Positions 1 to 64,000 of a stretch of 64,000 nt of DNA are shown here, piece after piece. The stretch is from NCBI RefSeq assembly GCF_003261055.1, contig NZ_CP030074.1, positions 868,001-932,000 on the forward strand. Direction: 5' to 3'. A program made the translations under genes and the position numbers. The DNA is from Streptomyces cadmiisoli. GTDB lineage: Bacteria > Actinomycetota > Actinomycetes > Streptomycetales > Streptomycetaceae. The notes below the pieces were generated by a model. The model was given only the letters and a program-made list of their open reading frames with translations. It searched no databases and was not told the DNA's origin. Within the stretch, counting starts at the first letter, position 1. Each line of letters starts with the position of its first letter.

Positions 1-129
1 TTGACGGTGGTCACAGAGCGCCCTTAGATGCAACGAGACCGAACGTTCTCCCTCGTCTGCTTCGCATCCCAGCCCGCACCCGATGGCCGATCTCTCCAGC
101 ACTCGTGCCCTGCCACCGAAAGGCCCCCC

Positions 130-675
130 GTGGACACCCTCGTCGTCACGACCCCCACCAGCGCCCTGCGGAAGCTCTACTTCACGCGGTTTGCCTTCGC
201 CGTCGTATGGGCCGGGCTGCTGTTCGCGACAGCTGACGCGCTGACTCCGCTGAGCGCGACGCTCCTTGTGCTCTACCCCCTGTTTGACGTGGCGTGCGCC
301 GTCGTCGACGTCCGGTCCGCCAGGACGCACGACGGCCCGGTACGCCATCTGTACCTGAACATCGCGCTCAGCACCCTGACCGGTGTCGGCCTCGCCGTCG
401 CGGCCGCGTCCGGTATCCCCGCGGTGCTGCGTGTCTGGGGTGTCTGGGCCGTCACCGCCGGCATCGTCCAGCTCCTGGTCGGCGCACTGCGACGCCGTAT
501 GGGAGGGCAGTGGGCGATGATCGCCAGCGGCGCGATATCCACCGTCGCCGGTGCCTCCTTCTTCGCGCAGGCGGGCACGCCCGACGCCTCCCTGGGTAAC
601 CTGGCCGGCTACGCCCTCCTCGGAGGGATCTTCTTCCTCGTCGCCGCCCTCCGCCTGGACCGCGCCGCAAGGTGA
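130..675 (+). CDS. DUF308/HdeD-like integral membrane protein
   Basis: The product is a small polytopic membrane protein. About six hydrophobic stretches span almost the whole length, separated by short loops with Arg/His, and the tail is LDRAAR. This pattern resembles the DUF308 (HdeD-like) family, whose biochemical role is poorly defined. I chose the GTG at 130 (MDTLVVTTPT...) because the hydrophobic domain starts soon after it. An ATG at 28 in the same frame would add a low-complexity 34-residue extension. No operon partner is visible; the next coding material downstream is transposase debris. Family assignment is by overall pattern only. Confidence 0.6.
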   Translation: MDTLVVTTPTSALRKLYFTRFAFAVVWAGLLFATADALTPLSATLLVLYPLFDVACAVVDVRSARTHDGPVRHLYLNIALSTLTGVGLAVAAASGIPAVLRVWGVWAVTAGIVQLLVGALRRRMGGQWAMIASGAISTVAGASFFAQAGTPDASLGNLAGYALLGGIFFLVAALRLDRAAR

Positions 676-1005
676 CGTGCCCCTGGCCGCCCCGGACGCC
701 GCGGGCCCGACCGGTGTTCCCCCCGCCGGCCAGGCCCGCGGCTCGTTCCCGGGGCGACCTGTTTGCCCTTCTCCCGACTCCTCCATGGATCGGGGAGCGG
801 ACCTCAAGGGACCGGCCGACGTCTCATCCCCCGTCCGGCCCGGCCGGATCACCAGGTGCGTAGCCAGATCGATGCGCTGGGCGCCCTTGCCGGACTCGCC
901 GTTTCTGAACAGCATGCGGGACGCCTCCTTCGCCATCTGGGGAGGCGACTGGTGCACCGTGGTGAGCGGCGGGCGGCCCTCTTCGCAAAGGAGTCGACGA
1001 AGTAG
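676..1005. other. Intergenic stretch, nothing recognised
   Basis: About 330 bases between the DUF308-like gene and an IS3 fragment. Open frames here are short and not protein-like. I see no RNA gene, repeat or convincing promoter. Confidence 0.4.
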
Positions 1006-1007
1006 CC

Positions 1008-1595
1008 GCGCGCTACGCGTTCATCGACGCGGAGAAGGCCACCGAGAACAACCCGGGTGGTCATGGTGTCACCTTGATGTGCAGGGTGTTCGGGGTGTCC
1101 CGTTCGGGCTACTACGCGCACTTCGCCGCCCGGCCGGCGGCCGAGGAACGCCCCCGTCGGGAGGGCGAGCTGGTTGCCGAGATCCGGCAGATCCACGCGG
1201 CGTCCCGCCGCGCATACCGTGCCCCGAGGATCACCGCGGCGCTGCGCAGGAAAGGACGGCGGATCAACCGGAAGAGGGTCGAGCGGCTGATGCGCGAGCG
1301 CGACATCCGCGGGATCACGCGCCGCAAGCGCCGCGGCCTGACCCGGCCGGGCAGGAAGGCGGCCCCGTCGCCGGACCTGGTAGGACGCGACTTCACCGCT
1401 GCCGAGCCGGGCACCAGGCTGGTCTCGGACATCACCTACGTGCCCACGCTGGCCGGCTGGTGGTATCTCGCCACGGTCATCGACCTGGCCACACGCGAGG
1501 TGGTCGGATAGGCGATGGCCGATCACCACCGCGCCGAGCTGGTCGTCGACGCACTGAAGATGGCCGCCGCCGCGGCGGCCTGCAGAAAGGGTGCT
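1008..1595 (+). pseudogene. IS3-family transposase OrfB, 5' part, broken
   Basis: The frame reads as the N-terminal half of an IS3-type OrfB: a CRVFGVSRSGYYAH start region, the basic HTH_21-type segment (RAYRAPRITAALRRKGRRIN), then the start of the rve integrase core with the first catalytic Asp in the SDITYVPT motif. An in-frame TAG at 1509-1511 replaces the usual Tyr of the EVVGYAMADH segment. The frame then continues as MADHHRAELVVDALK until it is lost near 1590, where a different transposase begins. The second and third catalytic residues are absent, so this copy cannot be active. Confidence 0.8.
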
Positions 1596-2215
1596 GCCCT
1601 CGACCGCGTTCACCGGGGACTGACCGTGCAGGGATTCCAGCCTGTGGAACACGTCGTCGACAGCGGCTACATCTCTCCGGACAGCATCCACCAGGCCTCC
1701 CAACAGTGGGGCATCACACTCTTTGGGCCGGTCCGTGACGACCCGCAGGCGAGCAAACGGCCCGGCTTCGCCAACCAGGACTTCCACATCGACTGGCAGG
1801 CCCGCACGCTGACTTGCCCGAACGGCGTGACGAGCCCGGCATGGAAACCCACACTGGGCGACGGCCACCCCCGGCTTTCCGTGCTCTTCCCGCGCAAGGC
1901 ATGCCGCGAATGCGCTGACCGGCTCAAATGCACCGGCAACGTCGACGGCATGGGCCGCCACATCTTTTTGATGCCCCAGCCTCTTCAGGAGATCCAGACA
2001 CAGCACCGGGCCGAGCAGACCACGGCGGAGTGGCGCCGACGCTACGCGATCCGCGCCGGGCTGCGAAGCCACGGTCTCCGACACGGTGCATGCCCGTGGC
2101 CTGCGGAACTGCCGCTATAGCGGCATGGCCAGAACCCACGTCCAGAACGTTCTCACCGCAGCCGGAACGAACATCGTCCGGCTCAGCAAGTACCTCTCGC
2201 CCGGCTTCACACCAC
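1596..2215 (+). pseudogene. IS1182-family transposase, C-terminal fragment
   Basis: The sequence matches the C-terminal half of an IS1182-type DDE transposase. It has HVVDSGYISPDSI, the cysteine-containing zinc-binding segment (CPNGV...CRECADRLKC), and the terminal HGLRNCRYSG and LTAAGTNIVRLS segments. The last of these lie in a different frame from 2086, so there is a frameshift near 2065. The 5' half is missing and replaced by the upstream IS3 fragment, giving an abrupt chimeric junction near 1590. Confidence 0.75.
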
Positions 2216-2330
2216 CCACCGACCCCGGCCCAGTAGCCGATTCCAGAGCTTCTGCAGCAGCCTGCCTACCTGAAGATCACCAACAGCATCCGGGAAGCGA
2301 GCCAGAACCCGTTCTCGTGGACAAAGCCAC

Positions 2331-3380
2331 TCACGGGAGCAGTTCGATGTGCGGATGGCCCGGGGATTCCGGACAGACGTGGAGTTGGAGGTCGTAGCCG
2401 CCGATGATGTCGAGCAAGGTGAAGTTGCCGTCCTGGGCGCCCAGAGGAGGCGGGGCCGGGTTCGTCCGTTCCTCCTCGGCGATCCAGGACTTGCTGATGC
2501 CGTCCCATTCCGAGGAGGCGATGGTGAGGAGCGGGACCTGTTCGGTGCCGCACTCGGGGCAGGGGCGGGGCACAGGGTCGGTGCGGGGCCAGCTGCTCCA
2601 GCCGCCGGTCTTCCAGCCGGGGGCGGTGGAGAGGTTGCCCAGGTAGAGCTCGCCCGGGTCGTCCGCGTACGTGTTGTACCGCGCGGGTTCGATCGACTCC
2701 CAGCGGCTCATGTCGTCCAGCTGGTCCCGGAGCTCCTTGTCCAGCTCCCTGGGGTGGGGGAATTCGGTGACCTGCTCCGGTGAGAGCAGGCACGGCGCCG
2801 GGAGGTAGTAGCCGTCCTGGACGATCGGCGGCTCGGGCGGTGCGTCGAGGACGGCGGCGACGGTGGCGGAGGAGCGCCAGAAGAGTGCGGTCCGGGGGTG
2901 GGGGTGTTCCGCGTGGTGGAAGGGGCACCACAGGACTTGGAGGAGGTCCGCGCCGGACGGGCACGGGAAGGGGACGTCGCGGGCGTACAGTTGGGCCACG
3001 GGCAGCAGGGGGATCGGGCCGTTGAACCACGGGCGGCCCGCCCTGATCCGCTCCAAGGTTTCCAGCTCCTCGGAGGTCCGGTCGGGTGCCTCGGGGTCGT
3101 GGTGCAGCCGCTCGGCCGATGCGGCGCGGATGCGGCGCAGGAGCCGGATGTCGTCCGGGGAGTGGACCACCGGCGCCGCGCGTCTGTCGTGCGGCTCGTT
3201 GCAGTGCGGCCACGGTTCGTCGGCGGGCCACAGGAGCGGTCCGCCGACGGAGCTGTCGTGCACGGTTGGTGACCCCGGCCGGGGGTGGAGTCGGGTCGCC
3301 GTGCGTGCCAGCGCGGCCAGTTGAGGGAAGAGCGCGGTGACGTCGAACGGCCGCGGTGGGGTGGTGCGGATGGCGTTCAT
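2331..3380 (-). CDS. DUF1963-like hypothetical protein
   Basis: This 349-residue cytoplasmic protein has no signal peptide or membrane segment. It has a VGGPLLWPADEPWPHC motif near the N-terminus, reminiscent of the G-G-x-P..WP motif of DUF1963/YwqG proteins. Other landmarks are a central LLQVLWCPFHH segment, a CPECGTEQ zinc-knuckle-like pair, and a C-terminal LHVCPESPGHPHIELLP. The ATG at 3380 is preferred; a TTG at 3410 is in frame. It stands alone between IS remnants and has the codon usage of a genuine Streptomyces gene. The function is unknown and the family call is tentative. Confidence 0.6.
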   Translation of the reverse strand: MNAIRTTPPRPFDVTALFPQLAALARTATRLHPRPGSPTVHDSSVGGPLLWPADEPWPHCNEPHDRRAAPVVHSPDDIRLLRRIRAASAERLHHDPEAPDRTSEELETLERIRAGRPWFNGPIPLLPVAQLYARDVPFPCPSGADLLQVLWCPFHHAEHPHPRTALFWRSSATVAAVLDAPPEPPIVQDGYYLPAPCLLSPEQVTEFPHPRELDKELRDQLDDMSRWESIEPARYNTYADDPGELYLGNLSTAPGWKTGGWSSWPRTDPVPRPCPECGTEQVPLLTIASSEWDGISKSWIAEEERTNPAPPPLGAQDGNFTLLDIIGGYDLQLHVCPESPGHPHIELLP

Positions 3381-3439
3381 AGCCGGGATGCTGCCAGTAA
3401 CGTCTGACAATGGGCGTACCGCGCCACGTCAGCCGACAC

Positions 3440-3640
3440 CAGATAGCTGCCCTACGTCAGCAGGCGGACCAGGGGAAGATGCCGGTGATATGGGGTCCGG
3501 CCAGGTAGATGGTCGCGGTGTTCTCGTAGCGCGTGGCGATGCCGCGCTACTGCTGCCGGCGGTTGATGGACCGTTCGACGGTGTCGCGCTGTTCATAGGT
3601 CTCGCGGTCGAACGCCGATGGTCTCCCGCCCCGATTTCCC
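3440..3640 (-). pseudogene. IS5-family transposase, C-terminal scrap
   Basis: Read on the minus strand, the segment gives YEQRDTVERSINRRQQ followed, after a stop, by RGIATRYENTATIYLAG. This is the conserved C-terminal E-containing motif of IS5-family transposases; compare KERNTVERLINKLKAWRGIATR in the copy at 24 kb. Stops and the lack of any upstream catalytic region show it is a relic. Confidence 0.65.
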
Positions 3641-4194
3641 CCGCCGCAGCCGATGGCCACGTTGACCTGCCGGCATGGGGATCACCGCACCGATGGCGCG
3701 CTTGCTTGCTGATGGGGTGGTGCGCCCGCGAGCGCTGAAAAGCAACGTGGAGTTCGACGCGACTGCAGGTCAGTCCAGTGGGTCGGGCCGTTTCACTGGC
3801 AGGCAGTAGGTCGCGAAGCCTCGCTGTTCTGCTGCGGCCCAGAATCACTTCGCTGACGGAACCCCCGACGGCACGCCCCGCCGCTACGTCCCGGTATGCC
3901 ATCCAACCTCCCCATACCGGTTGTTTCGCGTGGTCGATGAGCGTGGGTGCTGCCCGGCGGCCGGTGCCTACGCTCATGGCCTCCCTCGAACGGGGTCCCG
4001 TCAAAGGGCCGTGTCTGGCGATGGAACATCCGGCGGCCCGGGGGAGTTGGAGGCATCATGCAGCCTGCCTCGGCGCCGTGGCCGGCGGCAGGGCGAGATA
4101 TGACGGGTTGGCGATTGTCGGGCACGGGGAAGGCCCGTCTGGTGCCGGGGTCTGCTGGACCTTCGACTCGGGTTGAAGGTTTACCGTCGGCGGT
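3641..4194. other. Intergenic stretch, nothing recognised
   Basis: About 550 bases between an IS5 scrap and a MerR fragment. Only short overlapping frames are open on both strands and none gives a recognisable protein. It may be eroded IS or coding DNA. Confidence 0.35.
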
Positions 4195-4341
4195 GTGACG
4201 ACCTACCGCATCTCGCAGCTGGCCAGGCGCTGCGGCGTTCCGGCCACGACGCTGCGTTTCGATGAGAGTGCCGGACTGCTGCCGGCTGAGCGGACCGGGT
4301 CAGCTTCCACGGCGGCCGGTCGATTTCGAGACGGTTCGTGA
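4195..4341 (+). pseudogene. Truncated MerR-family regulator (HTH only)
   Basis: From a GTG the frame reads VTTYRISQLARRCGVPATT followed by LRFDESAGLLPAERT, the canonical MerR winged-helix start (usually LRFYETAGLL...). It then degenerates and stops after 48 residues, before the dimerisation coiled coil and effector domain. The usual Tyr of the FYE motif is Asp here. It is a remnant that may keep DNA-binding residues but lacks everything needed for a functional MerR dimer. Confidence 0.65.
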
Positions 4342-4561
4342 AACTGCTCAAGTGGGTCAGTTCGACTGCGCAGGCGGCCGTGCTCCACTCCGCAAGTTTC
4401 ACGTCGTTCCCCTCCGCCGGCGTCAGCAGGGCGGCGAAGCCGCCTATGAGATCGACGGGTGCGGTGACCTCCAGGCAGGCACGGCGATCTTCTCCAGTAG
4501 AGCTGACACCTTCGGGCGAAGTGTTTCGGGTGCTTCTCGTCGCCGACGTCGGGCGTGCAGG

Positions 4562-7501
4562 TCAGGCCGCCGGGGTTGTCTGATTGGCGGCAAGCGCCGC
4601 TTCCAGCCTGGCCCGTGTTTCCTCAGCCCGGGCTGCTCGGTGCTGGGAGACGTAGAGGGCGAGCGCCTGCTGCCAGGCGGCCTCGGCCTGAGTCTGCTCG
4701 CCCAGGGCGTGGTGGGCTTCGGCCAGGCTGCTCAGAGTGATGGCCTCTTCGTACGCGTCACAGCGTCTGCGTTGCACCTCGAGAGCCTGCCGGAAGTAAC
4801 TGGCGGCCTGTCCGGGTCGGCCTGCGCGCATACTGATGTGACCGAGGCTGTCAAGCGCCCCGGCTTCACCCTGGGTGAAGCCATGGTTCCGGCAGGTCGT
4901 TAAAGACAGAAGGCAGCTGGCATGTGCAGCCTCGTACTGGCCGAGGCCCGCCTGGCACCAGCCCAGCGTGTTGTACGCGTTCGCCTCCCACAGTTGGTGG
5001 CCGGCACGCACGTACAGGTCGAGCGACCGAGCGGCGTGCTCAAGCGCGGCTTCGGATTGGTCGGCGTTGTCCAGTGCCATGACGATGCCCTGGTGGGTGT
5101 GTGCCTGGTTGAGCAGGTCGTCTGTGCGTTCGGAAAGGAGCAGTGCCCGGCTCAGGTGCTCGAAGGTCTCCGGCCCGGTCCGGCCCGCGAGCAGTAGCGC
5201 CGAAGCCACCGCTCGATGGGCCAGTCCTTGAAGTCTCTCCGCTGTCGGCCCCTGTACTTCGAGCGCAGCCGCCAGACCGGTCTCGCTCGTCTCAAGGAGA
5301 TCATGGACGTGGCCGCACCGGCGAAGGAGCAGGTGGGCATCCCAGCACAACCGCCACGCTTGGGAGTGCAGCCCCAGGGTGCCGGCGAGGGTGGCCGTGC
5401 CCAGCAGGCAGGACCGTTCGGCTTCGAACCATCGCGCGGCCTCGGCCGAGTCTTCCGGCTGGCGGGCGTGGTCAGTGGGCTCGGGAGCGTGCCCGGCGGC
5501 CACCGCCGACGAGGTGCCGTAAGGGTCCATCAGCGCCCGGGCCGCAGAGGCGGCCTCGACGTAGAAGCCGGTCAGGGCTGTGAGAGCTGCGGTACGGACC
5601 TCCAAGGACCCACTGTGCGCGCCGCGCTCCGCGGCGTACAGGCGCACCAGGTCGTGCAGGCTGTACCGTCCCGGTATGTGCTGCCGCAGAAGGTGGGCGT
5701 CTTCCAATGCACGTAGCAGCACACGGGCACGGACCGGTGGCAGCCCGGTGAGAGCTGCTGCCGCCGGCAGACCGATGTCATGGCCGGGAGCCAGGCCCAG
5801 CAAGCCGAGGAGCCGTGCCGCATCGGGGAGAAGAGCACCGTAGGAGGTGTCGAACACCGCCCGCAGCGACGTGCTCAGATCGCCTGTGTCAAGAGCGTCG
5901 AGCCGGGTCCCGGCCTGGTCAAGTTCCGCTGCCAGCGTGGCGAGCGGAAGCTGCGGGTCGCCGACTGCCCGGGCGCAGACCACGGCCAGGGCGAGGGGCA
6001 GTCTGCCGCACGCCGCGATAAGCGAGGCGGCCGCTTCCGGCTCGCCCGACACGCGCTGTTTGCCGAGCCGGTCGGCCAGCAGGCGGGCCGCTCCGTCGGG
6101 AGTGAGTGGCTCCAGGACGAGAAGGTGCGCTCCTTCAGCTGCGATGAGGCCGGTAAGCCGGTTGCGGGACGTGATCAGCACGGTGCAGGAAGAGGAACCG
6201 GGCAACAACGGGCGTACCTGTTCGACGTCACATGCGTTGTCGAGGAGCACGAGGATTCTCCTGCCCGCGGTCAGGCTGCGGTACAGACCGGTCTGCGCCT
6301 CGAGGTCCGCCGGGATGACCCGAGGGTCGACACCGAGGGCGGACAGGAACAAGCGCAGTCCCTCCTGCGGGGTCAGGGGGGCTGTGCCGGGGTCGAATCC
6401 GCGGAGGTTCACATAGAGCTGGCCGTCAGGGTAGTGCTCCAAGTTGGCATGAGCCCAGCACAGAGCCAGTGACGTCTTCCCGGTGCCGCCCATGCCGCAG
6501 ATCACGGTGATGGGCGATGTGCCGGCGCTGCGGGCCGCGTCGAGCGCGGTCTGCTCCCGTGCCCTGCCGGACAGCGAAGAAGGCGGGAGGGGCAGCTGGC
6601 TGGGTACCGCGGGGGAGGATGCCGCTTCTTCCCGGGCTTCGGGGAAGTCGGGGCCGGGCGTGCGGCGATCACGAGACTCAGTGGCGCGGGCTTGCGCTGC
6701 TTGGATGTCCGAGTCCTGCGAGACGATCAGCTTTCCCACCGGAGCCGTGGGCGAGCCGAGGATCTCCAGATGCAGCCGCCTCAGCTCGGGAGCCGGGTCC
6801 GTGCCCATCGATTCCGCCAGCTCCCGGCGCAAGTGTTCGTACAGTTCCAGCGCGTGTGCTGTGCGGCCCTCCTGGTGAAGTGCCAGCATCAACTGGCCGA
6901 CGAGCCGTTCGTGGGTGGGGTTCGCCTCGACCCTGGAACGCAGCTCCACCAGCAGTTCGGCCTGCCGTCCCTGGCTCAGCAGCAGGTCGTTACGGGCGAT
7001 CTCGGCCTGAAGCCGCTCCTCGCCGGTGTGCGCGCGGACCTCGTCGAGCCAGTCGCCCTCGAGTGAACCGAACGCGCTGCCGTGCCACAGTCCGAGTGCC
7101 GTCTCGAGCAGAACGGCCGCTCTCGCGCTGTCGTTGACCGCCAGAGCGCGGGCCTGCGCGGTGAGTTCCCTGAACTGGTGCAGGTCCATGGTGACATCGT
7201 CCGCGGGATTGTGGCTCAGGCGCAGCACGTATCCCCCGCTCCGCCGCTCGATCAGCATGCGTTCCCCAGCGGGCTGTAGGGCGGCGCGCAGGCGGGAAAG
7301 GTAGCTGTGCAGGGCCTGGCGTGCACCGTTGGGCGGGCGACCGTTCCAGACCCGGTCTGTGAGACGGTCGGCGGACACCACATTGTTCGCGTCGACCAGC
7401 AGACTCGCCAGCACGGACTGTCGCCTTGGGGGACCAAGTTCGGCAGGGCGCCCGTCGATCTCCACGTGGAGGCCGCCGAGCACGGAGACACGAACCGTCA
7501 T
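4562..7501 (-). CDS. AfsR-like SARP transcriptional regulator
   Basis: This 979-residue protein has the AfsR architecture. Residues 1-95 form an OmpR-type winged helix (SVLGGLHVEIDG, YVL strand). About 100-245 is a bacterial transcriptional activation (BTAD) domain. A linker leads to an NB-ARC-type ATPase with Walker A GMGGTGKTSL near 336-345, Walker B-like ILVLLDNA near 415, and a GRLPLALA motif. The C-terminal third is alpha-helical TPR-like repeats (AEAHHALGEQTQAEAAW). The family activates secondary-metabolism or developmental promoters through direct repeats. It is divergent from the small secreted protein at 7773, which is therefore a plausible target. The target itself is inference; the domain order is visible. 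Confidence 0.9.
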   Translation of the reverse strand: MTVRVSVLGGLHVEIDGRPAELGPPRRQSVLASLLVDANNVVSADRLTDRVWNGRPPNGARQALHSYLSRLRAALQPAGERMLIERRSGGYVLRLSHNPADDVTMDLHQFRELTAQARALAVNDSARAAVLLETALGLWHGSAFGSLEGDWLDEVRAHTGEERLQAEIARNDLLLSQGRQAELLVELRSRVEANPTHERLVGQLMLALHQEGRTAHALELYEHLRRELAESMGTDPAPELRRLHLEILGSPTAPVGKLIVSQDSDIQAAQARATESRDRRTPGPDFPEAREEAASSPAVPSQLPLPPSSLSGRAREQTALDAARSAGTSPITVICGMGGTGKTSLALCWAHANLEHYPDGQLYVNLRGFDPGTAPLTPQEGLRLFLSALGVDPRVIPADLEAQTGLYRSLTAGRRILVLLDNACDVEQVRPLLPGSSSCTVLITSRNRLTGLIAAEGAHLLVLEPLTPDGAARLLADRLGKQRVSGEPEAAASLIAACGRLPLALAVVCARAVGDPQLPLATLAAELDQAGTRLDALDTGDLSTSLRAVFDTSYGALLPDAARLLGLLGLAPGHDIGLPAAAALTGLPPVRARVLLRALEDAHLLRQHIPGRYSLHDLVRLYAAERGAHSGSLEVRTAALTALTGFYVEAASAARALMDPYGTSSAVAAGHAPEPTDHARQPEDSAEAARWFEAERSCLLGTATLAGTLGLHSQAWRLCWDAHLLLRRCGHVHDLLETSETGLAAALEVQGPTAERLQGLAHRAVASALLLAGRTGPETFEHLSRALLLSERTDDLLNQAHTHQGIVMALDNADQSEAALEHAARSLDLYVRAGHQLWEANAYNTLGWCQAGLGQYEAAHASCLLSLTTCRNHGFTQGEAGALDSLGHISMRAGRPGQAASYFRQALEVQRRRCDAYEEAITLSSLAEAHHALGEQTQAEAAWQQALALYVSQHRAARAEETRARLEAALAANQTTPAA

Positions 7502-7772
7502 CGAGCAACTCCCGTCCCACCGCAGCCCCTGTAGTTGCCCTCCTCACGGCACCGCAAGGATTCCACAAGGAGGTGGCAAGCGTACTCCCCGACGCTGGAC
7601 CCGAGCCCTGCAGGCCGATGCGGAGGGCGGTGAGGCTTGCGGCACGTGGCAGGAGCCGCTGGCCCCGCACTCGCCGCACCGGGGATGGGCCCAGAGCGGA
7701 CTTGCACGGTCCCGCACGGACGCCGTTGCAACTGCTCGTACAAACCAGTCGGTTCACTGACGAAGGATGGAC

Positions 7773-8276
7773 ATGAGTACTCGCAGAAGTCACCGTCTCG
7801 CCGCCCTCACCACCACGGGCGCCCTGCTCACGGGCACACTCGCAGCGGCGTTCGTCGCGACCCCTGCGGCATCGGCTCACGGCACCTATCGGCACTGCAC
7901 CACTACCGCCAGCATGTTCGTCGACAACAACCGGGATCTGAGGGCGCCGCTCCCGTGGGGTTACAACGAGTCCACCCCGACCTCCACCTGCTACCTGACC
8001 AACGGCGATGTCGGCAGCAGCACCGATTCCGCAGTCACGGCTCTGCAGCGAGCACTCAACAAGTGCTACGGGGCCGGTCTCACGCTGGATGGGGCTTTCG
8101 GCGACCTGACGGAAGCCGCCCTCAGGAGGGCGCAGAGTGCCTCGGGCGCGACGGTCGACGGCGAGTACGGTCCCAACACCCGCGACCACATCCGATGGCC
8201 GGTCTACCGGGAGAGCACGGGGCAGTTCGTGAAGTGCTCCAAGACGTCGAGCATGTCCTCGGTATACATCCCCTGA
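7773..8276 (+). CDS. Secreted peptidoglycan-binding domain protein
   Basis: A 167-residue exported protein. The Sec signal peptide has twin basic residues, a hydrophobic ALLTGTLAAAFVA core and an ASA-H cleavage site near residue 38. The mature part has four Cys, and its second half resembles PG_binding_1 (VTALQRALNKCYG, LDGAFGDLTEAALRRAQ, VDGEYGPNTRDHIRW), a fold that binds cell-wall peptidoglycan. No catalytic domain is attached. The ATG at 7773 is preferred over that at 7767 because GAAGGA lies about six bases upstream of it. It is transcribed divergently from the AfsR-like regulator across a 270-bp intergenic region. Confidence 0.8.
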   Translation: MSTRRSHRLAALTTTGALLTGTLAAAFVATPAASAHGTYRHCTTTASMFVDNNRDLRAPLPWGYNESTPTSTCYLTNGDVGSSTDSAVTALQRALNKCYGAGLTLDGAFGDLTEAALRRAQSASGATVDGEYGPNTRDHIRWPVYRESTGQFVKCSKTSSMSSVYIP

Positions 8277-8465
8277 CCTGCCCTTCAACTGGTTGAGCAC
8301 GCCGAGGTAGCGACGCGCCGTCCCGGTCCCGCAGGGGCGGCGCGTGCTTGGGCGAAGCCCGCTCAGTTCGGCTGCACTGCTTCGTGGGGTCCCACAGTTG
8401 TACGCGGGTGAGTGCGTGGGTGCGGCCGTCGAGAGTGAGGCAGCCGACCGGGTGGGAGGGCAGCC

Positions 8466-8570
8466 AGACAGAAGATCCGCGCCGATCTGAAGAAGGCGTA
8501 CAACAAAGGAGCCTCGCTCCGGACCCTCGCCCAGGGCTGCGGCCGTTCCTACGGCTTCGTCCGTGGGACC
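8466..8570 (+). pseudogene. Fragment of a small helix-turn-helix protein
   Basis: The frame reads KIRADLKKAYNKGASLRTLA then QGCGRSYGFVR. This matches the core of a small helix-turn-helix protein common in Streptomyces (DLKKxYEKGASIRxLAxxTGRSYGFVH, from memory). No proper start or C-terminus is present; an IS5-type fragment follows immediately. Confidence 0.5.
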
Positions 8571-8750
8571 GGATCGAGCCGTTGTTGCCGGCCGATACGG
8601 TCCGTGGCCGGCGGTGGGCCGATCACCGTCGAACTCTTGAGGCCATCGCGTGGAAGTACCGCACCTGCTCGCCTTGGCGGGACCTTCCGGACGAGCTGGG
8701 TCCGTTCCAGACCGCTCACAGGCGACTGATCAGGTGGGCCCGGACATAGG
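8565..8750 (+). pseudogene. IS5-family transposase, N-terminal fragment
   Basis: The frame reads WDRIEPLLPADTVRGRRWAD followed by HRRTLEAIAWKYRTCSPWRD and LPDELGPFQTAHRRLIRW. This is the standard N-terminal region (DUF4096-like) of IS5/IS427 transposases. It ends abruptly before any catalytic residue, so it is a relic. Confidence 0.75.
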
Positions 8751-8810
8751 GACGTCGGGTCGCATAATGTAGAGAGGCACCTTCCCAGTCCAGCGTGACA
8801 GCATGCGGCA

Positions 8811-9038
8811 ATGGCCTTCCGGTACCCCGACGGTGACTACGCGATCACCGCGATGTACTCCGTGCCCGATGACGCCTGGTATCTGGAAGGCGACGACGCC
8901 AAGAGCCACCCGCACCGGATTTCCCACTGTGCGTGGCACGCCCTGACCGTGGCCGTCGACCACCTTCAGTGCTGGCGGTCCTTGGTTCTCGTCGAGCACA
9001 GCGTGAGTGGGACGGAGGGCATGGAGCCGGCTGCCTGA
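8811..9038 (+). CDS. Small hypothetical protein
   Basis: A 75-residue soluble frame starting MAFRYPDGDYAITAMYSVPD, moderately acidic, with two Trp and two Cys and no recognised domain. It ends 81 bases before the convergent regulator at 9119. The start lacks a strong ribosome-binding site and the residue mix is plausible rather than compelling. It could be a fragment of a larger lost gene, because an IS5 scrap ends just upstream. Confidence 0.35.
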   Translation: MAFRYPDGDYAITAMYSVPDDAWYLEGDDAKSHPHRISHCAWHALTVAVDHLQCWRSLVLVEHSVSGTEGMEPAA

Positions 9039-9118
9039 CCCCTGCGGAGGCGCGTGCCTCCGGTCCCGCAAACGGCGGCGCGGGCAGGGAGGCGTCGCGC
9101 GAAACCCATGGTCGCCGA

Positions 9119-10105
9119 TCAGATCCAGCCGCGGCGGGTGGCTTCCATGGCGAGCTGGAAACGTGTCTGTGCGCCGAAGCGGCGCATGAGTCTGGTGATG
9201 TGTCGCTGGACGGTGCGTTCGCTCCAGCCCAGCGCCCGGCCCGCCGACCTGTCAGTGGCTCCCGAGGCGAGCAGGGTCAGCAGCTTCTCCTCGTCCTGTG
9301 ACAACTGGTCGGGGAGGAAGTCCTCGTCTGCGGGCGGCGTGAACGGCCGTATCTGCACACTTCGTTCCCAGACCGACTCGAACAGCGCCACCAACGCGTC
9401 GAGCAGGGGCGAGGGGTGGATGACGTACGACGCGGTGACGGCGTCGTCGCCGGGCCGGAGCAGGGGCAGCATGGCGATCCGGTCGTCGGATATGGCCAGC
9501 TTCGTCGGCAGGCCGGGGGCGATGCGGGCCTGTTCCCCCCGGCGGATCCCCGCTGTCACGTCCTCCAGCCAGCCGGGTAGGTCGAGCACCGAACTGTCGT
9601 ATATGACACGGTATTTGACGCCACGTCCGAGCAGTTCGAGTTCGGTTCCGTTGGGCTCGGAGTGGCCGGCCGCCGCGGCGTACGGCGGGCAGTCGAAGCC
9701 ACGCACCTGTGTGCGGGTGGCCCGCTGCATCTGTGCCCAGTTCCGGTTGACCTCGTCCCGGTCCGAGATGACCTCGACGAGTTCGCCGGGATGCGCGAAG
9801 CGACTGCCCGCGCGATAGAGGGCCATCAGATCCGACAGTTGGGAGCGCACACCGTTCAACGCCCGCTCACGCTCGCGCAGTACGGCTTCCAGACCACTGT
9901 CGGGCGGGACCGCAACGTAGGTGACGGGACGCCCGGGTGCGGTCGAGGCCAGACCGAGGCCGACCAGTGACCGCAGCGAACGAGAGGTCACCTGGGCGCT
10001 GAGGCGGCAGTCGGCGGCAAGTTCCGCCGTGTTGGCCCGGGTCCTTCTGATCAGGGCGTCGTAGACGGCTTCGTCGCGCTCGTTCAGGCCGATGGCCTCC
10101 AGCAT
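9119..10105 (-). CDS. TrmB/LuxR hybrid transcriptional regulator
   Basis: A 328-residue regulator with two DNA-binding modules. The N-terminus (residues 1-75; GLNERDEAVYDALIRR) is a TrmB-type winged helix. A middle sensor-like domain follows, with a phospholipase-D-like fold typical of such proteins (RVIYDSSVLD, LPTKLAISDDRIAMLPL). The C-terminus is a LuxR-type HTH (LSQDEEKLLTLLASGATDRS, then GWSERTVQRHITRLMRRFGA). Such proteins are abundant in Streptomyces and usually control adjacent genes. It is divergent from the secreted protease at 10276, separated by about 170 bp, which suggests control of that gene. Confidence 0.8.
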   Translation of the reverse strand: MLEAIGLNERDEAVYDALIRRTRANTAELAADCRLSAQVTSRSLRSLVGLGLASTAPGRPVTYVAVPPDSGLEAVLRERERALNGVRSQLSDLMALYRAGSRFAHPGELVEVISDRDEVNRNWAQMQRATRTQVRGFDCPPYAAAAGHSEPNGTELELLGRGVKYRVIYDSSVLDLPGWLEDVTAGIRRGEQARIAPGLPTKLAISDDRIAMLPLLRPGDDAVTASYVIHPSPLLDALVALFESVWERSVQIRPFTPPADEDFLPDQLSQDEEKLLTLLASGATDRSAGRALGWSERTVQRHITRLMRRFGAQTRFQLAMEATRRGWI

Positions 10106-10275
10106 GGGGTGGCACCCCTTTCCACGTCGTCTCTGCCTGTCCGTTTCCTGTCAGCTGACGGGAAGTCGCCGCCCGTTGATCTTGTCATGGGCTCCGGCCG
10201 GATGTCAGCGTTCGGCCAGCTACGTGATCGACCCGACCCCACGACGTTCAAACGCGTCGCGTAAGGAGTGCACCC

Positions 10276-13200
10276 ATGCCGCTCCCGGCCCATCCGCCGC
10301 GCGGACAGCGCCGGCGCAGAGCCCTGTTGTCCGCCCTGGGCATATGCACCACCGTGTTGCCGGCCGCTCCCGCGTTCGCGCAGGACGCCGTGCCCGGACC
10401 CGCGTTGTCGGCGGCCGTCCGAAGCAAGATCGACCCCGGGCTGCTGAAGCGGATGGACAACGCCGAGGCTCGCGGCGACGGACGTGTCGTCGCGGCCGTG
10501 GTGCTTCGGCAGGGCACCACGACCCCTAGAGCGGGTGACAGCACTGCCGCGGTGCGCCGCGAACTGACCCGCGGCGCCGCGTCCGACCAGGCTCCCGTCG
10601 TGGACCTTGTGAAGGCCCGGGGCGACCGCGTGCTCAACACCTTCTGGCTCAAGAACATGGTCCTGGTCGAGGCCGGGCCGCAAACCCTCGGCGACATCGC
10701 GGCGCTCGCCCCGGTCGACCGTGTCATCCCCAACTTCACCCTCAAGACCCCACCCGGCGAGAAGGCGGACACCAGGACGTCGGCCGTCGCCCGCGCCACC
10801 GCGCAGGCGGCCACCTGGGGTGTCACCAAGATCGGCGCCGACCGGGTGCACAGCGAGCGGAAGCTCACCGGCGACGGCGTCCGGGTGGCGGTCCTCGACA
10901 CCGGCATCGACATGAACCACCCGGACCTCGCGGGCAAGCTGGCCGACGACGGGTCCGACGACCCCGCCCGCCCCGGAGCCTGGATCGAGTTCGGCACCGA
11001 CGGCAAACCGGTCCCGGGGTCCCTGCCGCACGACAGCAGCTACCACGGCACCCACGTGGCGGGCACCATCGCCGGCGGAGACGCCTCCGGCACGCAGATC
11101 GGCGTCGCCCCCGACGTCGACCTGATGGGCGGCCTCGTCATCCCGAACGGCACGGGAAGCCTCGCCCAGGTCATCGCGGGCATGCAGTGGGCCGTCGCCC
11201 CCTACGCGGCCGACGGCACCCCGGCAGGCCGGCCCGCGGACGTCATCAGCATGTCACTCGGCGGCGACGGCTACGCCGACGAACTCGTGGAGCCGGCACG
11301 CAACATCCTGCGCGCCGGAATCTTCCCGTCCTTCGCCATCGGCAACGAGTGCTTCCGAGGCTCGGCGAGCCCCGGCAACGTCTACGAGGCGGTTTCCGTC
11401 GGCGCCACGGACTCCGCCGACAACGTCGCCGACTTCTCCTGCGGAGAGGTCGTCGACAAGAGCGACTGGAGCGCCCCGCCGGCCGAATGGCCCGACACCT
11501 ACGTCGTGCCCGACGTCTCCGCACCCGGCGTCGACGTCCTGTCGACCCTGCCCGACGGCGGCTACGGCACCCTCAACGGCACATCGATGGCCACACCGCA
11601 CGTCTCCGGCACGGTCGCCCTGATGCTCCAGGCACGACCGGACCTCACCGTGGACGAGGCACTGGCCGTCCTCACCGGCACATCCGTCTCCGACGACCGC
11701 TACGGCGCGCGCCCCAACTCCCGCTACGGGCACGGTCGCATCGACGCCTACGCGGCGGTCGCGGAGGCGTCCCTGCGCAGCGGTGTGCGGGGAACCGTCA
11801 CCGACGGCAGGACCGGACGGCCGCTGGCAGGCGTCACGGTCACGCGCACCGACACCGGCCGCAGGCTGACCACGGACGAGGACGGACACTTCACGATCCG
11901 TCTCGCGCCCGGCAGCCACAAGCTGGGCCTCTCCCGATTCGGGTACGTCGAGACGGAGACCCGGCAGCAGGTGAGCGCCGACCGTTTCACCGACGTCCGT
12001 CTGAAGCTGGCGCAGACCCGCCGCGGATCGGTCACCGGCACGGTGCGGTACGAGCCGACCGGCACCACGGTGCCGGGAGCGACGGTCGCCGTCCTGGACG
12101 TCCCCGACGAACTGACCGCGGTGACGGACCGAAACGGCCGCTACACGATCCGTGACGTACCCGTCGGCGCCTATCGGGTGAGGGCGGCGGCGCCCGGCAT
12201 CTCTCGTTCCAAGCCGCTGGCCGTGAAGGTCGACGGCCGCGCCGGCACATCCCGGCGTGCCGACCTCGATCTGCCGCGTCCGCCCGCCACCGACCGGGTG
12301 TCCCTCACGACGCAGGGCAACCAGTCCAACGACGACGTGTGGTGGCCCGAGGTGAGCGACGACGGCCAGGTGGTGGCCTTCACCAGCCAGGCCTCGAACC
12401 TCGTCCCGGGTGACACCAACGGCAGCCTCGACATCTTCGTGAACGACCGGCGCGCGCAGACCACGCACAGAGTGTCGGTCGCCACCGGCGGCGCCCAGGG
12501 CAACGACTTCTCCCTCACTCCCACCCTCAGCGGCGACGGCCGTCATGTCGGTTTCAACAGCGCCGCCACCAACCTGGTCCCCGGTGACACCAACGGGCAG
12601 ACCGACGCGTTCGTCCATGACCGGTCGACCGGCACCACGGAAAGAGTGTCGGTGGCGTCGGACGGCACACCGGGGAACGGCCTGTCGTCGCCGCCCTCGC
12701 TCAGCGGCGACGGCCGCTACGCCGTGTTCCACAGCGACGCCGACAACCTGGTGCCCCGTGACACCAACAACGACACGGACGTGTTCCTGCACGACCGGCG
12801 GACCGGGACGACCGTCCGCATCTCGCAGGCCCGGTCCGGCGAGCCGGCACAGGGCAACTCCCGGGAGCAGTCGGTCAGCGCCGACGGCCGGTACGTCGCC
12901 TTCCAGAGCACCGCGGGCGACATCGTCCCCGGTGACACCGACGGCCTGGCGGACGTCTTCGTCCACGACCGGGAGACGGGAACCACGACCCTGGCCGGCC
13001 GACCCGACGGCGAGAACACCAGCCCGAAGATCAGCGCCGACGGCCACGTGATCGCGTTCAGCAACGACGGGCAGCTCCACGTCCACGACCTGCGCACCGG
13101 TGCGATGGAGCAGGTCTCCGTCAGCGGCAGCGGCCAGACGGCCGGAAGCTGGTCCTTCGGGGCGTCACTCAGCGGGGACGGCACCAAGGTCGCCTTCTTC

Positions 13201-13728
13201 AGCTACGCGGCCGATCTCACCCGCGACGACACCAACGGACGGTCGGACATCTTCGTACGGGACCGGACCGCCGGCACCACGACACGGATCTCGGGCGGCC
13301 CGGAAGGCGCCGAGGGCGACGGCAGCTCCTACATGGCGTCCATGAGCGGCGACGGCCGGCACGTCGCGTTCGAGAGCACCTCCGCCAATCTCGTCGGGGA
13401 CGACACCAACCGTCACTCGGACGTCTTCGTCCACGACCTGTACGCCGGTCCCGAGCCGCGCTTCGCGCTCGACGACCTGTCCGTGAGCCCGTCCCGGGTC
13501 CGTCCCGGGGCGCCTGTGCGCGTCACGGCCCGCGTCAAGAACGTCGGTGAGAAGGCGGGGACGTACTCAGCCGTCCTGCTGGTGGCCGGAGAGCCCGACC
13601 AGCGCCGCTCCGTGACGATCCGCGCCGGCAAGGACGTACAGCTGCAGTTCACGGTGCGCCGTGACATCACGGGCACGTACACCGTCGGGCTCGGTTCCTT
13701 GACCGGAGCGTTCACGGTACGCAAGTGA
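10276..13728 (+). CDS. Secreted subtilisin-like (S8) protease with beta-propeller
   Basis: An 1150-residue exported serine protease. An Arg-rich n-region and a hydrophobic segment end at AFA-QD near residue 36. A pro-region follows, then the S8 triad: Asp208 in VAVLDTGIDMNHPDL, His257 in YHGTHVAGTIAG, and Ser437 in NGTSMATPHVSG. After the catalytic domain come two carboxypeptidase-regulatory-like beta domains (VRGTVTDGRTGRPLAG; VTGTVRYEPTGTTVPG, about residues 500-670). Next is a repeated TolB/PD40-type propeller in which each blade carries NLVPGDTNGxxDxFVxDR (about 680-1055). A CARDB-like domain closes the protein. Extracellular proteolysis with substrate or cell-wall anchoring by the propeller is a reasonable inference. 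It is divergent from the TrmB/LuxR regulator and followed by a terminator. Confidence 0.92.
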   Translation: MPLPAHPPRGQRRRRALLSALGICTTVLPAAPAFAQDAVPGPALSAAVRSKIDPGLLKRMDNAEARGDGRVVAAVVLRQGTTTPRAGDSTAAVRRELTRGAASDQAPVVDLVKARGDRVLNTFWLKNMVLVEAGPQTLGDIAALAPVDRVIPNFTLKTPPGEKADTRTSAVARATAQAATWGVTKIGADRVHSERKLTGDGVRVAVLDTGIDMNHPDLAGKLADDGSDDPARPGAWIEFGTDGKPVPGSLPHDSSYHGTHVAGTIAGGDASGTQIGVAPDVDLMGGLVIPNGTGSLAQVIAGMQWAVAPYAADGTPAGRPADVISMSLGGDGYADELVEPARNILRAGIFPSFAIGNECFRGSASPGNVYEAVSVGATDSADNVADFSCGEVVDKSDWSAPPAEWPDTYVVPDVSAPGVDVLSTLPDGGYGTLNGTSMATPHVSGTVALMLQARPDLTVDEALAVLTGTSVSDDRYGARPNSRYGHGRIDAYAAVAEASLRSGVRGTVTDGRTGRPLAGVTVTRTDTGRRLTTDEDGHFTIRLAPGSHKLGLSRFGYVETETRQQVSADRFTDVRLKLAQTRRGSVTGTVRYEPTGTTVPGATVAVLDVPDELTAVTDRNGRYTIRDVPVGAYRVRAAAPGISRSKPLAVKVDGRAGTSRRADLDLPRPPATDRVSLTTQGNQSNDDVWWPEVSDDGQVVAFTSQASNLVPGDTNGSLDIFVNDRRAQTTHRVSVATGGAQGNDFSLTPTLSGDGRHVGFNSAATNLVPGDTNGQTDAFVHDRSTGTTERVSVASDGTPGNGLSSPPSLSGDGRYAVFHSDADNLVPRDTNNDTDVFLHDRRTGTTVRISQARSGEPAQGNSREQSVSADGRYVAFQSTAGDIVPGDTDGLADVFVHDRETGTTTLAGRPDGENTSPKISADGHVIAFSNDGQLHVHDLRTGAMEQVSVSGSGQTAGSWSFGASLSGDGTKVAFFSYAADLTRDDTNGRSDIFVRDRTAGTTTRISGGPEGAEGDGSSYMASMSGDGRHVAFESTSANLVGDDTNRHSDVFVHDLYAGPEPRFALDDLSVSPSRVRPGAPVRVTARVKNVGEKAGTYSAVLLVAGEPDQRRSVTIRAGKDVQLQFTVRRDITGTYTVGLGSLTGAFTVRK

Positions 13729-13748
13729 CCGACGGGGAACAGTGGTTC

Positions 13749-13784
13749 TGCGGCCGGGCTCCGTCCGGCCGCAGCACCTTTTCT
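13749..13784 (+). terminator. Rho-independent terminator after the S8 protease gene
   Basis: A perfect 9-bp stem, TGCGGCCGG (13749-13757) with CCGGCCGCA (13765-13773), is followed by CACCTTTTCT. It lies 20 bases after the protease stop. Confidence 0.75.
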
Positions 13785-13959
13785 CCGCAAGGGTGATGAC
13801 ACGGCACCAGGTGCGCTCTCCGGCCTCCGGCCGGGGACCGCGCCGACGGCCTGAGCGCAACGCGCGCTTCGACAGTCATCCACACCCACGCACAGGCCTC
13901 GCTGGTCCGGGGATCTTCGAGAACTCGTCCCGTGCGGTATGGCTGCCCGGTCCGGCGAA

Positions 13960-14387
13960 CCGCCTCGAGTGTCTTACACGGCGCCTTCGCCGACCACATG
14001 CGCGCCGACCTCGTCGTCGACGCCCTGAAAGCGGCCGAACGGACCCGTGACAGCCTCGCCAGCGCCCTTTTCCACACCGATCACGGAGCCCAAGGCAGCC
14101 GGGCCTTCGCCGAAGCCTGCCGCGAAGCCGGCGTCACCCAGTCCATGAGCGCGGTCGGTTCCAGCGCGGACAACGCACTCGCCGAGTCGTTCAACGCGAC
14201 CTGCAAACGGGAGACCCTCCAAGGCCGCCGGGCCTGGGACACCGAGCGCGAGGCCCACCTGGACCTCCTTCGCTGGCTCCACCGCTACAACACCGTCCGA
14301 CGCCACTCCCGCCTCGGACACCGCAGCCCCATCGCCTACGGGCGAGCACTCCGAACAACATCAACTACGCTGGCCGAAGCCGCATAA
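13960..14387 (+). pseudogene. IS3-family transposase OrfB, C-terminal half
   Basis: The frame carries the second half of an rve-type IS3 transposase: HMRADLVVDALKAAERT, FHTDHGAQ with the second catalytic Asp, and GSSADNALAESFNATCKRE with the Glu. It ends in WLHRYNTVRRHSRLGHRSP and a normal stop. The 5' half is absent. It overlaps the IS3 fragment at 1-1.6 kb by about 15 residues that differ at several positions, so the two are not halves of one split copy. Confidence 0.8.
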
Positions 14388-15571
14388 CAGTGAGGATGTA
14401 CGTGAGCGTTCCTCGGCGGGGTCTGACCCACCGCATAACTGACGCAGGGTCCTCAACGGGATTTGTCGGCCCGGCCGGGGGACGCTCGCCCGCATCTGTC
14501 GGGCCGGGGGACGTGACTTCATAAGAGCCTGGCCAGAGGCCCCATCGCTGTTTTGTCCGCCCTCCCGGCCGACGGGTGCCATCCCGCCCGGTCGATTGGA
14601 GAGGACGGCACAACCCACGATGGCTCAGCATGAGGTCGAGGTCACCGGTGGCGTCGACACCCACAAGGACACCCACACCGCAGCCGCGATCGACTCAGCC
14701 GGCCGGGTCCTGGGCTCAGCCCAGTTCCCCGCTTCCGCGCTTGGCTACCGCAAGCTGCTGAGCTGGCTCCGCTCCTTCGGCATCCTGCTGATGGTCGGGG
14801 TTGAGAGAACTGGGGCCTACGGGGCTGGTCTTGCTCGCTACCTGCGCGAGCATGACGTGAGAGTGGTGGAGATCGACCGCCCGGACCGCAAGACCCGTCG
14901 CTGGCAGGGAAAGTCCGACCCCGTCGACGCGGAAGCCGCGGCCCGGGCCGCGCTCGCTGAACGCCGCACTGGGGTCCCGAAGTCCCGTGACGGCAGGGTC
15001 GAGGCCCTGCGGGCCCTGCGCGTCGCCCGCCGCAGCGCGGTCCAGCAGCGGGCCGACGTCACCCGGCAGATCAAGAACCTGATCGTCACCGCGCCGGAAG
15101 GTGTCCGCACCATGCTGCGGCACCTGAAAGACAAGACCTGCTCGCCATCTGCGCGGGCTTCCGTCCCCACCCGGACCAGGCCGGCGATCCGGTCACCGCG
15201 ACGAAAACCGCCTTGCGCTCTCTCGCCCGCCGCCATCGCGACCTGGGCCGTGAGATCGACGAACTGGACGAGCTGATAGCCCCGCTCACCCAGGAGATCA
15301 ACCCGGCGCTTACCGAGTTGAAGGGCGTCGGCCCGGAAGTCGCCGGCCAGCCGCTGGTTACCGCGGGCGACAACCCCGACCGGCTCCGCTCCGAAGCGGC
15401 GTTTGCCATGCTCTGCGGCGCCGCGCCGCTGCCTGCCTCCTCCGGCCGAACCCACCGTCACCGCCTCAACCGGGGCGGGGACCGGGCCGCAAACGCGGCC
15501 CTCTACCGGATCGTGCTCTGCCGCCTGCGCTGGGACCCACGCACCCGCACCTACATGGAACGACGAACTAA

Positions 15572-17250
15572 CCTCGCTGTTTCGCTTGGGGTTGGTGGCT
15601 GCCGAGGCGAAAACGCGAAAGTGCCTTCCTGACCTGGAACGATGAACCTTGCTGAGGGGTTCTGTCGGTCCAGGCGGAGGGCACTTTCTACGTGCAGGGT
15701 ATCGGGTTGCGTCCCAAGATCTATGTCAGTGCCGATGGTTCGGGGGTGGTCGGTCGTGCCGGGACACGGTTGCTGGCGGATCTTGCCGATGCCACGGGGC
15801 TGACCGCCGCGTACTCCACCGCGCTCAGGCCGTTGCGGCCACGCGGGACCGGACATGATCCAGGACGAATCACCACCGACCTGGCGGTGATGCTCGCCGA
15901 CGGCGGCGAGGCGTTTGCGGACCTGGCCGTACTGCGGGACCAGGCCGAAGTGTTCGGCTCGGTTGCCTCGACACCGACGGCCTGGCGGCTGCTCGCCGAC
16001 ATGGACGAGCAGGCACTTGCTTCGCTGCGTTCGGCCCGCGCTTCGGCTCGGGAGGTCGCTTGGCTGCAGGCCGCCGAGAACGGTGAGGGCATACCCGCTG
16101 CCCGGGCCGCGGGTCGTGTGCTGCCCGGCCTGGTCCTGGACCTCGACGCCACGCTGGTGGCCTGCCACTCGGAAAAGGAGGCCGCCGCGCCCACCTACAA
16201 GGGCGGTTTCGGGTTCCACCCGCTGGTGTGCTTCCTGGCCAACACCGGCGAGGCGCTGTCCGGGCAGCTGCGGCCCGGGAACGCTGGCGCCAACACGGCC
16301 TCCGATCACATTGCGGTCCTCGACCAGGCACTCGCGCAGATCCCCGATGCCCACCGGCACGGCACCGACATCCTGGTCCGCACCGATAGCGCCGGATCCG
16401 CGAAAGCCTTCCTCGCTCACGTCCGTGACCTGCGCAAACGAGGAATCCGTACCTTCTTCTCGGTCGGATACGCCATCACCGAGCCGATCCGCCGCGCCAT
16501 CCGGGCCATGCCCGACCGCCTCTGGCATCCCGCCCTGGACCAGGACGGGACACTGCGTGATGGCACCGAAGTCGCCGAGCTGACCGGCATGGTCGATCTG
16601 GGCGGCTACCCGGCCGGCACCCGCTTCATCGTGCGCCGCGAGCGGCCACACCCAGGAGCACAGCTGTCGCTGTTCGACCTGGACGAGGGACTGCGTCACC
16701 AGGTCTTCCTCACCGACACTCCCTATCCCGGTGGTGGTTCGGCCCAGTTCCTCGAGGTCCGCCACCGCGGGCATGCCACCGTCGAGGACCGCATCCGGTG
16801 CGGCAAGACCACCGGGTTCGGCCGTTTCCCCTCCCGCGACTTCGGTGTCAACGCCGTCTGGCTCGAACTCAGTCTCACCGCGATCGACTTGCTGGCCTGG
16901 ACGTGCCTCCTGCTGCTGGACGGGGAGATGGCCACCGCCGAGCCGAAGAAGCTCCGCCACCGACTCCTGCACGTCGCCGCCCGCCTCACCCGCGGCGGCC
17001 GGCGACTACGCCTGCGGATATCGGCGACCTGGCCGTGGAGACACGAACTCGCCACGGCTTTCCACCGCCTCGCCTCACTGCCCCGTCCCGCCGGCTGACC
17101 AGCAAACCCCAGACCGCCCACGACCCGAAAGACCTTGGAGAACCCGGCCCGAGCGTCGGGCCTTCGCCATACTCACCGGCCGACCAGCGACCGAAATCAT
17201 CGGTCGACCGCCACCAGACCAGCTCAGCCACCCGAAGCGAAACAGCGAGG
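15572..17250 (+). mobile_element. IS1380-family insertion sequence, complete
   Basis: The ends form imperfect inverted repeats: left CCTCGCTGTTTCGCTT from 15572, right AAGCGAAACAGCGAGG ending at 17250. They are flanked by a 4-bp direct repeat, CTAA, at 15568-15571 and 17251-17254, the target duplication size expected for IS1380. The element carries one intact transposase gene and sits inside an IS110 transposase gene, so it is the younger insertion. Confidence 0.92.
15692..17098 (+). CDS. IS1380-family transposase, intact
   Basis: A 468-residue DDE transposase of normal IS1380 length. It reads through without stops: SADGSGVVGRAGTRLLAD near the N-terminus, VLDLDATLVACHSEKEAA (the first catalytic Asp region), LVRTDSAGSAKAFLAHV (second Asp), and VEDRIRCGKTTGFGRFPSRD (the Glu region). 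The C-terminal helical segment (HRLLHVAARLTRGGRRLRL, WRHELATAFHRLASL) is preserved. It starts at a GTG shortly inside the left inverted repeat. The intact frame, matching inverted repeats and clean target duplication suggest recent activity. Confidence 0.92.
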   Translation: MQGIGLRPKIYVSADGSGVVGRAGTRLLADLADATGLTAAYSTALRPLRPRGTGHDPGRITTDLAVMLADGGEAFADLAVLRDQAEVFGSVASTPTAWRLLADMDEQALASLRSARASAREVAWLQAAENGEGIPAARAAGRVLPGLVLDLDATLVACHSEKEAAAPTYKGGFGFHPLVCFLANTGEALSGQLRPGNAGANTASDHIAVLDQALAQIPDAHRHGTDILVRTDSAGSAKAFLAHVRDLRKRGIRTFFSVGYAITEPIRRAIRAMPDRLWHPALDQDGTLRDGTEVAELTGMVDLGGYPAGTRFIVRRERPHPGAQLSLFDLDEGLRHQVFLTDTPYPGGGSAQFLEVRHRGHATVEDRIRCGKTTGFGRFPSRDFGVNAVWLELSLTAIDLLAWTCLLLLDGEMATAEPKKLRHRLLHVAARLTRGGRRLRLRISATWPWRHELATAFHRLASLPRPAG

Positions 17251-17396
17251 CTAAAGAGGGTCTGTCGAAGAAAGAGATCATCCGCTGTCTCAAGCGGTTC
17301 GTCGCCCGCGAGATCTACCACATTCTGACCACGACGAACGCCTCAGCAGCGGCCCCAAGTCACCTCACGACCGCTGCTTGACATGCATAAGAGCAT

Positions 17397-17771
17397 CCCG
17401 TGTTCAAAATCAGGGGTCAAGGCCCCAGCAGACACCCAACAGATCCTGCCGACCTAACACCCAACTGCCAAGCCGCACAACGAATTTCACTCTGAAACGA
17501 TCAATAGGACCGATCGTGGCGATCGGAGGACGAAGTCGGTCGCATCGCCCCCAGCGGAATCCACCACTTCAGACACAGCTTGGTCGCCAGGTGCCTAAGT
17601 GCGTGAAAGAGTGGTGCTCCCACCAACTTCGTGTGCGTGAGAGGACGATGAGCACTTCCAGGCGACTGGCCGCCTGCATCTCTCAGCTGGTGCTCGGCCG
17701 GTTTCCAGCACCCTCCAGAACCGATCAGGGTGCGGGTAGTCGGCGTAGTTGCCGATACGATCATGCGAAAT
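17397..17771. other. Intergenic stretch, nothing recognised
   Basis: About 375 bases between the IS110 remnant and the terminator of the first I36-like gene. It is less G+C-rich than the flanks. No gene, RNA or repeat was recognised. Confidence 0.4.
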
Positions 17772-17796
17772 GGTCCGCCGAACTGATCGGCGGACC
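17772..17796 (-). terminator. Hairpin terminator of the first I36-like gene
   Basis: GGTCCGCCGA (17772-17781) and TCGGCGGACC (17787-17796) form a perfect 10-bp stem with a 5-base loop. It lies 16 bases past the stop of the minus-strand gene at 17813. The same hairpin type recurs at 25158, 38862 and 39973. Confidence 0.7.
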
Positions 17797-17812
17797 ATCA
17801 CAAAAGCCGAGG

Positions 17813-18214
17813 CTAGCAGAAAGAACTGATCTTGTCGTTCATACCGAAATAGCCAAGGTTTTCGTGCCAGCCCGGGTCAACCCGGAGCCGCTGCCCCTGG
17901 TAGTTGGTGTCAGCGTACGCGTAGAAGCTGCTCGACTTCCTACTGATGATGGACGAGATGCTGTCGTTGAGGTTCTTACTACCTCCCTGCGGGCCAGCGT
18001 AGTAGTACTGCTTCAGGTTGGCCAGGCAGCCAACCGAACCCAGATTGGCCTGCGCGCCATTGTATGACGTGTGCTCAAAAACACACACGCGTCCATTATC
18101 TGGCGGGCAGTCAAAAGGGCCCGCACTTGCTGTAGGTGCCGAGATCAACATGCCACCGGCAGCCAGGGCTGCCCCAGCCAGCAATGAGACCATGGCCCGC
18201 GCTCGCGACTTCAT
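17813..18214 (-). CDS. Secreted peptidase-inhibitor I36/crystallin-like protein (copy 1)
   Basis: A 133-residue exported protein. The signal peptide (MKSRARAMVSLLAGAALAAG) ends at ASA-GP near residue 31. The mature chain has a CVFEHTSYNGAQANLGS motif and a second half with YADTNYQGQRLRVDPGWHEN, ending DKISSFC. The two Greek-key-like halves, Tyr/Asn-Gly loops and paired cysteines match the peptidase inhibitor I36 / beta-gamma-crystallin-type proteins of Streptomyces, represented by the metalloproteinase inhibitor SMPI. Two paralogues lie at 18918 and 25212. It is divergent from copy 2. Inhibitor activity is inferred from the family only. Confidence 0.78.
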   Translation of the reverse strand: MKSRARAMVSLLAGAALAAGGMLISAPTASAGPFDCPPDNGRVCVFEHTSYNGAQANLGSVGCLANLKQYYYAGPQGGSKNLNDSISSIISRKSSSFYAYADTNYQGQRLRVDPGWHENLGYFGMNDKISSFC

Positions 18215-18899
18215 CGTGCTTACTCCGTGTCTCTACGATCGAACGGCCCTGATCCTAGCCAGCAGATTTACTGAACCCATAGAACATGCGCGACATTCGG
18301 TAGGACTTAGCCGAGAGATACCCGCCACGACTTCAATATGTACGAGGCGGCCTACCGCTCGTTGACAGTGGCATCCCTGTCACGGAGGACCACGTCCCGA
18401 TCAACGTCCAATGGTTGTCCGGCCGATCATTCATCGCCGGGGTCTGCCTGTCGGTTCGATCACACGCAAGACCCGACTGAGCTTTGGCCGACCCAGTACG
18501 GCACAGCCGTGCCATACCGCGCTGCAGCGGTGCTTCTCACGCCAGTGGAACCGTGACAACGATCCTCTCACCAGCGACCCTGTGACCTCCCCGAGGGCGG
18601 GCCGCGTCACCTCCGCGCATCCGCAGCAGGACACAAAAGGTGCCGCGGGCAAGAGGAACATGATCACCTCTCGCCGGAACCAACTAGGCAACGAACGCAT
18701 GCCAGTTGATAGCCGTCCCGCGCCTGTCACGCATTCAGCGCTCGACTGCCTTGCGGATCACATCACCCGAAGCGGCCACCGCAAGGAACAAGGGCTACGC
18801 CGCGCAGAGTGCATCAGATACGGTGATCCTGCTCACATGGCGTGCACGTTCTATCCAATTCATTCGGTTCGGTCTAAAACTTTGGAGGTCGGACCGTAA
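18215..18899. other. Divergent intergenic region between two I36-like genes
   Basis: About 685 bases that must hold both promoters. I did not find a convincing -35/-10 pair or operator. Short frames here (for example SRFHWREKHRCSAVW on the minus strand, 18430-18560) look like eroded coding DNA but match no family I recognise. Confidence 0.35.
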
Positions 18900-18917
18900 A
18901 TGAGCGGAGCAGTTAAC

Positions 18918-19343
18918 ATGAAGTTGAGAGCAAGTACGCTGATCGCGACAGTATCCGGAGTGGCAGTCGCCGTCAGCGGTTTGCTGGTCTCGGCGCCCAC
19001 GGCAAGTGCGGCCGGTAATGTCGGCCCATGCTACGCAAACAACTTTTGCGTCTATTACCACACGTCGTTCACCGGTCCGCAGAAGATCGCTGGCAACATG
19101 AACATACCTGACTTGAAGAAGGTCAGGTACGACAACAGCAGCACCACCATGAATGACAACATCTCCTCGGTGATCAACGCCCAGCCCGGGTACAACGCCA
19201 ATGGGAACGGCTCCATCGGCCTCTACGAGCACATCAATCTCGGTGGTGGCTCTGTGTGGATTGCGCCGGGCAAGTCGATGGCGAACCTCGGCGACCGAAA
19301 CTTTAATGACAAGGCTTCTTCCATCTGGGGAATCGGCCCGTGA
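18918..19343 (+). CDS. Secreted peptidase-inhibitor I36/crystallin-like protein (copy 2)
   Basis: A 141-residue exported protein with signal peptide MKLRASTLIATVSGVAVAVS and cleavage near ASA-AG. The mature part has CYANNFCVYYHTSFTGPQK, MNDNISSVINAQ, and a second Greek-key half (IGLYEHINLGGGSVWIAPG) ending DKASSIWGIGP. It lacks the terminal Cys found in the other two copies. The ATG at 18918 is preferred because all three paralogues begin MKxxA; an in-frame ATG at 18900 sits 10 bases after GGAGGT and is the alternative. A strong terminator follows at 19401. Confidence 0.78.
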   Translation: MKLRASTLIATVSGVAVAVSGLLVSAPTASAAGNVGPCYANNFCVYYHTSFTGPQKIAGNMNIPDLKKVRYDNSSTTMNDNISSVINAQPGYNANGNGSIGLYEHINLGGGSVWIAPGKSMANLGDRNFNDKASSIWGIGP

Positions 19344-19400
19344 TGCCGGTGCTTTAGCGCTGCAGGTACAAATTAGTCTGTAGCCGCTCGCACATTGCAC

Positions 19401-19432
19401 GTGTGGCCCGTCGGTGTTCTGACGGGCCACAC
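19401..19432 (+). terminator. Rho-independent terminator
   Basis: GTGTGGCCCGTC (19401-19412) pairs perfectly with GACGGGCCACAC (19421-19432), an 8-base loop lies between, and ATATCGTTT follows. It is placed 57 bases after the copy-2 stop and before the lipoprotein gene. Confidence 0.8.
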
Positions 19433-19476
19433 ATATCGTTTGATCCCTCGCTACCTGCGGTAGGGAAGGATGGATC

Positions 19477-20574
19477 ATGGAAGAATTTGATTCTGGTGGT
19501 TGCGTTATGAGGTTCGCCGCCTCTTGTGGACGTCAGAAGTGGCAGATGGCTGCCCTATCGCTCGGCGTGGGAATCGCAGTTCTTACCGGTTGCGGCTCTA
19601 TTAAAGATAGCGAGGGGCCAAGCGCTCAGCAAATGGTGCTCACTCTTGAAGGGCTACTTCCCGAGGGGGACTCTTCACAGCAGCAGGGGCACGGGGTGCA
19701 GGAAAAGAGTGGTGACCTCGGCGCCAAGCTCCATTTTCGCAGGAACGGGAAAACGTCGACGGTTTCGGTCGCACTGCGTAAGCTGGGTGACGCTGAGATT
19801 GAGCAATGCCCGGACACTGCGTATTTTCCCTTCAGTCGTTGTACCGTAACGCGACTGCCAGATGGGGCCAAGCTGGCGGTAAATCGATCACCTGAAGATG
19901 ATTCCCACCCATCGGGGCCTGAAATCTTCACCGCTGTGGTTACCTACGCCGGGGGCAAACAGGTCATGGTCGCACAGACCGACGTGCGGTCTAATGGGGA
20001 GGGGCCTGCTGATGTCAAGAAGTCTCCATTGACGCAAGAGCAGGTCACTGCCATCGCAACCTCCACCGTGTGGACGCCCATCTTCTCGAAGATGCCCGAG
20101 CCGCCAGAGCAACCGCTTCAGTCCCCGGTGATGACTGGACAACAGATCGCCCGCACCATCACATCGCTGCTTCCTGCTGGACTGCGCGCAACTGACCCTG
20201 GTGGTTCCGACGGGTTCGGACATGTAGCGGCCGATGACGGCCATGGCAAGGGCCTCGTTGCCGTGAACGTACAGAAGTGGGATCCACACGACGAGGCCAT
20301 GAAGGAAGTCTTCAAACAAGGTTCGAAAACCTTGGCCGATGGCACCCGCATCAGGATCGCCAAGGGGCCCGCTCTGGGGGACGGAAAGAATGCCGTTGAA
20401 TGGACGGTTGACACTCTCCGGAAGGACGGCTTCCGCGTCGTGATCATGACCGTCAATGCCAAGGCCTATAAGCTGCCCGCTGGCCGCAGTGAGCCGCCGC
20501 TTACCATCCAACAACTTCGGCAGATCGCACTCAGCGGGGTCTGGCGGTCCTCTGCCAACCTTGGGACTTCATAG
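19477..20574 (+). CDS. Putative lipoprotein of unknown function
   Basis: A 365-residue exported protein (356 from the ATG at 19507). A basic n-region and a hydrophobic segment (MAALSLGVGIAVL) precede a lipobox LTGC, so it is probably anchored to the outer face of the membrane. The mature part holds two similar modules, each opening with a QQM/QQI-x-T-x-x-LLP segment (AQQMVLTLEGLLPEGDSS; GQQIARTITSLLPAGLRA) and each ending in an LT-x-Q-Q/E-x-x-x-IA(L)-S-x-V-W motif. This points to an internal duplication of about 170 residues. No catalytic motif was recognised. The ATG at 19477 has AAGGA eight bases upstream. Confidence 0.72.
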   Translation: MEEFDSGGCVMRFAASCGRQKWQMAALSLGVGIAVLTGCGSIKDSEGPSAQQMVLTLEGLLPEGDSSQQQGHGVQEKSGDLGAKLHFRRNGKTSTVSVALRKLGDAEIEQCPDTAYFPFSRCTVTRLPDGAKLAVNRSPEDDSHPSGPEIFTAVVTYAGGKQVMVAQTDVRSNGEGPADVKKSPLTQEQVTAIATSTVWTPIFSKMPEPPEQPLQSPVMTGQQIARTITSLLPAGLRATDPGGSDGFGHVAADDGHGKGLVAVNVQKWDPHDEAMKEVFKQGSKTLADGTRIRIAKGPALGDGKNAVEWTVDTLRKDGFRVVIMTVNAKAYKLPAGRSEPPLTIQQLRQIALSGVWRSSANLGTS

Positions 20575-20812
20575 CTCGAGCTGCCGACGGGAACAAGGGT
20601 TCGAGGTTCGTTCTGTTCCAGCTGGATCTTGCATTCTGAGCTGGTGGTAGTGACTGCCCTGCATCGAGGCGAAAGATGAAGTCGGTGAACGGCAGGCCGA
20701 GTTGCGGCGATTGGTGGTCGAGTGGTGGGTTCTGCGGGCTGCTGGCCGGGGGGTCGTGCAGTTTGCCTGGTTGGTGTGCAGGTTGATCGGGCTGCTACTT
20801 ATGCTTGCGTGC
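20575..20812. other. Intergenic stretch, nothing recognised
   Basis: About 240 bases after the lipoprotein gene. A plus-strand frame around 20680-20850 contains a hydrophobic run (LVCRLIGLLLMLACLFVAGA) but is antisense at its 3' end to the small gene at 20813 and lacks a credible start, so I do not call it. Confidence 0.35.
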
Positions 20813-21118
20813 TTATTCGTCGCTGGTGCTGCCGGTCTGCGGTTCGAGGTGGATTTCGTGCAGGGCCAGGATGAGGTGGCTTTCGACGTCTGTGGTGGCC
20901 TCGAGGGTTGCTTGCAGTTCCTGTCGGCCGTAGTCGAGGAAGGTGTCGATTGAGGTTTTGACGGGAGGCGCGGGAGGGAGGGCAGCGGCGTACAAGGCGG
21001 CTGTCAGCCTGCTGTCGACATCCGTGGTTGCGTCCAACGCGTTGGTCAGGCGCTGCATGGCGGAGGCCAGCACGCCGTCTACCGGCTGGGCGGCACTGCG
21101 CCTGGGTGAGTTGCTCAC
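20813..21118 (-). CDS. Small hypothetical protein with an internal repeat
   Basis: From a GTG at 21118 the frame encodes 101 residues. Two segments repeat: ALDATTDVDSRLTAALYAA and TLEATTDVESHLILALHEI, about 35 residues apart, separated by a Pro-rich linker and FLDYGRQELQ. There is no signal peptide or membrane segment. The helical repeated units suggest a small all-alpha protein. It directly abuts an IS701 remnant read on the other strand, so its promoter may have been disturbed. No family was recognised. Confidence 0.5.
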   Translation of the reverse strand: MSNSPRRSAAQPVDGVLASAMQRLTNALDATTDVDSRLTAALYAAALPPAPPVKTSIDTFLDYGRQELQATLEATTDVESHLILALHEIHLEPQTGSTSDE

Positions 21119-21133
21119 AGTGCGCCTCCCTCG

Positions 21134-21475
21134 TTCTGGGCGATCGAGGAGTGCTTCCAGGCCGCGAAGAACGAATGCCGCCTGGACCAGTACGAAGTCC
21201 GTCGCTACACGGGCTGGTTCCGGTACAGCACCTTGGCCATCCTCGCGCACGCTTTCCTGGCCGCCACGGCGCACCAGGTCCGGGAAAAGGGGGCGGCGCC
21301 AGTGGGACACCTGGGGCAATCGAGTTCACAGTGGCGGAGGTTCGGCGACTCCTGGCAGCTTGTCGTCCCCGACCGCCGCACATTCGTGGCCGCCAAGGAC
21401 GACACCACGCCCTGAGCTGGTCGAACTGGCGCCGACGACTGCCAGGCGGTCGCCCGCCGCTGTCATTACCTGCGG
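21134..21475 (+). pseudogene. IS701-family transposase, C-terminal remnant
   Basis: WAIEECFQAAKNECRLDQYE followed by VRRYTGWFRYSTLAILAHAF is the characteristic C-terminal motif of Streptomyces IS701-type transposases. After a frame change, FTVAEVRRLLA and HALSWSNWRR complete the usual C-terminus. The N-terminal three quarters are missing and the frame is broken near 21305. Confidence 0.75.
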
Positions 21476-21593
21476 CGCTGTCCCACGATCGAGGGGCGGC
21501 CTGCCGAAGGCCACCCCTGACCACTCCGCGGCCCACTACGCTTCAGCGGCCCGGCGAAACCCGCAGGTCAGACACCGAAATCCTGCTGGAGTA

Positions 21594-22496
21594 CTAGTCC
21601 TGCTGCATGGAGTCGCGTGCAGTGTTGTGGGAGGTGCCGACGTCGGATGTGCTGTCGCGTTCGGCCCAGCTGCCCAGAAGCGCCAGATTCTCCCGGTCGG
21701 AGGGTTCAGGGCCCGCGGTGTAGACGCACAGGGTCTGGTCGGGGTCATCCGGCGGGGAGAGACATTCGTAGCGGAAGGTGATGTCGCCGACGAGGGGGTG
21801 ATGGTAGCGCTTGTGCCCGTGGGTGCGTTGGCGGACCTGGTGGTCGGACCACCAGAGGGGAAACTGCTGGCTGTGGACCGACAGTTCACCGATCAGGGTC
21901 GTCAGCTGCCGGTCGTGGGGGTGACGGCCGGCGTCGAGGCGCAGCATGGCGACCGTCTCCGCCGCAGTTCGCTCCCAGTCCAGGCAGCGCTCCTGGGCGG
22001 CGGGGTCGAGGAGGAGGTAACGGGCGTAGTTGCGCTGGTTGGCCGGGAGGGCGTCGAAGTCGGTGAGGACGGTACGGGCGAGGGGGTTGGCCGCCAGGAC
22101 GTCGGTGCGCCGCCCCAGGATGAACGCCGGCACGTGTTCCAGCGTTTCCAGGAGATGCCACAGGCCTGGGCGGACCCTCTGTGGACGCTCGGGGGAACGC
22201 CGACGAGTTGCTCCGGTGGCGGCGGACGCCAGGTTCATCAGGTGGGCGCACTCGGTCCGGTCCAGGCGCAGGGCCTGAGCCAGGGCGTGCAGGATCTCCT
22301 CGGAGACGTTGCCCGCCCGCCCCTGTTCCAGCCGCGTGTAGTACTCGGTGCTGATCCCGGCGAGCCGGGACAGCTCCTCGCGGCGAAGCCCGGCCACGCG
22401 GCGCGGACGGGCGTCCGGCGCTATCCCGAGGTCTCCCGGCTGAAGCCGGGCGCGACGGGAGCGCAAGAACTCGCCGAGCTCGGCAGTTTGCTTCAT
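21594..22496 (-). CDS. XRE-family regulator with MmyB-like ligand domain
   Basis: A 300-residue regulator. Residues 5-80 hold a helix-turn-helix (LGEFLRSRRARLQPGDLG, REELSRLAGISTEYYTRLEQ). The rest matches the MmyB-type PAS-like ligand-binding domain (HVPAFILGRRTDVLAANPLA, FPLWWSDHQVRQRTHGHKRY). Proteins of this layout typically repress a divergent short-chain dehydrogenase gene, and that neighbour is present at 22670. The ATG at 22496 gives the standard MKQTAELGEFL start; a longer in-frame extension upstream is unlikely. Regulation of the SDR gene is inferred from this recurrent pairing. Confidence 0.85.
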   Translation of the reverse strand: MKQTAELGEFLRSRRARLQPGDLGIAPDARPRRVAGLRREELSRLAGISTEYYTRLEQGRAGNVSEEILHALAQALRLDRTECAHLMNLASAATGATRRRSPERPQRVRPGLWHLLETLEHVPAFILGRRTDVLAANPLARTVLTDFDALPANQRNYARYLLLDPAAQERCLDWERTAAETVAMLRLDAGRHPHDRQLTTLIGELSVHSQQFPLWWSDHQVRQRTHGHKRYHHPLVGDITFRYECLSPPDDPDQTLCVYTAGPEPSDRENLALLGSWAERDSTSDVGTSHNTARDSMQQD

Positions 22497-22669
22497 GTAT
22501 CCAGTCTGCGGGCTCGGCCGTGGAACGCGAGAGCTGTGACTGGTCCTGCCGGTACCAGTCACGAGGGGGCCAGCTCCGAGCCCTGCACGGTCTGTGGTCA
22601 GTGATCTGCTGGACGAGGCGGCACGAACCCGGCCGCCGCGCCTGACAGCCACGAAAGAAGTTTCGTACC

Positions 22670-23440
22670 ATGTCTGAACTGATCAACGACACCACGCTCG
22701 CCGGCCGCATCGCTGTGGTCACCGGTGCCTCCAGCGGCATCGGCGAGGCCACTGCGAGGCAACTCGCCGCCCGCGGTGCCAAGGTCGCACTCCTGGCCCG
22801 CCGCGCCGACCGCCTCCAGGACCTGGCCGACAAGATCGAGAAAACCGGCGGCACTGCCCTTGCGCTGAGCGTCGATGTCACCGACGCCGATGCAGTGGGC
22901 GCCGCGGCCGAGCGGATCAGGCGGGATCTCGGCACCGTCGACCTGCTGGTCAACAATGCCGGAGTGATGCTCCCCGCCCCCGTCGAGGAGCTGCGTACGG
23001 ACCAGTGGCAGCGCCAGATCGACCTCAACATTACCGGCCTGATGAACGTCTTCGGCGCGTTCCTGCCGCAGCTGGTCGCGGCGGGCACCGAGCGGGGCGT
23101 GGCCGACCTGGTCAACGTGTCCTCGATCGCCGCGAAGAACATCTTTCCCAACTTCGCCGTCTACTCAGCCACCAAGGCCTACGTCACGCAGCTCTCCCGC
23201 CACCTGCGCGCCGAGCTGGGCGAGAAGCACGTCCGGGTGTCCGCGATCGAGCCCGGTATGACGCACAGCGAGCTGCACGACCACGTGACCGACCGGGGTG
23301 TCCAGGAGTGGACGGCCGGAATCCACGACATCATGCTGCACTCCGAGGACATCGCCGAGACGATCGTGTTCACCGTCTCGCTGCCCCCGCGGGCCAACCT
23401 GCAGCAGGTCACGATCATGCCCACCGGGCAGCCCGCCTGA
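22670..23440 (+). CDS. Short-chain dehydrogenase/reductase (SDR)
   Basis: A 256-residue classical SDR of normal length. It has the NAD(P)-binding motif VVTGASSGIGEATARQLA (TGxxxGIG, residues 18-26), Arg residues after the second strand (LARRADRL) that suggest NADPH preference, and DVTD. It also has NNAGV (about residue 94) and the catalytic Ser...Tyr-x-x-x-Lys (NVSSIAAKN; YSATKAY). The substrate cannot be read from sequence; close family members act on small aldehydes and ketones. It is divergent from the XRE regulator, which probably controls it. Confidence 0.9.
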   Translation: MSELINDTTLAGRIAVVTGASSGIGEATARQLAARGAKVALLARRADRLQDLADKIEKTGGTALALSVDVTDADAVGAAAERIRRDLGTVDLLVNNAGVMLPAPVEELRTDQWQRQIDLNITGLMNVFGAFLPQLVAAGTERGVADLVNVSSIAAKNIFPNFAVYSATKAYVTQLSRHLRAELGEKHVRVSAIEPGMTHSELHDHVTDRGVQEWTAGIHDIMLHSEDIAETIVFTVSLPPRANLQQVTIMPTGQPA

Positions 23441-23955
23441 CCCGACAGCGCGGCTCGAGCACTGACTAACCGGCCCCGGCCCACTGTGGGTGCAGCCGAA
23501 AGAAGCGCCGGCCTTGCCCCTGGTCGATCTTGTGGAGCCTGTTGGTTGCGGGCCGATCGGGCCAGGGGCTGACGTAGGAACGTTCCAGAAGGCCGGTGCC
23601 GTAGTCGGAATTCCTGAGGCTGCGCGACCTGGGCTGCTGGCGGAAGGGGTAGGGCCGACTGGCAGGTCAGGTCGGTCAGCGGGCGGGTACTCGGGGCTGT
23701 GACGAGAGCCGGTTCGGACTGCATCGCAGGCTCGGTGGAAGATCCGCCAGGATGTGAGCCCTACGATCCTGGTGCGACTGGTGCCCCTGCCGCTGACAGA
23801 GCCCTGTTGCTGATCGCCGGCGATGTGTGAGTGAGTTCTCCGAGACGCGGGCGTCTGACCGGCGTGATCACCCAAGGCTCCGATAGGGGCGCGTCGTCGG
23901 CGAGGGCGGAGACGCCGTGGCGTTCAGAGATCCGGATGACGCGTTAGCTAGGGCC
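23441..23955. other. Intergenic stretch, nothing recognised
   Basis: About 515 bases between the SDR gene and the IS5 copy. Frames open on both strands are short and do not resemble known families. No RNA gene or repeat was seen. Confidence 0.4.
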
Positions 23956-23970
23956 TGTATCTGGTTGTGA

Positions 23971-25060
23971 TCAAGATGTGCTTTGCGTGAGGTCGTTGAT
24001 CCAGATCATGGAGGCACGGCGATGCAGGCCATCGAGGTAGCTCTGGGGGGTCTTGTCGCAGCGTGTGGCGATGCCCCGCCAGGCTTTCAGCTTGTTGATC
24101 AGGCGCTCGACGGTGTTCCTCTCCTTGTAGAGGGCGGCGTCGTGGCCGACGGGCCGACCGCCCCGGCTGCCCTTCTTCTTCCGGTTGGCGGCTTGGTCCT
24201 TCTTCTCCGGGATGACCGCCTTGATCTGGCGTCTTCGCAAGTAGGCGCGGTTACCTCGGGACGAATACGCCTTGTCCCCGGCGACCGCGTCGGGCCGGGT
24301 GCGGGGGCGGCCGGCCGGGCCGCGGACCCGCACCTTCTTCAGCACGGGGACGAACTGCGGGCTGTCGGCCGCCTGCCCGGCGGTGAGGAGGAGTGCGAGC
24401 GGACGGCACTTACGGTCGGAGGCGACGTGGATCTTGCTGGTCTGCCCGCCGCGCGAGCCCCCGAGCAGAGCGGCCTTCAGGCGGCGTCGTTCTTCCCGGA
24501 CGGGGTCACTGTCTGCGGTTCACCCGTCTTGTCCTTGCCCATCACCCCCTTTGACCGGGCCTTCTCCTCCTCGGCAGCGGCCTTCTCCAGGGTGGTGAGC
24601 ATGTCTTCACCAAGCTGCATCCCGGCGGCGTCATGGTGGGCGCGGGCGGTGCTGGAGTCCACACTGACCAGCGACAAGTCCACCTTGCCGCGCTTGGCGG
24701 CCTCGGCTGTCAGCCCCTCCAGCAGGGCCTCGAAGACACCGGCGTCGCGCCACTGCCGGAAGCGATTGTGGACGGTGGGCCAGGCACCGAACTCGGTCGG
24801 CATCTCCCTCCACTGCCCGCCCGTCCTGAATCTCCAGATCACGCCCTCGAACTGCTGCCGCAGCCGCTCGGGATACGGACCGTGCGCGATTACGGCATCC
24901 ACCGCGTCGGCCTGCTCGCCGCCGTCCCGCCCGAGACGGTCCAGCGGCTTCTGGGCGGCCGCGCCGACCGTTCCGCCGCGGACCGGGCCCGCGGCATCGA
25001 CCCCCGGCCCGTCGTTCCCGCACCCTGCCCCCGGCCGCGACCGAACACCCACATGATCAC
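23971..25060 (-). pseudogene. IS5-family (IS427-type) transposase in two frames
   Basis: The 5' frame (to 24477) carries FEGVIWRFRTGGQWREMPTE, VHNRFRQWRDAGVFEALLEG and the first catalytic Asp in SLVSVDSSTARAH. The 3' frame (24480-23971) carries GGQTSKIHVASDRKCRPLAL, AVAGDKAYSSRGNRAYLRRR and the Glu motif KERNTVERLINKLKAWRGIA. Some IS5 subgroups make transposase by programmed frameshifting, so this may be a functional two-frame gene rather than a mutant. I saw no stop within either frame. Element ends were not delimited with confidence. Confidence 0.7.
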
Positions 25061-25145
25061 CAGCGGCCATGCCTGTTCTGCATCCAGGGGAAGGGAGGGA
25101 CCTGGCAGGCGAACCGCCCACCTTGAGACTTCTCAAAGGCCCTGT
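25046..25145. repeat. Dispersed about 100-bp repeat (copy A)
   Basis: The stretch containing CATGATCACCAGCGGCCATG, then GGCGAACCGCCCACCTTGAG and CTTCTCAAAGGCCCTG, recurs imperfectly at 35565-35697. There it lies just upstream of an ISAs1 transposase start. It is probably an ISAs1 end fragment. Confidence 0.55.
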
Positions 25146-25157
25146 CCAGAAAGCAAA

Positions 25158-25186
25158 AGGGTCCGCCGACTCCGTCGGCGGACCCT
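25158..25186 (-). terminator. Hairpin terminator of the third I36-like gene
   Basis: AGGGTCCGCCGAC (25158-25170) and GTCGGCGGACCCT (25174-25186) form a 13-bp perfect stem with a 3-base loop. Reading on the minus strand the hairpin is followed by TTTTGCTTTCTGG. It lies 26 bases past the stop of the gene at 25212. Confidence 0.75.
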
Positions 25187-25211
25187 CAAGAAAGATCGAG
25201 GCTAGCAGAGG

Positions 25212-25619
25212 CTAGCAGAACGACGACAAAACGTCGTTGAAGGGTCCGGTGTGAGACCAGGTGCCATTGTTGTGGTAAACGGTGACGTTCTTTGTCAAAT
25301 CAATAATACTTTGAGCCGGCACGTTGATGTACCGGCCACCGAAGTTCGTGTGCTCGTAGAGCTTGAGGTTCTTTGTCGTCTTGTTGGCCACCGACGAGGT
25401 ATGGTCGTTCAGATACTGGCCGGGCAAGGTTCCTTGAATGGCAGACACGCAGGTGCTGCTATAGGTCGCCATCTCGCCCTGCCAGTTACCGTTGAGGTAA
25501 ATGCAGAAATACCCCGTGCGACAGTTTTCGGCCGCGGCGCTTGCCTGACCGGCCGACATAAGGGCACCACCGACAGCTAAAGCAACGGTGGAAGCGAGAG
25601 TCACTGCCTTGATCTTCAT
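25212..25619 (-). CDS. Secreted peptidase-inhibitor I36/crystallin-like protein (copy 3)
   Basis: A 135-residue exported protein with signal peptide MKIKAVTLASTVALAVGGAL and cleavage near ASA-AA. The mature chain has CRTGYFCIYLNGNWQGEM, SSVANKTTKNLKLYEHTNFG and FGGRYINVPAQS, ending NDVLSSFC. The two half-domains and the terminal Cys match copy 1. A 10-bp tandem duplication (GAGGCTAGCA twice) covers the stop region and the bases after it. The upstream region to 25660 is noticeably A+T-rich, as expected for a promoter. The role is inferred from family only. Confidence 0.78.
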   Translation of the reverse strand: MKIKAVTLASTVALAVGGALMSAGQASAAAENCRTGYFCIYLNGNWQGEMATYSSTCVSAIQGTLPGQYLNDHTSSVANKTTKNLKLYEHTNFGGRYINVPAQSIIDLTKNVTVYHNNGTWSHTGPFNDVLSSFC

Positions 25620-25824
25620 GATCTCATTTCTTCATCGAGGAGTGGATCGATTTTAAAAATACTCGACTCCTCGACGTAGGTATAGGACTTGCGCGCCAAG
25701 GGTTGCGGCGTTGTTCCTGCAACGGTCATATGGAGTTCATGGCGGAAGGGGTCGCGTTCCGGTACGACATCGTCATGCGTACGCTGAAGTTCCCCCAAGG
25801 CCGGGTAGTTAGCGTTTTCGCAGG

Positions 25825-26155
25825 TCACGCAAGAGGTGCCGTTTCCTGTGTGATGGCCGCGTAGCGCCCCGTGCGGACCCTCTTGATCATTCCCTTCTGG
25901 TCCAGCGGGCGAGTTGTCGGTGGGTGGCAACGAGAGTGACGTCGCCGAGGAGTTCGGCGATCTCCCTTGAGCGCCATAGCCGTTCGGGTTCTGCCTGCAG
26001 GATGGCCAGCACACGTGTCATGGGGGTGCTGGTCCTGCCGGGGCCGGCGCACTGGGGGACTGTGGTCGTGGGCAGTGCGGCCTCCGGCACCGGCGGCGGC
26101 GGAAGCGTGATCGCCGTTGAAGTAACGGCTTTGCTGGCGTCGGGGCGGCCGTCCA
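25825..26155 (-). pseudogene. Helix-turn-helix protein, frameshifted
   Basis: The frame reads TPMTRVLAILQAEPERLWRS then REIAELLGDVTLVATHRQLA, a winged-helix-like segment. A frame change near 25890 leads on to MIKRVRTGRYAAITQETAPL and a stop. The combined product would be a small DNA-binding protein. Its 5' end runs into an ISL3 transposase fragment. The shift makes it a probable pseudogene. Confidence 0.5.
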
Positions 26156-26761
26156 GTTTCCGTCCAGCGAGCCGTCCCGGCACACTACCTTCACGTCGGG
26201 ATGCGTCCGCAGCCACTCGGACAGCTGCTCGGCGTCCCGCCTGGCCCACAGCTCGATCGGCAGCCGCGTGTCGGCATCCACGAGCAGGGTGCCGTAGACG
26301 TGCGCGTACAGCGCGAAGTCATCCACGCCCAGCACCCGCGGTGTCGGGGCCGACGGCAACCGCATGCGCATCAGCTGGAACAGCACACTCGTCCGCGACA
26401 GCGGCGCCTTCAAGATGTGCAGAAGTCGGGCCCCGCCACGGCCGGCGAGTAATACGCCAGCCATCTCCACCAGATGCTGCAGCATCGGACTGCGGCGCTG
26501 GTAGCGCGCAGTCAGCCCCTTCACCTGCTCGGCAAACGTCCGCCGGCCACAGCTCGAATTGTCACAGAACAACCGCCGCACGGTCAGATTGATCAGCACC
26601 GGGCGGCCACCAGCAGCGACGTCGGACAGCGTGCGGGAATACCGACTGTGCACCCGCGCCGACTCGCAGCAGCAGTCCGGACACGCCACCATCAACTCCA
26701 GGGTCCGAGCGTCGATACGGACTACGCCAGCAGCCGACCACACCCGTTCCACCCGCACCAC
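26156..26761 (-). pseudogene. ISL3-family transposase, C-terminally truncated
   Basis: The N-terminal zinc-ribbon (MVACPDCCCESARVHSRY, LFCDNSSCGRRTFAEQ) and the start of the ISL3 catalytic domain (RVLGVDDFALYAHVYGTLLV with the first Asp, VVCRDGS with the second) are present. The frame is lost at about 26160, before the Glu-containing C-terminus. Upstream DNA to about 26895 contains TTCACGGAAATCTTGCCAGG, resembling an ISL3 end. Confidence 0.75.
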
Positions 26762-27115
26762 ATCCAGGTGGGAGACATAATCCGTACGAGGCCATCACAC
26801 ACTCGCTTACGGTCGCGCTACCCGTGACGGAGCGTCACCGGCGCACAGTGGCATACCCCCACTTCACGGAAATCTTGCCAGGGCCACTTTAAGAGGACGT
26901 TCGCGTCACCTATGTGCCGCTTCATGGTTGTTCGCTCCTGCCGGAATTCACGGCGTACAGGCGAAACAGGTAGTTTGCGTCCGCGGTCGCGTCGGGGTTG
27001 ATCTCGCATTTCGCCAGGGTTCAGGCCGATAGCTCCTGTCCTGTTCGAATACCTCCTGAAAGACGGCCTTTTGTCTCGCTCGATCGAGCGATATGCCCGG
27101 GAGTGGTCCTCGTGC
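26762..27115. other. Non-coding stretch at an ISL3/IS5 boundary
   Basis: About 350 bases. The left part (to about 26895) is probably the ISL3 left end. The right part holds the presumed left end and leader of the IS5 copy that follows. No gene seen. Confidence 0.45.
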
Positions 27116-27972
27116 ATGAGTATCCCTATGACCTCCTCGCAGCAGCGCCAGCCGTACCTGAGCGATCTGTCCGATGCCCGCTGGGCATTGATCGAGCCGA
27201 CGTTGACGGCCTGGCGGGCCGAGCGGCAGAAGAACTCGCTCAACCTCGGGGGAAAGGTCACCGACCTGCGGGAAGTCATGAACGCGATCCTCTTCCTCAA
27301 CCGGACCGGCGTCCCCTGGCGCTACCTGCCTCATGACTTCCCGCCGCACACCACCGTGTTCGGCTACTTCAGCGCCTGGACCGCCGACGGCACCATCGAG
27401 AAACTCGGCCTCCACCTGCACCGGATGGTCCGTGAGCAGGCAGGACGCACCGCCGAACCCACTGCCTGCGTCATTGACGCCCAGAGCGTCAAAACCGCGA
27501 CCAGCGTACCCACGGACACCCAAGGCGCCGACGCCGGCAAGAAGATCGTCGGACGCAAACGCAGCATCGTCGTCGACACTCTCGGCCTGTTACTGCTGGT
27601 CATGGTGACCGCCGCCAGCGTCTCGGACAACGCCGCCGGTATCCAGCTCCTCACCCGCGTTGCTGCCGACCACCCCACCATCAGCAAGGCGTGGGTCGAC
27701 ACCGGCTACAAGAAGAAGGCGATCGAGCACGGAGCCTCGCTCGGCATCGACGTTGACGTCGTTCCACGGAACGAGCAGGTCAAGGCTTTTCAGTGATCCC
27801 GCGGCGCTGGGTCGTGGAGCGGAGTTTCGGGTGGATCATGATGCACCGTCGCCTCGCCCGCGACTACGAGGCCAAACCGGCGCACTCCGAAAGCATGATC
27901 CGCCTCGCGATGATCTCCAACCTCGCAAAACGAGCGACGGGTGAAACGGCCATAACCTGGCACAATCCATGA
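27116..27972 (+). pseudogene. IS5-family transposase, one frameshift
   Basis: The product runs from LSDLSDARWALIEPTL through NRTGVPWRYLPHDFPPHTTV, CVIDAQSVKTA (first Asp), VDTLGLLLLVMVTAASVSDN and AWVDTGYKKKAIEHG (second Asp region). A single base is missing at about 27795, so the main frame stops at VKAFQ. The continuation VIPRRWVVERSFGWIMMHRR (Glu motif) to the natural C-terminus lies in the next frame, ending 27972. It is inactive unless frameshifting occurs. Confidence 0.8.
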
Positions 27973-28055
27973 ACTATCGCTTCTTCAAGCAGGACGTCAT
28001 CTAAGACGTCGTTTCTTTTGGTGGTTCTCGGGCCGAGCTGTGCAGGGATACTGCT

Positions 28056-28537
28056 GTGGTGCTGTTGACGTGGATCGCTGAGGTGGCGGCCGAGCCCCTG
28101 GTGCTGGAGCCGGCTGATCGGCGAGTGGAGTGGGAGACCAACACCTGGTCGCTGGGTGCGGCGGACGAGGACAGGAGTTCGTTGTCCGTCACCGAGGTGG
28201 TGGATGCCTTCGAGCGGACTGCTGCTGCCGTCCGGGAGCGCATTCGCGATCTGGGGTTTCCCGGGGTGGCGACGTTCTACGTGTGGCACGACGAACAGGC
28301 AGGGCAGCTCCGGTGCTCGACCGGTTCTGTGCCCCGGATGCGTTGCCGTTCACCGGTGCCTATGTGGCATCAGAGGACCTCCGTCCGGTCGTCGAGGGAT
28401 TTCTGGCCGACGACGAGCCGGGCTTCATCCCCTGGTCGGATCTGGACGACGCGCAGGGCCTCTCGGAGCAGGCCGAGACCGAACTGGAGATCGCGCCCTT
28501 GGATGTCTGGGTCAGCAGCGTCGGAGCCTCACACTGA
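28056..28537 (+). pseudogene. Passenger hypothetical gene, frameshifted
   Basis: From a GTG the frame encodes [20 protein letters not shown] and on to [20 protein letters not shown]. After a frame change near 28320 it continues as [20 protein letters not shown] and [20 protein letters not shown], ending VSSVGASH. Joined, this is an acidic soluble protein of about 160 residues with no recognised domain. It converges on the transposase gene, overlapping its stop by a few bases, and lies inside the element's inverted repeats. It may be a cargo gene or host DNA trapped by a second end. Confidence 0.5.
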
Positions 28538-29361
28538 CTGGTCCTGCCGGTTCACACGGACGAGTCGGCGGTGGCAGATGAGGGCGGCAGCGATGCCGAC
28601 GAAGGCGAGGAAGTGTTCTGCCTTGCGTTCGTAGCGGCGGTGCAGGCGGCGGCAGCCGGCGAGCCAGGAGACCGTCCTTTCAACAACCCATCGGTGACGG
28701 CCGAGTCGCTGTGAGGACTCGATGCCCTTACGGGCGATGCGATGGCGGATCCGGCGCTTGCGGAGCGATCGGCGCAGGTGGTCGTAGTCGTAGCCCTTGT
28801 CGGCGTGCAGCTTCGCCGGACGACGACGTCGGGGTCCGCGGGGAGAACGAATGGGTGGGATGCCGCGCACAAGCGGCTGCAGGCCGAGGCTGTCGTGCAT
28901 GTTGGCACCGGAGATGGCCACCGACAGAGGCAGTCCGTTCCGGTCGGTGATCAGGTGAATCTTCGATCCACTCTTGCCGCGGTCGGTCGGATTCGGTCCC
29001 GTCAGTGGCCCCCTTTTGCCGCCCGGACGCTGACCGAGTCGATCGCGCATCGCGACCAGTCCAGCTCACCACAGGCCCCGAGTTCGTCGAGAATGACCCG
29101 GTGGAGGCGGGCCCAGACACGGGCTCGGCTCCACCGGGCGAACCGCCGGTAGACCGTTTGCCAGCTCGGTCCGAAAACCGGCGGGAGCTGTCGCCAGGTG
29201 CAGCCTGAGGTCGCCACGAAGATGATCGCGGCCAGGGCCTCGCGGTCACCCGCCCGACGCCGGCCCCCGCCTTGCGGACGTATCACCTCCGTCGGCGGCA
29301 CCACCCGCCGGAACAGCACCCACAACTCGTCCGGCACCAGCCGCTCAACCAGATCCGTCAT
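28529..29361 (-). pseudogene. IS427-type transposase in two overlapping frames
   Basis: The 5' frame (29361-29002) reads MTDLVERLVPDELWVLFRRV, CTWRQLPPVFGPSWQTVYRR and DWSRCAIDSVSVRAAKGG, including the first catalytic Asp. The 3' frame (to 28529) reads KSGSKIHLITDRNGLPLSVA, LHADKGYDYDHLRRSLRKRR (second Asp) and RHRWVVERTVSWLAGCRRLH (Glu). The frames overlap by about 48 bases, the arrangement that IS427 elements resolve by programmed frameshifting. The element may therefore be functional. Confidence 0.72.
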
Positions 29362-29449
29362 GCACGGTTCAACGACCGATCACGCCATAAGAAACGACGT
29401 CTAAGGAGTACGCCGACAATCGTGCTCACGCAGGGTTCTGAGCACGCCG

Positions 29450-29578
29450 GGGGGCGTGCTCAGCCAGCAGCCCGGTCACGGTGGTGATGTAGGCGTAGGC
29501 GGTGCCGACGGATAACCCGAAGGCTGCGGCGATGCGGGTGAGGGTGTCGTGGTGACGCAGATAAAGGTCAAGCCTTAC
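29450..29578 (-). pseudogene. HTH fragment of an ISL2-type IS5 transposase
   Basis: On the minus strand the segment reads YLRHHDTLTRIAAAFGLSVG then TAYAYITTVTGLLAEHAP, the helix-turn-helix segment of ISL2/HARBI1-like IS5 transposases. Nothing else of the gene remains. Confidence 0.55.
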
Positions 29579-29777
29579 TGCTTACACCGAAACCTCAATG
29601 GTCTGTACCGAAATTTGTACCACAAGGTCGTGGGTGGGACGTTGACTCTCGACCGTGCTCCATGAGTGAATGCTGTTCAACTACCTACTATTTTAAGGTT
29701 AACTGCGGCAGTGGAATGGCATGCCGACGAGTCGCATACTGTCACCACGCATCATCAGTGTCCAGGAATGAGGAATT

Positions 29778-30407
29778 GTGCGCGAACTCGAAGCATGGAA
29801 TCAAATGCTTGCCCTTGCCACCCCGACGGGCAAGCCGGTAGCAAAGGGATCACCGCAGCGCACGGTCGCCGAGATGATCGCCGATATAATGGCCGATAGG
29901 CGGACTATTCCACCCACCTTGGTTCCCGCCGGGATAATCGATCCTGGCACCATCGAGATCCTCTCAGAGATCGCCAGTGCGGCAATTTCCGAGAATGGCA
30001 GGCCTTGTGCGGGCCACAAAGTTGCTGACGCCCCAAATGAGGCAATTCTGCGTCTTGAGCAAACGGGAGTAATGGACTGGTGCAGGCAGATGGTTCCGGC
30101 AGTCGAAATTTCCGGTGCTACATTCATCTATTATGACGAGGCTGAAGAAGACAGTAAGCTTCATGTGGATGAAAATGAAAAGTGGGTCTATAATCTTCTC
30201 GTTTGCCTTCATTACAGGAAGCCGGAAACGGGGTCGGGGTCAGCCACCTACTTTATGCTAGGAAACGGCATTACCAAAGCATACCGACTTAATGGCGGTC
30301 AAGCCATATTTTTCCACAGCGAATCTACTCCGCATGGCCGGACGCCCATAGTAGCCGATGAGCAAGTGCTCCTATTGGCTGTCGCTGTGGGGAAAAGTGG
30401 CAACTGA
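29778..30407 (+). CDS. Probable 2-oxoglutarate/Fe(II) oxygenase-like protein
   Basis: A 209-residue soluble protein from a GTG with ATGAGGAA just upstream. The C-terminal half resembles a double-stranded beta-helix oxygenase. An H-x-D pair (His129, Asp131 in LHVDENEKW) is followed by strands (YNLLVCLHYRK, ATYFMLGNGITKAYRLNGGQ), then a distal His186 and Arg188 (STPHGRTPI) and a final LLLAVAVG strand. The N-terminal 100 residues are unassigned. Base composition is clearly more A+T-rich than the flanks, like the RiPP island at 36-43 kb. It is bracketed by IS debris, so its native partners may have been lost. Confidence 0.5.
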   Translation: MRELEAWNQMLALATPTGKPVAKGSPQRTVAEMIADIMADRRTIPPTLVPAGIIDPGTIEILSEIASAAISENGRPCAGHKVADAPNEAILRLEQTGVMDWCRQMVPAVEISGATFIYYDEAEEDSKLHVDENEKWVYNLLVCLHYRKPETGSGSATYFMLGNGITKAYRLNGGQAIFFHSESTPHGRTPIVADEQVLLLAVAVGKSGN

Positions 30408-30930
30408 TTTCCGGTGGAGGAAGGCACCGCTTTCGCGGTCGCCGAACACCCATCGATCACGCGGGACAGGTGGAACCTTCCAAGGTACCGGTGCGCGACC
30501 CAGTGCATCGACTTGTTGCAGTGGCGACGCCTGGCCAGCCCATTTGAAGGTCAGCCGTCACATGTATTGATCCAGCGACGAGAACCTCGTCGTGGATGCC
30601 GCCCCCGGTAGTAGGCCACCCAACCGCGGACGATCCGGATCACCCTACGCAACTCAGCCTCGCCAATAGCCCCATGCAGCCTTCACGTTGGTCGATAATC
30701 GCGCCCGGAGGACCTCCCCCAAGACCGGGAAGTTTGCGAACCCCCTGATCGCAAGGTAGTTGATGTCCATGCTGCGACTGCGTAGAGCCAGGGCTGATTC
30801 AAAGTTCTGGGGGTCATGGAAATGTGCAGGTCGCCGGGGTGTGATGATCCTGCGGAAGCCCGTCACGAAGGCACCGAAGCTCCGGTTGACGGGGTGACCT
30901 TCCCAAGTCGCCCTGCCTGCCCGGAGCTTC
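30408..30930. other. Intergenic stretch, nothing recognised
   Basis: About 520 bases between the oxygenase-like gene and an ISAs1 remnant. No frame gives a convincing protein and no RNA motif was recognised. Confidence 0.4.
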
Positions 30931-30933
30931 GAT

Positions 30934-31605
30934 GTGCCGCCGTCTGCCATTGTCTGCCTGACCAAGTCGCCCACTGCCGCCCAGCGTGGCGTGAACGATG
31001 TCGCCGGACGCCTGTCCGTTCTCCGTGATCCGCGAGATCGGCGGGGCCGGCGCCATTCGCTGGGATCGGTCCTGCTCACCGCCTGCTGCGCGGTGCTGGC
31101 CGGGGCCCGCTCCTGTCTGGCCGTGGGCCAGTGGGCCCGCCACGCGCCCCTGGACGCACTCGCCCGCCTCGGCGTACGCGCCTGCGGCCCGCTCGGCGTG
31201 CGCCGTGCACCGTCGACCTCCACCATCCGCCGCCTCCTGACCCTCGTATGTCCCGGCGGGCTTGCCGACCTGCTCGGATGTGACCCGCTGGCAGCCGGCA
31301 CCTGGCCGTGGACGGCAAGGCCGCCCGCGGCTCGCGTACGGACACCGGACCGGCCGCCCACCTGCTCTCCGCCGTCCTGGACGGCGGACGCACCGTCAGC
31401 CAGCTACGCGTGCCGGACAAGACCACCGAGGTCACCGGCTTCACGAAGCTGCCGGCCCCGTTCGACCTGGCCGGTGTCGTGGTGAGTGCCGACGCCCTGC
31501 ACACCAACCGTGACCACGCCAGGTGGCTGGTGGAGGCGAAGAAGGCGCACTACCTGCTCATGGTCAAGCGGAACCAGCCGATGCTGCACCACACGCTGCT
31601 GGAGG
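30934..31605 (+). pseudogene. ISAs1-family transposase, truncated and frameshifted
   Basis: The N-terminal part reads GRLSVLRDPRDRRGRRHSLG then SVLLTACCAVLAGARSCLAV, the H_repeat-associated start of ISAs1 transposases. A shift near 31300 leads to LAVDGKAARGSRTDTG (first catalytic Asp), VPDKTTEVTGFTKLPAPFDL, VVVSADALHTN and HYLLMVKRNQPMLHHTLLEE. At about 31605 it is joined directly to a group II intron reverse transcriptase frame, so its C-terminus is missing. Confidence 0.82.
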
Positions 31606-32440
31606 AAGGACTGGGTGGTCGAGCTCGACATCGAGAAGTTCTTCGACGGTGTCCGCTGGGACCTCATCGTCAAGGCCGTGGAAGCGCACACCGACGCCGT
31701 CTGGGTGATTTTGTATGTCAAGCGGTGGCTCCAAGCCCCGCTGCAACTGCCCGACGGCACCTTGCAACAGCGGGACCGTGGAACCCCACAGGGCTCAGCG
31801 GTCTCGCCCGTGCTCGCGAACCTGTTCATGCACTACGCGCTCGACATGTGGCTGGACCGGGAGTTCCCCGCCGTCACGTTCGAGCGTTACGCCGATGACG
31901 CGGTCGTGCACTGCGTCTCGGAGCGTCAGGCCCGCCAGGTGCTGGCCGCGCTCACGGACAGGATGGAGGAAGTCGGGCTGCGCCTGCATCCCGACAAGAC
32001 CAGGATCGTCTACTGCCGGGACGGGAAACGCCAGGGCTCGTATGAGCACAAGGAGTTCACCTTCCTCGGGTACACGTTTCGCGCGCGGAAGTCGCAGGAC
32101 AAGCAGGGCAGGCGGTTCTTGTCCTTCGAGCCCGCGATCAGCAAGGACGCCTTGAAGAGGATCGGCAGGGAAGCGTCTTCACCGACGGTCCGACCTCTCC
32201 TTCGTGGAGCTCGCCCGACGGATCAATCCGATCGTGGCGGGCTGGATCAACTACTACGGCCGGTTCTACCGATCGGCCCTGATCCCTCTCCTGCAGCGCA
32301 TCAACGCCTACTTGGTGTGATGGATCCGGAAGAAGTACAGGCGGCTCTCGGCGTTGCGTAAGGCCCTTGGGAAGATGGGGGAGATCGCGAAGCGGTATCC
32401 CCGCATGTTCGCCCAGTGGCAGTTTACCACCGCAGCGTCC
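31606..32440 (+). pseudogene. Group II intron reverse transcriptase/maturase remnant
   Basis: The frame starts in the RT palm (WVVELDIEKFFDGVRWDLI). It continues through GTPQGSAVSPVLANLFMHYA and the catalytic YADD (FERYADDAVVHCV), then KTRIVYCRDGKRQG and FTFLGYTFRARKS. A frameshift near 32165 follows. The maturase-domain sequence (NPIVAGWINYYGRFYRSAL) continues in another frame, with an in-frame TGA at 32318-32320. The N-terminal RT motifs are missing and replaced by ISAs1 sequence. It is a pseudogene. Confidence 0.85.
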
Positions 32441-33029
32441 TCGGGCTGGTGATCAGGATGGCAAGAGCCGTGTAAAGGGAGATCTTTACGCACGGTGTGC
32501 GCCGTGAGGCGCTTCGCTGTATCCCCGACGCAATCGGGAGGAACTTGGAGGGAGGTTCTTGGGTCACCCGGCTTACCTGAACGCGAAAGCGAGAGGGGAC
32601 CATAGCATGCCGGGAAAGCGGTGGACGTGCCGGAGGCGTTCAGGACGTCGTGCCGCAAGGCCCGCACGATACGGTCAAGGCTGGATTGCTTGAAGCCTAA
32701 TTCCCAGAGTGAAAGTGACGCACCGTCGAAACAACGCCTGTAATCGACGCTTGCGCCATGCCCGGGCGTGAACCGTGAGACCGGGCAACCTCCATGGTGC
32801 AGGGCGCCGCACAACGAGGGCGGTCAAGGGAATGAGTGGGCGACCTACGTCGTGCTCGATACGTATAGCGAAGACGTACCACGGGATCGCCTACGGGGCG
32901 CGAGCCCTATGGCGACGGAGTGCCCGTAGTAGTCGCCGGAGTAACGACCGGCCGCGAAGTCCGGGAAAGCCGGAATGAGGGCGAAGGGGCACAGGTAATC
33001 AGGATGTTCAGACGGGGAGGGATGCGAAA

Positions 33030-34814
33030 TTGCAGAGTGCTGAAACCGTCCTGGGCGTCATCCGGGAGCGCGGCAGGCGTGGCCTGCCGCTGGAAAGGCT
33101 GTATCGGCAGCTGTTCAACAGAGAGTTATTCCTGCTGGCCTACGGTCGCATCTACGCCAACAAGGGCGCGATGACGCCCGGGGCCACCCAGGAGACCGTG
33201 GACGGTATGTCCCTGGCCAAGATTGACAGGATCATCACGGCTCTGCGTGCGGAGTCCTATCGGTGGTCCCCAGCCAGGAGGGTGTATATCCCGAAGAAGA
33301 ACGGGAAGCGCCCTTTGGGGATGCCTCCGTGGTCGGACAAATTGGTCGCGGAAGTAGTGCGCATACTCCTTGAGGCGTACTACGACGTCCAGTTCTCCGA
33401 CCGCTCACACGGTTTCCGCCCCAAACGGGGTTGCCACACCGCTCTTGATGAGGTGGTGTCGGTATGGAAGGGAACGCACTGGATGATCGAGGGAGACATC
33501 TCCGACTGTTTCGGGAGTCCTGACCATAGTGTCATGCTCTCAACGTTGGCGGAGAGGATCCACGACGGCCGGTTCCTTCAACTGATCGACCGGATGCTCA
33601 AGGCCGGGTATTTGGGGGACTGGCAGTGGAACGACACGCTCAGCGGAGCACCGCAAGGCGGTGTTGCTTCACCGATTTTGTCCAATATCTATCTGGACCG
33701 GTTCGATCAGTTCGTTGAACAGCAGCTATTTCCGGATTACAACCGGGGTGGACGACGACGCACCCACCGTGCGTATGAGATCGTCGAAAACCGGATTGCG
33801 AGGGCCAGGCGACACGGTGACCGGGAAGCGGTGCGGGCGCTGCGGCGCGAACGCCGTTCCCTGCCGAGTCAAGACCCCAACGATCCTGGGTATCGGCGTC
33901 TTCGATACGTTCGGTATTGCGACGACTTCCTGCTCGGGTTCGCCGGTCCCAAGAGCGAGGCCGTTGAGATCAAGGAAAGGATCAGGGAGTTCCTGCGTGA
34001 CGAGCTCAAGCTGGAACTGTCCGAGCCTAAAACCCTGATCACGCACGCCACCAGCCAGGCGGCGCGCTTCCTCGGCTACGAGATCAGAGCACAGCATGCC
34101 GACACGAAGATCACTCGGAATCGCCGGGCGGTCAACGGCGCCATCGGCCTGTTCGTGCCCAGGGACGTCATCCGGGACAGATGCGCCCGCTACATGAGCG
34201 GAGGAAAACCCGCGTTGCGCGGTCCGCTGCTTCACGACGAGGACTTCACGATCGTCGCGAAGTACGGCTCCGAGTATCGGGGGTTCGTCCAGTACTACCT
34301 TCTCGCCCAGGACGTTTCACGCCTGGGACCGTTGCGCTGGGTCATGGAGACCTCGATGCTCAAGACCCTGGCCAGCAAGCACAAGTCGACCGTCACGAAG
34401 ATGGCCCGCAGGTACAAAGCGACCGTCGATACTCCTGACGGCCGGCGGACGTGCTTCCAGGTCACGGTGCAACGTGAGAAGTGGAAGAAACCACTGGTCG
34501 CCCGCTTCGGCGGGATCCCGCTCAAGCGACAGCGCAAAACCGTCATCATCGACCGCCAGCCCGTCATGGCCACTGCCAAACGCAACGAGCTGATTCACCG
34601 GCTCCTGGCAGGGCAATGTGAGATGTGCGAGGGACGGGACGGACTGCAAGTCCACCACGTCCGCAAACTCGCCGATCTCAACAAACCGGGACGGCCGGAA
34701 CGGCCGCAATGGGTACGTCTGATGGCCATGCGTAAACGCAAGACCCTCGTGGTCTGCGAACACTGCCATCAGGAAATCCACGCGGGACGGGGAACAGCCA
34801 CTACTCGGAAATGA
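33030..34814 (+). CDS. ltrA: Group II intron maturase (RT-maturase-HNH)
   Basis: A 594-residue intron-encoded protein of full length. The RT domain runs from about residue 20 to 330: KIDRIITALRAESYRWSPAR, GKRPLGMPPWSDKLVAEVVR, HGFRPKRGCHTALDEV, SGAPQGGVASPILSNIYLD, and the catalytic YCDD in RYVRYCDDFLLGF. The maturase/X domain follows (FLGYEIRAQHADTK, YRGFVQYYLLAQDVSRL). A C-terminal HNH endonuclease has paired zinc Cys (CEMCEGRDGLQVHHV; VCEHCHQEIHAG). It starts at TTG with GGGAGGGA upstream. The protein stabilises intron folding, drives splicing and primes reverse transcription at the target. Confidence 0.93.
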   Translation: MQSAETVLGVIRERGRRGLPLERLYRQLFNRELFLLAYGRIYANKGAMTPGATQETVDGMSLAKIDRIITALRAESYRWSPARRVYIPKKNGKRPLGMPPWSDKLVAEVVRILLEAYYDVQFSDRSHGFRPKRGCHTALDEVVSVWKGTHWMIEGDISDCFGSPDHSVMLSTLAERIHDGRFLQLIDRMLKAGYLGDWQWNDTLSGAPQGGVASPILSNIYLDRFDQFVEQQLFPDYNRGGRRRTHRAYEIVENRIARARRHGDREAVRALRRERRSLPSQDPNDPGYRRLRYVRYCDDFLLGFAGPKSEAVEIKERIREFLRDELKLELSEPKTLITHATSQAARFLGYEIRAQHADTKITRNRRAVNGAIGLFVPRDVIRDRCARYMSGGKPALRGPLLHDEDFTIVAKYGSEYRGFVQYYLLAQDVSRLGPLRWVMETSMLKTLASKHKSTVTKMARRYKATVDTPDGRRTCFQVTVQREKWKKPLVARFGGIPLKRQRKTVIIDRQPVMATAKRNELIHRLLAGQCEMCEGRDGLQVHHVRKLADLNKPGRPERPQWVRLMAMRKRKTLVVCEHCHQEIHAGRGTATTRK

Positions 34815-34822
34815 TCACTGGA

Positions 34823-34916
34823 GAGCGGTATGCCGGGAAACTGGCCCGTACCGTTCGGGAAGGGGCCGTCGGAAAAGGACCCGAACCACGGGCACCTCGT
34901 CGGCGGCCTACTTCAC
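34823..34916 (+). ncRNA. Group II intron domains V and VI (inner intron)
   Basis: Domain V is the 34-nt hairpin starting GAGCGGTATGCC and closing with GGCCCGTACCGTTC, with a GGGAAACT apical region. The following domain VI-like arm (34857-34916) ends in CCTACTTCAC with the terminal AC expected of a 3' splice site. This is the catalytic core and branch-point region of the ribozyme. Confidence 0.78.
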
Positions 34917-34959
34917 TCCGTGAGAGCCGGGGGGCGAAATTCCCTCCGGCTACTCGACT

Positions 34960-35533
34960 CTTGCCGTCGACCTGCATCTGGGCGAGGACATCGCCTTCGT
35001 GGGTCATCGCCGCGATCAGTGGGATGGCTGGCTGGTCTTTGGTGCGAGAGCCTCTCACCGTCTCCCTGCCGATAGCGATCACGCGTCGGTTCGTGGGAGG
35101 GCTGCCTCGTTCGTCGAGGAAGCGGCCAATGGCCTTGTCCAGGGCGTCATCGTCCACCGCGGCCAGGACGAGGCGGATGGTCGTGGGGTGTGGCGGGCGG
35201 ATGAGGCCGGTCAGCGGGTCGGGGTGGATGTCGGCGTACACCAGAAAGCTCCGTACGCCGACAGCGGAACCCGAGCCGGGACAGGACGCGTTGCGGAGCG
35301 TCCTCGGCCCACTCGCCGATCGCGGCCATCGAGGTGGCGCCGGCCAGGACAGCCGCGGCCACTGTGGTCAGCAGCGCCGTCCATAGGGGGCGGATCCCGC
35401 GACGCCGTCGCGGATCGGACACGTCATTCAGGTATGTGCGCAGGTCAGCTACGGTTTCCAGTGCGATGAGACTGGAGGCATCCCCCAGTTGTTCCAGGCA
35501 GGAGGGCATACGGGAAGACTGGTGGGCAGGCAT
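34960..35533 (-). pseudogene. ISAs1-family transposase, N-terminal part, broken
   Basis: On the minus strand: ALETVADLRTYLNDVSDPRR, LTTVAAAVLAGATSMAAIGE and RVLSRLGFRCRRTE. After a frameshift near 35270 it continues as PHPTTIRLVLAAVDDDALD, PAIPLIAAMTHEGDVLAQMQ and VDGKS. The frame ends where the outer group II intron's 3' end lies, so the intron entered antisense to this transposase. It is a different copy from the plus-strand ISAs1 remnant at 30.9 kb. Confidence 0.8.
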
Positions 35534-35564
35534 GGACTCGCTCGGTGCTCATTCAGATTCGACA

Positions 35565-35697
35565 CCCACGTGATCAGCAGCGGCCATGCCTGCACTGCTT
35601 CAGGACCCGACACCATCGAGAGCCGACGAGTCGTCACATCACGCGCTCAGCAGACGAACCGCCCACCTCGACGCTTCTCAACGACCCTGCCCCTGGA
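35565..35697. repeat. Dispersed about 100-bp repeat (copy B)
   Basis: It shares CGGCCATGCCTG, CGAACCGCCCACCT and CTTCTCAA with the copy at 25046-25145. It lies immediately upstream of the ISAs1 transposase start, consistent with being that IS's left end. Confidence 0.5.
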
Positions 35698-35754
35698 GGG
35701 GCAACGCTGAAAACGCTCAATCACACAAGGGCGAAAAGCCTACGCTGACCGCGT

Positions 35755-35935
35755 CGCCACTAATACCAAGGACCCACTGATCACCGAACTGGAGCAGCGG
35801 CACCGCTTGCGGGCCCGCGCCGAGGACCCGCATTCACGCTGCCCGCACCACCGGCCTACGCAACCTCGCTCTGCACGGCGCCTCACAGAAATTCCCCTCC
35901 CTGCGAGCAGCACCACCCGACCGAGCCGTTGAATC
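35755..35935 (+). pseudogene. IS1380-family transposase scrap
   Basis: The frame PLITELEQRHRLRARAEDP, followed in a shifted frame by RTTGLRNLALHGASQ, matches the catalytic-Glu region of IS1380 transposases (RHRxRARxEDRIRxAKxTGLxNLPLH). Only this fragment with a shift remains. Confidence 0.55.
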
Positions 35936-36015
35936 CAGTGCCCACACCACACCGGTCTCGTATGCCATACCCGCTCAGCACAGAAGTACTCAGCTAATGG
36001 CTTTGCCTAACCCGT

Positions 36016-37197
36016 TTACGCTCTGGAGAATGTCAGATCGGCGCGGGCCTCATCAATCCAACTAAAAGGTATGCCGTTAGGCAGAATCCCATCCCGCAAA
36101 TCTTGCCTCAGCAAGTCCCAACGACGATATCCGTGAGAATTCGCGATATTCTCCCTTACTTCAGTCTCATGATGAAAAGTAACGACGACCCCAGTCCGAA
36201 TCTTATGATCTCTGAGTTGCGTCATCGCGTGCCATAGCATCACCTCCGTGGAAAATTGGGCAAATTTTTCCATTATGCCGATTAGGCGCAAGGAGGCCTC
36301 TCGATGATCCGCTAGAATTTCAGCTAGCGCAGACCCAATCGAGGAGTCCCCGGGCAAAGAATGAGCAAGTCGACTACGCCCCTCAATCGGAGGCTTAGAT
36401 TCACTATTCAAGAGCAGTGGCAAGTACTTCTTAAAACGCCCACTCCCAAATACGAAACGGGCCAGTGCAGGTGTGATTTGTTCTCTATCATATCCAAGTA
36501 GCGGATCATGCGGCAGGTAACGCGGCCCCGCAACGAATGGTCGAGCCTTGTTGTGAACAATACCGCCATCGGCCGTCGACGCTAGATACTTAAGAGCCCT
36601 TAGTGCATCATGCTTTTTTATATCAGTACCAACGCAAATTGCTTCTAGGGACCCATCGGGATCAACCAATCCGCTCCTCTTTAGAATAAGCCGCCAAATC
36701 CTGTCAGGATAATACATACCCGCAGCGGTTCCGTACAGGTCAACTGCTTGGGATCTAGTAATCAAATTTAGGCCATAGAGCTTTCGAACGGCGGCGTGAA
36801 TATTGACAAGAGCCACACTTACAGCGCGGTGCCCGTCTTCAGGATTTGTCGCGACCGCGACACCGTCGTCAGAATCAAACAGACCCAAGCGGTACATTCG
36901 ATACACGGCGCCCACGCCTTGCACACCCGCTGGCCAGCATTCGGCTGCTCGAACAGCACCCATACTGGAGGACCCCAGGACCTGCGCGCCGTCAGTAGCA
37001 ACGTCCACAACTTCTCGCGGTGAAACAGGCAGAACGTGCGAAAAGGAACCGTCGATGAGAAGTATACGAGTACTTCCGGTTTCCCTAGCTTTGTATATGT
37101 CCCCACGCTTTGCCGGCGGAAGCACTCGAGCTTGCGGGAGAACGGAATGCACCTCATTCGGTGAAATCGAAGGGCCGGTAAATACGGTTGTTGTCAT
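36016..37197 (-). CDS. tfuA: TfuA-like protein (YcaO partner)
   Basis: A 393-residue protein beginning MTTTVFTGPSISPNEVHSVL. The TfuA domain covers about residues 1-230: VLPPAKRGDIYKA, ILLIDGSFSHVLPVSPREVV, and the signature GSSSMGAVRAAECWPAGVQG with YRMYRLGLFDSDDGVAV. The C-terminal 160 residues are unassigned. TfuA proteins act with YcaO enzymes to convert backbone amides to thioamides, as in methyl-coenzyme M reductase maturation and thioamide-containing RiPPs, probably by delivering sulfide. The ATG lies 2 bases beyond the stop of the upstream ycaO gene, so the two are translationally coupled. Composition is A+T-rich relative to Streptomyces norms, suggesting transfer. Confidence 0.87.
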   Translation of the reverse strand: MTTTVFTGPSISPNEVHSVLPQARVLPPAKRGDIYKARETGSTRILLIDGSFSHVLPVSPREVVDVATDGAQVLGSSSMGAVRAAECWPAGVQGVGAVYRMYRLGLFDSDDGVAVATNPEDGHRAVSVALVNIHAAVRKLYGLNLITRSQAVDLYGTAAGMYYPDRIWRLILKRSGLVDPDGSLEAICVGTDIKKHDALRALKYLASTADGGIVHNKARPFVAGPRYLPHDPLLGYDREQITPALARFVFGSGRFKKYLPLLLNSESKPPIEGRSRLAHSLPGDSSIGSALAEILADHREASLRLIGIMEKFAQFSTEVMLWHAMTQLRDHKIRTGVVVTFHHETEVRENIANSHGYRRWDLLRQDLRDGILPNGIPFSWIDEARADLTFSRA

Positions 37198-37199
37198 GG

Positions 37200-38450
37200 T
37201 TAAATCACCGATTCCAGCATGCGGAGGGTAGGAGTTCTTGAGGAGACACCGAATGGGAAGGCAAGGCCGGGAACAATGACTCGAACCACGGGAATTCCAA
37301 GATCCTCTCTGGTTACCTCTGATACAAGGCACTGATCTATGCCGGCAGCCCGCAATCGATTAACGACCGTGCATAGATTCGCCAATATATTATCAGCACT
37401 GCTCCCGCTCTCGGCTTGCGGAAAAGGCATCACACCTGGCTTATCGTACAACGATCTGAGTCGTTTCCATACGGCTGGCCGATCTTCGTGAAGAACACCA
37501 TCAAATGCTTCGCGGGCACCCGTACTGAAGGCGCTGTGTGATTGGCAAGCCTCGGTAATTGCCCGGATAACCGCTCGGGCCGGATCAAGTTCGCACCCCA
37601 TGCCAGGAAAGACGGTAAGCGCACCCTCCCTCCCGAAGAAATGATGATCCAGAATTAGGGCTCGAAAAGTTGGCACTTGGATTTCACTGGTCACATCCTG
37701 CACGCGCAAGTCCAAGCCCTCCTCTCTCAGTCTGTCGATTAGACTCCTTGCTACTGTGATGGTATCTATATCGATATTTTTGATAGGTCTGCGAGGAGAA
37801 AATGCGGGATCGTGATGGGCGGTATAAAAATCTTCCTTGGCTTCGGCATCCCTTTCTATGAGTTCACACAACGCATGAAGGGTGGCTTCTGAATACGTAT
37901 TTCCAGAGGCCAGTCCATTAGTTTCTATTCGCGGTACGATTCCTTCCATTGTAGGATTAATTACTAGGTCGGTCGGCACCAAGAAGTAATCCTTGCTGAT
38001 CAGGTCGTAAGCCCCAGTCCACGAAAAGGGAGCATCATCCCTATATGAAGTATCGACCGGAAGATTGAATCTCATTGGGTCGACTGCTCCTGAGCTTGCC
38101 AGTTCCCTGAAGGAGCCCCTCACGATCCGCCACGAAGGCAACGTTTCTGCCGAAGTGCGTTCGACGGCTTCCATGGCCGCACTTAGTTTGGCCGCGTCTT
38201 TCGTAGCTCCTTTTCCTCCATGAACTGTCAAGTCTTTTGCCAAGGGGGTGACGGCCTGCCATACCGGAATGTTAAGAAAATCTATAGGCGAAGCGTCATA
38301 AATACGCGTGATTGGAATCTTCGACAGCATTGGCTTAATGAATTCCCACGTCTCCGCAAAGCTCCGCGCGTGTCCGGAGTTTGTCACTTCAGTGTCACTC
38401 TTGAATGACCGCAAGTCGATCGAGGTGAGTCGATCCGGAGTGACGTACAT
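37200..38450 (-). CDS. ycaO: YcaO-domain peptide cyclodehydratase/thioamidation enzyme
   Basis: A 416-residue stand-alone YcaO protein starting MYVTPDRLTSIDLRSF. ATP-binding YcaO motifs are visible: SAAMEAVERTSAE, SEATLHALCELIERDAEA, and RAVIRAITEACQS. There is no fused E1-like or C/D domain and no PxPxP C-terminus (it ends TPTLRMLESVI). That fits the TfuA-dependent thioamidation type better than azoline formation. The ATG at 38450 has AGGAAAGAG just upstream; an ATG at 38480 lacks a ribosome-binding site. The reaction would be ATP-dependent activation of a peptide backbone carbonyl. The substrate could be the peptide at 40501 or the short frame at 38484-38645. Confidence 0.9.
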   Translation of the reverse strand: MYVTPDRLTSIDLRSFKSDTEVTNSGHARSFAETWEFIKPMLSKIPITRIYDASPIDFLNIPVWQAVTPLAKDLTVHGGKGATKDAAKLSAAMEAVERTSAETLPSWRIVRGSFRELASSGAVDPMRFNLPVDTSYRDDAPFSWTGAYDLISKDYFLVPTDLVINPTMEGIVPRIETNGLASGNTYSEATLHALCELIERDAEAKEDFYTAHHDPAFSPRRPIKNIDIDTITVARSLIDRLREEGLDLRVQDVTSEIQVPTFRALILDHHFFGREGALTVFPGMGCELDPARAVIRAITEACQSHSAFSTGAREAFDGVLHEDRPAVWKRLRSLYDKPGVMPFPQAESGSSADNILANLCTVVNRLRAAGIDQCLVSEVTREDLGIPVVRVIVPGLAFPFGVSSRTPTLRMLESVI

Positions 38451-38483
38451 CTCTTTCCTGCCTTTACTTATAGCGGGCATTTC

Positions 38484-38645
38484 TTAGAGTGCAGCCTTTG
38501 AAGGTAAAGGCCACAAATTACCCAGTTGACTCCACGGTCTCAATGAGCCACCGGCTGAACTCGCGAGAAACGTGCCTCCGCGGCGGGTTCCTTCGTTGCG
38601 CTGCCTAGGATGTAGAGCCCACACCCTCTCCTTCTGGACATCCAT
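38484..38645 (-). CDS. Candidate second precursor peptide upstream of ycaO
   Basis: A 53-residue frame beginning MDVQKERVWALHPRQRNEGT. The middle has RRGG and the C-terminal half is rich in Gly, Ser, Leu, Trp and Pro (LASSAGGSLRPWSQLGNLWP). It ends 33 bases before the preferred ycaO start, on the same strand, where RiPP precursors often sit. No good ribosome-binding site precedes the ATG at 38645; AAGGAGAGG lies just before an internal in-frame GTG (38624). Short frames arise by chance, so this is tentative. Confidence 0.3.
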   Translation of the reverse strand: MDVQKERVWALHPRQRNEGTRRGGTFLASSAGGSLRPWSQLGNLWPLPSKAAL

Positions 38646-38861
38646 ATTGACTAGTGAGGCGTACTCCCTGTTGTGAAGTCAACGAAACGGATTGAGCTTT
38701 GTGGTCGGTCTCTCGGTAGAGGGTGCGGTTGCTTCCCTTAGCACACCAGCCACTCTCGGTATGCGCGGTGTGAGGCCGGGTGTTTGCTGTGCTGGTCTAT
38801 AGCCGTGATAAGGTTGGATGTAACTTCATTTGGTTGGGTACAGTGACTGCCTGGATCTTGC
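38646..38861. other. Upstream region of the ycaO-tfuA unit
   Basis: This 216-base A+T-richer stretch probably holds the promoter of the minus-strand ycaO-tfuA transcript. I could not assign -35/-10 boxes. Confidence 0.35.
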
Positions 38862-38896
38862 GTGAGGGTCCACCGACGGAGCCGGTGGACCCTCAC
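38862..38896. repeat. Hairpin repeat, copy at 38.9 kb
   Basis: GTGAGGGTCCACCG (38862-38875) pairs with CGGTGGACCCTCAC (38883-38896), preceded by GGATCTTGC. It is an inverted partner of the hairpin at 39973-40001, and both keep a GATCTTGCGTGAGGGTCC-type edge. The pair brackets transposase debris. Confidence 0.55.
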
Positions 38897-38899
38897 GCT

Positions 38900-39400
38900 T
38901 TCCGCTCCCTCCGACGCCGCCCGCTTCCTGACCTGGCAGGATGCGGAACATCCTGGGGGCTGGTCACGCGTCGATCGCACCTTCCGCGACGGGCACACCG
39001 CCACCTGGTGCGCCGCCGAATCCCAGCTGGGCTGGTGGGGCCCAAACGGGAATGTCCGCCTGGTCGTGGCCAGCGCCGACCCCGCAACCCTGCCGGCCAA
39101 GGCCACCTGGTACCCGGCCACCGACCTGCCCCGCCCCGGCAGCCCGCGCGCCGTCGACTCCCCCTACCCCCGTCTGCAGACCTTGCCGAGATCGTACGGA
39201 TCTACGGGCTCCGGCACTGGGTCGAGCAGAGCTACAAACTGGTCAAGGACGAATTCGGCTGGGCCGACTTCCAGGTCCGCTCCGATGCCGCTATCCGACG
39301 TCACCAGATCCTCCTGAACTGCGCGTTCAGCTTCTGCCGGAACACCTGGTTCGCCCCGCCCCCACCTCCTCCTGCGACCGACCAGCCACCCGGGCCTTGA
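38900..39400 (+). pseudogene. DDE transposase remnant (IS701-like), two frames
   Basis: One frame reads WSRVDRTFRDGHTATWCAAE, LGWWGPNGNVRLVVASADPA and ATWYPATDLPRP. After a shift near 39180 a second reads DLAEIVRIYGLRHWVEQSYK, LVKDEFGWADFQVRSDAAIR and RRHQILLNCAFSFC, the C-terminal catalytic-Glu region of a DDE transposase. The N-terminal half is absent. Confidence 0.68.
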
Positions 39401-39589
39401 TGCACTGCCAAGCCCGTTAGAGAGAGGGGAACCGGGGTCCCAGCAGCCCCAGCCAGCCTGCTGGCCCCAGGCACTCAGGGCCGGGGCCATGCTGCAACGC
39501 TACTGGCGGGGGCATGGTCGACCAAGCCCCCGCCCGCACACGTGCTGAAGGTCCCCTACTCGGCCTGGACCCCGGCCGTCGTGCAATCT

Positions 39590-39858
39590 GCCCCTGCACC
39601 GGGCAGCCCAGAACAACGTCTGGCTCGAGACCGTCCCGACCGCCCTCGACCTGCCGGCCTGGATGTCCGTGCTCGCCCTCACCGGCAAGGCCCGACTCCG
39701 GGAACCCGGCCGCCTGCGGTTCCGCCTGTTCTCCGCAGCCGCCCAACTCGTCACCACCGGCCGACGCAGAATCCTCCGCCGTGCCCGGCACGAGCCCTGG
39801 GCCACGGAGATCACCGCCGCCTTACAACGGCTCGCCCTCCTGCCCGACCCCGGCTGAC
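39590..39858 (+). pseudogene. IS1380-family transposase, C-terminal remnant
   Basis: The frame reads QNNVWLETVPTALDLPAWM, LRFRLFSAAAQLVTTGRRRI and RHEPWATEITAALQRLALLP, then stop. This parallels the C-terminus of the intact IS1380 transposase at 15.7-17.1 kb. The upstream catalytic region is missing. Confidence 0.65.
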
Positions 39859-39972
39859 CAGCAGGCGCCCTATCCCGACGACAGCACCACCCCACCCGGA
39901 GCAGTGGCCCGGCGCCCACCCGAAGCGACAACCGGGCCGCCGGCCTGCCCACCATCAGCTCCGGAAAGCGAA

Positions 39973-40001
39973 AGGGTCCCCCGACTCCGTCGGCGGACCC
40001 T
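39973..40001. repeat. Hairpin repeat, copy at 40.0 kb
   Basis: AGGGTCCCCCGAC pairs, with one mismatch, with GTCGGCGGACCCT, followed by CACGCAAGATCGAGCCTAGC. That right flank matches the sequence after the terminator of the I36-like gene at 25.2 kb. This is probably a displaced terminator of another I36-like gene. Confidence 0.5.
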
Positions 40002-40112
40002 CACGCAAGATCGAGCCTAGCGGTTCACGAACAGCATCTGGTTTCCGCTCTACTGGGACGGATTAGCCGGGGATGCTGCTGATGGCCGATCTGGCAGCAC
40101 CGGTTTCGCCCT

Positions 40113-40257
40113 GTGGCGGGCCGCCGACTCCTCTCACCACGCAGGCCACGCAGCAACCCCCGCGTCATCAAACGCAAGATGTCTACCTGGCACCTCAAAC
40201 ACCCTCCTCACCGCACCCCACCCCACCAGAACCAGTCGATATCCAACAAAAACCCTA
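40113..40257 (+). pseudogene. IS4-type transposase, C-terminal scrap
   Basis: The frame SNPRVIKRKMSTWHLKHPPH followed by RTPPHQNQSI matches the basic C-terminus of Streptomyces IS4-type transposases (NPRVxKRKMSxxxxKRxxHR). Nothing else of the gene is present. Confidence 0.5.
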
Positions 40258-40500
40258 AGTCATCTGTACTCGGTCAAAACGGTTGGTTGCGGCAGTCTAT
40301 TCCCTGATTCGCAGCAGGAGAACGGCAGCAGAGCCACCAGCCCGAACAACCGAAACGGCCAGCCCGAAAGACGGACCGTAATGAAGGATTGAGGTTTGTG
40401 TAGATACACCGATAAGGGACCGAGAATAGCAGTGCATCTAGCTTCACGAAGGTCCAATCCGTGATAAGTTCACGTCACGTTACTGAATGAGGTGAGTGCT

Positions 40501-40632
40501 ATGAACGATGAAAAGAGTGGCGAGGAAAGTCTCACTCTCGAAGAGGAGGAGCTTATCGAAGAGGAGGAGCTTCAGGATCTAGCCGGCGGCGAACAGAACA
40601 AGATCAAGAAGGTGGGCCCTCCCACTCGATAG
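40501..40632 (+). CDS. Putative RiPP precursor peptide
   Basis: A 43-residue peptide: MNDEKSGEESLTLEEEELIE, then EEELQDLAGGEQNKIKKVGP, then PTR. The first 28 residues are strongly acidic and helical, like a RiPP leader. A Gly-Gly after DLA is a typical leader-processing position. The remainder (EQNKIKKVGPPTR) is a basic, Pro-containing candidate core with three Lys and one Arg. GAGGTGAG lies 4 bases before the ATG. A terminator hairpin follows at 40650, and then an oxygenase and an acetyltransferase on the same strand. YcaO-TfuA enzymes lie 2 kb away on the opposite strand. Processing and modification are inferred. Confidence 0.7.
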   Translation: MNDEKSGEESLTLEEEELIEEEELQDLAGGEQNKIKKVGPPTR

Positions 40633-40649
40633 GGTCACCTGAAGTACAG

Positions 40650-40696
40650 CGGTAGACGGTCTACGGAGTTCGAATAGGCCGTCTACCGTTTCTTGT
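40650..40696 (+). terminator. Terminator/attenuator between precursor and oxygenase genes
   Basis: CGGTAGACGG (40650-40659) and CCGTCTACCG (40679-40688) form a perfect 10-bp stem with a 19-nt loop, followed by TTTCTTGTG. Placed directly after a precursor gene, a leaky hairpin of this kind would favour high precursor expression and limited read-through into the enzyme genes. Confidence 0.7.
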
Positions 40697-40810
40697 GCCG
40701 TTAAGCCATGAGACAACCTATCTAGAGGACAATTGCATGGCAAAGAGTGACCAATATTCATACTGCAACACACTATTGCTTACCTAAAAGATTACGTGAG
40801 GAGTAGAATA

Positions 40811-42013
40811 GTGAAATATGCTGCCATGGAGAAACTGACCGAATCAACCGATGCTTTCAAGGGGAGGCCGCCTTCCTACCCACTGACCTGGAATCTGGCA
40901 GAGAATCCACTTGAGCAGGTAGTAAGCACCGATGATCTTGCTGAAATTTTCGATGAGGTGATTTACCAAAAGGACAGCATTCGCCTCGTACTCGATGGTA
41001 ATCCTGTAAATCCTAGTACTTACACTCGTCAAGCGCGTACTCCGGACGCAGCCTTTTCAGGCGAGATTCTTCCCTATCACATCGCCACGCACCTGGATCA
41101 GGGAAGTAGCGTGGCGATAAACAACCTTGAGCGATATTCGAAGCCGTTGCGTGAGTTCGTTCGTGAACTCGTTGCAGAAATCGGGACTAATGTTGAGTGC
41201 GTAGGATTTCTAACACCTCCTGGAAATACTGGTTTCGCCGCACATGCAGATCCGACGGATGTACTTGTTTATCAAGTGTCTGGTTATAAGAGGTGGACCG
41301 TCTACAAGCCGCTCCCCGAAGGAGTAGAGTTCAGCGACTTTGCGTCACATGCAGCAAACAGTAGCCCATACCTGGAAGTGACACTTGGCCCAGGAGATTG
41401 CCTTTGGATCCCTCGAGATTGGGTGCATGTTGGCAGAGCTTCACAGGGTGATACGCATTCGTGGCACGTTAGTTTTGTCTTCTGGCCGAGAACATACGAT
41501 TGGCTTGTTGCTGAAATTTTGAGCAGCCTTGCACGGCAGGAAAACGTCCCGCACCTCCGGGAAAATTTGCCCTGGGGGGCCGCACTCAATGATGAGGTAA
41601 TGCGGATAGCAATTCAATCTGCCCTGAAACGGATTAAGGAGGGTCTGGATTATCTTGACGTTTCACAGGCTATGAAAAATGCTCAAGTGAAACTTCGACT
41701 CGCACTCCCGAGTCCTCGTTACCCACTCATTCAAGAAAAGATAGATAAAAATACAGCTCTGCGAATTATTCCTGAAAGTGTATTGTCGCTTTCACGATGT
41801 CAGAATGGGAGCGTTCGGTTGAATCTTGCGCGAACCGTAGTCACTCTCAAGAAACCAGCGGCGGACGTATTTTTGCCGATTCTTGTCGGTGGCGACGCGA
41901 GTAATGACAGGATCTGGCGTCCTGCTGATTTTATTCCAAGTATCAGCGAAAGGGCTTCCGTTGAAATAGCGAAGAAGCTTTATCGACTGGGTGTGGCTCG
42001 GGTAGTCAAGTGA
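40811..42013 (+). CDS. JmjC/cupin-type 2-oxoglutarate oxygenase
   Basis: A 400-residue protein of the cupin_4/JmjC ribosomal-oxygenase-like group. It has the Fe(II)-binding H-x-D (His145 and Asp147 in AAHADPTDVLVYQVSGYKRW, where the trailing YKRWTVY is typical of the family) and the distal His206 (DCLWIPRDWVHVG). A C-terminal winged-helix-like region follows, as in bacterial YcfD/ROXA proteins. Relatives hydroxylate amino-acid side chains in proteins, including Arg in YcfD. The GTG at 40811 has TGAGGAG 7 bases upstream. Downstream of the precursor gene and of similar A+T-rich composition, it is a likely tailoring enzyme; the modified residue is unknown. Confidence 0.82.
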   Translation: MKYAAMEKLTESTDAFKGRPPSYPLTWNLAENPLEQVVSTDDLAEIFDEVIYQKDSIRLVLDGNPVNPSTYTRQARTPDAAFSGEILPYHIATHLDQGSSVAINNLERYSKPLREFVRELVAEIGTNVECVGFLTPPGNTGFAAHADPTDVLVYQVSGYKRWTVYKPLPEGVEFSDFASHAANSSPYLEVTLGPGDCLWIPRDWVHVGRASQGDTHSWHVSFVFWPRTYDWLVAEILSSLARQENVPHLRENLPWGAALNDEVMRIAIQSALKRIKEGLDYLDVSQAMKNAQVKLRLALPSPRYPLIQEKIDKNTALRIIPESVLSLSRCQNGSVRLNLARTVVTLKKPAADVFLPILVGGDASNDRIWRPADFIPSISERASVEIAKKLYRLGVARVVK

Positions 42014-42083
42014 AGAATCATTATCTGGTAGCCGTGAATATCCGTCTTTGCCGCCACAGGTTATACAAAACGGCACGCTTCAC

Positions 42084-42100
42084 TGTCTCGGCGCGAGACA
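42084..42100 (+). promoter_or_regulatory. Short perfect inverted repeat between oxygenase and acetyltransferase genes
   Basis: TGTCTCG-GCG-CGAGACA is a 7-bp perfect inverted repeat 83 bases before the acetyltransferase start. It is not followed by a T-run, so an operator or RNA hairpin is as likely as a terminator. Confidence 0.35.
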
Positions 42101-42182
42101 ATTCGGTTTGCTTCTGTACGCAACGTTAGTTCCTGAATTTCGGGGTTTTCGCGCCCGGTATTTTGGTTTTGGAGAACTCTAT

Positions 42183-43418
42183 ATGGTGAGTGTGCGTCAA
42201 ATTACCACTGATGAACTTGCAGAATGGGTTAGGGTGCAGCGATCTGCGTACTTTATGCATCCAACAAGAATCGACATGGCTAGCCAGGAGAGGTGGTTCG
42301 TCGACGGAGAGGTTTTCGGTGCATACGAGAATAATGAGTGTGTTGGAACGTTTAGATCATCCCCCTATGGTATTGTGGTGCCAGGAGGAAACAGGGTAAC
42401 TGCAGCAGGGATTACTAGCGTAGCAGTTACACACACACACCGCCGCAGGGGAATCCTGAATAGGATGATGCATACCGCTCTCGCTTCCTGCGTGAGCGAA
42501 GGTATGGTCATGGCGATGCTAGTTCCCACAGAATACACCTTGTATGGCCGCTATGGTTTTGGCCCAGCAGTTAAGAACGGATATATCAAAGTATCGAACC
42601 CGAAGAACGCATGGAATGAGAGCCTTGGCGCCTCTCTAGAGGGCAGTGTGTCTTTGATAACGGGTGAAAAGGTCAGAGATCTAGGACCGAACCTTTATCG
42701 TAAGTTTCAGGAGATGCAAGCTGGCGCGGCAGACAGAAAACCTGCGTGGTGGTCTGACGTTACGGGCGAATGGTTCCTGTCCCGGCGCGCAATTCAACCA
42801 TTTTATGTCGTCCATCAAGACGGTGCCGGAAATATAACAGGGCTCGCCATATATGAAGCGACGCTGTCCGGAGAGTGCGGGAAGAATGCTACGCTCCGAG
42901 TAGTAGATCATATTTTCCTGGACGATGCGGCGAGAAATGCTATCTGGCGTTACATATTTTCGTTGAGTAATGTTGATTCTGTCATCGTTGACTCGATACC
43001 AATCGATGACCCTTTGCCGCTTCTTCTAAATGATCCAGGCGCTGCTCATGTGGGGAGCAATCCCACCCTGTGGCTTCGAATTCTAGATATTGCCAAGGTG
43101 TTGAGTGTTCGGAATTACGCGGCGAGTGGGAGCATTGCGATTTCAGTTCGAGATTCGCTCGGATATTGTAGCGGATGTTGGCTTTTGACGGTAGATGAAA
43201 GTGGCAAGGTGACTGTCACACCCACGTCTCAAATGGGCGATGTCGAACTTGATGTGGACTCCCTCTCGTCCCTGTATATGGGCGGAAATAATGCGATAAC
43301 TTTGCGCAAGGCCGGTGCGATAAGAGAGAATAGACCAGGGGCTTCTGAAATGCTGCAGGAAATGTTTCGAGTCCATGAAGCACCCTGGTTTCCGGCAAAT
43401 GGACTCAATCTGGTATAG
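42183..43418 (+). CDS. Eis-family GNAT acetyltransferase
   Basis: A 411-residue protein of normal Eis length. An N-terminal GNAT domain (RQITTDELAEWVRVQRSAYF, GITSVAVTHTHRRRGILNRM with the acetyl-CoA loop RRRGI, EYTLYGRYGFGPAV) is followed by a second degenerate GNAT domain. A C-terminal SCP2-like domain includes LYMGGNNAITLRKAGAI. It ends MFRVHEAPWFPANGLNLV, the usual Eis C-terminus. Eis proteins N-acetylate amines, including lysine side chains and aminoglycosides. The ATG at 42183 has GGAGAA upstream. In this locus it could acetylate the Lys-rich core peptide or confer self-protection; both are inference. Confidence 0.85.
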   Translation: MVSVRQITTDELAEWVRVQRSAYFMHPTRIDMASQERWFVDGEVFGAYENNECVGTFRSSPYGIVVPGGNRVTAAGITSVAVTHTHRRRGILNRMMHTALASCVSEGMVMAMLVPTEYTLYGRYGFGPAVKNGYIKVSNPKNAWNESLGASLEGSVSLITGEKVRDLGPNLYRKFQEMQAGAADRKPAWWSDVTGEWFLSRRAIQPFYVVHQDGAGNITGLAIYEATLSGECGKNATLRVVDHIFLDDAARNAIWRYIFSLSNVDSVIVDSIPIDDPLPLLLNDPGAAHVGSNPTLWLRILDIAKVLSVRNYAASGSIAISVRDSLGYCSGCWLLTVDESGKVTVTPTSQMGDVELDVDSLSSLYMGGNNAITLRKAGAIRENRPGASEMLQEMFRVHEAPWFPANGLNLV

Positions 43419-43451
43419 GCTGTTTATTGACCTGGCGGCAGGTCTTCGAGG

Positions 43452-43621
43452 GGCATCACCTCTGGTTATGTGCCGCACGGCGCCGTCCTGACGACCGAAC
43501 AGGTCGCGGCGGAGGTCACCGGCGGCCCCGGCTTCCCAATCGGATACACCTACATCGGGCACCCCACCGCCTGCGCGGTGGCGATGGCCAACCTGGACAT
43601 CATGAAGAGCGCCCGGCGGTA
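43452..43621 (+). pseudogene. Class III aminotransferase fragment
   Basis: The frame GITSGYVPHGAVLTTEQVAA followed by FPIGYTYIGHPTACAVAMAN and LDIMKSARR matches the segment after the PLP-lysine in class III omega-aminotransferases (KGITSGYxPxGA...GYTYxGHPxACAVA). Only about 55 residues remain, between the acetyltransferase gene and an IS5 element. Confidence 0.65.
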
Positions 43622-43699
43622 GGCGTGTCTCGTTGATGAGGGCGACCCCGGAAGTCGAGCAGGCACGAGCCATGGTGATCATGGAGTTCTCTACGCTCA

Positions 43700-44560
43700 G
43701 TGATCACCGGAGGGCCCGTGCCTGTCCTGCCATCATGCCTGCTCGAACCCCTGTGGGACCAGTTCGCGACGCTGTTACCGGAGCACGTGGACAGCCACCC
43801 GCTGGGCTGCCACAACCCGCGCATCGCGGACCGCGTGGTGTTCGACCACGTAATCGCCGCCCTGGTGCACGGCTCCGGCTACGAGCGTTTCGCAACTCCT
43901 GGATGCTCGGACCGCACCATCCGACGACGAGTCGCCTACTGGGCCCAACTCGGAATAGCCGGGCAGTTGCACGCCCTGGTGCTTGAGGCGTACGACCGGA
44001 TGATCGGCCTTGAGTTGCGCGAGTTGTCCGTGGACGGCTGCATCACCAAGGCTCCCTGCGGTGGCGAGGCCGCCGGGCGCTCCCCAGCGGACCGGGGCAA
44101 GCAGGGCCTGAAGCGCTCGGTGGCCACCGAGGCCCGCGGCATCCCGCTGGGCATCGTCTCAGCCGGGGCCAGCCGGCACGACTCACCGCTGCTCGTGCCC
44201 ACCTTGGAGGCCGCGAAGGAGCAGGTCGGATCCCTGCCAGATCAGGTCAATGTCAACTTGAACCGTGGCTACGACAGCCACAAGACCCGGGCCGCATTGT
44301 CGGAACTCGGCTTCACCGACGAGATCGCCCGCAAGGGCGTGCCCGCTCCCATCCAGGCCGGCAAGAGATGGGTGGTCGAGCGCAGTCACGCGTGGATGAA
44401 CGGCTTCGGCAAACTGCGACGCTGCACCGAGAAACGCAGCCGGGTCGTCGACTTCTACCTCTACCTGTCCGCCGCCATCGTCACGCTCCGTATGCTCATC
44501 CGCCGCGCCACCCCGCTCTACCGATGGGACGGTCGCCCCACCACCAAACGCCTGAAGTAG
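43700..44560 (+). CDS. IS5-family transposase, intact
   Basis: A 286-residue DDE transposase: CLLEPLWDQFATLLPEHVDS, RIADRVVFDHVIAALVHGSG, ELRELSVDGCITKAPCGGEA (first Asp), VNVNLNRGYDSHKTRAALSE (second Asp region) and GKRWVVERSHAWMNGFGKLR (Glu). The frame is uninterrupted and of normal length. It starts at GTG 43700, or at GTG 43718 after GGAGGG. Element ends were not delimited. Confidence 0.82.
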   Translation: MITGGPVPVLPSCLLEPLWDQFATLLPEHVDSHPLGCHNPRIADRVVFDHVIAALVHGSGYERFATPGCSDRTIRRRVAYWAQLGIAGQLHALVLEAYDRMIGLELRELSVDGCITKAPCGGEAAGRSPADRGKQGLKRSVATEARGIPLGIVSAGASRHDSPLLVPTLEAAKEQVGSLPDQVNVNLNRGYDSHKTRAALSELGFTDEIARKGVPAPIQAGKRWVVERSHAWMNGFGKLRRCTEKRSRVVDFYLYLSAAIVTLRMLIRRATPLYRWDGRPTTKRLK

Positions 44561-44807
44561 CGCCTACTGCCGGGTGCTCTTATTCCGACGGAATATCGTG
44601 CACGCGCGGTGCCTGCCCCCTCGGCCTGGGGACAGGGCCCGCACTGTTGTCCGTAGGCACGGCAGGGGACTCCGAGCGCCTGCTGCATGCCCCGCTGATG
44701 GCCTCATTGATCAGCTTTCGTGGACGTTCTGCCCAGAGTCGATCCTGATGGGCCACAACCCGGCCCGCATCGTGGGAGTGTGAGAACTGCTCAGTTGTGA
44801 GGTTGGG
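44561..44807. other. Intergenic region upstream of the DUF2637 gene
   Basis: A 247-base stretch containing the presumed right end of the IS5 copy and the promoter region of the DUF2637 gene. No specific signal was resolved. Confidence 0.35.
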
Positions 44808-46706
44808 ATGGGGGAGTGGGACGTGGCTGCGGGGAAGGGTGCGATACCCGAGCTGACGCGGGCGCATCGGGTCCTGATCGGTGTGGTGGTTGCCGGTGCC
44901 GTCGTCATCGCCGGTATCGGCTTCGCTGGTTCGTACGCGGCCGTCCGCGAGCTGGCCGTCCAGAAGGGCTTCGGGAACTTCTCCTACGTCTTCCCGATCG
45001 GCATCGACGCGGGCATCTGTGTCCTGCTCGCGTTGGACCTCCTCCTGACCTGGATCCGCATTCCGTTCCCGCTGCTACGCCAGACGGCCTGGCTGCTGAC
45101 AGCGGCCACGATCGCCTTCAACGGCGCGGCGGCCTGGCCGGACCCGCTGGGCGTGGGCATGCACGCCGTGATTCCGGTCTTGTTCGTGGTGTCGGTCGAG
45201 GCCGCGCGGCACGCGATCGGCCGGATCGCCGACATCACCGCGGACCAGCACATGGAGGGCGTCCGCTTCACCCGCTGGCTCCTGTCGCCCGTGCCCACGT
45301 TTCTGCTCTGGCGCCGTATGAAGCTGTGGGAGCTGCGCTCCTACGAGCAAGTGATCAAGCTGGAGCGGGAACGCCTGGTCTACCAGTCCAGCCTGCGCTC
45401 CCGCTTCGGCCGAGCCTGGCGTCGCAAGGCCCCCGTCGAGGCGTTGATGCCGTTGCGGCTGGCCCGGTACGGCGTCCCGCTCGCCGAGACCGCGCTCGCT
45501 GGTCTGGCAGCCGCCGGCATCGAGGAGCCACCGATCCAGTTCACCGTCGAGCGGGTCACCGGCGCGGCCCCGGCGCAAGACACCGTCCTCGAGACGGCGG
45601 CACCGCGGGAGCAGGGAGCGGCCGTGCTGGAGAGCGCAGAGCCGAAGCCGGTCAAGGACACCGTCCCAACCCCTGCGCCCGGGCGACCGGACGAGCGGCG
45701 GGAGTCGGCCGATGAAGCGGCCGATCGGTTCGCCGAGGCCTACCAGGCGTTCCTCGCCCAGTTCCAGGCCGAGCCGTCCCCCACGCAGTGGGCCGTCTGG
45801 CTCCGTAACACCTACGGCATCTCCACGGGATCCGGGGAACCACTCTCCGAGGACCAGGTGCAGTCTTTGCTCCGGGTCCTGCAGAAACGCTATGCGCTCG
45901 TCAGCCAAGAGCCTGCTGGCACCGGCGGAGCGGAGCCGGCCGACCAGTGGTACGACTACTTCCACAGCGCCTGGCGCACCTACGCGCAGCAGTTCGGCAC
46001 GTATCCGGATGCAGCCGATCTTGCTGCCTACGTGTACGAGCGGGACGCCATCACTGCAGACGGCAGCCGACCCATCACCGGCGCGGACCTGGCAGCCTTC
46101 GTCACGAGCTTTGAGGAGCGTGAGATCGCCAGCAGCAAACCGCCCGCCGCAACTGCCGCCGCCGACCCTGACGAGCAGGTCGCCGAAGAGGTCCCCCGGT
46201 CTGAAGAAGAACCCGAAGCGGCGCCGGCCGGCGCGGGCGCCCGGGCCGCAAAGGAGCAACGCACCCCGCGCGTGAACGCCGCCATCGATGACGAGTCTCC
46301 GGACGAGGGCGCCGTCACGGGGGTGGTCGTCGCCCTGACCACCGTCGACCGCTACTACCTGGCGTGGATGGAGTACCAGGCCGAGACCGGTGCAGAACCG
46401 GTCAAGGCCGAGCAGCTGTCCGCGTTCCTGGCCGGCAAAGGCCTCTATGGCCGGGGCGGGAAGCCGGTGAGCCCCTCCACCTTGCGGCGCTACCTGATGC
46501 CGTTCCGGGTCTACAGCCTCTGGGCCGCGCACCGGGCGCGCAGTGCCAAGCCGCCCTTCGACGCCGTTGCGCATGACTGCGCCGGCCACGGGGTCACTGC
46601 GCAGTACAACAGGCCCATCACCGCCGACTACGTCGCCGAGAACGCCGCCGACTTCGAACGCCGCTGGCAGGCACTCATCCGCCACCACGCCGAATCGCAG
46701 CAGTAG
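44808..46706 (+). CDS. DUF2637-domain membrane protein with three C-terminal repeats
   Basis: A 632-residue protein. The N-terminal 150 residues hold four hydrophobic segments (VLIGVVVAGAVVIAGIGFAG, FPIGIDAGICVLLALDLLLT, LLTAATIAFNGAAAW, AVIPVLFVVSVEAARHAIG), the DUF2637 pattern common on actinobacterial plasmids and integrative elements. A basic cytosolic stretch follows. Then come three copies of a unit of about 55 residues starting Y-x-x-F/Y-L/W and ending in L-x-x-x-L/Y-x-x-Y/F (about residues 308-365, 380-440 and 510-570), separated by acidic Pro/Ala linkers. The role is unknown; replication or transfer functions are suggested by usual context. It is the last gene before the CRISPR array. 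Confidence 0.75.
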   Translation: MGEWDVAAGKGAIPELTRAHRVLIGVVVAGAVVIAGIGFAGSYAAVRELAVQKGFGNFSYVFPIGIDAGICVLLALDLLLTWIRIPFPLLRQTAWLLTAATIAFNGAAAWPDPLGVGMHAVIPVLFVVSVEAARHAIGRIADITADQHMEGVRFTRWLLSPVPTFLLWRRMKLWELRSYEQVIKLERERLVYQSSLRSRFGRAWRRKAPVEALMPLRLARYGVPLAETALAGLAAAGIEEPPIQFTVERVTGAAPAQDTVLETAAPREQGAAVLESAEPKPVKDTVPTPAPGRPDERRESADEAADRFAEAYQAFLAQFQAEPSPTQWAVWLRNTYGISTGSGEPLSEDQVQSLLRVLQKRYALVSQEPAGTGGAEPADQWYDYFHSAWRTYAQQFGTYPDAADLAAYVYERDAITADGSRPITGADLAAFVTSFEEREIASSKPPAATAAADPDEQVAEEVPRSEEEPEAAPAGAGARAAKEQRTPRVNAAIDDESPDEGAVTGVVVALTTVDRYYLAWMEYQAETGAEPVKAEQLSAFLAGKGLYGRGGKPVSPSTLRRYLMPFRVYSLWAAHRARSAKPPFDAVAHDCAGHGVTAQYNRPITADYVAENAADFERRWQALIRHHAESQQ

Positions 46707-46879
46707 GGGGCGTCACCGCGCACCGGCTGGGCACCCCGTCTCCCCGACATGCCCAGCAGGCTACGCAATCAGAAGAAGCACCAGGTCAGCACTCCATTGC
46801 GCCGACATCGCGATCATTGCGCAGCCGTGTGCACCGCGTCCTTGCGCAGCCCTGCTCGTGGACCGACGAGGAGGACCCA

Positions 46880-47240
46880 TGTAGGCACTGCGCATCGACC
46901 CGGACGCCACGGTCACGGACCTCAAACTGCCGCGCCCGATGCGCGCATCGAGATCCAGGAACACGTCGGTTCCGACGCCGTCGACCAAGGGTTCACCACC
47001 GGGGTGCCGTTGTGCACATTCACGGCAACGGGCCGAAGCAAGGACTTCCCCAGAACCTGGCCGCATGGGCCTGGGCGAGTGCCTGGCGTGGCATGCTCCC
47101 TGTACCCGCTGGCCGGTCCCATCGTCATCACGGGCCGAACCGCGAGCGGGGACATGGCGGCACTCGACAGCGACCTTGCGCAGCACGCCAAGGCCGTTGC
47201 GCAGACCGTCCGCGACACGCTGTCTGTTGTCTCACACTGA
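46880..47240 (+). pseudogene. Small protein remnant (DUF3846-like), frameshifted
   Basis: Across frames the stretch reads ALRIDPDATVTDLKLPRP, then ARIEIQEHVGSDAVDQG, then LAGPIVITGRTASGDMAALD and AQTVRDTLSVVSH. The start motif and the GPIVITGxxxxGD end resemble small DUF3846-type proteins of actinobacterial mobile elements. At least two frame changes are needed and the apparent first codon is preceded by a stop. The assignment is tentative. Confidence 0.35.
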
Positions 47241-47442
47241 AACGTCCAAGATCTCTCTCACCGGAATGTCACCTGGAACGCTCTGTTGAGCTGGTGTGTT
47301 GGTTCTATGACGTGACATTGCGTGAAACGTGATCGTGGCAAGTCACGCAAAAGCGCAGGACATTCCGATGCGAATCGCGTAGAAGATTTGATCTTGGTTC
47401 GTGGGTCCGGAGTACCTGTCTTGGTCTATGGGCTTGAAGCGC

Positions 47443-48370
47443 GGTACATCACTACTTCTCCGCGTGTGCGAGCGTCACGGTCTTCGGTGACGGTTCTGCG
47501 TGTGCGCGCTGGCCTTCGAGGCGGGGCTGCGGATTGCGACCCGCCGCGGTACATCTCTGCGTTCACAGACCGAACCCGCCCTGGCTGGCCGTGAGGGGGG
47601 CGAGTGCTGCTGCACCTCCGCGTATGCGGAATGGGTGAAATGCCCCCGAGGTATGTGGGTGCTGCTGACTGGTGCATCTCTGCGGGTGTGCGGACTCGAC
47701 GCCCGCGGGCTCTTGGATGTGTCCGTCACGTCTGGTGCATCTCCGCGCGCGGAGTGGACAGGGTAACGATCCGCGCGTTCGTTCCGTCGATCGGTGCATC
47801 CCTGCGCGTGCGGGTGGACGCGCGCCAGTGGGACTTACCCCGACTAACGGTAGGTGTATTGCTGCGCTGCGGGGTGAACTCGGCATCGCAACCAGCCTCG
47901 AAGTGCCCGAACGGTGCATCTCCGCGCGCGGGGTGGATCCGCATCTGAGGAAGCGGCAGGGCGGACGGACCGGTACATCTCCGCGTGTGCAGGTGGGATC
48001 TTCCTCGGCACGCTGGTAGGTCGCGTCGTACGGTGCATCTCCGCGCGTGCGGTGTAGGCATTAGTCCAGGTGGCGCAGATTCCCGACGAGGCCGGTGCAT
48101 TGCATCTCTGCGTGTGCGGAGTGGACGAGACGGCCAGGAGGGCTCCCGGGGCGGTCATCGATGCATCTCCGCTCGTGCGGGGTGGCCGGTATGGGCGATG
48201 TCGATGACCCGGGCGATCACGGTGCATCTCCGCTCGTGCGGGCTGGACGCCGGAAACTGCGAGGCGATGTGCGACACGGCCGGTGCATCTCCGCGTGTGC
48301 GGGTGGACGCCGACACCACCGAGGTCGACTTCCTCGGCACCGGTGCATCTCCGCTTATGGGGGACGGACT
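47443..48370 (-). CRISPR. Degenerate type I-E CRISPR array, about 16 repeats
   Basis: Plus-strand repeat copies begin (GGTGCAT-like) at 47443, 47492, 47548, 47609, 47671, 47734, 47793, 47853, 47913, 47972, 48032, 48094, 48160, 48221, 48282 and 48342, mostly 59-62 bases apart. That gives about 28-nt repeats and about 33-nt spacers. On the minus strand the core is CCCGCACACGCGGAGATG followed by CACC, very like known I-E repeats. Repeats nearest cas3 (48221-48309) are best conserved. Those at 47443 (6-base insertion), 47492 (deletion) and 48094 (TGCAT duplicated) are damaged. This gradient suggests transcription on the minus strand from a leader beside cas3. Confidence 0.88.
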
Positions 48371-48592
48371 CTCTTTGACCTGCGCTTGTGTGGTGACTTT
48401 GCCCTTGCGTGATGTCGGTGTGGGCAGGGTGACTGAGGCAGTCTGTCCTGTTTCCAGAGCTGATATTGCGTTCTTTGTAGCTATTTCACTCAAGAGGGCG
48501 GTTGTGGGAAGCAGTCGGCGACCTGCCGGGGCGTGGCGGGGTAGAGGGCGACGTGTTCGGTTTCGGTGGCTGTCAGGAGGGGGAGCGCAGGC
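48371..48592. promoter_or_regulatory. Probable CRISPR leader and cas3 promoter region
   Basis: The 222 bases between the best-conserved end of the array and cas3 include an A+T-richer core (GCTGATATTGCGTTCTTTGT at 48460-48479). Divergent transcription of the array (minus) and cas genes (plus) from here fits the repeat orientation. AGGAGGGGGAG at 48576-48586 is the cas3 ribosome-binding site. Confidence 0.55.
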
Positions 48593-51499
48593 GTGGGGGT
48601 AGTGGAAGACAGCAGGATCAACGGGCTGACGTTGTGTCTGTGGGGTAAGTACTGTGCCCGTCATGGGCTGATCTATCCGGTGCTGTTCCACATGCTCGAT
48701 ACGGCTGCGGTGGCGGGGGAGTTGTGGGACCGGCTACTGACCGGGCCGCAGCGTGACACTGTCGCGGCGGGGCTGGGGATGAGCCGGGCGCAGGCCTGCT
48801 GTGTGGTGATGTTCATCGCAGGCCTGCATGATTTGGGCAAAGTGAGCCGTTTCCAGGCCTGCGAGCCGGTTGCGTGGGCACGGGTCAGCGATGAGCTGCG
48901 GGCCGATGCGGGCCGCTGGAGACTGATGCGGCACGAGCGGGCTTCCGTGCATGCCCTGGTCGGGATCCTCGCGGAGATGGGCTACGAACTGTCCGGTGAT
49001 GCCAGCCCGGCCGTGCGGATGGCGCAGATTGCCGGCGGTCACCATGGACGTTTCCCGCAGCTCGATGTGCACGGCGCGGCCAGCGTCCGGCGCGTGCAGG
49101 TCGATCTCGGCGGCCGGCTGTGGCAGGAGATCCGTTACCGCTACGCCGCTCAGGTGCGGCATCTGACGGGTGCCGAAACGGTGCCGGGGCAGGTGTCGGT
49201 CACGGCGGCGGTACTGATGACCGGGCTGGTGATGGCCGCCGACCGGCTGGCCAGCCAGCGCAAGGTGTGGGCGCCGCGGGCGGATGCGCCCGCCTACGGT
49301 GCTGCCCAGCATTTCGCCTGGGCCCGATGGAAGGCCCGTGAAGTGGTGGAGGAGTCACGGCTGGCGCGGATCGACCTGCCGGTGCTGCCGTTTATCACCG
49401 CGCATCCCCACCTGCGCGCCCCGAACCCACTTCAGGCATCAATCCTGGACAGCCTTCCCCAGCTGGCCGATGCACGGGGCGCCGGGATCGTGCTGGTCAC
49501 CGACGGCACTGGCGCGGGCAAGACCGTCACTGCCCTGGAGGCGTCCCGCATCCTCAACGACGCGTGCGGCAGCCGGGGACTGTGCTTCCTGCTGCCCACC
49601 ACGGCCACCGCGGACGCCGCCTACGACACGCTGTGCGGCTATCTTCATGCGCACCGTCCCACCCCGGCCGTGCTCACGCTCGTGCACAACCACAGCTGGC
49701 TGAACGCCGCCTACTCCGATGAGATGCTCGCCCCCGGCGACGTCCCCACCTGCACCGGCGACGACCCCCACACCGACGAAGACGATGACGACGACTGCCG
49801 GCCGCCAGGCAACGGTGGGAAGAGCGGGACCTGGCGGCGGATCCTCCCGGACGGCTGGGTACGCGGCTGGGACCGTGCACTGCTGGCCCAGTTCACCGTC
49901 GCCACCGTCGACCAGGCACTGATGGCCGCGCTCCCGGTACGCGACAGTGCCCTGCGGATGCTGTCCCTGTCGGGCAAGTGCGTGGTCGTCGACGAGGCGC
50001 ACGCGCTCACCGCGTTCAGCCGGCGCATCCTGCTGCGGCTGCTGCACTGGCTCGGTAGCCTGCGCACTCCGGTGGTCGTGCTCTCGGCGACACTGCCGGG
50101 ACAGACGGCACGCGAACTCTTGTACTCCTACCTGGCCGGTGCCGGACACCGCAGACGCGATCTGATCGCGCGCGAGGACGAGTTCACCGTGCCCTACCCG
50201 GGCTGGCTGTTCGCCGACGCCGCCACTGCCCAGACTGCTGTCATCCTTGGTGATGTACGCACCCGGCACGCCGCCGCGCAGCAGCGCACCATCACACTCC
50301 GCCTGGCCCCGGCGCGCTACCGGCGCCTCGAGGTTCCGGCGCGCCGGGCCAGAACGGGGGAGCGGCTGGCCCGTATCGCCGCCGCAGTCGCCCCCGTGGC
50401 ACGGCTGGGCGGATGCGCCGTCATCGTGTGCGCCACGGTCGCCGATGCCCAGGACACCTACCGCTACCTGCAGCAGTTCCTTGAATGGCCCGCAGGCCCG
50501 CAAGACCTGCTGCTGGTCCACGCCCGTTTCCCCGGCCACTGCCTCGAACGGGCGCTGGCCCGGGTCCGTACCCAGCTGGGCCCGTTCGGGCCGCGCCCCG
50601 AACGGCTGGTGGTGGTCACGACCAGTCTGCTGGAACTCAGCCTCAACATCGACGCCGACCTCGTGGTCAGCGACCTCACCTCGCTGGCCCGGCTGATCCA
50701 GCGCGCGGGACGGCTGTGGCGCTTCGAACAAGCCTGGCAGGACGAACGTCCCCCCGGCATCACCCCGCGTCCGCCCTGGATCCGGGCCCGCGGCCCCCGC
50801 CTCACCGTCCTGCACCCTATCGACCATGACCGCACCACCCTGCTGCCCGAGGCCTGGGCCGCCACTGACCACCCCTACCTCCAGCACGCCAGCGCCCACC
50901 TGCTCACCCTGCCCGGCCACCAGCGGATCACCCTGCCCGAGCAGGCCCAGCACCTGGTCGAACTCGTCCACCAGTCCGGCCTGCCGGCCACCTGGTCCGG
51001 CCCGCTCGCCGCCCTCCACGAGCAGCACCTGGCCGCCGAGCGGGCCGAGGAGCACACCAGCACCATCCATCTCATCCCCCCGCACGACCGTGTCGCCTCC
51101 CTGGCCGACCTGCACCGCCAGAAACTGACCGCCGCGCAGGCCGCCACCCGCCCGCACGACCGGCCCCGCCGCGTCCTTGCCTCCTACCGGCGTCCCGGCC
51201 ACCCGCCCACCCTCGACACAGCCGGCCGCTTTCCCCTGCTCCAGGGACCTCACCTGTGCCCAGCCGCCATCCGCACCGTCCTGCAGCACACCGTGCCGGT
51301 CCCCAGCGCCTGGGCCGCTGCCGCTACCCAGGACCACCAGAGCCCCGAAGCCTGGCAACAGCACCCCCTGCTCGCCGACCTCGTCCTCCTCCCGCACGAT
51401 CCGGACCGTCCGCAACCAGTCCAGCTCGGCCACCACCTGCTGCACATCGACGACGAACTCGGCCTCATCCACGGCGAAACGGCCCCCGCAGCGCACTGA
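48593..51499 (+). CDS. cas3: Type I-E Cas3 nuclease-helicase
   Basis: A 968-residue protein from a GTG 6 bases after AGGAGGGGGAG. The HD domain has FHMLDTAAVAGELWD, HDLGK (His79, Asp80), GGHHG and an ADRLAS motif. The SF2 helicase has Walker A GTGAGKT (Lys310), DEAH (from Asp467), LSATLP and QRAGRLWR (from Gln703). The C-terminal Cas3 domain extends to AAH. Cas3 is recruited by Cascade to unwind and degrade DNA. The canonical motif V EQSLDLD reads ELSLNID here, losing the Gln and one Asp. All other catalytic residues appear present, so it may still be active. It starts the cas locus divergently from the array. Confidence 0.94.
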   Translation: MGVVEDSRINGLTLCLWGKYCARHGLIYPVLFHMLDTAAVAGELWDRLLTGPQRDTVAAGLGMSRAQACCVVMFIAGLHDLGKVSRFQACEPVAWARVSDELRADAGRWRLMRHERASVHALVGILAEMGYELSGDASPAVRMAQIAGGHHGRFPQLDVHGAASVRRVQVDLGGRLWQEIRYRYAAQVRHLTGAETVPGQVSVTAAVLMTGLVMAADRLASQRKVWAPRADAPAYGAAQHFAWARWKAREVVEESRLARIDLPVLPFITAHPHLRAPNPLQASILDSLPQLADARGAGIVLVTDGTGAGKTVTALEASRILNDACGSRGLCFLLPTTATADAAYDTLCGYLHAHRPTPAVLTLVHNHSWLNAAYSDEMLAPGDVPTCTGDDPHTDEDDDDDCRPPGNGGKSGTWRRILPDGWVRGWDRALLAQFTVATVDQALMAALPVRDSALRMLSLSGKCVVVDEAHALTAFSRRILLRLLHWLGSLRTPVVVLSATLPGQTARELLYSYLAGAGHRRRDLIAREDEFTVPYPGWLFADAATAQTAVILGDVRTRHAAAQQRTITLRLAPARYRRLEVPARRARTGERLARIAAAVAPVARLGGCAVIVCATVADAQDTYRYLQQFLEWPAGPQDLLLVHARFPGHCLERALARVRTQLGPFGPRPERLVVVTTSLLELSLNIDADLVVSDLTSLARLIQRAGRLWRFEQAWQDERPPGITPRPPWIRARGPRLTVLHPIDHDRTTLLPEAWAATDHPYLQHASAHLLTLPGHQRITLPEQAQHLVELVHQSGLPATWSGPLAALHEQHLAAERAEEHTSTIHLIPPHDRVASLADLHRQKLTAAQAATRPHDRPRRVLASYRRPGHPPTLDTAGRFPLLQGPHLCPAAIRTVLQHTVPVPSAWAAAATQDHQSPEAWQQHPLLADLVLLPHDPDRPQPVQLGHHLLHIDDELGLIHGETAPAAH

Positions 51500-51942
51500 A
51501 GCCCGCCGCAAGACAGGCCGCAGAATCCCGACGCAGCCACCGCCGGCCTCACCCTGCCCGCGGAGCGCCACCACTGCCGAGGGACATGCGAACCCGGCTA
51601 CAGCGCACGGCGGTGCAAACGGCGCGCACCGTCCCCCGTTGCGCGCCTGGCCCGCACTCCAGCCGTTGATCACACTAGTTCGCAGGCTCTGTACCGCGGT
51701 TCACCACGGATGCTTTCCTTGATCCATGTGACGGTGCGTATCGCACGTCACGGAATGTTTCCGTCCGTCGTCTCTGCGGCCCCTGCGATCCGCTCCCGCC
51801 CCAGGACGTCCTCCACGGACCCAGCCCGGGCGCGCCCCCCTCGCGCCGCATCCAGTCCATAGCGCTCTGCCCGAGCGCGTCGCCCAGGCCTCCTCGCCAT
51901 GGCCCCGCACAGCCCGGCAGGAAGCGAAGAGGAGTGTTCGCG
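51500..51942 (+). promoter_or_regulatory. cas3-cas8e intergenic region with inverted repeat
   Basis: A 443-base gap separates cas3 from the Cascade genes, so a separate promoter is likely. An inverted repeat at 51728-51751 (arms GTGACGGTGCG and CGCACGTCAC around TAT) could bind a regulator. GAAGAGGAG precedes the cas8e ATG. No gene was recognised here. Confidence 0.45.
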
Positions 51943-53523
51943 ATGCCACCCCCGAGTTTCCGGATCGACCTGAGCCCCTGTATCCCGGTGCGCTGCGGCA
52001 AGCACATCGAGTACGTCGGCTTACGTGAACTCCTCACGGACGCACACCGCATCGACGACCTGGCCCTGCCCCTGCCTCCCGCCCGGTCCGGCCTCTACCG
52101 GGTCCTGGCCGCGATATGCGCCGCCGTCACCGAACTCGACGACCCGGACCAGCCGATCAAGGAGTGGCTGGACCACCGCGCAGAGCTCCTCAGACGCGAA
52201 GACGGCTTCGATACCGATGCCGTGCACGCCTACTTCGACGCCGATCCCGGCGCCTTCGACCTCTTCCACCCCACGCGCCCGTGGTGGCAGGACGCGGCAC
52301 TGGCCGTCCAGTGCCCCAAACGCAGCGGGATCAACTCCCTCATCTACGGCCGCGCGGCCGGCCGCAACCTGGTCTGGTTCAACCCCCGCCACACCGACAC
52401 CGATCCCCAGCCCGTGCCCACCAGGGAAGCGCTGTGGAGCCTGCTCGCCTACCACTACTACGGACCCTCCGGGCGGGCCACCACCCGGACCGTCGATGGA
52501 GTCACCAGCGGGCAGCTGAAAGCCGGACCGCTGCGCTCCACCGTCTCCTTCCACCCCCGCGGCCGCACCTTGTACGAGACCCTCCTGCTGCACCAGACGC
52601 CCTACCGCGGCGACGATCAGGCCCCCGGCAGTGACGCCTGCCCCTGGCAGGAACCCCCTGCCCATCCCCTGCGGACACCCCATGCGGCGACCTGGCCCAA
52701 GCGGCTGCTGACCGGCCGCTCCGTGCACGCGGCGCTCCTGGTCCCGGACGCCAGTGGCGAACACGTCACCGACGCCTACCTGACCTGGGCCACCCAGCAC
52801 CCGCTGCTCGAGGCCACCGATCCCTACCTCGTCTACGACATCGACCCCAAGGCGCCCGCGGAACGCCGGCGCAGCCCGCGCCGCGCGAACGCCGACCACG
52901 CCCTGTTCCGCGCCCTGCCCGCGCTGGCACTCGCCGGTGATGAACACCGGCCAGGCTGCCGGCCCGAGGCATTCACCACCATCAACAGCCTTCCCAAGGA
53001 CACGCGCGCCCGCCTGCGCGTGTGGGTGTGCGGATTCGACCAGGAAGGCCAGGTCAACAACCGTATCTGGTACACCAGCCTGACCCCGCCGATCTGGCCG
53101 CTGGCCCAGGAGAACGACCCCGTCAAGGCCTCCCGCATCGTCGAGTGCTGCGCCGCCGCGGAGACTCTGGGCGCCGCCCTGCGCCGACAAGCCGACCAGG
53201 CATGGAAGGACACCGGCCTCACCCCGCCCCCGGCCAAGGGCGGCGGGAAAAGAGACACCAGCCCGTGGGCCGGACAGGCCCTCGCCGGCTACTGGCCGCG
53301 CGCCGAGCAGGCCTTCTGGGAACTCCTCGACGACACACGGTCCGCCTACGGGGTGTTCGCCGCCACGGCCATCACCGCACTGTCCGAGACCACACGGGAC
53401 GCCCTCAACCGCCTGCCCAAGGCCGGCCCGGCCCTGGCCCGCGCCGTGCAGAGCCTGCGACGCGCCGGCACACCCCCCGACGACACCCTCCGCCCGACCA
53501 AAGGACCGCATGCCCAGCCGTGA
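51943..53523 (+). CDS. cas8e: Cascade large subunit Cas8e (CasA/Cse1)
   Basis: A 526-residue Cse1-type protein. The N-terminus reads FRIDLSPCIPVRCGKHIEYV, with GLRELLTDAHRIDDLALP typical of the family. FDLFHPTRPWWQDAA, LVWFNPRHTDTDPQPVPTRE and WSLLAYHYYGPSGRATTR are recognisable family blocks, and the C-terminal third is a four-helix bundle. It recognises the PAM and recruits Cas3. The ATG at 43 (51943) is preferred over the GTG nine bases earlier because of GAAGAGGAG. Its 3' end overlaps cse2 by 14 bases. Confidence 0.92.
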   Translation: MPPPSFRIDLSPCIPVRCGKHIEYVGLRELLTDAHRIDDLALPLPPARSGLYRVLAAICAAVTELDDPDQPIKEWLDHRAELLRREDGFDTDAVHAYFDADPGAFDLFHPTRPWWQDAALAVQCPKRSGINSLIYGRAAGRNLVWFNPRHTDTDPQPVPTREALWSLLAYHYYGPSGRATTRTVDGVTSGQLKAGPLRSTVSFHPRGRTLYETLLLHQTPYRGDDQAPGSDACPWQEPPAHPLRTPHAATWPKRLLTGRSVHAALLVPDASGEHVTDAYLTWATQHPLLEATDPYLVYDIDPKAPAERRRSPRRANADHALFRALPALALAGDEHRPGCRPEAFTTINSLPKDTRARLRVWVCGFDQEGQVNNRIWYTSLTPPIWPLAQENDPVKASRIVECCAAAETLGAALRRQADQAWKDTGLTPPPAKGGGKRDTSPWAGQALAGYWPRAEQAFWELLDDTRSAYGVFAATAITALSETTRDALNRLPKAGPALARAVQSLRRAGTPPDDTLRPTKGPHAQP

Positions 53524-54121
53524 CGAACGCCGCTGCCACTACGACGCCTTCGTCGCTCACGTCCGCAGCCTGTGCAGCACCCCACGCATCCGCAGCCTCC
53601 TCGAGGACGGCCGAGGACGGCCCCCCACCCAGTGCCCGCGCATGGACGCCTACCTCGTCAAACCCTGCCAAGGCTTCGGCGCCCGCCGCGCCCACTACAC
53701 AACCGCCTCCCTGATCGCCCTGGAACGTCCCGCCCCGGACTGGACCGAGCAGGCACCCTCCGCCCCACTCCCGCACCCCGGCCTCACCCCGGACGATCTG
53801 CTGGAGCGTGAACCGGCACCGCCGGACAACTGGGCACGACGTCCCAACCTCGGCCGAACCCTGGCCGACGCCGCCCGCGCACACCCCCACACCGCAGCAG
53901 GCTGGCAACGCGAAGTGGAAGTGATGGGCGTGCTCTCCGCCGACCTGCTGCACACCCGACTGCCCCACACCGTCCAGCGCCTCCTCAGCCTCGGCCTGGC
54001 ATACGACGTCGCCGTGCTGCTCGAAGACCTCGCCCAATGGGACTTCGAACCGCTGGAAGTCGCCGGCCGCTGGCGCCACTCCTTCTACCTGACCGTCCCC
54101 GACACCCTCCTGGAGCTGTGA
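53510..54121 (+). CDS. cse2: Cascade small subunit Cse2 (Cas11e)
   Basis: A 203-residue helical protein. It has family features RPPTQCPRMDAYLVKPCQGF near residue 40, YTTASLIALERP, then LGRTLADAARAHP and LLHTRLPHTVQRLLSLGLAY toward the C-terminus. Two copies stabilise R-loop formation in type I-E Cascade. The start overlaps cas8e and the TGA shares a base with the ATG of cas7e (TGATG), showing translational coupling. Confidence 0.9.
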   Translation: MPSRDERRCHYDAFVAHVRSLCSTPRIRSLLEDGRGRPPTQCPRMDAYLVKPCQGFGARRAHYTTASLIALERPAPDWTEQAPSAPLPHPGLTPDDLLEREPAPPDNWARRPNLGRTLADAARAHPHTAAGWQREVEVMGVLSADLLHTRLPHTVQRLLSLGLAYDVAVLLEDLAQWDFEPLEVAGRWRHSFYLTVPDTLLEL

Positions 54122-55314
54122 TGCACACCCGCTACCTCGACATCCACGTGCTCGAACACCGGCCGCCGTCCTGCCTGAACCGGGATCGGCACAACATGCC
54201 CAAGACCATGACCGTCGGCAACGCCACACGCATCATGGTCCCCGCCCAGGCACAACGACGCCCCCAGCGCCTGGCACTGGAGACCACGCTCGAAGAACCC
54301 GCCGCCCGCACCCGCAACCTCCCCCCACAGGTCGCCCAGGCGCTGCGCGCAGCAGGCTGGCCCGAGGAACTGGCCCGCTTCGCCGCCGGACAGATCGCCC
54401 GCTCCGCCACTACCAAAGGCCTGGAAACCAATCCCAAGGAAGACCACCGCACCAACGCCATGCTCCTGGTCGCCGCCGGCTCCATCGTCGAGGACCTCGC
54501 CGAGCTGTGCACCGCTCACCGCGCCGACCTCGAGAAGGGCCTGGCCCGCCTCCAGAAGAAGAAGGAGCCCGACGACAGCGACGACACCAAGCCCGGCCGC
54601 GGCAAGCCGCCCGCCCTGCTGCCCACCGACCAGGTGGCCGCCTGCCTGAACCGTCCCACCGCCACCATCCACCTCTTCGGCCGCATGCTCGCCGGCCTGA
54701 CAGACGCCGACGTCCCCAGCGCCGTACAGACCGCCCCAGCCCTCACCACGCACACAAGCGACCTGCAGCCGGACTTCGTGACCGCAGTGGACGACTGGCA
54801 GGACCCGGGCGACCGCGGCAGCGCCTTCATGGACACCACGTTCCTGACCAGCGGAGTGTTCTACCGGTTCACCACGGTCAACCTCACCGACCTGACCCGC
54901 AAACTCGATGGCGACCAGAATCAGGCGCTACGCCTGGCCGGACTGTTCATGCGCGCCGTCATCATGACCGTGCTCCCCGCGAAGCAGACGTCCACCGCCC
55001 CGCACACCGTGCCCGACCTCGTCGCCTACGCCGTCCGCGACGGCCGCCCCGTCACCTACGCCAGCGCCTTCGAACAGCCCGTGCAAGCCACCCCCAAAGG
55101 CGGCTACCTCACCCCCAGCTACCACGCCCTGGACACCTGCGCCGGCATCACACATCGGCTGACCGGAACCAGCGACCTCGTCGGCCACGGCTACGCCACC
55201 GCCCAGAACAACGACGCAGCCCACCTCGGCACCCGGCACGACAGCTTCGACACCCTCATCGCCGCAGCCCTCGCACACGCCGCCACCGGCCAGCCCCCAG
55301 CCAACGCCGCATGA
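54121..55314 (+). CDS. cas7e: Cascade backbone Cas7e (CasC/Cse4)
   Basis: A 397-residue RAMP protein beginning YLDIHVLEHRPPSCLNRDRH. It has the Cas7e block KTMTVGNATRIMVPAQAQRR, DTTFLTSGVFYRFTTVNLTD, and AVIMTVLPAKQTSTAPHTVP with its Pro/Lys-rich loop. It ends GTRHDSFDTLIAAALAHA. Six copies normally form the crRNA-binding spine. A variable insertion rich in Lys and Asp (EKGLARLQKKKEPDDSDDTK) lies near residue 140. The ATG overlaps the cse2 stop. Confidence 0.93.
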   Translation: MHTRYLDIHVLEHRPPSCLNRDRHNMPKTMTVGNATRIMVPAQAQRRPQRLALETTLEEPAARTRNLPPQVAQALRAAGWPEELARFAAGQIARSATTKGLETNPKEDHRTNAMLLVAAGSIVEDLAELCTAHRADLEKGLARLQKKKEPDDSDDTKPGRGKPPALLPTDQVAACLNRPTATIHLFGRMLAGLTDADVPSAVQTAPALTTHTSDLQPDFVTAVDDWQDPGDRGSAFMDTTFLTSGVFYRFTTVNLTDLTRKLDGDQNQALRLAGLFMRAVIMTVLPAKQTSTAPHTVPDLVAYAVRDGRPVTYASAFEQPVQATPKGGYLTPSYHALDTCAGITHRLTGTSDLVGHGYATAQNNDAAHLGTRHDSFDTLIAAALAHAATGQPPANAA

Positions 55315-56102
55315 GCGCCCTGCTCCTGCGCCTCGCAGGCCCCCTGGCAGCCTTCGGCACCAGCGCCGCCTTCCACGACCGCGACACCGCCCCCCACCCC
55401 ACCCGCTCCGCCCTGATCGGCATGTTCGCCAACTGCGCCGGACGCGAACCCCACCACGCCCTCGCCCCCTTCACCGAGCTGCCCGGCCAGCCCCGCTACC
55501 AGGACCTGGGATTCCTCATCCGCATCGACCGGCCCGGCACGCCCCACACCGACTTCCACACCGTCGGCGGCGGCCACCCCCGCGACAAGCAACTGCGCAC
55601 CAGCGGCGGCCCCCAACGCCCCGAGGCCCAGTCCACTCTCATCTCCCACCGCCACTACCTCGCCGACGCGGTCTTCACCGTCGCCGTCACCGGCCCCACC
55701 CCACTCCTGCAGAGCATCGCCGGCCACCTCCGCCACCCCCACAACGCTCCCTACCTCGGCCGCCGCACCTGCGTCCCCACCGAACCCCTCGTCCTGGCCA
55801 CCGCCATCCCGGACCCCCTGGACGAACTCACCTGCCGCGCCCCGCTCTCCCTCGCCCGACCACCCCGCCCCCACACCTCCACCGTCAACGTCGACTTCAT
55901 CCACGAAGACCCCCCACCCAACCCCACCACCGCCATCGACCACTACGAACTGTGCGACCAGCCCGTCGACTTCACCCCCGGCCACCGCCGCTACCACCCC
56001 CGCAACGTGTGGCGCACCCGCATCCCCCTCCCTGCCGCCCTCTACGCCGGCCCCGACCCCCTCACCACCCTCGCCGCCTACATGCACCCGGAGCAGCCAT
56101 GA
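55311..56102 (+). CDS. cas5e: Cascade subunit Cas5e (CasD)
   Basis: A 263-residue RAMP protein: LLLRLAGPLAAFGTSAAFHD, then APHPTRSALIGMFANCAGRE, TDFHTVGGGHPRDKQLRTSG, STLISHRHYLADAVFTVAVT, and PYLGRRTCVPTEPLVLA. These are the standard Cas5e blocks. It caps the 5' handle of the crRNA. The ATG overlaps the cas7e stop (ATGA) and its own stop overlaps the cas6e ATG, so the genes are tightly coupled. Confidence 0.92.
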   Translation: MSALLLRLAGPLAAFGTSAAFHDRDTAPHPTRSALIGMFANCAGREPHHALAPFTELPGQPRYQDLGFLIRIDRPGTPHTDFHTVGGGHPRDKQLRTSGGPQRPEAQSTLISHRHYLADAVFTVAVTGPTPLLQSIAGHLRHPHNAPYLGRRTCVPTEPLVLATAIPDPLDELTCRAPLSLARPPRPHTSTVNVDFIHEDPPPNPTTAIDHYELCDQPVDFTPGHRRYHPRNVWRTRIPLPAALYAGPDPLTTLAAYMHPEQP

Positions 56103-56770
56103 CCCCCACCGCCACCCTCACCCGCATCCGCCTCAACACCGCCCACCACGCCGTACGCCGTGACCTGGCCGACCGCGTCCAGCTCCACAAAACCCTCATG
56201 CGCCTGACCCCCGGAACCCCCAGCCCCCACCCCCGCCGCGACGCCGGACTCCTCTTCCGCCTCGACACCGACCACGACGAGCCCACCCTGCTCGTCCAGA
56301 CCACCCAGCCACCCAATCTCAACGGCCTGCCCGCCCGCTACGGCACCCTTCTCGCGGCCCGCGACCTCACCCCCCTCCTGCACGCCCTCACTCCCGGCCG
56401 ACACGTCCGCTACCGCATCACCGCCGTCCCCGTCCGCCACCTCCCCGGCACCCCCTGCGGCCGACGACCCGACGGCCGCCTCCTGCGCCGCCGCGGCACC
56501 CCGACCGCCCTGCACGGCCACGACGCCGCCCAGTGGTGGCAGCGCAGAGCCAGCCAGTCCGGCCTCGCCCTCACCAGCATCAGCCTCACCCCCCGCACCT
56601 TCGAACGCTCCCCGCACGCCCCCCACCGGCCCGGACTCGACCACCAGCTCGTCCAGTTCGACGGACACGCCCGCATCACCGACGCCCATCTCCTCGCCCA
56701 GAGCATCTGCCGCGGCATCGGCCGCGCCCAGTCCTACGGCGCAGGCCTACTCAGCCTCGCCCCCGCCTGA
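56099..56770 (+). CDS. cas6e: crRNA-processing endoribonuclease Cas6e (CasE)
   Basis: A 223-residue RAMP ribonuclease. The N-terminus reads LTRIRLNTAHHAVRRDLADR, followed by LHKTLMRL, whose His corresponds in position to the catalytic His of Cas6e enzymes. The Gly-rich C-terminal motif GIGRAQSYGAGLLSLAP binds the repeat hairpin. It cuts pre-crRNA at the base of the repeat stem; the CCGC/GCGG stem in the array repeats is its expected substrate. In ordinary I-E loci cas1 and cas2 follow. Here a transposase gene follows after 45 bases. Confidence 0.92.
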   Translation: MTPTATLTRIRLNTAHHAVRRDLADRVQLHKTLMRLTPGTPSPHPRRDAGLLFRLDTDHDEPTLLVQTTQPPNLNGLPARYGTLLAARDLTPLLHALTPGRHVRYRITAVPVRHLPGTPCGRRPDGRLLRRRGTPTALHGHDAAQWWQRRASQSGLALTSISLTPRTFERSPHAPHRPGLDHQLVQFDGHARITDAHLLAQSICRGIGRAQSYGAGLLSLAPA

Positions 56771-56815
56771 CCCCGCACCACCTCACGCGGGCAAAGCACC
56801 CGAGAGGACATCCCT

Positions 56816-58462
56816 GTGATCTTCGAGCAGTCGCCACGCGACACCAGCGTGCGCCGGGCAGCCGTCGGCCGGCTCATGTTCCTCGTCCAGCACAACAGCC
56901 TCACCACCGACCACATCAAGACCGTCGCCGAGGCTTTCGGAGTCCACCCGCGCAGCGTGCGCCGGTGGATGGACAACGCCGCACAGCACAACGGCCGCTA
57001 CACCCCCGGGCGCCGCGCCTCCTTCACTCTCACCCAGGAGATGCGCGACGCCGTCGCCCTGTTCTGCGGCAACATCGCCGCCGCCTACCGGGACCTGCGT
57101 AAACGAGGCAGCCTGGGAGACGACCCCGTCTGCTACGCCACCTTCCACCGCGCCGTCACCACCGCCTACACCCCCGGCTTCCTCGCCGGCCTGCGCGGCG
57201 GCGAGAGGGAACGCCGCAAGTTCGACGTCCACTTGACACGGGGCGTCGGACACCGCAATCAGGCATGGGAAGGCGATCACGTCGAAGCGAGCGTCTGGGT
57301 CAACGTCAACGGACACCGCCGCAAACCCTGGATCACCTGGTTCATCGACTGCGCCAGCGACGCCGTCTGCGGCCTGTCCGTCTCCGCACAGACCCCCAGC
57401 CGGGAAAACATCCTCCTCGCCGTGCGATCCGCTGTCCTGCGAGGAGGCAATCACGGCCCTTTCGGAGGCAGCCCCGGCCTCGTCCGCATCGACAGAGGAA
57501 AAGACTTCCTGAGCGACACCGTCGACGCCGCCTTCGGCGTCCTCGGCGTCCGCGTCGTCGACCTGCCTCCCAGGCACCCAGAGCTCAAGGGAACTGTCGA
57601 AGCCCTCAACAACGCCGTCAAAACCATGCACTTCCCCGGCCTCCCCGGCTACGTTCACGCCCCCCGAACCAGCCGGCGCACCAAACCAGACCCCGATGAA
57701 CGCCTGCTGACCTACGAGGCATTCATCCGCCACCTCCTCGCATGGGTCCACGAGTGGAACCACGAGCACCGCATCCGCACCCGCGACAACCGCACCCCAC
57801 ACGAGCTGTGGAACAACGACCTCACCCCCATCTACGACCCCGACCCCGCAGACCTCCACTTCACCCTCGAAACCCATCCCACCCCCCTGACGATCAACTC
57901 AGACGGCGTTCACTGGGGGAAGAAACGCCGCTACCTCGCTCCCTACATGCAAGGCCTTGGCGGCACCAAGGTCGTGCTGCGCTACATGCCCCGCCAGGAA
58001 CGCTCCGTCGAGCTCTACGACGCCAAAGACGGCACTTACCTGGGCCCAGCCGTCCTGCAAAACGAAGCAACCCCCCAGGAACGACGTGAGGTACGGCGCG
58101 CCGCCGACCGAGAAGCCGGCCGCCTGCGCACCGCCCTGGACAAGGCGAACCGCCAGCGCGAGGAACGCTTCGAGGCCGACACCGTCCCCACCACCCCCCG
58201 CCCGACCAGCGACATCACCCAGGAACAAGCAACCGAAATCCTCAACGGGCACCGCCAGGACGCACACGCCCGCGAAACACGCCCCGACCTCATCCCGCTG
58301 CCCAACCCCACCGCCACCTGGAACAACACCGCAAACCCGGCCGAAACCCAGCTCGGCTCCACGGCCCCTCTGCTCCCGCCGCTGCCCAACCCCACCGACT
58401 CCTGGCACGCCACACCCCTGTCCAGCACACCCGAGGAGCCCACCGATGAACCACACGATTGA
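56816..58462 (+). CDS. TniA/TnsB/Mu-type DDE transposase linked to cas genes
   Basis: A 548-residue retroviral-integrase-type transposase. N-terminal HTH segments (TVAEAFGVHPRSVRRWMDNA) lead to an rve core with Asp154 (WEGDHVEASVWV), Asp226 (VRIDRGKDFLS) and Glu262 (ELKGTVEALNN). This is an intact D,D35E triad. A C-terminal beta-barrel region follows (GVHWGKKRRYLAPYM), then a basic helix (RREVRRAADREAGRLRTALD) and a Pro/Thr-rich tail with a repeated LPNPTxxW motif. In TniA/TnsB relatives this tail contacts the ATPase. The GTG has GAGAGGAC 7 bases upstream and lies 45 bases after cas6e; the end overlaps the ATPase gene by 17 bases. Confidence 0.88.
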   Translation: MIFEQSPRDTSVRRAAVGRLMFLVQHNSLTTDHIKTVAEAFGVHPRSVRRWMDNAAQHNGRYTPGRRASFTLTQEMRDAVALFCGNIAAAYRDLRKRGSLGDDPVCYATFHRAVTTAYTPGFLAGLRGGERERRKFDVHLTRGVGHRNQAWEGDHVEASVWVNVNGHRRKPWITWFIDCASDAVCGLSVSAQTPSRENILLAVRSAVLRGGNHGPFGGSPGLVRIDRGKDFLSDTVDAAFGVLGVRVVDLPPRHPELKGTVEALNNAVKTMHFPGLPGYVHAPRTSRRTKPDPDERLLTYEAFIRHLLAWVHEWNHEHRIRTRDNRTPHELWNNDLTPIYDPDPADLHFTLETHPTPLTINSDGVHWGKKRRYLAPYMQGLGGTKVVLRYMPRQERSVELYDAKDGTYLGPAVLQNEATPQERREVRRAADREAGRLRTALDKANRQREERFEADTVPTTPRPTSDITQEQATEILNGHRQDAHARETRPDLIPLPNPTATWNNTANPAETQLGSTAPLLPPLPNPTDSWHATPLSSTPEEPTDEPHD

Positions 58463-59225
58463 CACCACCACCCCAGCCAACGACCACTACCTCGGCCTGG
58501 CCGGAGCCAGCATCCTGCCCACCACCGCCTCGCGCCTGACCCAGCGCCACCTGACCACGGTCATCAAAGCCCAAGCCCTGCTCTGCATCCACGGCGACGT
58601 GGGACTCGGCAAAACCTTCGCCATCAACACCAGCCTGCGCGACCTCGCCCCTGACAACACGCTCTGGCTCGAATGCCGCAAGGGGGCCCCGCTCGGTACT
58701 CTGCGTCCCGCCCTCTATCGCGCGCTGGCGCTGCCCGGAGAACCTCCCGCCAAAGGCGATGCGTTCGACCAACTCCTCGTACAGGCCTTCGCCGAACAGC
58801 ACCGTGTCCTGGTCTGCGACGAAGCCCAGGGCCTGACCAAGACCTCCCTGGAGTACCTGCAGACTCTCTGGGAGAACAGGCGCACCCAGCTGACCGTCAT
58901 CCTCGCCGGCGGCGACAACTGCCTCCAGCGCATCCGCAGCTGCTCCGGTCTCTTCTCCCGTATCCCGATCTACCAGCAGTACCAGCCGCTCACCCCCGAC
59001 GAAGTCCTGGCCTTGATGCCGACCTACCACGCCTTGTGGCAGAACGTCGCCGCCGACGACCTGATGTGGATCAACGACGCCGCGTGTCACGGCAACTTCC
59101 GCAACTGGGCCAAGATCACCTTCCACATCCAGGACATCCTCGAACAGCACGCCGAGACCGCCTGGTTCAGCCGCGACACGGTCCGCATGGTCCTCACCTT
59201 CCTCGACAGCAGCATCCGTAGCTGA
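58446..59225 (+). CDS. TniB/TnsC/IstB-type AAA+ ATPase linked to cas genes
   Basis: A 259-residue AAA+ protein. It has Walker A HGDVGLGKT (Lys56), Walker B VLVCDEAQ (Asp125), sensor-1-like VILAGG with an N-containing segment (GGDNCLQRI), and an Arg-containing FSRIPIYQQY block typical of TniB/TnsC. In transposons of the Tn5053, Tn7 and Mu types this ATPase marks the target DNA and activates the DDE transposase. The ATG at 58446 overlaps the transposase gene by 17 bases, so the two are co-translated. The frame remains open for about 60 codons past its TGA. No tniQ or tnsA homologue follows. Confidence 0.85.
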   Translation: MNHTIDTTTPANDHYLGLAGASILPTTASRLTQRHLTTVIKAQALLCIHGDVGLGKTFAINTSLRDLAPDNTLWLECRKGAPLGTLRPALYRALALPGEPPAKGDAFDQLLVQAFAEQHRVLVCDEAQGLTKTSLEYLQTLWENRRTQLTVILAGGDNCLQRIRSCSGLFSRIPIYQQYQPLTPDEVLALMPTYHALWQNVAADDLMWINDAACHGNFRNWAKITFHIQDILEQHAETAWFSRDTVRMVLTFLDSSIRS

Positions 59226-59592
59226 CCTCCACCGCCAGGTTTGCTGGAGCTGCTGGACGGCCGCGTCGGCTGGAGCCGCCTCTACGCGGCGGCAGAAATT
59301 GCCCAGAACCGGGATCGTGACTGCCGTCTCCTGTCCCGAACCACCCAAGAGCACAGGCCAAGGCCGCCAGCCTGGCTGCGTCGCCTCCCGCACGGGTGGC
59401 GCCGGTAGGCCAACGAGCGGGCGGTCGGGCCGGCATCGGGCACCCGGCCGCTCTGGGGCGGGGGCGGTTCGGGTCCAGGACACGCGCGCCCCAGGAGGAC
59501 GCCCCCCGGGGCCCGCACCCGCCGGCCGCACCACACCGCCCCACCGCACGTTGCACCCGTGCCGTCTGGCACATGCCAGGTAAGGTGCTGGG
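59226..59592. other. Intergenic region between ATPase and DprA-like genes
   Basis: A 367-base stretch. The first 180 bases are open in the ATPase frame after its stop (LLELLDGRVGWSRLYAAAEI) but have no recognisable start. The rest is very G+C-rich. It may hold a transposon end or a promoter for the next operon; neither was proven. Confidence 0.35.
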
Positions 59593-60750
59593 GTGGATCA
59601 GCGCGGCACTCAGGGAGAAAGGGCGCGGCCCGCTCCCGACGGGCAGCCCATGTTGTGGCAGGCTGCCGACGACCTGCCCGCCACAGACATGCCCTTCCAG
59701 GTCGCCTTTCTCGCCCTCGGCGCCGCGCGCGGTCTGGGAAGCAAGGGCCTGCACGCGCTGGTCCGCGAACACCGGGAGCAACTCGGCCGGGTATGGGAGG
59801 CTCCTCCGGTCCGTCTGGCCGCAGAGCTCGCCCATGCGAAAGTCCCCGCCGCCCGCAAGGTCGCAGACGAGATCAGCACCTACCGCTCCGAGCTGCTGAA
59901 AACGGCCCGGGTCAAGGCCGACGAACTTACTCGGCGCAACATCCACCTCATCGGCCCCTCGGCCCTGCCGGCCCGGCTTGCCGAACTCCCCGGCGGGCCC
60001 CTGTGGCTGTTCGTCGAGGGCGACCCCCGAGCCCTGTACGAGGGCCCGTACGTCGCGGTCGTCGGCACCCGGGACATCACGCCCGACGGGGTGCGCGCCA
60101 CCGAAGCCGCTGTGCGCACCCTGGCTGCCTACCCCATCACGCTGGTGTCCGGCCTCGCCAATGGCGTCGACGCGGTCGCGCACCAGGCCGCGCTGCGCGA
60201 CGGAGTACGCAACGTCGCCTTCCTCGGCCACGGCATCGATATCGTCTTCCCTGCCGAGACCGCGGACATCCGTGCCCGTATCGTGCGCACCGGCGGTGCG
60301 GTGGCCAGCGAATACCTGCCCGGCGAGCACTACCGCAAGGCCCAGTTCGTCCAGCGCAACCGCCTCCAGGCCGGCCTCGCGGACATCGTCGTCGCCGCCG
60401 AGGGCCAGCACACCGGCGGCACCGCGCACACCGTGCGCTTCGCCGCCACCTACCACCGGCCGATCATCGGCTTCACCTGGCCCGGCGCCGGCGACCTGAC
60501 CGACCTGATTGACACCGAGCCCACCGGCCAGCTCATCGAAATCTTCACCACGGCCGGACGGCGCACCCTGGACGCCCTGTGCCGCAGCACGGCCGACTCC
60601 TACGGACACACCACCTTCGGCCTGAGCCTGGTCGAGCGCCAACTCGGCCGCGAGGTGGAACTGCGTGCCCTGCCTCCCGAAGACCTCAAACGGCTACGGC
60701 AGCGCCTGGACGACCTGCTGGGCCAGGAAGACGGTGGTGATGCCGGCTAA
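59593..60750 (+). CDS. shosA: DprA/Smf-like protein, ShosA-type
   Basis: A 385-residue protein from a GTG. The N-terminal 130 residues are helical (FQVAFLALGAARGLGSKGLH). The DprA Rossmann-like domain follows: PYVAVVGTRDITPDGVRATE, the GSGLA-like ITLVSGLANGVDAVAHQAAL, FLGHGIDIVFPAE, GGAVASEYLPGEHYRKAQFV and RNRLQAGLADIVVAAEGQHT. DprA proteins bind single-stranded DNA in transformation. Its tight pairing with a HAD/phosphoribosyltransferase gene (11-bp overlap) is instead the layout of the ShosTA anti-phage system, where the DprA-like partner counteracts the toxic one. That assignment rests on architecture. Confidence 0.78.
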   Translation: MDQRGTQGERARPAPDGQPMLWQAADDLPATDMPFQVAFLALGAARGLGSKGLHALVREHREQLGRVWEAPPVRLAAELAHAKVPAARKVADEISTYRSELLKTARVKADELTRRNIHLIGPSALPARLAELPGGPLWLFVEGDPRALYEGPYVAVVGTRDITPDGVRATEAAVRTLAAYPITLVSGLANGVDAVAHQAALRDGVRNVAFLGHGIDIVFPAETADIRARIVRTGGAVASEYLPGEHYRKAQFVQRNRLQAGLADIVVAAEGQHTGGTAHTVRFAATYHRPIIGFTWPGAGDLTDLIDTEPTGQLIEIFTTAGRRTLDALCRSTADSYGHTTFGLSLVERQLGREVELRALPPEDLKRLRQRLDDLLGQEDGGDAG

Positions 60751-61963
60751 GGCAGTCCTCTTCGACTACAAGACCATCCTCCTCAAGCACGGCACCCCCA
60801 CGGCCACCGGGACGGCTGCGCTGCTGCACAGCCTGGTCGCCAAGGGCCTGCAGTGGTGCATCCTGTCCACCGACCCACTCTCGCCGGACCAGAAAGAACA
60901 ACTCCAGCAGCTCGGCTATCCCGAGCCCAGCCTGCTGATCGATCAGTCCCACATAGCCGGCGGCAAAAGGCGCGGCTCGCCGGCCTGGATCGACGCCGTC
61001 ACCACCGCTCTGCATCTGCAGCGGTATGAACTGCTGTACGTCGGCTGCACAGCCATGGACTGGCGCACCGCCATCAACTCCGGCGTCATGTACCAGCACG
61101 CCGCATGGGCCGCCTCGATGCCCAGCGGCACCACCTCGCTCGTCGCACGCACGCCTGGCGACGTGGACCGGTTCCTGGAGATGTTCCTCTCCAGCGACCC
61201 GAGCTGGTCACACCGCGCTGACCAGGGAAACTGGTCGCTGCGCTCACTGCTGTCCGCCTCGGCCCTGCTGCCCTCGACCTCGCCCGGCCCCACCTTCAGG
61301 CTCCAGGACGTCTTCACCTACAAAAAGCCGGTGAAAATCGCAGACGCGGACGCCCGGAGCGTTCTCATGCTGTTCGTCCTCGCCAACGCCTATCTGGAAG
61401 ACCTGATCCCCGCCAACCCCTACTTCTGCATCTACCCCAGCAGCACGAGCGGCCAGGTCAGCGAGCGGCTCAAGACCTATCTCGACAAGGCAGCCGCACT
61501 ATTTCACGGCTACTACCGCGAGGACCTCCTTGTCCGCGCTGTCGACGCCCCGGACACCAGCCTGGAACGCTGGAAGGCCAGCCAAGGCCAAGCCGCCCAG
61601 AACATCTCCATCGCCACGCAGGCCCAGACGGTGCACCTGGGGTCCGGCTACCGCGGCAAACTCGGCACGAAAACCGTCGTCGTCCTCGACGACTTCACCA
61701 CCCACGGCATGTCCCTGGAATGGGCACGCCTGCTGCTGACCGCAGCCGGCGCCCAGCGGATCGTCATGCTCACCGTTGGCAAGTACGGCAGCCGCCACAC
61801 CCGCTACGACCTCAAAGACCCCAGCACGCTGGCCCCCTACCAGCTCAACAGCCTCACTGCCGACAGTTTCACCACGACATCACTGACACCCGTGTTCGAC
61901 CCCCAGGCTCAAGACCGCCTCTACCAGCACCTTGTCACCAGCCTGGACTCCTCCAAGGATTGA
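60740..61963 (+). CDS. shosT: HAD plus phosphoribosyltransferase protein, ShosT-type
   Basis: A 407-residue two-domain protein. The N-terminal 150 residues are HAD-like (KAVLFDYKTILLKHG; WCILSTDPLS; YVGCTAMDWRTAINSGVMYQ), with Lys in place of the second Asp of the DxD nucleophile motif, so phosphatase activity is doubtful. The C-terminal half is a type I phosphoribosyltransferase with the PRPP motif VVVLDDFTTHGMS (Asp317, Asp318 equivalents). In ShosTA this protein is the toxin that perturbs nucleotide metabolism. The ATG overlaps the dprA-like gene by 11 bases. Confidence 0.76.
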   Translation: MPAKAVLFDYKTILLKHGTPTATGTAALLHSLVAKGLQWCILSTDPLSPDQKEQLQQLGYPEPSLLIDQSHIAGGKRRGSPAWIDAVTTALHLQRYELLYVGCTAMDWRTAINSGVMYQHAAWAASMPSGTTSLVARTPGDVDRFLEMFLSSDPSWSHRADQGNWSLRSLLSASALLPSTSPGPTFRLQDVFTYKKPVKIADADARSVLMLFVLANAYLEDLIPANPYFCIYPSSTSGQVSERLKTYLDKAAALFHGYYREDLLVRAVDAPDTSLERWKASQGQAAQNISIATQAQTVHLGSGYRGKLGTKTVVVLDDFTTHGMSLEWARLLLTAAGAQRIVMLTVGKYGSRHTRYDLKDPSTLAPYQLNSLTADSFTTTSLTPVFDPQAQDRLYQHLVTSLDSSKD

Positions 61964-62200
61964 CGACGACGCCACCGGCCCCTGCCGCGCCCGCCCGGCC
62001 CGCACTCCGAGCGTCCGGCCGATCGCCCTGTCACGAGGCCGAAGCCTCCGAAGCCGGCGCGCCGCGTGCCTAGTTTCACGACCACCGGCTCCGTCTCGCC
62101 GTCGACCACGATCTCCTCTGCGTGGCTGCCGGGCACCGACCGGTTGTCTGTCACCTCCGGCGCCGCATTTCGTCGGCTCCTCGATCAGGGTGGGGGCGGC
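61964..62200. other. Convergent intergenic region
   Basis: A 237-base stretch between the convergent ShosT-like gene and the minus-strand hypothetical gene. No clear terminator stem was picked out and no gene was seen. Confidence 0.35.
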
Positions 62201-62905
62201 TCAGGCGGGGAGGGGCTGGTCGAGGTTTTCTTCGATCTGGTCGAGGAGGTGATCGAGGATGCGGTGTGCCTGGGTGAGGCGTTGCGTGGCGCTGTCGAGG
62301 GTGTCGAGGGCGTCGTCGAGAAGCACGGCGTGTAGGTCGGCGGCGGGGCTCTCCAATGTCTGCGCGACGGTGGTCCAGGCCGTGTTGACGCAGTCGTGGA
62401 TTTCGTTGAATGCCGCGGTGTTCTGCGTCCTCGTGAGTGTCCGGCCTTGTGCTGTGGTGATGAGCCGCGAGATGACTAGCTGAGCGTGGGTCAGTTTGGA
62501 CCGTGCGGTCTCCAGGGAAGACGGGCCGTCGTCCGTCATGCTCACAAGGCCGTGGAACTCGTCGCTGGTGTGCTGCAGTAAATCGAGTGCTTCCTGTAGC
62601 CGCTGGTTGCCGTCGACATGGGTGCGTTCGCCAAGACGCCCGGTGACGCGCAGGCTCGAACGGTGCAAGGCATCCCCGGCCAGGCCGTCTGCCAGCCGAG
62701 ACGGAGCGGGGCAGGCAGGAAGGGAAGCGAGTTGCTGAAGACCGCCCGTGAGATCGAGGACGTCGTCGAGGCACTGGGACAGTTCTTCGTCAGCAGCCGC
62801 AAGGAGCTGATCCAGACGCGTATCAGCGTCCGTGGGGCGGTTCTCTCCCGCGACGGTGTCAGCCTCGGAGCCCGTTGTCTCCCGGGATGCGGTGTGTTCA
62901 CTCAT
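62201..62905 (-). CDS. Hypothetical helical protein coupled to a sigma factor
   Basis: A 234-residue acidic, almost entirely alpha-helical protein (LQEALDLLQHTSDEFHGLVS, LDTLDSATQRLTQAHRILDH). It ends LLDQIEENLDQPLPA, with coiled-coil-like heptads and no signal peptide or membrane segment. The ATG at 62905 lies inside the 3' end of the sigma factor gene (ATGAGTGA overlap), so it is translationally coupled and likely functions with it. An anti-sigma or partner role is possible but no anti-sigma zinc motif is seen. The family was not recognised. Confidence 0.65.
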   Translation of the reverse strand: MSEHTASRETTGSEADTVAGENRPTDADTRLDQLLAAADEELSQCLDDVLDLTGGLQQLASLPACPAPSRLADGLAGDALHRSSLRVTGRLGERTHVDGNQRLQEALDLLQHTSDEFHGLVSMTDDGPSSLETARSKLTHAQLVISRLITTAQGRTLTRTQNTAAFNEIHDCVNTAWTTVAQTLESPAADLHAVLLDDALDTLDSATQRLTQAHRILDHLLDQIEENLDQPLPA

Positions 62906-63383
62906 CGCGGCCCCCAATCTCCTCAACGAGAGTCTGCTGCAGTCGACGCCGGGCGCGGTTCCGGTTCTTCCGTACGGCGTCTTCTCGCATATCAAGCGCT
63001 TGGGCGATCTCCCGGTCGGTGAAGCCGTCCTGGGCCCACGCCATGACGTGCCGCTGCAGCGGCGGCAGCTGGGCCAGAGCGTTCAGGACCCGCTGATTTC
63101 CCTCTTTGAGCGTCACGTGGGCGATGGGACAGGTCCCGCCCGAGCGATCGGGCAACGGGTCGTACGGGGTGACCCGTTGGCCGGTCTGACGCAGATAGCA
63201 GCGGTGAGCGACCTTGCGCAGCCACGCCCGCGGTTCCCGGATACGGTCCCATTTCTCGATGGCTATCGTGAAAGCCTCATGAGCGGCATCGGCAGCCTCG
63301 TAGGGAGTCGCGCCGACACGGACCAGGAACCGTGTCAGCTGCGGCATCTCGACGCGGTAGAGGTCCTCAAGACTGCTGGTCAT
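62898..63383 (-). CDS. ECF-like RNA polymerase sigma factor
   Basis: A 161-residue sigma-70-family protein. Region 2 is short (LYRVEMPQLTRFLVRVGATP, YEAADAAHEAFTIAIEKWD, PRAWLRKVAHRCYLRQ). After a linker, region 4 reads VLNALAQLPPLQRHVMAWAQ then DGFTDREIAQALDMREDAVR and KNRNRARRRL, a typical HTH for -35 recognition. The ATG at 63383 gives the usual ECF length; the frame is open further upstream without a better start. It is followed by an overlapping hypothetical gene that may modulate it. Confidence 0.85.
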   Translation of the reverse strand: MTSSLEDLYRVEMPQLTRFLVRVGATPYEAADAAHEAFTIAIEKWDRIREPRAWLRKVAHRCYLRQTGQRVTPYDPLPDRSGGTCPIAHVTLKEGNQRVLNALAQLPPLQRHVMAWAQDGFTDREIAQALDMREDAVRKNRNRARRRLQQTLVEEIGGRDE

Positions 63384-63453
63384 TAACGCGGGCGAAGCCC
63401 CGTCGGTGTGTAAAGGCGCCGGTACCGTCTTCCTCGCCACAGGCGAGACCGAC

Positions 63454-63681
63454 TCAGCCACGGCGGAACTCCGCCAACTGCGCTCCCGTCACAACCTCGA
63501 CGCTGCCGGGCCGTTCCAGCAGACGGCTGCCGGGCGGCAGGTTCCGCACCCGCTCGCTGAGACCTTGCTGCTGCATCTCGGTTCTGCGCAGTTCGGTACG
63601 GCCAGCCACCCATATGTGCAGCAGCCGACACAGCCAGCCGCACAGCATCAGCAGCCCTCCCCCGAGCACCGGATCCATCAC
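63454..63681 (-). CDS. Small membrane protein upstream of the sigma factor
   Basis: A 75-residue frame with one hydrophobic segment at residues 3-28 (LGGGLLMLCGWLCRLLHIWV) followed by a charged tail (GRTELRRTEMQQQGLSERVR) and ending QLAEFRRG. It is on the same strand as the sigma factor, ending 71 bases before that gene's start, so a common transcript is likely. No family was recognised. Confidence 0.45.
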   Translation of the reverse strand: MMDPVLGGGLLMLCGWLCRLLHIWVAGRTELRRTEMQQQGLSERVRNLPPGSRLLERPGSVEVVTGAQLAEFRRG

Positions 63682-63836
63682 GGTCCGCCTTCCCCGGCGG
63701 TGACCCGTTCACCTGCCGACACTATGTAGTGCACGCACCCCCGCCTTTTGTGACCCCGCCGTCCGTGACGTACGTCTCACGGACCCGTCAGCCGAATATT
63801 CTCAGGGCCTTGCCCGCCGGGAAGGAGAACTCCGTC

Positions 63837-64000
63837 ATGGATCCGCAGGCCGGGGATTACCGCACGCAGGCGCGCTACTTCGCGGGCAGGGCCGCGCTGG
63901 ACGGCGCGGCGCTCACGGATGTGCAGGAGCGGCTCGCGCGGGCGGTGCTCGAGGTCGTGCTGCTGGCCGGCCTGCCGCCGTACGACATCGAGGCGGCGGC
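63837..64000 (+). CDS. Unidentified gene, 3' end outside the window
   Basis: GGAAGGAGAA lies 6 bases before the ATG. The first 54 residues read MDPQAGDYRTQARYFAGRAA then LDGAALTDVQERLARAVLEV and VLLAGLPPYDIEAA. This is an ordinary soluble start with no signal peptide. The gene is cut by the window end and no function can be assigned. It is divergent from the small membrane protein and sigma factor unit. Confidence 0.6.
   Translation, partial: MDPQAGDYRTQARYFAGRAALDGAALTDVQERLARAVLEVVLLAGLPPYDIEAA

Follow-up and report, generated by a model that had tools for sequence, protein, structure and literature searches.

A type I-E CRISPR-Cas operon in an element of the telomeric-transposon kind near a Streptomyces replicon end

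Closest described systems and gene content of the locus

Type V-K CRISPR-associated transposons (CASTs; ShCAST) use Cas12k, I-F3 and other Tn7-like type I CASTs have two transposon ends, and telomeric transposons have one transposon end, their other end being a telomere. Here we analyzed a window of 64,000 nucleotides of Streptomyces cadmiisoli DNA in which type I-E cas genes are followed by a transposase and an ATPase. As in the type V-K CAST, this pair is related to TnsB and TnsC, but the element has a full Cascade with Cas3, and combines a single transposon end with the end of a replicon. With the I-F3 and other Tn7-like type I CASTs it shares Cascade genes next to a TnsB/TnsC-type pair; according to the available text of PMC12669027, those systems work with TniQ-TnsD and in most of them the effectors are inactivated, whereas the Cas3 of the element looks intact.

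The closest match is found in the 2025 CRISPR classification (PMC12669027), which in its available text lists I-E5 as a TniQ-less type I-E variety in telomeric transposons, attributes it to Hsieh et al. (Science 2025), calls it a CAST variety with possible dual function and counts two TniQ-less varieties as CASTs. The element matches the I-E5 kind in its type I-E effector genes, in that no TniQ/TnsD was found, in a Cas3 HD domain that appears retained, and in the single end and position of a telomeric transposon; that text states no difference from the element, the comparison being with its description and not gene by gene. The I-A system in Mu-like transposons is also Mu-like and free of TniQ-TnsD, but it belongs to subtype I-A and the same text mentions no telomere association for it. 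A preliminary description of the locus had raised a distinct system as one possibility: the one-element layout without TniQ holds up, but the layout is not novel, as I-E5 is already listed in the part of PMC12669027 available. No mention of the array targets or of the lost-arm pattern was found in that part, and both may be reported elsewhere. What is added here is spacer enrichment for telomeric-transposon genes and terminal helicases, a 5'-AA PAM, and spacer matches to lost arms.

The genes of the operon and its downstream neighbors are as follows.

48566..51499 (alternative start 48593), + strand: cas3, by Pfam and NCBIfam; HD nuclease and helicase motifs intact
51934..53523, + strand: cas8e (cse1), by Pfam and NCBIfam
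53510..54121, + strand: cse2 (cas11), by Pfam only
54115..55314, + strand: cas7e, by Pfam and NCBIfam
55311..56102, + strand: cas5e, by Pfam and NCBIfam
56099..56770, + strand: cas6e, by Pfam and NCBIfam
56816..58462, + strand: TnsB/TniA-like DDE transposase (Mu-transpos_C)
58446..59225, + strand: TnsC/MuB-like AAA+ ATPase (TniB)
59593..60750, + strand: ShosA-like (DprA-like) gene, probable defence cargo
60743..61963, + strand: ShosT-like gene, ShosA partner

The Pfam and NCBIfam matches bear out the complete type I-E operon of the preliminary description, cas3 to cas6e in order and all on the + strand, and we recovered the 45 bp between cas6e and the transposase and the 17 bp shared by the transposase and ATPase reading frames. 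The transposase triad is intact (residues 154/226/262 are D/D/E, invariant in a 30-sequence alignment), as are the ATPase Walker motifs (GDVGLGKT and VCDEAQ). Among solved TnsB relatives, 7svw matched the transposase profile best; we take it to be the type V-K CAST (ShCAST) TnsB entry, and Scytonema hofmannii TnsC (7plh, 7m99) was among the best fold matches of the ATPase. Retention of Cas3 had been said to set the locus apart from classical CASTs; judged from its sequence the protein looks intact, as its HD and helicase motif residues do not vary across 10 sequences and could be aligned with the Cas3 structure 4qqw.

The reported lack of cas1 and cas2 was also seen: cas1 had no match genome-wide in a search that was positive in 9/14 control genomes, and no cas2 was present among the operon ORFs scanned. 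Cas1 was likewise not found in 10/11 related genomes searched. A weak Cas1 match was seen in G253. A TniQ-type adaptor, one criterion of a functional CAST, was not recognisable, in line with the earlier reading, among the 10 operon and neighboring ORFs scanned (0 matches); a whole-genome search for TniQ also gave no match and is weak evidence, since its controls were silent too.

Transposon end and replicon-end setting

The boundary of the element and the array inside it were placed as follows.

46749..47240, + strand: reading frame interrupted by the element, from empty-site plasmids
47225..47424, + strand: transposon end, 5'-TGTTGTCTCACAC..., approximate 200-bp end region, from empty sites and an HMM
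47449..48370, - strand: degenerate type I-E CRISPR array, ~60-61-nt period, left boundary uncertain
48371..48565, - strand: presumed array leader, placed by position only; putative promoter activity

The uninterrupted site is present in five plasmids, with homology ending at 47224 (three plasmids) or 47222 (two), and an intact hypothetical gene spans the junction (441-495 nt in four annotated records). An HMM built from three other elements, with the window left out, matches 47228-47379 (E 6.8e-6). Three empty sites were found for G474R, and in both G383 and G474 the left and right copies are 99.9-100% identical outward from the end and differ in their inner flanks. The preliminary description had suggested paired end repeats around 44-62 kb; a repeat search there returned the CRISPR array but no pair of repeats convincing as ends. 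The single transposon end found, at 47225, lies outside both the array and the cas genes, and the opposite side continues towards the replicon end. The suggestion that the transposase-ATPase pair might belong to an independent element whose ends exclude the cas genes therefore fails on this end and the empty sites. The degenerate array upstream of cas3, the end at 47225 and the near-terminal position go beyond the preliminary description.

The contig carrying the locus has terminal inverted repeats, and its end is 45 kb away. A second element, which lacks cas genes, occurs at four ends and begins at one identical base. Because terminal inverted repeats occur on its own contigs and this second element sits at four ends, the host replicon is likely linear, with the locus near its right end. 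All 17 cas-linked copies that were mapped are oriented outward, towards the nearest record end (17/17). Copies in G118 and G605 appear mid-chromosomal because these records start at dnaA (1.1 and 1.2 kb). In the window copy another telomeric element, at C2:957140, has taken over the terminal arm; one transposon end and the replicon-end setting of a telomeric transposon are found, and the telomere itself is predicted. Given the decayed repeats and the overtaken arm, this copy may be inactive.

Consistent with the proposed conservation of gene order, cas genes lie directly upstream of tniA in 21/80 loci retrieved from genome contigs, and the cas-linked transposases fall in one clade (100/100), indicating that the cas and transposase genes form one element. 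The other objection foreseen in the preliminary description, that homologous I-E loci in related strains might stop at cas6e with the transposase and ATPase absent or elsewhere, likewise fails. The order is kept through deep divergence within this clade. Cas-less relatives sit at replicon ends without CRISPR. The degenerate window array and the failure to find Cas1 in the genome would fit an independent Tn5053/Mu-like element that lies by chance next to a decayed I-E locus, but the conserved order, the single clade and a transposon end outside the cas genes already contradict this reading, which we regard as highly improbable.

Spacer targets

Two spacers of the window array are informative.

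47879..47911, - strand: spacer with 33/33 identity to four plasmid records, at 3.2-5.4 kb from a record end
48128..48158, - strand: spacer with a T2SS-F/Tad gene match in empty-site plasmids, on the lost side

Judged by the form usual for I-E repeats, the crRNA is presumably transcribed from the - strand, and the leader side is the cas3 side. The target of the second spacer lies 5.2-5.3 kb beyond the insertion point in 2/5 empty-site plasmids (29/32 and 28/32). The window array also contains spacers similar to mobF, to Tad/T2SS-F and to genes near the ends of Streptomyces plasmids, in some cases only at weak E-values. Self-targeting was not seen, with no full-length match elsewhere in the same genome among the 40 matches listed.

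Across the cas-linked family, 29/196 spacers (redundancy-filtered) scored 22 or more against 59 loci of cas-less family members, compared with 0-1/196 in six control runs, and the enrichment was replicated (7/76 versus 0 in six control runs). The enriched targets are telomeric-transposon genes (tniA, tniB) and terminal helicases; the G118 array, for example, matches terminal helicases and tniA. The protospacers define a 5'-AA PAM: among 36, A is at -1 in 27 and AA in 20, against a background of 15% A. Phage matches were limited to E 0.3 for the window array, and there were none at E 0.01 for the G118 and G253 arrays; phage defence was rejected, as these three arrays gave no significant phage match. 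These three phage-silent arrays, together with near-end and rival-transposon targets in the family, suggest that the CRISPR system is likely aimed at competing DNA ends.

Immunity carried as a passenger would produce such targets as well. Here the arrays would act against linear plasmids and rival transposons, the transposase alone would pick its sites, and matches on the lost side would reflect a shared habitat. The plasmid-like window spacers, the G118 targets, the ShosTA-like defence genes downstream of the ATPase in the same arm, and the cas-less relatives that hold replicon ends without CRISPR are all consistent with this, but retention of the cas-tni order through deep divergence in one clade argues against it, and we consider passenger immunity unlikely.

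Lost and retained sides of insertion sites

The anatomy, the base-precise end, the single transposase clade, the outward copies and the terminal- and rival-targeting spacers with their PAM are direct observations. To account for them we favor, with moderate confidence, a telomeric transposon whose guided Cascade-Cas3 destroys rival terminal arms before single-ended transposition puts its own arm there. The crRNAs would guide Cascade-Cas3 to the terminal arms of linear replicons that compete with the element and of rival telomeric transposons, Cas3, which is presumably active, would destroy the targeted arm, and single-ended transposition would replace it with the element's own arm; insertion may thereby cap the shortened arm, and cleavage and insertion may be coupled or co-selected. 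RNA-guided arm replacement, in which Cas3 shreds the target arm and the transposase of the same element caps the replicon with its own telomere arm, is put forward tentatively; if true, it would be programmable chromosome-end exchange, not programmable insertion. Guides and an active Cas3 that drive end replacement would amount to RNA-guided genome rearrangement unlike CAST insertion, and would help explain end exchange of linear Streptomyces replicons and competition of mobile elements for telomeres. The end mapped to the base, the PAM, the identified targets and the naturally occurring empty sites make a little-characterised class of TniQ-less CRISPR transposons testable.

The lost sides of insertion sites carry matches to spacers of the element inserted there, with modest statistics. 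Lost arms were reconstructed from homologues (about 66-94% flank identity), and an own-spacer match was found at 6/7 reconstructable junctions, the best matches having 2-6 mismatches. This count covers junctions other than those of G691 and G596, where no homologue reached the junction among the plasmid matches listed, and of G034, G560, G566 and G605, where the pool searched held no homologue. The retained side gave own-spacer matches in 0/13 junctions (800-bp flanks, nothing above background), a zero that is weak alone, since 0.26 of 13 is expected from other arrays. Distances from junction to own protospacer were about 230, 388, 902, 1752, 2916 and 5216 nt at the six junctions. Protospacer strands are mixed relative to the junction, and a Cas3 direction rule was therefore dropped.

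These distances bear on a true CAST, in which Cascade at a telomere-proximal protospacer would recruit TniB/TniA without TniQ, the end would be inserted nearby, and Cas3 would serve a separate defence. A complete Cascade linked to a TnsB/TnsC pair in one conserved clade, spacers aimed at terminal genes, where such an element would be expected to land, and the available text of PMC12669027, where I-E5 is a CAST variety with possible dual function, all speak for it. The fixed protospacer distance of a functional CAST is not seen (230 to 5216 nt), however, no own-spacer match lies in the 13 retained flanks, and Cas3, if intact, should cleave the site chosen by the guide. We judge this reading somewhat unlikely. 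RNA-guided insertion as raised in the preliminary description is thus disfavored, and its fixed-distance form was rejected as the main reading on the 13 retained flanks.

Own arrays were ranked against other arrays on the lost arms. Five of the 32 arrays are second copies, and the test was repeated without four copies and L010; the duplicate pair L011/G034 was kept, and several arrays have some spacers in common. With duplicates removed, Fisher p was 0.018 for seven junctions and 0.0065 or 0.0585 with one junction per element, compared with 0.015 and 0.005 or 0.052 before removal. That these values are modest weighs against the favored reading and in favor of passenger immunity. G383R gave no signal, all other arrays being equal or better, and for G383L and G474L 6/27 other arrays were equally good. 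On the lost arm of its own site the window array comes first among 28 arrays, as does the G474R array on its own, which argues against passenger immunity.

The I-E operon and its occurrence in the transposase family

The run of cas3 to cas6e into a transposase and an ATPase, as given in the preliminary description, was borne out: the operon is complete (cas3-cas8e-cse2-cas7e-cas5e-cas6e-tniA-tniB) with open frames, and upstream of cas3 lies a degenerate I-E array, which reads on the - strand and whose leader adjoins cas3. The best solved-structure match of the transposase profile is TnsB 7svw (E 8.9e-32), while the top structural matches of the ATPase predicted model (mean pLDDT 85.7) are MuB and Scytonema hofmannii TnsC. 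The solved Cas3 4qqw aligns with the window Cas3 at E 4.4e-102, and the HD, Walker, DEAH and QRxGR residues of Cas3 are invariant across 10 related sequences. Two PLPxP[ST]xxW motifs were seen in the transposase tail (56816-58462; protein residues about 494-530), and at least one is present in 12 of 30 aligned transposases including that of the window, all among the first 14 alignment rows; this is possibly a partner-binding tail. Directly 3' of tniB (59593-61963), a DprA-like gene matches ShosA and a phosphoribosyltransferase-like gene matches ShosT, a pair that is probably defence cargo of the arm.

The gene order, whose conservation elsewhere had been proposed as a check, is conserved: cas genes lie directly upstream of tniA in 21 of the 80 family loci of genome_contigs, and 17 of these have matches to all eight operon genes. 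A contig end truncates three others (L009, L015, L024), and L030 holds only part of cas5 and cas6, upstream of 10001, despite 10 kb of upstream sequence, an operon that looks possibly reduced. L074, with cas5/cas6 matches about 8 kb away, was left out of the count. A tree of 82 transposases places all cas-linked rows in a single clade with 23 members and 100/100 support. The sole row without cas in this clade, L033, begins 66 bp from its contig end; long end branches were flagged for L020, L032, L016 and L018. Of 392 genomes sampled in the genus, 101 carry a family member (E 1e-30 or better). No cas matches were found in G552, which passes E 1e-119. All 17 placed cas-linked copies face the nearest record end, at distances of 14-336 kb with a median of 82 kb, as counted on single-contig chromosomes, the window contig and one plasmid record, with two copies in dnaA-start records set aside.

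Transposon end, insertion site and array targets

In genomes G383 and G474 an abrupt boundary lies upstream of the array: outward of it the copies at the two chromosome ends share 99.9-100% identity, and inward of it they diverge. In G028 the contig begins exactly at the transposon-end base. An end HMM built from G383, G028 and L017, with the window excluded, matched window 47228-47379 at E 6.8e-6, in agreement with the G474 boundary. TTCTC/TCTCA- and TGAGAA-type motifs repeat at 23-bp spacing in three of the ends looked at and are decayed in the window end. L017 carries a tandem pair of end copies (39-223 and 898-1087), which suggests a nested insertion.

Six plasmids cover at least 80% of the window inner flank. 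The five that were read, one labelled circular, all have an uninterrupted site, with homology ending at 47224 for three of them and at 47222 for the other two, and a hypothetical gene crosses this site in all four annotated records. At G474R, the right-end copy in G474, three empty sites were read; they fall in a LysM gene belonging to a Tad/conjugation cluster of plasmids. Two different elements, at window 47225 and at G474R, are found in or beside this same cluster of Streptomyces plasmids.

We compared 196 redundancy-filtered spacers from 20 arrays with 59 family loci lacking adjacent cas genes (0.98 Mb). At a score (matches minus mismatches) of at least 22, 29 spacers matched, as opposed to 0-1 of 196 in each of three shuffles and three sets of cas-gene 33-mers; only these strong matches count, since at score 18 the cas-gene 33-mers (43-53) nearly equal the spacers (56). 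Another 12 arrays (three being second copies) supplied 76 new spacers, of which seven also matched, with none in six control runs. Because the subject loci were picked by their transposase, the enrichment applies to this set only. The 36 protospacers fall in tniB (8), tniA (3) and other genes (25); 20 distinct ORFs among the latter, scanned with L051:740-1444 left out, comprise nine helicase-associated (HA), four HTH, one TniB, one SbcC-like and five without a family. Protospacers are preceded on the 5' side by A in 27/36 (background 15%) and by AA in 20/36, with A in 4/7 of the replication set alone.

No window spacer attained score 22 against the family loci, and one is identical to four plasmid records, two identified as linear, 3.2-5.4 kb from the record end, with AA 5' of the protospacer in one of these two. 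Against plasmids, the G118 array matches tniA and helicase-associated genes, the latter often about 2 kb from the record end. The G253 array matches helicases of this type, some of them away from ends, along with tniA and ATP-binding proteins. Searches of these three arrays against phages gave no significant matches. Within the G118 array (L142), which spans about 2.4 to 0.18 kb upstream of cas3, several internal stretches resemble the leader, as though a number of short arrays had been duplicated.

Protospacers and the lost arm

Own spacers matched the retained flank, inward of the insertion, at none of 13 junctions, a result that is weak alone since 0.26 would be expected for other arrays. 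On the lost arm, the sequence that lay beyond the junction, an own-spacer match was found at six of the seven junctions where an uninterrupted homologue reveals the lost sequence.

Own-spacer matches on lost arms (junction; distance from junction to protospacer; number of 27 other arrays equal or better, from a rank test of 28 arrays on lost arms up to 6 kb)
G474L; +230; 6
G626; +388; 3
G383L; +902; 6
G474R; +1752; 0
G253; +2916; 2
Window; +5216; 0
G383R; no match; 27

Fisher p was 0.018 over all seven junctions; when each element contributed a single junction, it was 0.0065 or 0.0585 according to which junction was taken (0.015, 0.005 and 0.052 before duplicate arrays were removed). These values are indicative because homologues and thresholds were chosen post hoc, some arrays share spacers and the L011/G034 duplicates remain. 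The window match is strong in two of five plasmids (europaeiscabiei, CdTB01), the other three reaching at best 23-24 of 32, and the G474R match is found in one of three (NBC_01724), the remaining two reaching 23 of 33.

The elements lie on the inner side of sites recognised by their own arrays, and the arm bearing such a site is gone, with modest statistics from the rank test. Distances from +230 to +5216 across the six junctions lack the fixed spacing that would favour RNA-guided insertion, as put forward in the preliminary description; CAST-like docking is a possible though less probable reading. With Cas3 intact, a retained protospacer should be self-destructive, and either Cas3 attack with selection or attack coupled to single-ended transposition would give the lost-arm pattern. 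We favour a combined reading, in which Cas3 would first destroy the recognised arm and single-ended transposition would then cap the shortened arm; the coupling, the Cas3 activity and the spacer source are inferred.

PMC12669027 describes I-E5 as a CAST variety that lacks TniQ, resides in telomeric transposons, has an active Cas3 HD domain and may serve a dual function. The window element has the features given there, as judged from its sequence, and is classed here as a member of this already known kind; the array targets and the pattern on lost arms may already be part of the primary work (Hsieh et al. 2025).

Replicon ends and a second, cas-less element

The genome consists of two contigs. 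C2 (969,901 bp), which holds the window at 868001-932000, ends in inverted repeats of about 12.8 kb (99.9% identity), and its tips are probably incomplete, since the end segment also sits about 15 kb inside both ends of C1. It constitutes a second tniA-tniB element, one without cas genes, with four copies:

C1 left and C1 right: from 27696 outward on both sides
C2 left: 12764
C2 right: 957140

The start base (TGTGAGG...) is identical in all four copies and lies about 0.5 kb 5' of tniA; there are three different inner flanks, C1 left equalling C1 right over the 55 kb compared. The genome itself therefore has elements with one transposon end, the other side being the replicon end. The second element is the outer one: it encloses the I-E element and has taken over its terminal arm. 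On C2 right the outer element abuts a truncated DEAD/helicase-associated gene, itself broken into two frames. The second element encodes two successive TniB-like ATPases.
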